Assembly: GCA_009695275.1 (NCBI GenBank)
Contig: SIBF01000027.1
Location: forward strand, 1-34,325
Reading direction: 5' to 3'
DNA: 34,325 bases
DNA from: Pedosphaera sp.
GTDB taxonomy: Bacteria > Verrucomicrobiota > Verrucomicrobiia > Limisphaerales > F1-12-MAGs170
Shown: positions 1-34,325 of the stretch, piece by piece
How positions within the stretch are numbered: the stretch's first letter is position 1
Layout of the letters: each line of letters opens with the position of its first letter
Notes under the pieces: model-generated
What the model was told of the DNA's origin: nothing
Seen by the model: only the letters and a program-made list of their open reading frames with translations
Databases searched by the model: none
Position numbers and translations under genes: made by a program

Positions 1-137
1 TGGGGCGTGCCATGGGCCGATTCCCACTGTTGCAGTTGCGCTTGGTCGCTTGGACTCAGCAGGATCGGAAAACTCGGCTTACGCATGCAGGAAACTCAAC
101 CATAGTTGCGAGCATACGTAAATCTATTTAAGAGACA

Positions 138-533
138 CTACACTAGCTGGGATGGTCCATTTTCATTTGGTATGAAATAGAGAGTGTAGGCGCCGGCAGG
201 AATGGTTTTTCCACCGGCCACGATCGCTCTCGTCGTCATCAATAGCGTGGATTCATCCGCTCCCTTGCGCCAAGCATGTCCGTACGGCACCAACTTTCCC
301 CATATCTTACGAGTCTCGCCTGTCTCTGGATCCTTTGAATAGGGCCGTCCGTAAACAATTGTGATCCGCGTTCCAATTCTCGTGGAATCGTGAGGCCCAA
401 TGAGTGCGGTGTAGGTTACGTGTGGACTTGTGCGTTCAATGAAAGTGGTTTTTAGGATTTTCTGTTCAGGAGCACTGAGTGTGACAATCCAAGTCACCGC
501 AAAGAAACAAAGTGCAATGGTGGCTTTTTTCAT
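138..533 (-). pseudogene. Truncated DUF2911-type secreted protein
   Basis: The reading frame starts best at the ATG giving MKKATIALC, because this is followed at once by a hydrophobic signal-like segment; the track's upstream start adds 23 residues with no signal character. The body (YGRPY, KIWGKLVPYG, AWRKGADES, IPAGAYTLYFIPNE) reads like a DUF2911 domain, a family of exported proteins of unknown function. In that family the chain normally continues for roughly another 40-60 residues after the YTL-F-PNE strand. Here it stops within a few codons (NGPSQLV, stop), and the sequence beyond the stop does not resume the domain in the frames I read. I therefore call it a 3'-truncated gene. A short functional variant cannot be excluded. 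The flank at 1-137 shows no recognisable gene. Confidence 0.6.
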
Positions 534-894
534 GGTCGTCGCGAGTTTGTTGTTTGGTTTCGAAAAACGGGTCAGGAACGGGTCACTCCCCACTCTTGAC
601 ACAGGTTGGGGGCGGATTCGTGGTCGGGTTGAGCGGGGTCATGCAAGAGTTGGTTGGCCACAGGTCTCCATGGCGGGGCGGTCCTGAGTATTTGGCAATG
701 CATGGTGTTGGGTCGATCAATCTCTCAGCGATGGCATGGGTCGATCCGTTCACGCCGTCATCGGGTTCATGGCGTTTTACTCTGCACCGGAATTCAGGAT
801 GCGCAACACTCCTGACATCAAACTCCTGACCACCGCTGATCATGGATTGCGGCCGATCCGCGTGCCGAAGGCAATTCGCGACGAGAAATGGGTG

Positions 895-1017
895 CCCGCG
901 TCGGCGGGAGGTGATTTTCGGACCAAAACTGTCCTCCCGCGTCGGCGGATGGAGGTTTTTCGACAAAAATTTACTTCCCGCGTCGGCGGGAAGTGGCCTC
1001 CACACGAGTAGCGTGGG
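895..1017. repeat. 41-bp tandem repeat, three units
   Basis: The core CCCGCGTCGGCGG occurs at 895, 936 and 977, exactly 41 bp apart. The core is itself a short palindrome (CCCGC/GCGGG). The rest of each unit is loosely conserved (AGGT-TTTTCGGAC-AAAA-like). A more degenerate unit appears to lie upstream from about 854. No open frame through it looks like a protein; the overlapping track ORFs are low-complexity shadows. It is part of a roughly 1.3-kb gene-free stretch (534-1925). Confidence 0.7.
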
Positions 1018-1250
1018 GCAGCGGTGTCCCCACCGCGCCGTGGCGTTGGGTGGATGCGGAAGTCCATTCGACGTTCGCGGCGGGCTGAGGACAGGGCCAC
1101 GCCCTGCCGGTCGGTTCAACGGGAGCTGCCACCTCCAACTTTCGGACGCGCATCGGGGCGATGAACCAGGGCGGGAGAGGATGTCTTCCCTCTCGCTTCC
1201 AAAAAAGAGCCGGTTACTGGGCAGGGAACACTTCCAAGAATTGGACATGA

Positions 1251-1682
1251 ATCGAGGCCATGAACCTCGGAGGGACGAGTTACAGGAGTCCCTGACTGAA
1301 ATCGAGCATGGATCTCAGAATGGGCCTCGTGTAACTCGGCCCTCCGATGCTGACTCCGAGACAGGCGTTTCATGGGGAGCCTCCACGATCTCCAAATCGC
1401 GCATGGGGACCATGAACTTCGGAAGGACGAGTTACAGGAGTCCCTGACTGAAATCGAGCATGGATCTCAGAATGGGCCTCATGTAACTCGGCCCTCCGAT
1501 GCTGACTCCGAGCAGGCGGTTCATGGGGAGCCTCCACGATCTCCAAATCGCGCATGGGGACCATGAACTTCGGAAGGATGAGTTACACGAGTCCCCATCT
1601 GGAATTGGTCGCCTTTGAGAGAGTGGGCCTCCTGAAACTCGGCCCTTCGATGCTGACTCCGAGGCCGGCGTTTCATGGAGAG
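1251..1682. repeat. Triplicated ~151-bp unit, each holding a 25-bp stem-loop
   Basis: Three head-to-tail units begin at about 1251, 1403 and 1554 (spacing 152 and 151 bp). Each unit contains an imperfect inverted repeat: arms 1268-1292/1322-1346, 1420-1444/1474-1498 and 1571-1595/1625-1649, always with a 29-nt loop. In unit 2, 21 of 25 arm positions pair. Units 1 and 2 are nearly identical, also in the loop. Unit 3 has a different loop sequence of the same length and a more degraded stem. The frames through the repeat on both strands (DELQESLTEIEHGSQ, RRAELHEAHSEIHARF) are repeat shadows and not credible genes. A weaker trace of the unit start may be present near 1148. This could be a multi-copy intergenic element or a structured RNA. 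Confidence 0.75.
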
Positions 1683-1925
1683 GGAGTAACGCCACGCTTT
1701 GCAGCGCTTTTGTTTGGTATGCGTAAGCTCTGGTCACGAAAGCAAAATGGCTTGAAATGCAAGTCAACCATCCGGTAGTTGATAGCGTCCAATCCAGCAG
1801 GCGCAGCTTGAACTTGTTCCCTTGAGGAGCGAGGCTGCGTCTCAGAGTTTGTGGTACGTCGGGGGAATTCACGCGGCAAAAGGCAAAGTGACGACGGTTG
1901 TTGCGTGCGGCTGATTAGGCAGCTT

Positions 1926-3317
1926 ATGGCGGCTTCTGAACACGGCGAGTCCAGGGTCACGCGGCGCGAATTCCTCATGGGGTCCGCGGCAATCGCGGCG
2001 TCCATAGCCGGGACGAGCCTCTCGCAGGCAGAGACGAACCCGGCAGGCGATTCCAAACCCGAAGCGCTCCTTTTCCTCCTTCCACTGCTCTCGTGCCCGA
2101 CAGAAACATCGATTCGCATCACCGCGCTCAACGACAAGCAGCCAATGGAAGCCGTGGTCGAATTGCGCAAGGAGGGTGCGCAGGAATGGGAACGCAAAAA
2201 ACCTGTCTTGAAGCTTGCGGCTTACGAGATCCTCAACTGGACCGTGAAGGATCTCTCCCGCGCGACTCGATATGAGTATCGGATCTTGCTCAAGCAGGGA
2301 ACGGATGAAACCTGGCGACCGGCGGCTGGTGGCACCTTCAGGACCCAAAGGAAAGGCCCCGCGAGCTATACCGCAGTTCTGATAACCGACCCACACACGG
2401 GATCGTTTCCCGCAGGCAGCGGACCCGTCCTCACACTCGACAAGGTCGTCCAGAATGCTTCTCGCGCGAAGCCGGAGTTCGTTCTGGACCTTGGAGACAA
2501 TGTTGCCTGGCCAGGCTCACGGGAATTTCCACAGAAGGATCCCAACGGGGCCATGAATGCCTACGCGCGATACCGCCGGCAGATCGGGCCGCTCTCGATC
2601 AATGCTCCTCACTTCGCCATCGTCGGGAACTGGGGGGGAGAGAACGGTAAATTTCCCGAGAAGAGCATCGAGATCGTGGCCGCCGTTCGCCGATCATTGC
2701 TGCCGGCTCCTGACCACAAGACGTATCCACAAGGCGGCAGTGAAAGAGAGGATTATTACGCGTTCACATGGGGCGATGCGCTCTATGTCATGCTGAACAT
2801 TCAAACCTATTCCAAGCCTTCCAATCCTGAGGGTCTCCCGAGTCTCATGGCGGATGTGAACCAGATTACTGAATGGACGCTGGGCGAAAAGCAAATGGCC
2901 TGGTTTGAAACCACGTTGAAGAATGCAACTGAACGCTTCCGATTCGTATGCATGCATCATCCTGCGGGAGGCAACGCGGGTGATCCGATGAACACCTTGT
3001 ATGGACGTGGCGGTGCGCGTGCCTGGAATACGGGAGAGCAGGTCAGAATTCACGCCTTGATGAAGAAGCATAAGGTTCAGATCTTCTTTTATGGGCATGA
3101 TCATGTCTTCGTGGATGACGTCGTTGAGGGGATTCACTACACCTTGCCCGGAAGCTGTGGTGCCCCGTGGAAATTCACCAAAGCAGAAACCGGCTATGAA
3201 CGTTTCTGGCCCGATTCCGGTCACGCGCAATTGGACGTAACTCCCGAAAAAGCGACCGTTACCTTCATCAACCTCGAAGGCAAAGTTCTTCACAATTTCT
3301 CCGTCCTTCCCGTTTAG
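1926..3317 (+). CDS. Tat-exported metallophosphoesterase
   Basis: The ATG at 1926 is preferred over the GTG at 1851 because it places a twin-arginine signal (TRREFLMGSAAIAASIAG) at the N-terminus, so folded export to the periplasm is expected. After a region that looks like a fibronectin/purple-acid-phosphatase-type N domain (ALNDKQPMEAVVELRKEG, TRYEYRI), the calcineurin-like metallophosphoesterase motifs follow in order: DPHTG (D-x-H), LDLGDNVAWPG (GD), VGNWGGENG in the place of GNH(D/E), CMHHPAGG and FYGHDHVF (GH-x-H). These residues normally bind two metals and hydrolyse phosphoesters. The His of GNH is replaced by Trp here; I believe this occurs in a subfamily, so it does not by itself mean loss of activity. 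The substrate is unknown. The gene stands alone upstream of the sulfate-activation cluster. Confidence 0.8.
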   Translation: MAASEHGESRVTRREFLMGSAAIAASIAGTSLSQAETNPAGDSKPEALLFLLPLLSCPTETSIRITALNDKQPMEAVVELRKEGAQEWERKKPVLKLAAYEILNWTVKDLSRATRYEYRILLKQGTDETWRPAAGGTFRTQRKGPASYTAVLITDPHTGSFPAGSGPVLTLDKVVQNASRAKPEFVLDLGDNVAWPGSREFPQKDPNGAMNAYARYRRQIGPLSINAPHFAIVGNWGGENGKFPEKSIEIVAAVRRSLLPAPDHKTYPQGGSEREDYYAFTWGDALYVMLNIQTYSKPSNPEGLPSLMADVNQITEWTLGEKQMAWFETTLKNATERFRFVCMHHPAGGNAGDPMNTLYGRGGARAWNTGEQVRIHALMKKHKVQIFFYGHDHVFVDDVVEGIHYTLPGSCGAPWKFTKAETGYERFWPDSGHAQLDVTPEKATVTFINLEGKVLHNFSVLPV

Positions 3318-3442
3318 GAGCGCGCATCAGATGAAAAAAAGCCTCCACGACCTTGAAACCGTCTGTGAGGAGAGCAGTCATTTGAAGGCATGGGCGGCCA
3401 ACTGCTTGGCGCTGACAGGTTTTCCCGGAATTCGGGCGCGAT

Positions 3443-4294
3443 ATGACATTCTCACCAGAGCAAACGAAATCGATAGTTGAGAAGCTTTGCCTCCTGGCTG
3501 AAAAAGCGGGCGCGGAAGCAATGCGGTTCTACAAGGGTGGCGTGTCCGTCACTTTGAAGGATGATTCGTCGCCGCTCACCAATGCCGATCGTGCTTCTCA
3601 TGACTATCTGATGAGATTTCTTCCCGGCTTGATTTCTGACGTTCCGGTCATTTCCGAGGAATCACAGGATCCAACACACGGCCTCGCGGATGCGGATGGG
3701 CGTTTCTGGCTGGTGGACCCTTTGGATGGCACGAAGGAGTTTCTCAAAGGCACGGGTGAGTTCACGGTCAACATTGCTCTGATCGAGCGGGGACGGCCCG
3801 TGCTTGGCGTGGTCCACGCCCCAGCAATTGGACTGACCTACTTTGCGGATTTGGAGAACGGAGCGTTTCGACAGGAGAACAATGAGGCACCTACGCCTAT
3901 CCGTTCCCAACGCTCCAATCTTGAGTGTCTCAGAGTTGTTGCGAGTAAGGATCATGCCGGCCCACTCGTCCAAAAGATGCTGTCTCACATCCCCAACGCC
4001 GAGCTGAAATCGATGGGAAGCTCGCTCAAGTTTTGCCTCGTTGCTGAAGGAAGCGCGGACATTTACCTGCGAGATGTTCCCACGATGGAATGGGACACGG
4101 CGGCGGCTCAGTGCATCGTTGAAGCGGCGGGCGGCAGGGTATGCACGCTGGATGGCAATCCGCTTCGCTACGGCAAACCGGGATTGAAAAATCCGGCGAT
4201 CATCACCATCGGCGATTCAAATCTGGAGTGGACAAAGCTGCTCGATTCCAATTTATTGACACCCAGTCCTTGGTCCACTGATTCCAAAGCCTGA
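3443..4294 (+). CDS. cysQ: 3'(2'),5'-bisphosphate nucleotidase, CysQ type
   Basis: The 283-residue protein belongs to the inositol-monophosphatase/CysQ family of Mg-dependent, Li-sensitive phosphatases. Metal-binding motifs are visible: SEES (71-74), [15 protein letters not shown] (89-103) and EWDTAAAQ (216-223). CysQ converts PAP (3'-phosphoadenosine 5'-phosphate), the by-product of PAPS use, to AMP. Placement 35 bp upstream of cysD and in the same operon as cysNC supports this activity over an inositol phosphatase. Length matches the family. A short overlapping frame from 3331 was considered and dropped. I see no clear promoter in the 125-bp upstream gap. Confidence 0.88.
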
Positions 4295-4329
4295 CAACCT
4301 GTCATACGATCGCTGACCGACCGCCTCGC

Positions 4330-5142
4330 ATGGACCACCTTTCCAAACTCGAAAGCCAAAGCGTCTATATCCTGCGCGAAGCGCATAACAAGTTTGAGCA
4401 CCTAGCGATGCTCTGGAGCATCGGCAAGGATTCCACGGTGCTACTCTGGCTGGCGCGGAAGGCGTTCTTCGGGCATGTGCCATTCCCGCTTGTCCACATT
4501 GATACCAGTTACAAAATCCCGTCGATGATCGAGTACCGCGACAAGCTGGTGCGCGAGTGGGGGCTCAATCTCGTCGTCGGCAGAAACGAGCCGGTGCTCC
4601 GGAGCGGCGTCACTTATCCGAATGGCAAGGCGACGCGCGTCGCGTGCTGCGGCACGCTCAAGAAGGACGCGCTCAAGCAGGTGCTCGATCAGCTCGGATT
4701 TACCGGCCTTATTGTTGGCGTGAGGCGTGACGAAGAACCGACTCGAGCCAAGGAACGTTACTTCAGTCCGCGCAACAAGCACATGGAATGGAACGTGGAA
4801 GACCAGCCGCCCGAGCTTTGGGACCAGTTCAAAACGGAGTTCGAGCCCGGCGCGCACATCCGGGTTCATCCGCTCTTGCACTGGACCGAGCTGAACATTT
4901 GGGAATACATCGAGCGCGAAAACATTCCGATGATCCCGCTCTATTTTGCCAATGCAGAGGGCATGCGGTATCGGAGTCTGGGTTGCGCGCCCTGCACATT
5001 TCCGATTCACTCGAACGCCCGGACAGTTCGGGAAATCATCGAGGAGTTGCGTACAACCCGCGTGCCGGAACGAGGTGGACGCGCCCAGGACAAAGAAAGT
5101 GAGGACGCTTTCGAGAAACTACGCCGGGACGGATATATGTAA
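4330..5142 (+). CDS. cysD: Sulfate adenylyltransferase subunit 2 (CysD)
   Basis: CysD is the ATP-pyrophosphatase subunit that, with the GTPase CysN, makes adenosine 5'-phosphosulfate (APS) from sulfate and ATP in the cytoplasm. The PP-loop appears as SIGKDST (30-36), the usual CysD form, followed by [13 protein letters not shown]. The segments [25 protein letters not shown] and [13 protein letters not shown] are characteristic of the family. The protein ends in KLRRDGYM, the normal CysD-type C-terminus, so it is complete even though at 270 residues it is somewhat shorter than the enterobacterial protein. It lies between cysQ and cysNC on the same strand. Confidence 0.95.
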
Positions 5143-5148
5143 CCCGGA

Positions 5149-5205
5149 GGTGCTGGCGCGTAACCTGCGATGACCTGCGGAACCGTCCCGTTTTTCACCA
5201 GCACC
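5149..5205. other. Inverted repeat in the cysD-cysNC gap
   Basis: GGTGCTGG (5149-5156) and its exact complement CCAGCACC (5198-5205) bracket 41 nt in the 86-bp gap between cysD and cysNC. The loop is long and there is no T-run directly after the second arm, so it is not a standard terminator. It could be a weak RNA hairpin affecting downstream expression, or chance. Confidence 0.25.
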
Positions 5206-5228
5206 CGCGCTTCCAAGTACACCTGCTT

Positions 5229-7262
5229 ATGCCCGCCAACCCCATCGAAACCCAATCGGTCGAAGCGATCAGCGAGTCTCCGCAGCCGCAAGTTGCGTGC
5301 GCTGGGACCAACACGGCGACACCTCCGCAAACGGCGGCTCAACAGTTGAAGATCGTGATTGTAGGTCATGTGGACCACGGCAAGTCCACCTTGATCGGGC
5401 GATTGCTGCACGACAGCGGTTCGCTTCCTGAGGGAAGATTGGAGCAACTGCGTCAAGCGTCGGCGCGTCGTGGCGCTCCTTTCGAGTGGGCAAATCTGAT
5501 GGATTCGCTCCAGGCGGAGCGGGATCAAAACATCTCGATCGAAACGACCCAGATTTGGTTTCGCACCAGAGTGCGCGAGTACGTCATCATCGATGCACCC
5601 GGGCACAAGGAGTTTCTCAAGAACATGGTGACGGGTGCTGCGAGTGCGGACGCGGCCCTCCTGCTGGTCGATGCCCACGAAGGAATTCAGGAGAATTCCC
5701 GGCGGCACGCATACCTGCTGCACCTCCTTGGGATTCGGCAGCTCGTAGTGCTGGTGAACAAGATGGACCTGGTGCGATACGACCAGGAGGTTTATGCACG
5801 AATCGTTTCGGAATACTCCCAATGGATGCGATCTGTCGGACTTGTATCGCTGGCTTTCATACCCATTTCTGCGAAGCAGGGGGACAATTTGACCAGCCGT
5901 AGTCCGTCCCTGCATTGGTGGACTGGACCAACGGTGATGGAGGCGCTCGACAGTCTCAAGCCGCACACCGCTCCCGAGAATTTGCCTCTGCGTTTTGTGG
6001 TGCAGGACGTCTATCGTTTCGACGCGCGACGCATTATCGCCGGCCGCATCGAAGCCGGCAGGCTAAAGACAGGAGACCGCGTGTTTTTTTCTCCCGGCGG
6101 CAAGTCCAGTGAAGTCAAATCGATTGAGCGGTGGGCCAGCGCACCGAAGAATATCGCCGAAGCCGGAGAGAGCATCGGCATCACCTTGACCGAGCAGATA
6201 TTCGTCGAACGCGGTGCCATAGCAGCCCATGTCGAGTCGCCGCCCTACGAACTCACGCGGCTCAAGGCCCGGCTGTTCTGGATGGGTCGCCGTCCACTTC
6301 GATTGGGCTGCCCTTACCGTATCAAGCTGGCCGCACAGGAGGCCGAATGTGAGATCGAGCGCATCGAAAGAGTCCTTGATGCATCCACCCTTGCCACCGT
6401 TGGCACACCAGGCGAGGTCTCGAAGGTTGATCGGCATGAAGTAGGAGAGGTCATCATCCGCGCTCGAAAGCCGCTCGCATTTGATTTGGCGGAGGAAATC
6501 GTGTCCACCGGCCGGTTTGTAATTGTGGACGGGCTGGATGTCGCAGGTGGCGGCATTGTCATTCCCGACGCGTATCCGCGGATTCGCCACGACACTCAGC
6601 AAAAGAGCGAACATATCTATTGGACTCATGGGAAGGTCACCACTCAACAGCGGGAGACCCGGAGTGGGCACCCAGGTTGCGTGCTCTGGCTGACGGGACT
6701 GTCCGCGTCTGGAAAATCCACCATCGCCACGGAGCTGGAGCGGCAGTTGTTCAACCGAGGCAATCAAGTCTGCGTGCTCGACGGCGATAACGTTCGCCAC
6801 GGCTTATGCTCGGATCTGGGCTTTTCCCCGGAAGACCGGACCGAGAACATCCGACGCATCGGCGAAGTCTCCAAACTGCTCGCGAGCTACGGGGTCATTT
6901 GCATCACGGCGTTCATTTCGCCTTACCGTGCCGATCGTGAACTGGTTCGGAAAATCATGCCGGAGGGTCGTTTCATCGAAGTTTACATCAATGCGCCAAT
7001 CCAAGTCTGCGAGGCCCGCGACCCGAAGGGCCTCTACGCGAAGGCCAGAGCGAACCAGATCAAGAACTTCACTGGAATTTCCGCACCCTACGAAGCCCCA
7101 GACCGTCCGGAGTTGGTACTGCGGACTGATCTCCTTGGTTGCGAGGAGTGTGTCTCCAGCATCATCGAATATCTGAATGCATGCGCGGAAGCATGGCGCT
7201 CCACCGATGGAAAAACACAAATGCCATCGGCAATCCTCCCGCCGTCACCATCCTCCCAATAA
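5229..7262 (+). CDS. cysNC: Bifunctional sulfate adenylyltransferase GTPase / APS kinase (CysNC)
   Basis: The protein of 677 residues joins two enzymes. Residues about 40-455 are a CysN-type translation-factor-like GTPase, with G1 GHVDHGKS (46-53), G3 DAPGH (122-126) and G4 NKMD (177-180), followed by EF-Tu-like beta-barrel domains; with CysD it drives APS formation by GTP hydrolysis. Residues about 480-655 are an APS kinase (CysC), with the P-loop GLSASGKST (490-498), [25 protein letters not shown] and [10 protein letters not shown], which phosphorylates APS to PAPS. This is the NodQ-like arrangement. The first ~38 residues are a poorly conserved extension. Together with cysQ and cysD the cluster covers sulfate activation and PAP removal, but no PAPS or sulfite reductase is present in the window. 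Confidence 0.95.
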
Positions 7263-7466
7263 CGGGCGGCACCGATTTTGACGGCTCGTCCACGTGGAAA
7301 CATCTCATCCTTTTTCCATGCCGAGCATCTTCCTGGTGCGGACTATAACCGCCACATTTTCATCCCAAGCTTCGGAGCTCGGCGGTGTTTAGTGTGATGA
7401 TCGCCGCGTTGGGCTGGCGAAAGCTTGGGGAGTGAATCTGTTCCTGCAATTTCAAATCAAATGTTA

Positions 7467-8111
7467 TCAGCCAAAAGCTATCCCAGTTCCCTTGTTTGCG
7501 GACTCCGCGCCGGCATTGGAGTTTTCCCCACCCGGCGGTTCATCCAATGTTGCGTTCGCGTCGGGGTGAGAATTGAGCGAAATTTGGCTCTTGCTTGGCA
7601 GTTCCATCTCTTCCGAATTCATTTGGACTGGACGCTCCAAAGCGGGCGACCGAACGCTCCAGCTGAGGCAAGTCACGACCGCTTCATCGTGGATGTAAGC
7701 TCTGAATTCTTCGAGATTGCGACTCGCGACGCCTTCGTTCCGGAATGTTCGCGCGAGTTCAACCCCAATCCGGTTCGCGTAAATGAAGAAGAACGTTTTT
7801 GAACGATGCTTTGCCCGGATGTGCTGCATCTTGTACAGGATGTCTTTCGTGGAACGGGATCGATTCTGGCATTCAATGAGGAAGTGCCGTGCCTCGTGCG
7901 GACGTTCTATCTTCACGCTGAAATCAGGCTTGAGCACCTCTCCATTCTGAAGTCTCAGCTTCGGCGTCGACTTGAAAGTAATCAGACCCCGTGAGATATC
8001 GTTCGCTTCCTCCAAAACCTTGCGTACTTGATTTTCAAAGTGGCGACCCTTCGCCGTATTTTGTGAATTTTTCAGACCAACGGAATTTTCAGGGACTCCA
8101 TGTGTTTGCAT
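7467..8111 (-). CDS. Putative PD-(D/E)xK-fold nuclease-like protein
   Basis: I choose the ATG giving MQTHGVPEN because AAAGGTGG lies 5 nt upstream; the GTG three codons earlier is the alternative. No named family was recognised with confidence. The first ~140 residues look like a restriction-endonuclease-like fold: a helix with GRHFENQV (Glu about 27), then KPDFSV (Asp 63) followed by a strand ending in LIECQNR (Glu 80, Gln 82). This matches D-x(n)-E-x-Q, a known variant of the PD-(D/E)xK metal site. The C-terminal ~60 residues are Pro/Ser/Asn/Gly-rich and probably disordered. It stands alone, convergent with cysNC and upstream of the toxin-antitoxin pair on the same strand. A nuclease or DNA-end-binding role is inference. 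Confidence 0.55.
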   Translation of the reverse strand: MQTHGVPENSVGLKNSQNTAKGRHFENQVRKVLEEANDISRGLITFKSTPKLRLQNGEVLKPDFSVKIERPHEARHFLIECQNRSRSTKDILYKMQHIRAKHRSKTFFFIYANRIGVELARTFRNEGVASRNLEEFRAYIHDEAVVTCLSWSVRSPALERPVQMNSEEMELPSKSQISLNSHPDANATLDEPPGGENSNAGAESANKGTGIAFG

Positions 8112-8500
8112 TCGATCCACCTTTCACTGCGCGCTGGTTCACTCGATCTTGAATCGTTCCGGAGAGTACTCATACGCCGAGCACTCCCAAATCCACTGCC
8201 GACATTGTCGCGTCAATCGGAGTTGGTTTATCGGGTCTGAAATAAAGGCTACTTCCAAGTGTCCAGAAGTTTGGCACACTAATGCCAATCGATAGGCATT
8301 CCCCTTCTGCCGTGCGACAGCCTCTTCATTGCTCGTTAAGGTGAATGCCTGTCCTGGATGGTGGTCGATCGCCTTAACTTCACTTCATCTTCTCCGTGAT
8401 GTGAAAGGAGTCAGGGTTCTCGTGATCCTTCACACCGATGACGGCGCGAATGGCGGGGAAAAATGTCGCAAACGGCGTACAGTTGTTTGGCATAATCATC
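8112..8500. other. Intergenic region with a 20-bp near-perfect palindrome
   Basis: This ~390-bp gap between two minus-strand genes has no credible coding frame. At 8281-8300 lies AATGCCAATCGATAGGCATT, which matches its own complement at 18 of 20 positions. It could be an operator-like site or a hairpin downstream of vapC. Nothing else was recognised. Confidence 0.35.
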
Positions 8501-8935
8501 TTATGGTTGAACGTGCAATCCAGCGAGCCGGGCAAGTTTGGCTTGGCGCGTGTCGAAAGTGCAAAACTCGGTTGCACCCAACACCAATGCGGTCGCCACG
8601 TGCAGAACGTCCAAGCTGCGGCTGCCAATCGTTGGAGTGTGATGCTCCGCCAGACTTTCTGCTTCGCGAAGAAGTTTCCCCCAAAGATCAGGTGCGCGCA
8701 CCAAGAGACCAGTCACCAAATCCTGCTGGACCTCCTGCCACGCTGCCAAAGATTCCGAAGAGGTTAGTCGTTGTTGAAAGACGGCAAGGCTCAAGGCGTT
8801 TCGGAGTTCAATGCGGTGAAAAGTGGTGAAGTCAATTGGAAGAGGGTTCGCCTGACGCCAGGCATCTGCCTTGGGAGAGTTGGAGTCCGGGGCGTAAAGC
8901 GAAAAAAGGACGCTGGTATCAACGTAGATTTTCAC
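8501..8935 (-). CDS. vapC: PIN-domain ribonuclease toxin, VapC-like
   Basis: The 144-residue protein has the PIN-domain pattern of VapC toxins, which are Mg-dependent RNases cutting tRNA, rRNA or mRNA. The acidic residues expected in the active site are visible: Asp 6 (IYVDTSVL), Glu 43 (HRIELRNAL), Asp 109 (SLDVLHVA) and Asp 128 (TFDTRQAKLA). Length fits the family. Its start overlaps the stop of the upstream antitoxin by 4 bp (ATGA), so the two are translationally coupled in the usual antitoxin-then-toxin order. No residue loss suggesting inactivation was seen. Confidence 0.85.
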   Translation of the reverse strand: MKIYVDTSVLFSLYAPDSNSPKADAWRQANPLPIDFTTFHRIELRNALSLAVFQQRLTSSESLAAWQEVQQDLVTGLLVRAPDLWGKLLREAESLAEHHTPTIGSRSLDVLHVATALVLGATEFCTFDTRQAKLARLAGLHVQP

Positions 8936-9165
8936 CAGCGCTCCTCGTCACGGCCAACCAGGACCATGTTTGGCAGTACTTTGTTGCCGAAAATTATTCG
9001 CCTGCGCGCCGCGTAGTCCGGAAGACTGATCGGCGCTCGAGTTGGCAATGCATCCTTCCTGGTGCCTTGTTGGTCCAAATAGATTTGCAACCACCGGGCA
9101 ATGGCCTGCGCATCGTGGAGGGACAATTGTTTCAATGCGGCCTCGATTTCAGTGGTCGTGCTCAT
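8932..9165 (-). CDS. vapB: VapB-like antitoxin
   Basis: A 77-residue protein directly before the PIN toxin and overlapping it by 4 bp. The N-terminal half (EIEAALKQLSLHDAQAIARWLQIYL) is a predicted helical segment. The C-terminal half (SLPDYAARRRIIFGNKVLP) is basic and likely the toxin-neutralising tail. In such systems the antitoxin binds the toxin and often represses its own promoter. I could not assign the DNA-binding fold. The call rests on size, position and coupling. The start is taken at MSTTTEIEA; no Shine-Dalgarno precedes it, which fits the nearby promoter candidate. Confidence 0.75.
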   Translation of the reverse strand: MSTTTEIEAALKQLSLHDAQAIARWLQIYLDQQGTRKDALPTRAPISLPDYAARRRIIFGNKVLPNMVLVGRDEERW

Positions 9166-9171
9166 ACAGAA

Positions 9172-9200
9172 TATTTAGAGGTGCCCGCAAAGCTTGCCAA
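9172..9200 (-). promoter_or_regulatory. Candidate sigma-70-type promoter of vapBC
   Basis: On the minus strand, TTGGCA (9200-9195) and TAAATA (9177-9172) are separated by exactly 17 nt. The -35 matches consensus at five of six positions; the -10 is weaker at three of six. Transcription would start around 9165, which is the A of the vapB ATG, so the message may be leaderless. Confidence 0.4.
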
Positions 9201-9285
9201 TTCAAATTCTGATGTTGTGCCGGGTAGGTTCATTTTCGCGTAGCCGTCGAACACAAGGCTCGTATCCAGGACGCCCTCCCGTCGC

Positions 9286-10173
9286 TCATTTCAACGGCAC
9301 ATGAAACTCATCCGCGTGGTAGGAACTGCGCACCATGGGACCGCTAGCAACATGGACGAAACCCATTCGTTCCGCCAAGGACCGATACTCGTCGAACTTC
9401 GCTGGCGTAACATATTCGACGACTGGCAAATGATCGCGCGTCGGCTGGAGATACTGGCCGAGAGTGAGGATGTCGCATTCAGCGGAGCGCAAATCATCCA
9501 TCGCTTCGAACAATTCCAGTTCGGTCTCGCCGAGTCCCAACATCAGGCCGGACTTGGTGTGGAGCCTGCCACCTGCGCGCACCTTCACTTTACGCAGAAC
9601 ACTCAGGGAGCGCTCGTAAGTGGCCCGTGAGCGAACCGTCGGCGTCAAGCGACGCACCGTTTCGAGGTTGTGATTGAAGATCTCAGGCTTCGCCGCGAGG
9701 ACAGCGTCGATTGCGGAATCCTTGTCGAGAAAATCGGGCGTGAGCACTTCGATGACGATTCCAGGATTCAATTCCCGCACGGCCTCTATGGTCTTCCGAA
9801 AATGCTCCGCTCCTCCGTCGGCCAGATCATCACGAGCTACGGCGGTGATTACGACGTGCTTCAACTTCATTCGCCGCGTCGCTTCGGCGACACGTTGCGG
9901 TTCGTCGGCTTCGAGCGCCAGAGGCTTCGCCGTCGAAACCGCGCAAAAACCACAAGCGCGTGTACAACGATCACCCGCGATCATGAAAGTTGCCGTGCCT
10001 TTGCTCCAGCACTCCCAGTGATTCGGACATTTGGCGCTCTCACACACCGTGTGGAGTTTCAGGTCCGTCAGGAGCGCGCGAGTCTTGAAGAAGGTGTCAC
10101 TGTTCGGGAGCCGGATCCTGAGCCAGTCTGGCAGGCGTTGTCGGGGCTTAAGATCGATCTCGGCGGTCATCAT
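9286..10173 (-). CDS. lipA: Lipoyl synthase
   Basis: LipA is a radical-SAM enzyme that inserts two sulfurs into protein-bound octanoyl groups to make the lipoyl cofactor of 2-oxoacid dehydrogenases and the glycine cleavage system. The auxiliary [4Fe-4S] cluster cysteines sit in CESAKCPNHWEC (Cys 44, 49, 55) and the radical-SAM cluster in CTRACGFC (Cys 70, 74, 77). The C-terminal RSSYHADE (282-289) carries the serine that ligates the auxiliary cluster in the family. Length (295 aa) is normal. The first two codons are both ATG and either may be used. It follows the glutaredoxin gene by 18 bp, so it is the last gene of a three-gene operon. lipB is not in the window. Confidence 0.96.
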   Translation of the reverse strand: MMTAEIDLKPRQRLPDWLRIRLPNSDTFFKTRALLTDLKLHTVCESAKCPNHWECWSKGTATFMIAGDRCTRACGFCAVSTAKPLALEADEPQRVAEATRRMKLKHVVITAVARDDLADGGAEHFRKTIEAVRELNPGIVIEVLTPDFLDKDSAIDAVLAAKPEIFNHNLETVRRLTPTVRSRATYERSLSVLRKVKVRAGGRLHTKSGLMLGLGETELELFEAMDDLRSAECDILTLGQYLQPTRDHLPVVEYVTPAKFDEYRSLAERMGFVHVASGPMVRSSYHADEFHVPLK

Positions 10174-10191
10174 TGCGCGGCGGATTGTGAG

Positions 10192-10506
10192 CTAGCTGGA
10201 AGGCTGTTCCAGCTTTTTCCAGAATTCCTCCAATTGATCGGTGTCGAAATCAGCCAGCACCCGGCCATCCACCTCGATCACGGGTGCAAGCGTTTGGCCT
10301 GACAATTCGCGCATTTCACGGCGCGCATCGGAGTCAGTGATGACATTGAGGGTCTCGTAGTTCAACCCGCGCTCATCGAGCCAGTCCTTCGCTTCGTGAC
10401 ACCATCCGCAAAATGGTTTTATAAACAGTCGAATCTGCTTTGGCTTCATCGCGGGCGGAAAGTGCTTCATCCCCAACCGGTCGTCAACTTGCAGTTCCGC
10501 GATCAT
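10192..10506 (-). CDS. Glutaredoxin-family protein (CGWC)
   Basis: A small thioredoxin-fold protein. IRLFIKPFCGWCHEAKDWLDERGL carries the CxxC redox site after the first strand, and LAPVIEVDGRVLADFD holds the cis-proline and glutathione-binding-like region typical of glutaredoxins. The track start at 10506 overlaps the cupin stop by 4 bp (ATGA). An internal ATG at 10449 (MKPKQIRLF) would give a canonical 85-residue glutaredoxin, so the start is uncertain. Position between a cupin gene and lipA suggests a link to thiol or iron-sulfur maintenance for LipA, which is inference. Confidence 0.85.
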   Translation of the reverse strand: MIAELQVDDRLGMKHFPPAMKPKQIRLFIKPFCGWCHEAKDWLDERGLNYETLNVITDSDARREMRELSGQTLAPVIEVDGRVLADFDTDQLEEFWKKLEQPSS

Positions 10507-10868
10507 GACTCGGTGATGAATGTGTCGTCATGTTCGTAAGCCGGCGCGCAGCAACAGAGCAGCTTCAAGATTTCTGAACCGGTGTTCCAGATTTTGTGCT
10601 TTTGTCCCGGAGGAATGGCGATGGCGTCCCCGGCTTTGACCTCACGCGCCTCGCCTTCAATCTTTATGAGGCCTTCCCCGGAGGTGATGTAATAAATCTC
10701 CTCCGTCATCTTATGATAATGCTCCTGAGTGCTGCCGCCTGCGGCCAGTCGCGCCTCGGCCAGGCTCTGTTGGCGGATGACGGAATTCCGATACGCCAGC
10801 AGTTCTCGAATCTCCGAGCCGTCCTTCGTGATAAAGGGAGCAACTCCTTCAATGTTGCGAATGTCCAT
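10503..10868 (-). CDS. Cupin-domain protein
   Basis: A single-domain cupin of 121 residues. Motif 1 is GGSTQEHYHKMTEEIYYITSG (His 50, His 52, Glu 56) and motif 2 is GDAIAIPPGQKHKIWNTG (His 91), giving the usual 3-His/1-Glu metal site in a small beta-barrel. Many such proteins bind sugars or small metabolites, or act as isomerases or dioxygenases; the sequence does not tell which. It is the first gene of the cupin-glutaredoxin-lipA operon, with a 4-bp overlap to the next gene. The CCCAPAYEHDDT tail after the barrel includes three consecutive cysteines, which is slightly unusual. Confidence 0.85.
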   Translation of the reverse strand: MDIRNIEGVAPFITKDGSEIRELLAYRNSVIRQQSLAEARLAAGGSTQEHYHKMTEEIYYITSGEGLIKIEGEAREVKAGDAIAIPPGQKHKIWNTGSEILKLLCCCAPAYEHDDTFITES

Positions 10869-10979
10869 GCAATGCCAATGAAGGCATGTTCATGCCGCCC
10901 TTCAAGTCGATTATAGGACATCGTGATTTTCGCAATTGCCGATGTCCCGTAGATGTCGATTGCGCCCTGACTCCAAACG

Positions 10980-11940
10980 ATGCAGGGTGTCAGCAAATTC
11001 CCTATGCCATCCGCCACCCAGATCGGTTCTCCGAACTTCAAATGCGATCTGTCGCACCTCGGAGCGGTCCGTGTGTCGAGTCTGCTCCTTGCGAGTTGTG
11101 TGATTCTGTGGTGCGCGGCCGCCGGGGCTGTCGACACGACTGGAGTGAAGAAATTCCGAACCGAGATTCAGCCTATCTTGAAGGAGTATTGCTACGAGTG
11201 CCACGGCGATGGAACCGACAAAGGTAAAGTGGTGCTTGATCAATTCGCATCAGACTCGGCCATGGCCGGCGATCAGGATCTCTGGCTGCGTGTTCTGAAG
11301 AATGTCCGCGCGGGTTTGATGCCGCCAGCAAAGAAGCCGCAACCTCCAGCAGCGCATAAACTGCAACTGGAGCAATGGATCAAGACGGCAGTGTTCCAGA
11401 CAGATGCCAGCAACCCTGATCCCGGCCGTGTGACAGTGCGCCGCCTCAACCGCGTCGCGTATCGCAATACGATCCGCGATTTGATGGGTTTGGATTTCGA
11501 CACTGAGAAGGAGTTTCCGCCCGACGATTCCGGCCATGGCTTTGACAACATCGGGGACGTGCTCACGCTGCCGCCCATGTTGTTGGAAAAATATCTCACC
11601 GCAGCAAAGACCATTGTTACCAGAGCCGTGCCCGCCGTGCCTGGTGTGCCGGAGGAGATGATCAGCGTCGGTCGGAACTTTGCCGGGGCGGAGGGGCTGG
11701 CATCCAGCCGGACCAATCGAATGGCGAAGTCTCCTAACGCGCTTAATCTTTCGTATTACGAACACGCCTCGGTTTCGAACACGTTCAAAGCCGTGCATTC
11801 CGGAAAATACCAATTGCTCCTGGACTTCGCCGCGAACGAGAGGTTCGTGGACAATCAATTCGACTACAACAAGTGTCGGCTCGTATTCAAGGCGGATGGC
11901 CGGGAGCTGCACAGCAAAGAGTACACGCGCGAAGGCGGCC
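10980..11940 (+). pseudogene. 5' half of a cytochrome c/DUF1587 (DUF1592-family) protein gene
   Basis: After a signal-like segment (VSSLLLASCVILWCAAAGA) comes a planctomycete-type cytochrome c motif, YCYECHGDG (CxxCH haem site), then a DUF1587 region (VRRLNRVAYRNTIRDLMGLDFD). The family normally continues with DUF1595, DUF1592, DUF1588 and DUF1585 domains to about 800 residues or more. Here the coding similarity ends after GRELHSKEYTREGG, and the next bases read as a DUF1552 protein in another frame. The gene has lost most of its 3' part, apparently by a deletion with its boundary near 11930-11950. The track ORF runs to 11981 through out-of-frame sequence (AKARSSNSAAP). The start could be the ATG at 10980 or the internal one eight codons later. 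In intact form these proteins are exported and of unknown function. Confidence 0.75.
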
Positions 11941-13097
11941 GAAGGGCGAAGGCAAGGAGTTCGAATTCAGCCGCACCCTGAAGCCACTGGAACCGATGCG
12001 CCAGCACTTGCAAGTGCTCGGCGGACTCGATCAAAAATCCGCTGAAGGCGGCCCCGATGGCGGTGGTGATCATGCCCGCGGCAATGGTGTCTTCCTCACC
12101 GGCGTTCGGCTCAAGAAGAGCGCGACGGACATTCGCGCGGGCATCTCCATAGAAAAGCCATCGCGCGCGAGATCGGCCATCTCACCCGGTTTCCTTCATT
12201 GGAATTGAGCAGCGACGACATCCGAACCTCCGGCGCGTGCGACTCGGGTTACGCTTGCGCCTACCAGTTCAACCTTTCGTGGAGCTCCACCACGACTCCG
12301 GTCGCCGCAGAATCCAATCCACGGATGGTTTTCGAGCGGCTCTTCGGCACCGGCGCTCCCGGCGAGCGCACGGCGAACATGAAGCGCCGGCAACAGGAGC
12401 AACGTTCCGTGCTGGACTTCGTGCTGGAGGACGCACGCGGGATGAACCGCCGGCTCAATGGGCGCGACAAGGATAAGCTGGACCATTACCTCACAGGCAT
12501 CCGCGAAATCGAGACCAGCATCCAGAAGGCGGAACGGTTTGGCGTGGCAAAGGATCCGGGCACTGAAACACCGCCGGGAATCCCCCAAGACCGCGCGCAG
12601 TACATTCAGCTAATGTTCGACATGCTCGCACTGGCCTTCCAGACTGACTCGGCACGCGTCGTCACGATGCTGCTCGGGCACGACGGCGACAACCGTTCGC
12701 TCCCCGAGATTGGCATTGCGGAAGGTCATCACGACCTCTCGCATCACTTCAACAGCGAAGACAAGATTCAAAAGCTCAAGGAAATCGACCTGTGGTACGG
12801 AAAGCAGTTTGTAAAGTTTTTACAGAAGCTCCAGGACACCAAGGACGCGGATGGTAATTCAGTCCTGCACAACTCGATGATCCTTTACGGAAGCGGTAAC
12901 GCCGACGGCAACCGTCACACACACTCAAACCTGCCACTCATCCTTGCGGGTGGTGGTGGCGTGTTGACGCCTGGCCGCTCTACGTCCAACACGGTTCAAA
13001 GCCCATGACCAACCTGTTCCTGAGCATGGCGGACAGGATGGGGGCGCAGAAGCTGGGCAGTTTTGGGGATTCGAGCGGCCGGCTTGAGGATGTGTGA
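11941..13097 (+). pseudogene. Frameshifted 3' part of a DUF1552 protein gene
   Basis: The sequence reads as a DUF1552 protein in three successive frames. Frame A (to about 12150) gives GKEFEFSRTLKPLEPMRQHL and DHARGNGVFLTGV. Frame B (from about 12157) gives AIAREIGHLTRFPSLEL, GYACAYQFNLSW, NPRMVFERLFG and AEGHHDLSHHF to about 12975. Frame C (from about 12980 to the TGA at 13095-13097) gives YVQHGSKPMTNLFLSMADRMGA and GDSSGRLEDV, the expected C-terminus. The N-terminal signal and first tens of residues are missing, having been lost with the 3' half of the preceding gene. Three lesions in one gene point to real decay. Function of the intact family is unknown; it commonly follows a DUF1592-family gene. 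Confidence 0.75.
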
Positions 13098-13145
13098 GAA
13101 TCAGGGATGGCAGGGAGCCTGGCCAAAGGGTTCAACACACCGAAG

Positions 13146-14255
13146 TCAGTTCCGCCCGATGCGCAGGCGAAGATCCACGATCTCTCCGGAAATCAGGTTC
13201 AGGGATTTGGGAAGACTGACAAGAAGCGGCAGGCCCATCTCTGTTCCACGCTGCATTCCGGGCGACAAGAGTGTGGCTTTGATTGGCTCCAACTGTACAC
13301 CAACATTCAGGACGGTTGCTTCCGCAATCTCATGCTTGAACGAGCGAGTGCGGACCTCGACCGACATTCCTTGCTTTGGCGACATGAAGAAAGGTTGACG
13401 CACGTAGGCCACGATTTTGTCAGACTGCCCGCTGGTAATGGTCACGATGGACTCGCCCGCCATGACTGATTCTCCCGACCTTCTGAGGATTGAACTCACA
13501 ACACCATCGATGGACGCGTACAAGGAAATCGGGCTCATCTCGGCTTCCGTGAGACGCAGCTTCTCTTCCTGAACGTGTATCGATGCCTGGAGGATGGATT
13601 GCGCCGGCAACGCGTTGGTCGAGCCTGGAACTTGCGGTTCGCGCAACTGTAGAGCCGCGAGGTTCTTCTGCTGTTCAGAAATTAGTAGCGTGCGCTCTTT
13701 GATTTCAGCTTCGAGTCGTTCCTTCGTGATCCTTGCCTGGTCGTACAACTGTTCTGAAAGGATCTGTTGTTTGAATAGTTGTTCTGCGCGGCGAAATTCG
13801 CTCTCCGCCAGCTGCAACCTGGTCTGCGCCGTCGTCAGCACCACTCGTTGCTCCATCCAGTCAAGCCGAAGGCGGTCATAGGCCAAAGCGTACCGCTGCT
13901 CACCGAGGAGAGGCTCGAGATTGACTTTCAACAATTGGATTTCCGCCAGAATGACTGCCAGCGATGATTGAAGTACTCGTGGGTCTGCGATGATGACCTG
14001 GGCTACCCGGTCGCCAGCCTTGAGATGCTGCAGCCTCGAAACGTTGAGGTCGGCGAGCACACCGGACTTATGGCAGGAAACGCTTGCGTTCACCGGTTCC
14101 ACCTCTCCCACCAAAACCGTCGTCGGCACCTGCTGGGTCCAAAGCCAGGCCGCCGCAGACACGGTGGCAAGGAACATGATCACAGGCACGATCCGGATGC
14201 GGAACTCGCGCCATCGTTGAGCTGCTGGAATCGGGATGGGGCTAAGGTCAGTCAT
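13146..14255 (-). CDS. HlyD-like membrane-fusion/periplasmic adaptor protein
   Basis: The 369-residue protein has one N-terminal membrane anchor (IRIVPVIMFLATVSAAAWLW, about 20-40), a split lipoyl-like/barrel region (SGVLADLNVSRLQHLKAGDRV about 64-84 and ASIDGVVSSILRRSGESVMAGE), and a long alpha-helical hairpin between them (about 95-235, rich in Leu, Gln, Glu and Arg). This is the layout of HlyD/membrane-fusion proteins that bridge an inner-membrane machine to the outer membrane. No ABC, RND or MFS transporter gene lies next to it. Instead it follows the DUF4956 gene by only 4 bp in an operon headed by a VTC-type polymerase. I infer that it serves the VTC/DUF4956 pair. Confidence 0.8.
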   Translation of the reverse strand: MTDLSPIPIPAAQRWREFRIRIVPVIMFLATVSAAAWLWTQQVPTTVLVGEVEPVNASVSCHKSGVLADLNVSRLQHLKAGDRVAQVIIADPRVLQSSLAVILAEIQLLKVNLEPLLGEQRYALAYDRLRLDWMEQRVVLTTAQTRLQLAESEFRRAEQLFKQQILSEQLYDQARITKERLEAEIKERTLLISEQQKNLAALQLREPQVPGSTNALPAQSILQASIHVQEEKLRLTEAEMSPISLYASIDGVVSSILRRSGESVMAGESIVTITSGQSDKIVAYVRQPFFMSPKQGMSVEVRTRSFKHEIAEATVLNVGVQLEPIKATLLSPGMQRGTEMGLPLLVSLPKSLNLISGEIVDLRLRIGRN

Positions 14256-14259
14256 GCCT

Positions 14260-14946
14260 TTACAGTTCGGACTCCTCTTCCGCTTTCAAACTGGCTACTC
14301 GTGACACTCCCTGCAAGACCCGGAGCTCATTGATCAATTCCTCCACCCGGCTTGAATCGCGCAAAAGCAATCGGTAAGAGAGATCGGTTCCGTCGTAACC
14401 TTCTTGAGATCGTTGGCTGGCGCAATGATTGGTCAAACTGTAGCGAGTCAACAACTGATGGAGATAAGTTAGATCCGACAATGGTCTGGCCCAGTGGAGA
14501 TTCAGTATCAAATCGTATCGCTGGCGGCTGCCAAACGCCGAGTACCAAAGCAACAACAACACACACACCAACACCAGACATCCGACGATCGCTGTGGCGA
14601 ATTTCTGGGTTCCGCACGCCATTCCAAGCACAATGACGGCAAGCACGTAAGTCGTGTCGAAGGTATCGCGCAGGATGTTGCGAAATCGTACGATCGCAAA
14701 GATCGCCATCAAGCCGAAGGCCGTGACCAGATTGTTGTTAAGAACTTGCATCACAAGCGCCACCAACATGGGCATTACCACCAGTGAATTCACGAATGAC
14801 TTGGAATAGGAAAGTCCCGCGTGAGTCAACATGTAAACCCAGGCGATGATCTGGCCAAATGCGAAAGCCAGCAAAACCCCGAGGAGCACCATTGGCAGGT
14901 TCGTCGGGGCGGCGGCGTAATCTCCGCGCATCATTGATTCTATCAT
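14260..14946 (-). CDS. DUF4956 integral membrane protein
   Basis: This protein of 228 residues has about four to five hydrophobic helices in the first ~140 residues (LPMVLLGVLLAFAFGQIIAW, FVNSLVVMPMLVALVMQVL, TYVLAVIVLGMACGTQ, IVGCLVLVCVLLLLWY) with a conserved-looking cytosolic loop GLMAIFAIVRFRNILRDTFD between them, which is the DUF4956 hallmark. A soluble C-terminal domain (about 145-228) looks like a small alpha/beta ferredoxin-like unit (LSYRLLLRDSSRVEELINEL, VSRVASLKAEEE). Its ATG overlaps the VTC-gene stop (ATGA), indicating translational coupling. DUF4956 proteins are known to co-occur with VTC-domain genes, sometimes with CotH kinases; their molecular role is not established. Confidence 0.85.
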   Translation of the reverse strand: MIESMMRGDYAAAPTNLPMVLLGVLLAFAFGQIIAWVYMLTHAGLSYSKSFVNSLVVMPMLVALVMQVLNNNLVTAFGLMAIFAIVRFRNILRDTFDTTYVLAVIVLGMACGTQKFATAIVGCLVLVCVLLLLWYSAFGSRQRYDLILNLHWARPLSDLTYLHQLLTRYSLTNHCASQRSQEGYDGTDLSYRLLLRDSSRVEELINELRVLQGVSRVASLKAEEESEL

Positions 14947-15797
14947 GCAAAACTTAGATTGAATGTTCCAGCGGCGGCGCGCTTCAAGAACTCCCGCCGG
15001 GCGGCGAGATTTTCCATCGTCTGCGCCTCAGTTGGAGACTCGAAGCTTGGCCCCGTCAACCGACGTTCGCCGAGCAACACCACACCATCAGCATATTTCG
15101 CGGCAGAACATTGCACCAGACCAAAAAGTCTGACCAGTTCCCCAAACCAGTCGGGAAAACGTCCGGTGAACTTGAGCTCCAGCACGACCTGGCCATCGAA
15201 AACCCGCGTCGGCCTGATCATGCTTGTCAGAAACCTGATCCCGGGTTGGGATTCGCAACAAATATCCCTGTCCATCGTAATCCGAACGGCGTTGTTCTGC
15301 GGGCTGATCCAGGCTTCTCGAAGATAGGAAACGTGAGCTTTTGGATTGGCCCGATTCTCCAGCATCAACTGGTTGAAGCGCTGAAGGGCTCCAAGATCTT
15401 TGGCGGACGCAGGCTTGACGAGATCGGCGGGAGCGGGGAGATGCCCCGCGATGAGAGATGCCACCCTCTCTCGTCGAACAGCGCCTCGCTGTTTTAGGAT
15501 TGCGTCATTCATCCGACGCTTGATCTCGAAAAAGACTGGGGATTCCGGTTTCTCATCGTAGTATCGGATCCGTAGCTTGTAGCGGTTCCTGTTGCCGTTT
15601 ATGGTCTGCCAGTAATAGTCAAGCTGGTCAGAATCCAAATACAGGCTGTGGACGGGATAAGACAGATTGGGGCGTGTGGCTCCGAATTCATCCACCTCCA
15701 GATGCGAACGAACAAACTCCCGAACGTTGACTGCTACAGTTTCGCGAACGATGTATTTGAGTTCGAATCTCTGTTGCTGGAGGTTGTCGGTAGCCAT
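14943..15797 (-). CDS. VTC-domain (polyphosphate polymerase-like) protein
   Basis: The protein (284 residues) is a triphosphate-tunnel-type VTC domain, the catalytic fold of yeast Vtc4, which makes polyphosphate from ATP. The basic and acidic tunnel residues can be read off: RFELKYIV (Lys 14), RYKLRIRYYD (Arg 76, Arg 78), FFEIKRR (Glu 91, Lys 93), VRITMDRDI (Arg 172) and VVLELKFTGRFPDWF (Glu 207, Lys 209). They appear complete, so the enzyme is likely active. There is no signal or membrane segment, so it is expected at the cytosolic face. It is the first gene of the operon and is coupled by 4-bp overlap to the DUF4956 gene. The exact polymer made (polyphosphate or another) is not shown by the sequence. 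Confidence 0.88.
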   Translation of the reverse strand: MATDNLQQQRFELKYIVRETVAVNVREFVRSHLEVDEFGATRPNLSYPVHSLYLDSDQLDYYWQTINGNRNRYKLRIRYYDEKPESPVFFEIKRRMNDAILKQRGAVRRERVASLIAGHLPAPADLVKPASAKDLGALQRFNQLMLENRANPKAHVSYLREAWISPQNNAVRITMDRDICCESQPGIRFLTSMIRPTRVFDGQVVLELKFTGRFPDWFGELVRLFGLVQCSAAKYADGVVLLGERRLTGPSFESPTEAQTMENLAARREFLKRAAAGTFNLSFA

Positions 15798-16141
15798 CTA
15801 TGGTGGACCTTTGACGAGTTCCTTATCAGGTTGTTGCAAGATTGTCACTCTATGTCATGTGTTGTTCACATTGTCGCCCATCGGGGACGTTCCGTTATCA
15901 ATTACTAGTGCCGTGTTCATTTCAAGAGCGAACAGGCTCGGAGAATTCTTAGCAAGGGTGATGCCATGAGCTCAACAAGTTTCAGCGATTAGACCTTCTG
16001 AGAACAACTCAATCATCGCCATGATTCCAACTGCCACTAAAATTGGACAGTGTGCTCAAAATTCTGGCAGATTTGTTGTTCGTAACTCATCGTTGCTTCC
16101 GATCCGGCATCGTGATAGATTGCCCCGCAATTTGATCAGTC
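15798..16141. other. Divergent intergenic region between the VTC operon and ftsH
   Basis: 344 bp without a credible gene. It must hold the start signals for the minus-strand VTC operon and the plus-strand ftsH, but I found no pair of promoter elements with good spacing and no clear Shine-Dalgarno before the ftsH ATG. Confidence 0.4.
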
Positions 16142-18145
16142 ATGTCTGAAGATAACAAGCAGATGAATCGTGGCGGCAAGAACACCGAGCTCAAGGTGCC
16201 GCCGAGAAACTGGTTGCTCTGGATCCTTATCCTGGGGTCCATCCCGCTGCTGGTGATGCTTCAAAGGAGCAATGAAGCGCACTACACAGAAATCAGCCGG
16301 CAACAATTGATCGAGTACGTGGACAAGGGATGGGTTCAGAAGGGCGTGATTCACTACAACCCTCAATCGGCGATTCTTTATGACATCACGGGTGAGTATA
16401 AGAAGGAGGGCGCGGGGCGTTTCGAACCATTCAAAGTCAAAACCCGGCTCAACGACGAACTTGAAAAAAAGCTTTTGGACTCAGCTGAATTCCGGACTGT
16501 CGAGCCAAACACCTTTCTTCTTAACTTGTTCGTCACGATTCTCCCGATTCTGTTTGTTGCTTTTCTGATTTATTTCTTCTTCATCCGGCAGATCAAGATG
16601 GCTGGCAAGGGAGCATTGAGCTTCGGCAAGAGCAAGGCCCGGATGCTGAACAAGGAACGCAACCGGACGACGTTCAAGGATGTCGCCGGCGTGGAGGAAG
16701 CCAAGGATGAGGTTTCTGAGTTGGTGGAATTCCTGAAGGATCCCAAGAAGTTTCAGAGGCTGGGCGGCAAGATTCCAAAAGGCATCCTGATGGTCGGCCC
16801 TCCGGGAACAGGAAAGACGCTGCTTGCCAAGGCAATCGCAGGCGAAGCGGATGCCTCCTTCTTCAGCATTAGTGGATCGGACTTTGTGGAGATGTTCGTG
16901 GGTGTCGGCGCGAGCCGTGTGCGGGACATGTTTGAGCAGGCGCGGAAGAACACGCCTTGCCTGATTTTCATCGATGAAATTGACGCGGTCGGTCGCAGCC
17001 GTGGACACGGACTGGGCGGCGGCAACGATGAGCGCGAGCAGACCTTGAATGCGTTACTCGTCGAGATGGACGGTTTTGATACGCAGGAAGGCATCATCAT
17101 CATCGCCGCGACCAACCGGCCAGACGTGCTTGACCCGGCTCTGCTTCGGCCAGGCCGCTTCGATCGACAGATCACGGTGAATCTTCCTGACGTGCGGGGT
17201 CGCGAGGCGATTCTGAAGGTCCATGCGCGCAACGTGAAGCTCGATCCATTGGTGGACCTCAGTGTCATCGCGCGCGGCACACCAGGCTACTCTGGTGCTG
17301 AGCTGGCGAACCTTTTGAACGAAGCTGCGCTTGCAGCTGCTCGCGCCAACAGAAAGGCCATCGGAATGGCTGAACTCGAGGAAGCGCGCGACAAAGTCCG
17401 CTGGGGTCGGGAACGCAGAAGCATGGCCATGTCGTCCGAGGAAAAGCGTGCCACCGCCTGGCACGAAGCCGGACATGCCCTTGTCAACGTCCTGCTGAAG
17501 CACACACATCCGCTGCACAAGGTCACCATCATCCCACGCGGGCGCGCCTTGGGTGTGACGATGTCGCTGCCGAAGGAAGACGTCCTTAACATGCGAAAAA
17601 AACAGGCGACCGACACGATCATCATGACAATGGCGGGCCGCATCGCGGAGGAAGTCGTGATCGACGACATTTCAAGCGGTGCTGCGAGCGACATTCAACA
17701 GGCTACTGCGATGGCCAAGGCAATGGTGATGCATTGGGGAATGAGCGAGAAGCTGGGCAACGTTCTCTATGGTGAAAGCCAGGAGTATGTGTTTTTGGGC
17801 CGGGACATGATGCGGACGAAAGATTACTCGGAGAGGATAGCCCAAGAGATTGACGCCGAGGTGAAGCGCATCATTGACGACGGCTACAACACGGCCAAGG
17901 AAATCATCACAAGCCATCGTGATAAACTTGAGCTGATTGCCAAGGCACTGCTCGAGTACGAAACTCTCGATGGCAAACAAGTTGAGGACATCGTGAGGAC
18001 CGGGAAGTTCACGCCACCCGCCCCCATTCCTCCGAGCCTCGATCCTCCAATGGGCGCGATCGCGGCGACGCCGCTGCCGGAAGTTTCGAAGCCCACGCCG
18101 CCAGAACTCCCCGGTCTGGGGACTCCCGCTCCGGTCACAGCCTGA
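16142..18145 (+). CDS. ftsH: ATP-dependent zinc metalloprotease FtsH
   Basis: FtsH is a membrane-anchored AAA+ protease that extracts and degrades damaged membrane proteins and selected cytosolic regulators. The 667-residue protein has two N-terminal membrane helices (about 24-41 and 127-148) flanking a periplasmic segment, an AAA+ module with Walker A GPPGTGKT (219-226), Walker B LIFIDEID (274-281) and the SRH region [18 protein letters not shown], and the zinc protease motif HEAGH (441-445) with the downstream [12 protein letters not shown] region. The C-terminal ~45 residues are a Pro-rich tail ([12 protein letters not shown]). It is monocistronic, followed by a hairpin terminator. Length is normal. 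Confidence 0.97.
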
Positions 18146-18172
18146 TACAAGGAACTTTCACAGTCACAGTTC

Positions 18173-18210
18173 GACCCGTTGCCGTATTTTTTGCAGCGGG
18201 TCTTTTCTTT
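18173..18210 (+). terminator. Intrinsic terminator after ftsH
   Basis: GACCCGTTGC (18173-18182) pairs with GCAGCGGGTC (18193-18202) with one mismatch across a short T-rich loop, followed by TTTTCTTT. It lies 27 bp after the ftsH stop. Confidence 0.75.
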
Positions 18211-18307
18211 CGCAGGCCGTTGGTGAACGTGAAGCAGTGAGCCACGGCTGCGAGGTATCAGAGTGGAATCGTTGACTCACAGAGCCGTTTCATTAACTTC
18301 TTCGCCC

Positions 18308-18985
18308 ATGATTATTGCGCCTTCGCTACTCGCTGCCGACTACGGAAATTTCGCGCGCGACAGCATCAAAGCGCAGCGAGCCGGTGGAGAATGGCTTCAC
18401 CTGGACATCATGGACGGCCATTTCGTGCCGAACATCTCATTCGGGCCGGCGACGGTCAAAGCGCTTCGTCCGTTGACCCGGTTGTTTTTCGACGTGCATC
18501 TCATGTGTTCGAAACCGGAGGTGCTTCTGGAATCGTTTTCCAAGGCCGGGGCAGATCAGATGACGGTGCATGTCGAACTGGGAACCCGTGTCGAACCACT
18601 TCTTTGGAAAATTCGATCGCTGGGAAAGAAAGTGGGGCTGGCGGTGAATCCACCCACCAACATCGCTAGCGTTCAGCCGTACCTCGACAAGATTGATCTG
18701 TTGCTGGTGATGACCGTAAATCCGGGTTTTGGCGGACAGCCGTTCATCGAGGAGACTCTGCCAAAAATCCAGCAGGCTGCCGTGTGGCGCCGTGAGCGGA
18801 GGTTGAAATATCGCATCCAAGTCGATGGAGGCATTACCTTTACTACGGCGGCCGAATGCGCACGCGAGGGTGCCGATACTTTCGTCAGCGGCACCGGACT
18901 CTTTGGCCAGCCACGCATGAAGACCGCCGTGGCAAAGATGCGGAAGATCGTGGAGGAAGCCCGGCCAGCCTCGGCTGCCGCATAG
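18308..18985 (+). CDS. rpe: Ribulose-phosphate 3-epimerase
   Basis: The ATG at 18308 (MIIAPSLLAADYG) matches the usual N-terminus of this TIM-barrel enzyme; the GTG at 18263 would add 15 non-conserved residues. Motifs include HLDIMDGHFVPNISFGP (metal-binding His and Asp), DVHLMCSKPE, VMTVNPGFGGQPFIE and IQVDGGITFTTAAEC, which together form the active site interconverting ribulose-5-phosphate and xylulose-5-phosphate in the pentose phosphate pathway. The 225-residue length is standard. It is followed 27 bp later by the phosphohexomutase gene, so the two may be cotranscribed. Confidence 0.95.
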   Translation: MIIAPSLLAADYGNFARDSIKAQRAGGEWLHLDIMDGHFVPNISFGPATVKALRPLTRLFFDVHLMCSKPEVLLESFSKAGADQMTVHVELGTRVEPLLWKIRSLGKKVGLAVNPPTNIASVQPYLDKIDLLLVMTVNPGFGGQPFIEETLPKIQQAAVWRRERRLKYRIQVDGGITFTTAAECAREGADTFVSGTGLFGQPRMKTAVAKMRKIVEEARPASAAA

Positions 18986-19012
18986 TCGGGGGAAAGTTTT
19001 TCGTCAGTCCAC

Positions 19013-20434
19013 ATGAGCGATATCAAGTTTGGTACCGATGGATGGAGGGCGGTGATCGCGGAAGGATTCACGTTCGCGAACCTTGAGCGAGTGGCGCAAG
19101 CAACCGCAGACTATTGGAAGCAAAATCCCGCGCCCGGCACCACTCGGAGAGTGATCGTCGGTTACGACCGGCGCTTTCTGTCGGACCAATTTGCCTGCCG
19201 CACGGCCGAGGTGCTGGCTGGGAACGGCATCGAAGTAATACTGACGGGCGAGCCGACGCCCACGCCTGCCGTGTCGCTTGCCGTCCGGGAACAGAGGGCG
19301 GTTGGAGGTGTCATGATCACCGCGAGCCACAATCCCGCTGCATTTAATGGTTTCAAGCTCAAGGCGCATTACGGTGGCTCTGCCTACCCTGGGCTGTGCA
19401 AGGGCGTTGAAGCCTTGCTGGATAAGAATCCTGTTCAATCCACTCCTTTGAACAAAGCGCTGAAATCGAAACGTGTTAGGATCAGAAACCTTCGAGCGCC
19501 CCACTACGCAGCCGTGAAGAAGCTGGTGGATTTTCCGCTCATCACGAAGTCGAGGTTGAAGTTCGCGCACGAGGCGCTCTTTGGCGTTGGTGCCGGTTGT
19601 TTCGATGCGATACTCGCCGGAACAACATGCAGCGTGACGACGCTGAATGCCGGTCACGATGTAAATTTTGGCGGAATCAACCCCGAGCCAATCGCGAAAA
19701 ACTACCGCCTGAGCTCGGCTTTTCTGCGCCGTCATCCGCACGACCTTTGCCTTGTGACGGACGGTGATGCCGATCGTGTTGGTGGAATGGACGGACATGG
19801 GAACGCTTTGAGCACTCACGAGTTGATTTGTCTTCTCCTGCGCCACTTCATCGTGAATCGAAAGGCGACTGGACGCGTAGTGAAGGCCTTGACCACAACT
19901 TCAATGGTGGACCGAATTTGCGAAAGGTACGGGTTGGAACTTGTCGAAACTGGAGTTGGCTTCAAATACATCTGCGCCGAGATGATCAAAGGCAATGTGC
20001 TGCTCGGCTTTGAAGAGAGCGGAGGAATAGGATTTCCAGGTCATGTGCCCGAGCGCGACGGAATCCTCGCGGGCCTGATGCTCCTTGAAATGCTCGCGAC
20101 TGAAAGGAAGCCGCTCTCCAGGCTCCTGGCAGATCTAACGAAGGAATTCGGTCCGCATCATTATGCGCGGGTTGACACGCAATTCCCGTTGGAAAAGCGC
20201 GCCGCGCTTATGGAGTTCTGCAAGACCAAACCTCCCGTGAAATTACTTCGCTCGCCTGTGCGGGATGTGAAGTCTTACGATGGCGTGAAGTTTGTCGCGG
20301 CTGACGGATCGTGGCTGATGCTGCGCGGCTCCGGCACCGAGCCAATTCTTCGGATCTATGCCGAGGCCGGGTCACAATCCGCCGCCGAAAAACTGACCCG
20401 ACTTGGAATGGCCATTACACGTCGAGTCCAATGA
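19013..20434 (+). CDS. Phosphoglucomutase/phosphomannomutase family enzyme
   Basis: The alpha-D-phosphohexomutase superfamily signatures are in order: the phosphoserine loop TASHNP (103-108), the Mg-binding loop DGDADR (250-255), the sugar-binding loop GFEESGG and the phosphate-binding loop RGSGTEPILRIYAE near the C-terminus. These enzymes interconvert hexose 1- and 6-phosphates, feeding sugar-nucleotide synthesis. GFEESGG rather than other variants is compatible with phosphoglucomutase or dual phosphogluco/phosphomannomutase activity, so I leave the symbol open. Length (473 aa) is normal. A purine-rich GGGGGAAAG upstream may aid initiation. It converges with the subtilase gene. Confidence 0.9.
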   Translation: MSDIKFGTDGWRAVIAEGFTFANLERVAQATADYWKQNPAPGTTRRVIVGYDRRFLSDQFACRTAEVLAGNGIEVILTGEPTPTPAVSLAVREQRAVGGVMITASHNPAAFNGFKLKAHYGGSAYPGLCKGVEALLDKNPVQSTPLNKALKSKRVRIRNLRAPHYAAVKKLVDFPLITKSRLKFAHEALFGVGAGCFDAILAGTTCSVTTLNAGHDVNFGGINPEPIAKNYRLSSAFLRRHPHDLCLVTDGDADRVGGMDGHGNALSTHELICLLLRHFIVNRKATGRVVKALTTTSMVDRICERYGLELVETGVGFKYICAEMIKGNVLLGFEESGGIGFPGHVPERDGILAGLMLLEMLATERKPLSRLLADLTKEFGPHHYARVDTQFPLEKRAALMEFCKTKPPVKLLRSPVRDVKSYDGVKFVAADGSWLMLRGSGTEPILRIYAEAGSQSAAEKLTRLGMAITRRVQ

Positions 20435-20504
20435 CTAAATGGGTCGCGTGATCTCTTCCAACCGCTGGAGGCTCGGGTTTTGAAGTCCGGGAAGGGGATC
20501 GCCT

Positions 20505-22028
20505 CTACGGCTTGCCTGTCTTGGGCTTGACGGGCTTTATCGCCAATGCCTCCCGCAACGCAGCTTCAACCTGATCGGCACTCTGGCCAGTTGCCTTGTA
20601 GCCGGCGGCCGTCCCGCTCACATAGGCTGTCGAGGCGGATGTCCCAGAGATGACGTAAGACTCGCCCGCGAACTGCACCAGACTGGTTCCAGGAGCGATC
20701 ACATCGACAAAGCTTCCCCGATTGGCGTAGGGAGCGATGTTGCCGCGAGGATCACTAGCGGTGACGGCAACGACTCCCGGATACGCGGCTGGATAGGTGG
20801 GTGCCGTGGTTGGCTCGTTGCCGGCGGCGCCGAAGAACAAGACGCCTTGCTTTCGCGCATCGGCGATCATGTTCGAAAGGAATTTACTATCGCCGTCGCC
20901 GGAGAGGCTCAGATTGATGACTGTGGCGCCGGAATTGATGGCGGTGTAAATGCCCCGGCCCACCTCGAAAGTTGTCGTCTGTTCATGGCCGCCATAAATG
21001 TCCACAGGCAATATCCGTACGGACGAACCATCAGTCTCTTTCGGTGCGAGGCTCAGGCCCTGCAATATAGTCTCCGCCATTGAAGTGCCGTGTGTCACCT
21101 GATTTTGGGGAGTCGAGCCGGAGCCGTCCATGCTGGCGTTCTGAGCTGGTAGCAGAAATCCGTTCATGTCCTTGGGCAAGGTCTGTACCGCCGTGTCGAT
21201 CAAGCCAATAATTACCTGGCTCGTGTCAGTGCTGACTCTTGGTTTAATGGGAAATGGAATGGCCATGTTGCTGGAGACCCGATCCAAACGGGCGGGGTGG
21301 TCCACCGCGTAGTTCAGATCTGATTCAGCATCGGTGCTTCCAGCCAGCGCCTTGTCGGCAGCGCTTGCAGCCATTTCATTTTCGAACTGTAGCCGGTAAC
21401 TGTTCTGTCCGTCGATCTTTCCGATGACCTTGGCTCCGAGCTCGCTCGCGAGTTCTTCGATCGTCTTCTTGGAGCTGCGCTTTAAGGTGATGATCCGCTC
21501 GTTTGGGATCGCCTTTGATTTAGGCTCTTCCTCAGTCGTCGCCGTTGCTGAAACTGATAACGTGGCGCGTTGAAGCGCTGTCCGAAAGACATAGAGCCTT
21601 GAGCTTCCTTCCTTTTGAGGAACCAATGCGTAATTCAAATCACCTAGCAGGAGCTTGAGCGCTTCATTTGAAGGAGTGTCTTTGAATTTCACCGAAACTT
21701 GCACGCTGGTGTCCGGTTCCACGAAGACGCTCCAACCCGTTTCCGTTGCGATGCGCCCCAACAGGTTTTGAAGGTCCATCGCTTCGATTTGGGCATCGAC
21801 ACGATTTTGCCGGGTCCGCCACCGGATGGTGTCGGATGCCTTGACAGGCGAGAACAAACTGAGCGCAAGGACGAGCAGGACCAGGCGTTGGCTGTGCCTG
21901 GTGAAGGCTGCAACTAACGAAACTGCCTTCCAGATCAACAAGCCTGAGGACGATCGGAGACATTGATTACCACCGGGTTTGAGGCTCGTCAGATTAGTCG
22001 CCAGGGAGATTTTAGGATGCCTCATCAT
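20505..22028 (-). CDS. Exported S8 subtilase with an N-terminal secretin-N (STN)-like domain
   Basis: The protein of 507 residues begins with an unusually long N-terminus before a signal/anchor helix (LVLLVLALSLFSPVKA, about 50-64), so a later start is possible. Residues about 75-150 (DLQNLLGRIATETGWSVFVEP, VSVKFKDTPSNEALKLLLGDLNYAL) resemble the STN/secretin N-terminal fold. A propeptide-like region follows (RIITLKRSSKKTIEELASEL). The C-terminal half is a subtilisin-type serine protease with catalytic Asp 278 (IGLIDTA), His 313 (THGTSMAETI), oxyanion Asn 404 (GAAGNE) and Ser 464 (SGTSAS). The complete triad suggests activity in the periplasm or envelope. The substrate is unknown. Joining STN to a subtilase is not an arrangement I recognise as standard. 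Confidence 0.85.
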   Translation of the reverse strand: MMRHPKISLATNLTSLKPGGNQCLRSSSGLLIWKAVSLVAAFTRHSQRLVLLVLALSLFSPVKASDTIRWRTRQNRVDAQIEAMDLQNLLGRIATETGWSVFVEPDTSVQVSVKFKDTPSNEALKLLLGDLNYALVPQKEGSSRLYVFRTALQRATLSVSATATTEEEPKSKAIPNERIITLKRSSKKTIEELASELGAKVIGKIDGQNSYRLQFENEMAASAADKALAGSTDAESDLNYAVDHPARLDRVSSNMAIPFPIKPRVSTDTSQVIIGLIDTAVQTLPKDMNGFLLPAQNASMDGSGSTPQNQVTHGTSMAETILQGLSLAPKETDGSSVRILPVDIYGGHEQTTTFEVGRGIYTAINSGATVINLSLSGDGDSKFLSNMIADARKQGVLFFGAAGNEPTTAPTYPAAYPGVVAVTASDPRGNIAPYANRGSFVDVIAPGTSLVQFAGESYVISGTSASTAYVSGTAAGYKATGQSADQVEAALREALAIKPVKPKTGKP

Positions 22029-22104
22029 GTCGTGACTAAGATACTATGTGAATACCCGTTTGTCACAACTGGTTTCACTCAAGTGTAGTGAAGTCAGCGC
22101 GAGT

Positions 22105-22673
22105 TCAGGAAGTCGTTCGAGAGCCTGGATGACGGGCGTGAATGCAGCGGAAGGCTTGGTGATGATGTCCGGTGTGCATGGAGGTAAAGAAGTCAGTGGT
22201 GGTTTTGTAGTGGTGTTTGCTCTGCCGGTAGCGCCAGTGCATGAAGAGGCTGTTGTTCAAGCGCCGGAACATCCCGATCCCCCACATCGACCGCAGCTCG
22301 CGCACACGGTAATGGTCGTCCTGATGGGACACATCCAGGCGTTGGTATGCAAGGCAACGAAAGTCTCCACTATGTTTTTGACTTCGTCTCTTTCACTTTC
22401 AGCGGCGGTGGCACTTGCGCCGAGCGAATCCGTCGCAGTAGTTGGGGCGGCAACTCCCAACCCAGTTCTCCAACACCAGCCCCTGTTCGGGCTCCGGTTT
22501 GGTGTAGCGGGGCAGCCCCAGCTCCCGTCCGTCGGCCAGGGGCAAATGGACATCGAGCATCAGGCTAACTTTACCAACTGGTAGAACCCTTGTCGCCCTT
22601 CGCTGACGGAAGCGGTGAAGCGGGCTGAAGTTCCATAAGTCACGATGACGGATTGGCTGGAGCGGGAGCGCAT
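22105..22673 (-). pseudogene. Frameshifted transposase-like relic
   Basis: Reading the minus strand in successive frames gives a patchwork that looks like the C-terminal half of one protein: RSRSSQSVIVTYGTSARF and ASVSEGRQGFYQLVKL, then SLMLDVHLPLADGRELGLPRY, then ELPPQLLRRIRSAQVPPPLK, and last HQDDHYRVRELRSMWG and RRLNNSLFMHWRYRQSKHHY. Each switch needs a frameshift, so at least three lesions are present. The final segment (short basic and aromatic, H-rich) has the feel of a DDE transposase tail, but I cannot name the IS family. The transposase assignment is an inference; the evidence for a broken gene is stronger than the evidence for its identity. Confidence 0.45.
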
Positions 22674-23018
22674 CCGCGCTCAGCTCTCGGAGCGTGAGTC
22701 CTTGTAGCTCGCAGCAGCTTCATCCGCAGAGAGTCGTTGGGAACTTCGAATCAATTATTCCGCTCCAAGCTGCTGCGAACCGGGACCGTCCGTGCACCAG
22801 GGGCAGTGTCAAAAAGCACGACTGCGAGTGGTCGCCAGGAAAAAATTAGTTGCGCCTGCCCGGGATTGCGCTTACATAACGCCCGTCACAGGTCTAACTG
22901 ACAGTGCCCAGCACAGAGCTTCGGGCCGTCAGTTCTCCCTAATTCAAAGTTTCCGGGTGTTTTACGCGGCGATTTCTTGGGACAGACCCTTCGGACACAC
23001 ACATAATTGGATTGAACT
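22674..23018. other. Region upstream of rho with a 12-bp inverted repeat
   Basis: No gene is supported in these ~345 bp. TCGCAGCAGCTT (22709-22720) and its exact complement AAGCTGCTGCGA (22767-22778) form an inverted repeat with a 46-nt spacer, perhaps an end remnant of the neighbouring mobile element. The ~200 bp before the rho ATG would be its leader and may carry autoregulatory signals; no specific site was recognised. Confidence 0.35.
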
Positions 23019-24143
23019 ATGAGTAATTCGGCAAACGGGACCCAGGAAGTCGGGTCAGGGTATCTCGAGATATCGGAAAAGGGCTTCGGTTTTTTGCGTT
23101 CCTCGGATCACCATTTCCAGCCCAAACCCGTCGATATCTTTGTCACTCCGGACACCATCAAGAAGTGTTTTCTTCGCGAAGGGTGTCTGGTCGAGGGACC
23201 TACCCAATCTCCGCATCGCGGCACCAGCCCGCAGCTCAAGGAAGTGTATTCCGTCAACGGCATGCCGTTCGCTGATTACACGAAGACGATGCGGATCGAG
23301 AATCTCACCACGATCGATCCGACGGAGAAATTTCGGTTGGAAACGTCGCCCGACCTGATTGAGACACGGATCATTGACCTCGTCACACCCATCGGCAAGG
23401 GGACCCGGGGGTTGATCGTCGCGCCTCCGCGGACGGGCAAGACAACGATCCTCAAGCAGATCGCCAACGCGGTGACGACCAACCATCCAGAAGTGCATGT
23501 GCTGGTGCTGCTGATCGATGAACGACCGGAGGAAGTCACCGACTTCCAGCGTTCGGTGAAAGCCGAAGTCGTCGCCTCCTCGAATGACATGGATCTTGAA
23601 ACGCATGTGCGTCTGTCGCGGTTCATGATCGAGCGTTGCCGCCGCATGGTGGAGGCTCGCAAGGACGTCCTGGTGCTCCTGGATTCGATCACCCGCGTGG
23701 CACGCGCCTACAACAGCGTGCATGGGGGAAGCGGACGTACGATGACTGGCGGTGTGGATGCCCGTGCGCTGGAGATCCCGCGCAAAATGTTCGCCTCCGC
23801 GCGTAAAATCGAAGAGGGAGGTTCCCTGACCATTCTGGCCACGGCGCTCGTGGACACAGGATCCCGGATGGACGAGCTGATTTTCCAGGAGTTCAAGGGC
23901 ACCGGCAACATGGAACTCATTTTGGACCGGAAGCTCTCCGACCGGCGGCTGTTCCCGGCGATCGACATTCCAAAGAGCGGCACGCGCAAGGAAGAGAAGC
24001 TCTTTCTCAAGCACCAGATTGAACCGATCCGGAAGCTCCGGCGCACAATGGTGGATCTCAATCCCGTTGAGGCGATGGAGACGCTCATCGCCGCGCTGAA
24101 GAAGCACAAGACGAACGAGGAACTGCTGAGCAAGCTGCTTTGA
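23019..24143 (+). CDS. rho: Transcription termination factor Rho (N-terminally short)
   Basis: Rho is a hexameric RNA-dependent ATPase and helicase that ends transcription. The RNA-binding cold-shock-like domain starts almost at once (GYLEISEKGFGFLRS, 14-28; VDIFVTPDTIKKCFL), followed by the ATPase core with Walker A APPRTGKT (135-142), LIDERPEEV, the Walker B region VLVLLDSITRVARAYN, and GGSLTILATALVDTGSRMDE. The helical Rho_N domain of about 45 residues that precedes the RNA-binding domain in many Rho proteins is missing; a TGA lies in frame two codons before the ATG, so no upstream start is available. Total length is 374 residues against about 419 in E. coli. Confidence 0.96.
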   Translation: MSNSANGTQEVGSGYLEISEKGFGFLRSSDHHFQPKPVDIFVTPDTIKKCFLREGCLVEGPTQSPHRGTSPQLKEVYSVNGMPFADYTKTMRIENLTTIDPTEKFRLETSPDLIETRIIDLVTPIGKGTRGLIVAPPRTGKTTILKQIANAVTTNHPEVHVLVLLIDERPEEVTDFQRSVKAEVVASSNDMDLETHVRLSRFMIERCRRMVEARKDVLVLLDSITRVARAYNSVHGGSGRTMTGGVDARALEIPRKMFASARKIEEGGSLTILATALVDTGSRMDELIFQEFKGTGNMELILDRKLSDRRLFPAIDIPKSGTRKEEKLFLKHQIEPIRKLRRTMVDLNPVEAMETLIAALKKHKTNEELLSKLL

Positions 24144-24173
24144 TCGCGTAGAGCACTATTATCCCGGATTTAG

Positions 24174-24208
24174 AAGGTCACAGCGAGCCGATGCTCCTGT
24201 GACCTTTT
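24174..24208 (+). terminator. Hairpin between rho and the WYL regulator gene
   Basis: AAGGTCACAG (24174-24183) pairs with CTGTGACCTT (24197-24206), a perfect 10-bp stem with a 13-nt loop, running into a TTTT tract. It sits 30 bp after the rho stop, as expected for a terminator, but ends only 15 bp before the next start codon. Confidence 0.65.
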
Positions 24209-24223
24209 CAGTTTCCATCAACC

Positions 24224-25243
24224 ATGCCCAGGAAGCCAGCCAGCGCGCCGAGCCGCAAGAGCCGTCCACTTTTGGAGCGCATGTTGCGCATACATCAGGC
24301 CCTGCAAACCGGCGGTCATCCGAATGCTTCTCAGCTCGCTCGCGAATTCGAGGTGAGCACCAAGTCGATTTATAGGGACATCGAGTTCATGCGGGACCGG
24401 CTCGATCTACCGGTTGCCTATGACGCATCAAGAAACGGCTTCCATTACACCCAGGAGGTCGGAAGCTTCCCCACCTTGCAGATCACCGAGGGCGAACTTT
24501 TCGCGCTGCTTGTGGCTGAAAAGGCACTGCAGCAATATCGTGGAACCAACTTCGAGAAACCTCTCGTCAGCGCGTTCCGCAAGATGGCGGATTCCCTGCC
24601 CGAGACCATCTCGCTAAATCTTGCCGATTGGGAACAATCCATTTCCTTTCGCACCAGTGCCGAACCGATCCTGGACCTGGAAATTTTTGACAAACTTGCC
24701 AAAGCCACAGCCCGGCGCCAGCAGTTGCAACTTATCTACCGCAAGCCCGGCCAGACCGGTGCCGAACCTCGCATCGTCGATCCCTATCATCTGGCCAACA
24801 TCAATGGTGAATGGTTTCTCTTCGCCTTCGATCACCTTCGGAATGACATCCGCACTTTCGCGCCCGCCCGCATTCAGGAGATCAGACCGACTGGGAAGAC
24901 CTTCAGCCGGACCCGGAAATTCTCGCTTCACAAACGACTACGCGACAGCTTTGGTGTCCATGCCGGACAAGGTGAATTCTCGATCCGCATTCGCTTCAAC
25001 GAGCTGGTTGCCGACTACATCCGGGAAAAAAAGTGGCACCCATCGCAGCAGCTTGTGGAAATTCCCGACGGCAGTGTCGAACTGCACTTGAAACTCTCCA
25101 GCCTTGTGGAAATTCAACGCTGGGTTCTTGGTTGGGCCGGCAATGCCGTGGTTCTCGAACCTCCGCAGTTTGTGGCGGCAATCCGTCACGCAGCCACGGC
25201 GATGATCGAGAATTACCCTGTCGCACCCGACTCTTCCGGTTAG
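24224..25243 (+). CDS. HTH/WYL-domain transcriptional regulator
   Basis: A 339-residue regulator of the YafY/PafC-like class. The N-terminal winged helix-turn-helix spans about residues 17-80 (LERMLRIHQALQTGG, NASQLAREFEVSTKSIYRDIEFMRDR). A WYL domain follows in the middle (about 150-220: QLQLIYRKPGQ, RIVDPYHLANINGEWFLFAFDHLRNDIRTF), with the HLANINGEWFLFAFD stretch as its W-x-L-like core. A WCX-like C-terminal extension ends in VQRWVLGWAG-type sequence (EIQRWVLGWAGNAVVLEP). WYL domains sense nucleic-acid or nucleotide ligands and often control stress or defence genes; the target here is unknown. The hairpin directly upstream may attenuate it or simply terminate rho. Confidence 0.9.
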   Translation: MPRKPASAPSRKSRPLLERMLRIHQALQTGGHPNASQLAREFEVSTKSIYRDIEFMRDRLDLPVAYDASRNGFHYTQEVGSFPTLQITEGELFALLVAEKALQQYRGTNFEKPLVSAFRKMADSLPETISLNLADWEQSISFRTSAEPILDLEIFDKLAKATARRQQLQLIYRKPGQTGAEPRIVDPYHLANINGEWFLFAFDHLRNDIRTFAPARIQEIRPTGKTFSRTRKFSLHKRLRDSFGVHAGQGEFSIRIRFNELVADYIREKKWHPSQQLVEIPDGSVELHLKLSSLVEIQRWVLGWAGNAVVLEPPQFVAAIRHAATAMIENYPVAPDSSG

Positions 25244-25273
25244 CCCAGACCGACAGGAAATGCGTCGCTCGTC

Positions 25274-25558
25274 CTATTTCGCAATCCTATCGAATTCAGA
25301 ATCGTCGAACGCCTGCATCGTCTCAGTGCGGACATTGCCAAGCGCGGCGAGTTCCGTCAGGAGATGCAGCACCTTCTTCTCGTTGTCGGCACTGACGATG
25401 AGGACGCCGTCATAGCGGCCCATTGTCCAGTATTGGCCAGCCACTGTGACTCCGGATTTGGCGGCCAGCTTGTCGAAGTTGTGGGCGCGAGCGGTGGACT
25501 TCTTTATGTTGTTAGCGCCTTGTTCGGTGAATTTCAGGAGAGCGATGTAGCGGGGCAT
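25274..25558 (-). CDS. GYD-domain protein
   Basis: The start is taken at MPRYIALLKFTEQG; the longer track ORF adds 33 unrelated residues. The remaining 94 residues match the small GYD-domain family (FTEQGANNIKKSTARAHNF, GVTVAGQYWTMGRYDGVLIVSA), a ferredoxin-like dimeric alpha/beta-barrel fold of unknown function. The GRYDGV segment corresponds to the family's name-giving motif. It is convergent with the WYL regulator gene, 30 bp apart. No partner gene is evident. Confidence 0.85.
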   Translation of the reverse strand: MPRYIALLKFTEQGANNIKKSTARAHNFDKLAAKSGVTVAGQYWTMGRYDGVLIVSADNEKKVLHLLTELAALGNVRTETMQAFDDSEFDRIAK

Positions 25559-25872
25559 GTGGTTCTTTGCTGTGGAAAACCATGAAAACACGATGGCGCA
25601 GAAAGGCCATCCAGCCTTGGCGTGCTTGTGTATTCGCGGTTCATATTTGGCCTTCAAACCCCGACACTCGTGGCGAGTGCTGGTAGTGAAGGGTATCTAC
25701 TCTCAGACTTATGGCGGTGAGGCTGCCAAAGCGCTTTGCAGAAATTGCTGAACGCGGGTCGTGGATTGAGAAAAGCTCCTTGAAGATTCGATTCAACCGT
25801 TGGAAGCCCACCTTGCTTCACGCTTGATGAATTGAAACGATAGGGTCGGGTTCGCTGGTCGGACTGTTCGAC
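25559..25872. other. Intergenic, nothing recognised
   Basis: About 314 bp between two minus-strand genes. The frames crossing it are short shadows, and no hairpin, promoter pair or repeat stood out. Confidence 0.3.
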
Positions 25873-26799
25873 TCAGTTCTTCGCGCCAGGGATGTTTATG
25901 GTTTGTCCCACTCGCATACGGCGCGGCTCCAGGCTGGGATTTGCAGTCTGCAACGCCGAGAGCGAGACGCCATACTTGCGCGCAATGCTGGCGGGAGTGT
26001 CGCCCTGCTGGACTTTGTGGATGCGAGATGATGCGGTTGAGGTTGAAAGAGATGCCGGGCGGGAGTTTTGCTGGACGGAAGGCTTCATTATTTGTCCGCC
26101 CTGTTTCCCGATCTGGCCGCCGCTTGGCGCAGGAGGGGTCGGCGAGGAAGCGGGTGCTTTCGGGCTCGGCGCCGGATCGCCAGCGGACGGAGCGTTTCCC
26201 TGCGAAGCCGCTACTCTGGCATTCAATGCGGCGGTGTATTCGGCCTGGAGCGCCGCAATGCGGTTCGAGTGGGCGAAAGCTTGCTGCGCCATTTCAACTC
26301 TGAGCTGTTCAATTTGCGCGCGTTGAGTGGTATTAGTGCGATGCAGGCGTTCGAGCTCGGTTTGCACTGTGCTGGAAAATTGTGTGAACGACACCGTTCT
26401 TGCCAGTTCAAGCTTGCATGCGCTTATCTGCTGTCTCACACGGTCTCCCAGCACGGGATTGGGGCTCAGATGCAGATAGTTCTCCAGGTGATAAATCGCC
26501 GATGCGTAGTAGCGGTCCCGTTCGTCTTCGCTTGCAGGGTTTTCGTTGAGTTTATCGGCATAAAGCAGGCCCAGTTCGAGATGCGCCGAAGCGGACTGAG
26601 GATTGACTTCGATAGCTTTCTTGAATGCGTCCGCGGCTCCCTTGTAGTCACGCCCCTGCACGCGGCTCTTGCCGGTAAGGTAGTGTGCTTCCTTTTGTTC
26701 GTCGGATTCATTGTTTCCGGTAAAAACATTGCAGCCAACGAGCATCAGACCCAGCAATGCGGGCCCAAACCAACGGCTGGCAGCCAAAATCAAATTCAT
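25873..26799 (-). CDS. Lipoprotein with TPR, coiled-coil and LysM domain
   Basis: A lipoprotein signal ends in the lipobox LMLVGC (Cys 23), so the protein is expected to be lipid-anchored in the envelope. TPR-like helices follow (YLTGKSRVQGRDYKGAADAFKKA, ASAHLELGLLYADKL, AIYHLENYLHLSP; about 35-115). Next come a coiled-coil stretch (LERLHRTNTTQRAQIEQL), a Pro/Ser/Ala-rich linker with GGQIGKQGGQI, and a C-terminal LysM domain (IHKVQQGDTPASIARKYGVSLSALQTANP, GQTINIPG; about 262-306) that should bind peptidoglycan. It probably tethers or scaffolds cell-wall proteins. Nothing in the neighbourhood specifies a partner. Confidence 0.88.
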   Translation of the reverse strand: MNLILAASRWFGPALLGLMLVGCNVFTGNNESDEQKEAHYLTGKSRVQGRDYKGAADAFKKAIEVNPQSASAHLELGLLYADKLNENPASEDERDRYYASAIYHLENYLHLSPNPVLGDRVRQQISACKLELARTVSFTQFSSTVQTELERLHRTNTTQRAQIEQLRVEMAQQAFAHSNRIAALQAEYTAALNARVAASQGNAPSAGDPAPSPKAPASSPTPPAPSGGQIGKQGGQIMKPSVQQNSRPASLSTSTASSRIHKVQQGDTPASIARKYGVSLSALQTANPSLEPRRMRVGQTINIPGAKN

Positions 26800-27547
26800 G
26801 AGCCCAAGCTAAACGAAGGACCTGGTGAGCGCAACGGAAGCGTGGTATTGCCGCACACGCTCCTGGAAGCTTAATCCTGGAGTTGGATGAGCCGAAAGAA
26901 ACGAAAATGATAAGAGAACCAGGAGGTTGGGTTGAGTGCTGACACCGCCAAGATGCACTCAAATTGGTGAAGGCATCTTCTTCGGCAAAGACCGAATGAC
27001 GTTGCCCGAAGAAGCCGCGCGGCGCTCGAAAAGTGATGAATGAACCATCAGGTAATTGGAGAGTTGATCCTGTCACAAAAACTGGCTGTGAGCCCGTCTG
27101 ACTTAGCGTTTGAGCGCCTGACCCATGTATTGCTCCACCAGGCCTGATCCACCTGAACTGCTGATTTTTGTGAAGCCGACAAACCGTGAATGCCAGCCCG
27201 TCGGCGTCTGAAGGAAGCAGACAGTCTAAAAGGAGCCAGGCATCTCTCTCCACCGGGTTTTTCAGCTCCTTGCCGCCAGTTTTTGCCCCTCGCCCGGACA
27301 ATTACACGGATCGAGGATGAGTGGCGGCTAACTTTGAAAACCAATATGTGAATGGAAATCAGTGACGGTCGAGATTTGTAATTCCCGAGTGCGTTCTTTG
27401 AAATAATTCAGTGAGGGCGAAACGTGGTCGCATTGATCTGGACTTGCGCCCGGGCAATCTCGAACATGCTACGCGAAGTCGGGGCAGTCAGCGTCGGTTC
27501 GCGCGAGTTCAACGCGCTGCCGGCTTTCGCACCCCGAGCCACCGATC
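26800..27547. other. 748-bp gene-poor region
   Basis: The divergent gap between the lipoprotein gene and the CobW-family gene. A 197-codon minus-strand frame (26708-27301) crosses it but overlaps the lipoprotein gene on the same strand, has an odd composition and no recognisable domain, so I do not call it. No tRNA, repeat or clear promoter was recognised. Confidence 0.35.
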
Positions 27548-28579
27548 ATGAAGCAAAAAGAACTCATTCCAGCAACCGTCCTGACTGGTTTTCTCGGAGC
27601 AGGCAAGACCACCCTGCTTAACCGTCTTCTCTCGCAGAATCATGGCTACAAATGCGCCATCATCATCAACGAATTCGGAGCCATCAGCATCGACAATCAA
27701 CTGGTCATCGGCGCTGACGAGGAGATCATCGAACTCTCAAACGGCTGTCTTTGCTGCCGTGTCCGTGCCGACCTCATCAAGTGTCTGACCAACTTGTTCC
27801 AGAAGCAAAAGCGTTTCGATTACGTGTTGATCGAGACGACAGGCCTGGCTGATCCGGGTCCGGTCGCACAGACTTTTGGGATGAAGGATCTCGCAGACAA
27901 ACTCCGGCTCGACGCCGTCGTCACTGTTGCGGACGCCAGGCACCTGGAGAAGGAACTTTTAGACTCCCCTGAAGCCAGTGCTCAGATTGCCTTTGCCGAT
28001 GTGGTCCTCCTGAACAAAATGGACCTCGTTGGCCAGGAGGACTTGGATCGGGTCGAAGCCCGGATTCGCCGGATGAACTCGCTTGCTCTAATTCACCGGA
28101 CTCAGGGATCGGAGATCGAGTTCGGGAAGATTCTAAACATCAAAGCACGCCACATCACGGCTCCCCTGGTGGTTTCCGGAGCGAGAAAGATCGGCCTCAC
28201 CGCGCACCGCGATCACGCCCCTGCCACAGGTGACCAGCACGGTCATCGTGAAGAAGTTCACGAGCACCACCATCATGATGACGCCGTGACTTCAATCTAT
28301 TTTCGCGAGGAGCGTCCTCTGGATCTTCCAAAGCTGGAGCAATGGCTTGGCGATGTGATCAACACGTTGGGACCGACGATTTATCGCAGCAAGGGGATAC
28401 TTCACATCAAAGGGCAGGCGAAGCGTGTCGTCTTCCACGGAGTTCAGATGATGTTCGAGTCCGCGCCTGACCGTTTGTGGAACGTCGCTGAGAAGCGTGA
28501 GAGCCAGCTCGTGTTCATTGGGAAGGATTTGAACGAAACAAAGATACGCGAAGGGTTCGATGCCTGTATTGCAATGTAA
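27548..28579 (+). CDS. CobW/ZNG1-family metal chaperone GTPase
   Basis: A G3E-class P-loop GTPase of 343 residues. Walker A is GFLGAGKTT (14-22), Walker B/G2 region IIINEFGAISIDNQLV, the metal-binding CxCC motif lies in SNGCLCC (64-70), and the G4-like motif is LLNKMDLVG. A His-rich loop (QHGHREEVHEHHHHDD, about 228-243) precedes the CobW C-terminal domain (TSIYFREERPLDLPKLEQWLG, KGILHIKGQAKRVVFHGV). This family delivers zinc, cobalt or other metals to client enzymes using GTP. The His-rich stretch suggests zinc or nickel buffering; no Zur-type site was seen upstream, so metal identity is open. The next gene overlaps its 3' end. Confidence 0.9.
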   Translation: MKQKELIPATVLTGFLGAGKTTLLNRLLSQNHGYKCAIIINEFGAISIDNQLVIGADEEIIELSNGCLCCRVRADLIKCLTNLFQKQKRFDYVLIETTGLADPGPVAQTFGMKDLADKLRLDAVVTVADARHLEKELLDSPEASAQIAFADVVLLNKMDLVGQEDLDRVEARIRRMNSLALIHRTQGSEIEFGKILNIKARHITAPLVVSGARKIGLTAHRDHAPATGDQHGHREEVHEHHHHDDAVTSIYFREERPLDLPKLEQWLGDVINTLGPTIYRSKGILHIKGQAKRVVFHGVQMMFESAPDRLWNVAEKRESQLVFIGKDLNETKIREGFDACIAM

Positions 28580-28913
28580 GTCCTCGTCATCGTGTTCGAG
28601 CGTGAGCGATGGGACGGTTCCCGCTGCCATTCGACCGATCAAGCGACGCGCGAATCTTTTTAGAATGCTGTCGCTCCTCTGGATTTTCCCATCTTCCGGA
28701 GCCCTTTGGATCATCCTGGCGGAGCGTTCAGCATGGCGGCAGGGGCTCACGGTACTTCAGCGGTTGCAGGAGGTAACGCTTGAGCAATGGATTGCCAGCG
28801 CGATCCTGCTGGCGCACGCCGCTTTTTTGTGGTTTGCCCGCCACTACGAGCGGACGGAATCACCTCGACTCCCGGTACCGGACCCCTCCGATTCATTTAA
28901 TCCGCCTTCTTGA
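28560..28913 (+). CDS. Small two-helix membrane protein, hypothetical
   Basis: This 117-codon frame overlaps the end of the CobW-family gene by 20 bp. It has two predicted membrane helices (FRMLSLLWIFPSSGALWIIL and IASAILLAHAAFLWFARHY) separated by a short amphipathic stretch, and a Pro/Ser-rich tail. I do not recognise a family. The unshadowed position between two same-strand genes and the hydrophobic pattern favour a real gene. The first ~25 residues (Ser/Cys-rich) may not be translated if a later start is used. Confidence 0.45.
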   Translation: MPVLQCKSSSSCSSVSDGTVPAAIRPIKRRANLFRMLSLLWIFPSSGALWIILAERSAWRQGLTVLQRLQEVTLEQWIASAILLAHAAFLWFARHYERTESPRLPVPDPSDSFNPPS

Positions 28914-28952
28914 CTTCCCAGTGCAGGAAATCGACTTTGTGCTCACAACATC

Positions 28953-29198
28953 ATGCCACTTTACGAATACGAAATATGCGAGGGCGGCTGCGTGGTCTGC
29001 GGAGGGCGATTTACGCTTCGCCGACCCAGCGAACGTCGAGACCTCAAAGAGTGCCCCGCTTGTAAAAAACCGGTCAGGCGCGTTTTCTCACCTGTCAGTT
29101 CACCGATGAAACTCAAGCCGCTCTCAATCTCAGACGCCAAGAAGTCCGGTTTCACCGTCTTGAAGAAAGTGGGCAAAGGTGAGTACGAGCGGCAATAG
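28953..29198 (+). CDS. FmdB-type zinc-ribbon protein
   Basis: The 81-residue protein begins MPLYEYE, the characteristic start of the FmdB/CxxC_CxxC_SSSS family, and has two cysteine pairs (CVVC and CPAC) for one zinc, with an extra upstream Cys in ICEGGC. The spacing in the first knuckle is slightly longer than usual. Basic residues and KKSGFTVLKKVG follow. Members are called regulatory proteins, but their function is poorly known. Closeness to a CobW-family metal chaperone hints at zinc handling, which is inference. Confidence 0.8.
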   Translation: MPLYEYEICEGGCVVCGGRFTLRRPSERRDLKECPACKKPVRRVFSPVSSPMKLKPLSISDAKKSGFTVLKKVGKGEYERQ

Positions 29199-29345
29199 CC
29201 CTGCGTTGGGATGACCGTGATATGCGCGAAACTCTTTCAACGGTAGCCGGTCTATCCTTTATGCTGAAGAAAGAACTCAGGATCTCAATCGACCAGTTTG
29301 CCCTCGCAAATCCGGGTTTGGTATTCCCAATATGAGCCACAAACC

Positions 29346-31283
29346 ATGAGCGAACTGCAAACCATCGAGGAGTTGTTGCAACGCACGGCAAGCCGCCGGC
29401 GCATGCAGCAAGGTTGGCGCGGGCTTTGGCAGGGTTTCCTTGTTGGCGCGATCATCTGGCTGGCGGCCCTGGCCCTCTACAAAGTGGCACCAGTTCCAAC
29501 TGTCACTCTCGGCCTTGCCGGGGTCTTCGCCGGTCTCGCGATGACCGTCGGTTTCATCGTCGGGTGGTCGCGGAAATTCTCCATGGCGCAGGCGGCACGC
29601 TGGCTCGATTCTCAACAGGGACTAAAGGAACGCCTTAGCACAGCCCTGGAAATTTCACACGGCAAGACCTCAGAAGAATGGAAGACTCTTGTTGTCACTG
29701 ACGCCGTCCAATGCCTTCCAGAAGTCAATCCCTCTCAACTCCTGCCCTGGCGGCTTCCAAGAGCAGCTCGATGGAGCGTCCTCGTGCTGGCGGTCGCGGC
29801 GGGCCTTGGCTTTGTGCCGGAATACAGAACTCAAAAGTTCGTTCAACGCCGACGAGATGCCGATGCCATAAAAGAGAGCGGCCAGCGCCTTCTCGAACTC
29901 GCCCGGCGCAATCTCGAAGCGCGGCCACCCGCGCTCGAAACCACGCGCCAGTCCCTCGAAAACGTCGCCGAACTCGGTGATCATCTCGCGAAAGCCCAGC
30001 TCACCCGCGCCGAAGCGCTGAAGGATTTGTCGAGTGTCGCCGAGAAGCTCAAGGAACAAGTGCGCGAACTTGGCAGGAATCCCGCCTTTCAATCCATGGA
30101 AAAAGCCGCGCGAAGCGTCGAGCGCGGCGGGACTCCCGGTTCCGCCGAACTCCAGAAGCAGATCGATTCGCTCCAAAAGGCTCTAAGCGATCAAGCGAAA
30201 GAGCCAAATGCTCTCGATAAGTTCAAGAAGGACGTTCAAAGCGCTCGGGAAACTGCGGCGAACATGCCGGACAAAGATTCTCCCGGTGGAGCGGAAGCGG
30301 CGGAAAAGCTCGCCCAAACTCTCTCCAATCTTTCGCGTCAAGCCACGGACATGGGGCTTTCACTTCCCGCTCTCGAAGAAGCCATCGCCGCGCTGGCAGC
30401 CAGCCAGACGGATCAACTGGTGCGCGATTTGAAGACCACGGAGATCGAACTCGACAAGTTGCAGGCAATGGCAAAGGCGCTCAAGGAACTCCAGGCTCAG
30501 GCTGACAAGGTCGGCAAGGATTTACCCGAGCAGCTTGAGTTCGGACAGGCGGAAGCGGCGCAGTCCACGCTGGGTCGAATGGCAGAGAAGTTGGAGAAGG
30601 CGGGTCTCGACTCGGAAGAACTCAAACGCCTCGCCGAAGAGATTGGCCGCGCCATTCATCCAGCCAGCCAGTACGGGAAAGTCTCTCAACTCCTCAAACA
30701 GGCATCTCAGAAAATGGAAGGCGGACAAAAGAGTGATGCCGCCAAGGATCTCAATGACGCCGCGAAGGAGCTCCAAAGCTTGATGAAGGAGATGGGCGAT
30801 GCGCAGTCCATGATGGCCTCGTTGGATGCTCTTCAACAGGCGCAGATGGCCATCGCCAACGGCCAGGCTTGGAGCCAGTCGAAGTCAGCACCGCGCGCTG
30901 GCCGGGGTGGTGGTGTCGGTCAAGGAGTCGGCGCCTGGGCTGAGAATGAAGGCCGCCTCATGGACATCAATGACATCAAGGATCGCTGGGACAACTCAGG
31001 TGTGGTCCGTGAAGATCAGGATCCACGTGGCATCGCCGATCGCGGCGATGCACAGCTCGCAGACAATCTTGCTCCCACAAAGATCAAAGGCCAGATCAAG
31101 CCTGGTGGTCCCATGCCGAGCATCACACTCAAGGGAGTAAGCATCAAAGGCATGAGCCGGGTGCAAGTCGAGGAGGCTTCCACCGCTGCGCAGAGCGCCG
31201 CGCAAAGCGCACTCAGCCAGGAGCAGGTGCCCCGCGCCTATCGCGGCGCCGTGCGTGATTACTTTGATGATTTGAAGAAATAG
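29346..31283 (+). CDS. Large coiled-coil membrane protein of a MoxR locus
   Basis: The ATG at 29346 (MSELQTIEELLQRT) is preferred; the track start is a TTG 16 codons upstream. Of 645 residues, the first ~85 hold two membrane helices (GFLVGAIIWLAALALYKVA, VTLGLAGVFAGLAMTVGFIVGW) and a third lies near 150 (WSVLVLAVAAGLGFV). About 380 residues of charged Ala/Leu/Lys/Glu-rich coiled coil follow, then a Gly-rich spacer (AGRGGGVGQGVGAW) and a conserved-looking tail ending VPRAYRGAVRDYFDDL. The family is not named with certainty, but proteins of this layout precede moxR genes in related bacteria. It may be a membrane platform or substrate for MoxR. Confidence 0.75.
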   Translation: MSELQTIEELLQRTASRRRMQQGWRGLWQGFLVGAIIWLAALALYKVAPVPTVTLGLAGVFAGLAMTVGFIVGWSRKFSMAQAARWLDSQQGLKERLSTALEISHGKTSEEWKTLVVTDAVQCLPEVNPSQLLPWRLPRAARWSVLVLAVAAGLGFVPEYRTQKFVQRRRDADAIKESGQRLLELARRNLEARPPALETTRQSLENVAELGDHLAKAQLTRAEALKDLSSVAEKLKEQVRELGRNPAFQSMEKAARSVERGGTPGSAELQKQIDSLQKALSDQAKEPNALDKFKKDVQSARETAANMPDKDSPGGAEAAEKLAQTLSNLSRQATDMGLSLPALEEAIAALAASQTDQLVRDLKTTEIELDKLQAMAKALKELQAQADKVGKDLPEQLEFGQAEAAQSTLGRMAEKLEKAGLDSEELKRLAEEIGRAIHPASQYGKVSQLLKQASQKMEGGQKSDAAKDLNDAAKELQSLMKEMGDAQSMMASLDALQQAQMAIANGQAWSQSKSAPRAGRGGGVGQGVGAWAENEGRLMDINDIKDRWDNSGVVREDQDPRGIADRGDAQLADNLAPTKIKGQIKPGGPMPSITLKGVSIKGMSRVQVEEASTAAQSAAQSALSQEQVPRAYRGAVRDYFDDLKK

Positions 31284-31365
31284 GCGTCTCAGTTTCGAAG
31301 CGTGCTCAACGAAAAAGACTGGAGAACCCTTCGACGATTTATCTGTTCAACAACTCAATCGTTTC

Positions 31366-32367
31366 ATGAACACCGAAACTCAAATTCAATCCTTCCGCCA
31401 AACCTACTCCGCGCTCCGTGACGAAATCGGCAAGGTTATTGTTGGCCACAATGAAATCGTCGAGGGCACACTTATCTCGTTGTTCGCTGGGGGGCACATC
31501 CTGCTCGAAGGCGTTCCGGGCCTCGGCAAAACGCTGCTCGTCCGAACCCTCAGCGAAGTGCTGGACCTGTCATTCAACCGCATCCAGTTCACGCCGGACC
31601 TGATGCCGGCGGACATTCTAGGAACAAACCTTGTCAACGAGACACCCGAGGGAAGGCGCGAATTTCAGTTTCAGCGCGGCCCGATCTTCGCCCATCTGGT
31701 TCTCGCCGACGAAATCAACCGCGCCACCCCGAAGACTCAATCGGCACTCCTCGAAGCCATGCAGGAGAAGCAGGTCACGGCTGGTGGGGAGATTCGGAAA
31801 CTGGCTGAACCGTTCTTCGTCTTCGCCACGCAAAACCCGATCGATCAGGAGGGAACTTATCCGCTGCCCGAAGCGCAGTTGGACCGCTTTTTCTTCAAAC
31901 TGGTGGTCGGCTACCCTTCAGCGGCGGACTTGACAGAAGTGCTCAACCGCACGACCGAGGGGATCAAGCCACAAGTCAACAGGGTCTTGGATGGTGCCGG
32001 CTTGATCGAATGGATGCGCCTTGTCCGGCAGGTTCCGGTGGCCACGCACGTCAAGGATTACGCAGTCCGGCTGACACTCGCCACTCATCCCAAGACTGAG
32101 ACAGCGCTCCCAATTGCAAATCAGTACCTTCGCTTCGGCAGCAGTCCGCGTGGAGCACAATGCTTGATTCTCGGCAGCAAAGTCCGCGCACTCATCCAGG
32201 GCCGGTTCAATGTCAGCTTCGACGATATTGATGCCATCATCCGCCCGACGCTGCGCCACCGCCTCATCCTGAACTTCGAAGCCGAGGCTGAAGGCATGAC
32301 CACGGATCATGTGATTGATCAGGTGGTGAAGGAGGTGCCGAGGATGGCGGAGACCGTGAATGTATAA
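31366..32367 (+). CDS. MoxR-family AAA+ ATPase
   Basis: A 333-residue AAA+ protein. Walker A is GVPGLGKT (49-56), Walker B LVLADEINRA (111-120), with the MoxR signatures PKTQSALLEAMQE, FATQNPIDQEGTYPLPEAQLDRF and a C-terminal lid domain (FGSSPRGAQCLILGSK). MoxR ATPases act as chaperones that insert metals or activate client complexes, usually with VWA-domain proteins encoded nearby. The typical downstream DUF58 and VWA genes are absent; instead an unrelated small membrane protein overlaps its stop. It follows the coiled-coil gene by 82 bp and is probably cotranscribed with it. Confidence 0.93.
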   Translation: MNTETQIQSFRQTYSALRDEIGKVIVGHNEIVEGTLISLFAGGHILLEGVPGLGKTLLVRTLSEVLDLSFNRIQFTPDLMPADILGTNLVNETPEGRREFQFQRGPIFAHLVLADEINRATPKTQSALLEAMQEKQVTAGGEIRKLAEPFFVFATQNPIDQEGTYPLPEAQLDRFFFKLVVGYPSAADLTEVLNRTTEGIKPQVNRVLDGAGLIEWMRLVRQVPVATHVKDYAVRLTLATHPKTETALPIANQYLRFGSSPRGAQCLILGSKVRALIQGRFNVSFDDIDAIIRPTLRHRLILNFEAEAEGMTTDHVIDQVVKEVPRMAETVNV

Positions 32368-33100
32368 CAATAAAAGAGGCATGTCATCGGACAAGTCTTT
32401 TGTAGGGAAGGTTGAAGAGGCCGTTGACGATCTCAACAAGGTTCGCAAACGAAAGCCTTGGTTGTTTTTTCTCATAGTGGCAGGACTCTTTGGGTTCGCG
32501 GCGCTTTACGTTTTCGAGAAATTCTGGGGCATTCCTAGATTAAAGGAGCAAATATCCGTGCAAAAGGAAGAAATGAGTGAGTTGAAGCGTGATCGCGATG
32601 CGAAGGCAAACCAACTCGCCCCTTTTCTTGCCTTTGCGAGCAAGCAATTTCCAAATCAAACCGAACCAGAGAGGCTTGGGAAACTGTTACAACAAATCGA
32701 GGAAGCCACGGCTCAAATGAAGCAAATCGGCGACTCGCTTCCGCGCCCAAGAAGGATAGCGGACGGAAACGCTCAAACAATCGTTACGCTCCTTAGTCAA
32801 GCTCCGAAGTTTTCTGTCACCATTACATACGAGAGTAGTCAACGAGACGCTGAAGGACTAGCCAACCAGTTACGGTCCATTTTTGAAAAAGGAGGGTGGC
32901 AGGTCAAAGGACCTCAACCTGCGATGATCATTTTGAGCGGTTCGCAACCGTCTTTTCAAATCAGCGTCAAGGAAATGCCTCCAAGTTCGGTGCAACGTGT
33001 ATTGTCCGAACTTTTCGATTCATTGCACCTGAAAAGAGCCATCGCCAAGAAAACTGACATCCCCACGAACGAGCTGAGTATTTACGTCGGCCACCAATAG
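32360..33100 (+). CDS. Single-pass membrane protein, hypothetical
   Basis: The frame overlaps the moxR stop by 8 bp. A second ATG at 32381 (MSSDKSFVG) is an equally plausible start, making the protein 239 residues. After a short cytosolic part comes one membrane helix (WLFFLIVAGLFGFAALYVF, about 34-53), a coiled coil (LKEQISVQKEEMSELKRDRD) and an alpha/beta-looking C-terminal domain (FSVTITYESSQRDAEGLANQL, GGWQVKGPQPAMIILSG). I do not recognise a family. It looks AT-richer than its neighbours and stands where DUF58 would be expected, so it may be an acquired gene. Signalling or membrane-sensor roles are possible but unsupported. Confidence 0.65.
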   Translation: MYNNKRGMSSDKSFVGKVEEAVDDLNKVRKRKPWLFFLIVAGLFGFAALYVFEKFWGIPRLKEQISVQKEEMSELKRDRDAKANQLAPFLAFASKQFPNQTEPERLGKLLQQIEEATAQMKQIGDSLPRPRRIADGNAQTIVTLLSQAPKFSVTITYESSQRDAEGLANQLRSIFEKGGWQVKGPQPAMIILSGSQPSFQISVKEMPPSSVQRVLSELFDSLHLKRAIAKKTDIPTNELSIYVGHQ

Positions 33101-33239
33101 TCTCTGGCATGAAACAACCGGAATTCCTTGTAGATTCTTCTCTCAGCTCGATGGTCACGGGTCACTCGCTGCGCGCTTCGGTCTTCCAGGACGCGCAAGA
33201 GAAGTTCCGATCGTGCATTGCTGGGTGGAGTAAGTTTGA

Positions 33240-33720
33240 GGCCACGCCCGTCCTCACCCCAACCCTCTCCCCCAGGAGAGGGAGAATCCTCTGCCGCGTG
33301 TTGAGTTATCGAACGCCGCCCGTCCTTCGTTCGCCGTCTCCTACTAGCCGACAACCAGCGGTGACGGGCAATTCGACGTTTGAAATTTCTGAGCGCATCC
33401 GCTCGCTGTTCCCTCTCCCCGGGGGAGAGGGTCAGGGTGAGGGCGAGCGCTACACTAATTTAAACGCCAAACTGGTCCTGGGCCGGGTTGTTGAGTTTGT
33501 TGCCACGCCCGCCCTCACCCCAGCCCTCTCCCCCAGGAGAGGGAGAAACGTTCACCGCGCGTTGAGTCATTGGAAGCTGCAGGTTCTCGGTTCGCAGTCT
33601 TCCACAAAACACAGCCCGGTGGTGATAGAGCGTTTCCCCCCCATTCCGCCTGTACCGCTCGATTGCAGTTCCCTCTCCCCGGGGGAGAGGGTGAGCGAGA
33701 GGGTGAGCGTTTCACTAAAT
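33240..33720. repeat. Two copies of a ~220-bp element with palindromic ends
   Basis: Copy 1 (about 33240-33461) and copy 2 (about 33501-33720) share their outlines. Each begins GCCACGCCCG(T/C)CCTCACCCC and CCCTCTCCCCCAGGAGAGGG, has a diverged middle (GCGYGTTGAGTYAT-like), and ends with CCCTCTCCCCGGGGGAGAGGG, GGTGAGSG-type sequence and a CACTAA(A/T)T box. The left end is a near inverted copy of the right end, so each element can fold on itself. A third left-end-like fragment (CCGCCCTCACCCCGGCCCC) lies at 34179-34197, beyond the DUF559 gene. This looks like a MITE- or REP-type repeat without its own coding capacity. It follows 33100 directly and occupies an otherwise gene-free stretch. Confidence 0.75.
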
Positions 33721-34125
33721 TGTTTCCTTCCCTCCAACCTCCGGCGGCGCCATCGGCTTCGTGTAGTGAGGCGCAGGATGCGGCGCGCGTTCTTGAAGCG
33801 CATTGAAAATTGCATCCCGCACGAGCTGTTTTTCCCGCCGCAATTGCCAGTTCCAAAAGCGAAGTTCCTTTATTCCCATCGAGGCGAGAAACTTCGTCCG
33901 CTCGGCGTCGTGCACCTGTTGATCTGGTTGCCCGTGGTGCCCGCCATCGAGCTCGATGGAGAGGCTTGCCTCACGGCAGTAGAAGTCGAGGGAGTATGCG
34001 CCAATAGGAAATTGACGACGAAACTTGTATGCGCTGAACCGCCGGTCGCGCAACCAGCTCCATACGAGTTTTTCAGCCCAGGTCTGCTTCTTGCGCAAGG
34101 TGCGTGTGAGCGCTGTATCGGGCAT
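33715..34125 (-). CDS. DUF559-domain endonuclease-like protein
   Basis: I start at the ATG for MPDTALTRTLRKKQTWAE; the track start adds 20 residues. The 136-residue protein has the DUF559 pattern, related to very-short-patch-repair (Vsr)-type PD-(D/E)xK nucleases: AEKLVWSWLRDRRFSAYKFRRQFPIG (helix and basic strand), YSLDFYC (Asp), LSIELDGGHH (E-x-D) and LRFWNWQL. The catalytic acidic residues appear intact. The last ~25 residues are Pro-rich and reach into the repeat copy to the left (KPMAPPEVGGKETI), so the repeat may have reshaped the C-terminus. It is isolated and flanked by repeat ends; its biological role is unknown. Confidence 0.8.
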   Translation of the reverse strand: MPDTALTRTLRKKQTWAEKLVWSWLRDRRFSAYKFRRQFPIGAYSLDFYCREASLSIELDGGHHGQPDQQVHDAERTKFLASMGIKELRFWNWQLRREKQLVRDAIFNALQERAPHPAPHYTKPMAPPEVGGKETI

Positions 34126-34211
34126 GTCGGAAATGTTCTCTGTTTTGAGTGGGATGAAAAGAATAGTGTTTACTTCCGCCCTCACCCCGGCCCCACTGCC
34201 ATTGAATTAGA

Positions 34212-34239
34212 TTGCAAGTGGTTTATAGTTAGATATTTA
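34212..34239 (+). promoter_or_regulatory. Weak candidate promoter near the window end
   Basis: TTGCAA (34212-34217) and TATTTA (34234-34239) are 16 nt apart in an AT-rich segment that contrasts with the GC-rich flank. They precede the partial frame at 34278. Low confidence: such pairs arise by chance in AT-rich DNA. Confidence 0.2.
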
Positions 34240-34277
34240 CATTGTACAAATTGGACTGCGCACCTATTAGCCTTGGG

Positions 34278-34325
34278 ATGCGAACAATTCTGCATGATAT
34301 TCCTGAGCATCTCATCATCCTTGTC
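34278..34325 (+). CDS. Possible 5' end of a gene cut by the window
   Basis: An ATG at 34278 opens a frame (MRTILHDIPEHLIILV) that stays open to the last base. The 16 visible codons are too few to identify anything. It is listed because an AT-rich promoter-like stretch lies upstream and no other gene explains this end of the window. Confidence 0.2.
   Translation, partial: MRTILHDIPEHLIILV

Follow-up and report, generated by a model that had tools for sequence, protein, structure and literature searches.

A conserved VTC-DUF4956-HlyD operon of Verrucomicrobiota suggests an undescribed machine for making and exporting a phosphate polymer

Introduction

In yeast, the VTC complex couples polyphosphate synthesis with translocation (PMC9911596). 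The locus described here resembles this eukaryotic complex (Vtc1/Vtc3/Vtc4) in combining a VTC tunnel domain, with its conserved basic residues, and a membrane partner, and coupled synthesis and translocation is also the mode of action that we propose (PMC9911596). Unlike the eukaryotic complex, it has no SPX domain, uses a separate MgtC-like transmembrane protein instead of a Vtc1-type transmembrane domain, and is extended by a periplasmic adaptor, to which other classes add an outer-membrane channel.

In bacteria, the closest described arrangement is found in streptococci, clostridia and bifidobacteria, where genes for CotH, the polymerase and DUF4956 adjoin pel genes (PMC7112168), and the three-gene synteny was reported not to have been found outside pel loci (PMC12345266). 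The VTC and DUF4956 families, the homologue with MgtC transmembrane region and ACT domain, and the CotH partner are common to that cluster and to ours. The Gram-positive cluster is tied to pel, with no HlyD or OEP reported (PMC7112168, PMC12345266), whereas here HlyD (elsewhere also OEP) belongs to the unit, CotH genes are scattered over many genomic sites, and a search of the surroundings identified no pel genes. In Streptococcus intermedius, deletion of the DUF4956 or the CotH homologue caused an aggregation defect, while none was reported for deletion of the VTC homologue (PMC12345266); because of this difference, the components perhaps do not all act in a single pathway in that species.

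Two further systems offer partial parallels. The alginate synthase Alg8-Alg44 likewise pairs an inner-membrane polymerase with a partner carrying a membrane-fusion-protein (MFP) domain, which is presumed to provide the connection to the exporter in the outer membrane (PMC3815931), but it is a glycosyltransferase making a sugar polymer, its MFP domain is fused to PilZ, and its porin AlgE is not of the TolC type. Tripartite TolC-dependent exporters (EmrAB, MacAB, RND) share the HlyD/MFP adaptor and, with the operons of other classes only, the same-operon OEP; here, VTC-DUF4956 stands in the place of the ABC, MFS or RND pump. In the open-access literature, where absence is no proof, we found neither a description of HlyD or OEP together with VTC-DUF4956 nor a bacterial polyphosphate exporter.

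Results and discussion

The locus was identified in a stretch of 34,325 nucleotides (hereafter, the window) from a Pedosphaera species of the order Limisphaerales. Three genes on the minus strand (13146-15797) encode, in order of transcription, a VTC protein (PF09359, triphosphate-tunnel polymerase domain; 14943-15797, 284 aa, Pfam VTC 1.9e-41), a DUF4956 protein (PF16316, MgtC-like transmembrane region and ACT-like tail; 14260-14946, 228 aa, Pfam DUF4956 1.1e-12) and an HlyD/MFP-type periplasmic adaptor (13146-14255, 369 aa, Pfam HlyD_3 6.3e-7, NCBIfam RND_mfp 9.7e-17). The 4-bp overlap and the 4-bp gap of the original prediction are both exact: the VTC stop and the DUF4956 start share ATGA (14943-14946), which suggests translational coupling, and four bases (14256-14259) separate the DUF4956 stop from the HlyD start. 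A scan for promoters and terminators gave no more sites than shuffled sequences. Convergent with the triad, the plus strand carries a 333-aa PSCyt1-DUF1587 fragment followed by a DUF1552 protein without the first ~110 profile positions (10980-13008), resembling the remnants of a broken gene pair.

The VTC domain covers profile positions 2-232 of 235 with 142.6 bits against a curated Pfam cut-off of 23. In an alignment of 26 sequences, all residues previously named as evidence of an intact tunnel (K14, R76, R78, E91, K93, R172, E207 and K209) are invariant, as are K102, R104 and K234. The profile matched yeast Vtc4 structures (E 3.4e-13), with R76/R78 aligned to Vtc4 R264/R266; the counterpart of Vtc4 E426 was placed by its position in the family and not by direct alignment. 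VTC was the only domain found by Pfam in the 284-aa protein, which has neither an SPX nor a Vtc1-type transmembrane domain, and a hydropathy scan gave no transmembrane segment. The protein is thus predicted to be a cytosolic polyphosphate-type polymerase; its product is deduced from the family, since the open-access literature searched gave no biochemistry of a bacterial VTC. Elsewhere in the order, one genome with an intact triad (G054) also carries a VTC gene with an in-frame stop (L085, 6332-7213), an apparent pseudogene. Putative CotH-VTC and VTC fusions in very long open reading frames (L287, L078) were discarded, as the extensions are readings of another frame and have no domain match.

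DUF4956 had been proposed to be a membrane channel or scaffold. It shows several transmembrane segments in the hydropathy scan and a Pfam match of 48.4 bits (cut-off 30.6), and turned out to have a known kind of fold: its profile aligned with that of MgtC over 201 columns, comprising the transmembrane region and the ACT-like tail (hhalign, probability 98%, E 1.1e-13), while HlyD and VTC as controls were negative (E ~0.6). The MgtC profile also matched a DUF4956 protein of the same genome at 6.7e-4, and the streptococcal homologue has been described as an MgtC transmembrane region with an ACT domain (PMC12345266). Against MgtC proper (PF02308), the best DUF4956 of this genome reached 21.9 bits, below the curated cut-off of 31.4. 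Based on the full-length profile alignment and the streptococcal description, the DUF4956 sequence is that of a full-length distant relative of MgtC, not of MgtC proper. A profile search of the PDB with DUF4956 gave no match.

This relationship opens a regulatory or sensory reading of the operon, in which VTC would make soluble short polyphosphate or bind nucleotide or phosphate, the ACT-like tail of DUF4956 would sense it in the manner of MgtC-type regulators, and HlyD would signal to periplasmic CotH kinases, with no polymer crossing the envelope. Besides the MgtC-like protein with its regulatory-type tail, Salmonella MgtC is described as a regulator whose targets are ATP synthase and PhoR (work cited in PMC12345266), and a third point in its favor comes from the adaptor. 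HlyD has the layout of a periplasmic adaptor, with one N-terminal transmembrane segment (residues 18-40, hydropathy scan) and a barrel-sandwich/HlyD_3 domain, and its closest solved relative is EmrA (3.5e-15). In the HlyD type of the order, the cytosolic N-tail bears an invariant I-P-x-P followed by a conserved W-R-x-F-R and is the best conserved 25-residue stretch of the protein (mean majority share 0.64 vs 0.48 behind the transmembrane segment), which would fit a docking or signaling contact. The tail may reasonably be supposed to dock on VTC or DUF4956. In the divergent-type HlyD, the motif is missing and the tail is basic. Close relatives of the triad HlyD occur without a DUF4956 neighbor (G008:C74, G053:C155, G039:C495, G039:C108, G019:C190 and G032:C4), and shortened relatives (open reading frames of 240-260 aa; L053, 5336-6058, and L065, 4803-5585), whose profile match is confined to the C-terminal part, lie divergent from VTC-DUF4956.

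The linkage of HlyD to VTC-DUF4956 is not a peculiarity of this genome. VTC is present in 45 of the 58 genomes of the order, and the three-gene unit recurs with differing flanks (82 stretches). When 84,980 species genomes were scanned, 68 of the best 80 DUF4956 loci, counted as independent genome loci, carried VTC-DUF4956-HlyD in that order, which excludes an adjacency restricted to this genome; at the others of these 80, one gene was missing, HlyD was inverted, or the contig ended. HlyD lies directly downstream of 34/41 order-type DUF4956 genes, mostly within 20 bp (gap ≤36 bp in 33/34 order members), and DUF4956 and HlyD remain paired in genomes whose VTC gene lies elsewhere (e.g. G011, G012, G016, G038). 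In the genome of the window, contig 132 carries another complete triad (L004) and contig 157 a divergent VTC-DUF4956 pair (L005). Triads were also found in other Verrucomicrobiota classes. Pairwise distances among the three proteins correlated at 0.40-0.53, values obtained without a control gene and given no weight here. Solo VTC genes were also considered as a separate system and rejected, as several of the genomes carry a DUF4956-HlyD pair elsewhere. One could argue that HlyD is merely an unlinked part of a drug-efflux system, given that the family is common and solo copies of the subfamily exist in a few genomes. The constant order, strand and near-zero spacing across dozens of genera with varying flanks, together with the recurrence of DUF4956-HlyD-OEP in other classes, leave this chance neighborhood, already refuted for gene linkage, a practically negligible probability.

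Strong support for an envelope-spanning system, as had originally been supposed, came from a fourth gene. Other classes have a divergent type of VTC-DUF4956-HlyD, and at 16 of its 17 loci a TolC-like gene follows HlyD on the same strand, and such OEP-bearing operons occur in at least nine families of these classes. The OEP match exceeded the Pfam cut-off at L256, L257, L258, L260, L264, L266, L268, L269 and L295; the L261 group lay at or below it (21.7 vs 22), and L263 had none. The profile of the L261 group nevertheless matched other OEPs with a probability of 95% (E 2.9e-8), compared with E 0.04-0.4 for controls. Components for the inner membrane, the periplasm (adaptor) and the outer membrane (channel) are therefore all encoded in the divergent four-gene operon, whereas an ABC, RND or MFS pump is not; the absence of such a transporter, first noticed for the triad, extends to the four-gene operons. 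No OEP lies beside the window operon or the other triads of the order, with the exception of one genome showing the order HlyD-OEP-VTC-DUF4956 (G022, L090). A dedicated operon OEP in at least nine families is hard to explain if nothing crosses the outer membrane, and we consider the purely regulatory reading unlikely.

Next to the operon there is indeed no gene for CotH, Ppk or Ppx, as had been noted. This observation holds for the immediate neighborhood but is misleading for the genome, which contains ~27 CotH matches and a full-length PPK1. Within the order, CotH was detected in 45/45 VTC-positive and 4/13 VTC-negative genomes (45/0/4/9; p=7e-8). Among 288 genomes of the phylum, the figures were 54/57 and 21/231 (54/3/21/210; p=3e-37), three VTC-positive genomes having no detectable CotH, and at the genus level 39/3/10/100 (p=2e-23); kinship is handled in these tests by the collapse to genera only. 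PPK1, used as a control, showed no association with VTC (p=0.68 in the order, 0.39 in the phylum). Since PPK1 is present here and independent of VTC, a replacement of PPK1 by VTC is ruled out. Given this tight genome-wide link, the lack of an adjacent CotH gene is no sign that the system works without CotH. CotH genes are greatly expanded in the order (G000-G057), with ~27-34 matches (up to 62 candidates) in many genomes and none in nine.

A physical linkage is seen as well. Contiguous, co-directional five-gene operons of VTC, DUF4956, HlyD, OEP and CotH occur at L256, L257, L258, L261 and L287. In the order, CotH adjoins 4 of ~32 triads where ~1.2 would be expected, a modest enrichment (p=0.04). 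By a crude heuristic, 32/38 CotH N-termini are signal- or anchor-like, and the proteins contain domains typical of surface proteins, such as LTD and Fn3-associated ones. One locus contains two VTC-DUF4956-CotH cassettes in opposite orientation, ~6 kb apart and with several genes between them (L289, 2454-17534; G214). Furthermore, the VTC-DUF4956-CotH set exists in monoderms, whose envelope lacks an outer membrane. It occurs without HlyD on Planococcus and Pseudobutyrivibrio plasmids (Bacillota), and neither HlyD nor OEP was present at the two monoderm loci examined. The presence of the set in stretches with no annotated or identified pel gene (Planococcus, Pseudobutyrivibrio, Verrucomicrobiota) contradicts the statement that this synteny was not found outside pel loci.

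Alternatively, the operon could be an accessory to a pathway for exopolysaccharides or surface proteins, in which a glycan or protein destined for export has its phosphorylation modified or energized by VTC and DUF4956, and HlyD-OEP exports that substrate or a lipid and not polyphosphate. The proximity to pel genes in Gram-positive bacteria, the glycosyltransferases adjoining the Pseudobutyrivibrio cluster and the altered Pel level or aggregation of deletion mutants (PMC12345266) speak for it. The cassettes of the order have no further conserved neighbor, however, their flanks vary, and the co-occurring partner is CotH, so that such an accessory role appears improbable.

Altogether, the gene architecture of the system is well supported, and the sequence data suggest that a phosphate polymer is produced and exported by a machine not described before. 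As a working model, we propose that the synthase is coupled to an exporter spanning the envelope, which delivers polyphosphate or a related polymer to secreted CotH proteins, a combination to which we would give even chances. In this exporter, cytosolic VTC would polymerize the phosphate of ATP to polyphosphate or a close phosphate polymer, which the family and the invariant tunnel residues make fairly likely. The growing chain would be received by the MgtC-like DUF4956 protein as inner-membrane component, a role that we slightly favor, and DUF4956 might gate it. From there HlyD would, quite probably in light of the gene order, reach across the periplasm to an outer-membrane channel of the TolC type; other classes encode this channel within the operon, and in this genome its gene presumably lies elsewhere. 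As in yeast VTC, polymerization itself could drive the chain outward and would replace an ABC, RND or MFS pump. More tentatively, considering the association with CotH, the polymer may act as phosphate donor, ligand or matrix for CotH proteins that are secreted or sit at the surface. Points against export are that MgtC relatives are not known exporters, Salmonella MgtC being described as a regulator (PMC12345266), that neither the window operon nor, G022 apart, the other triads of the order have an adjacent OEP, that three VTC-positive genomes show no CotH, that CotH adjoins few triads of the order, and that several order genomes have solo HlyD copies. The most far-reaching version, a dedicated polyphosphate secretion machine of VTC synthase, DUF4956 gate, HlyD bridge and TolC-type channel whose surface polyphosphate is the phosphoryl donor of secreted CotH kinases without ATP, is rather doubtful.

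Conclusions

The neighborhood data provide a testable parts list, namely VTC, DUF4956, HlyD, OEP and CotH. They assign DUF4956 to the MgtC superfamily and connect the CotH expansions of Verrucomicrobiota with a specific synthase. The system bears on the question of how kinases outside the cytoplasm obtain phosphate.
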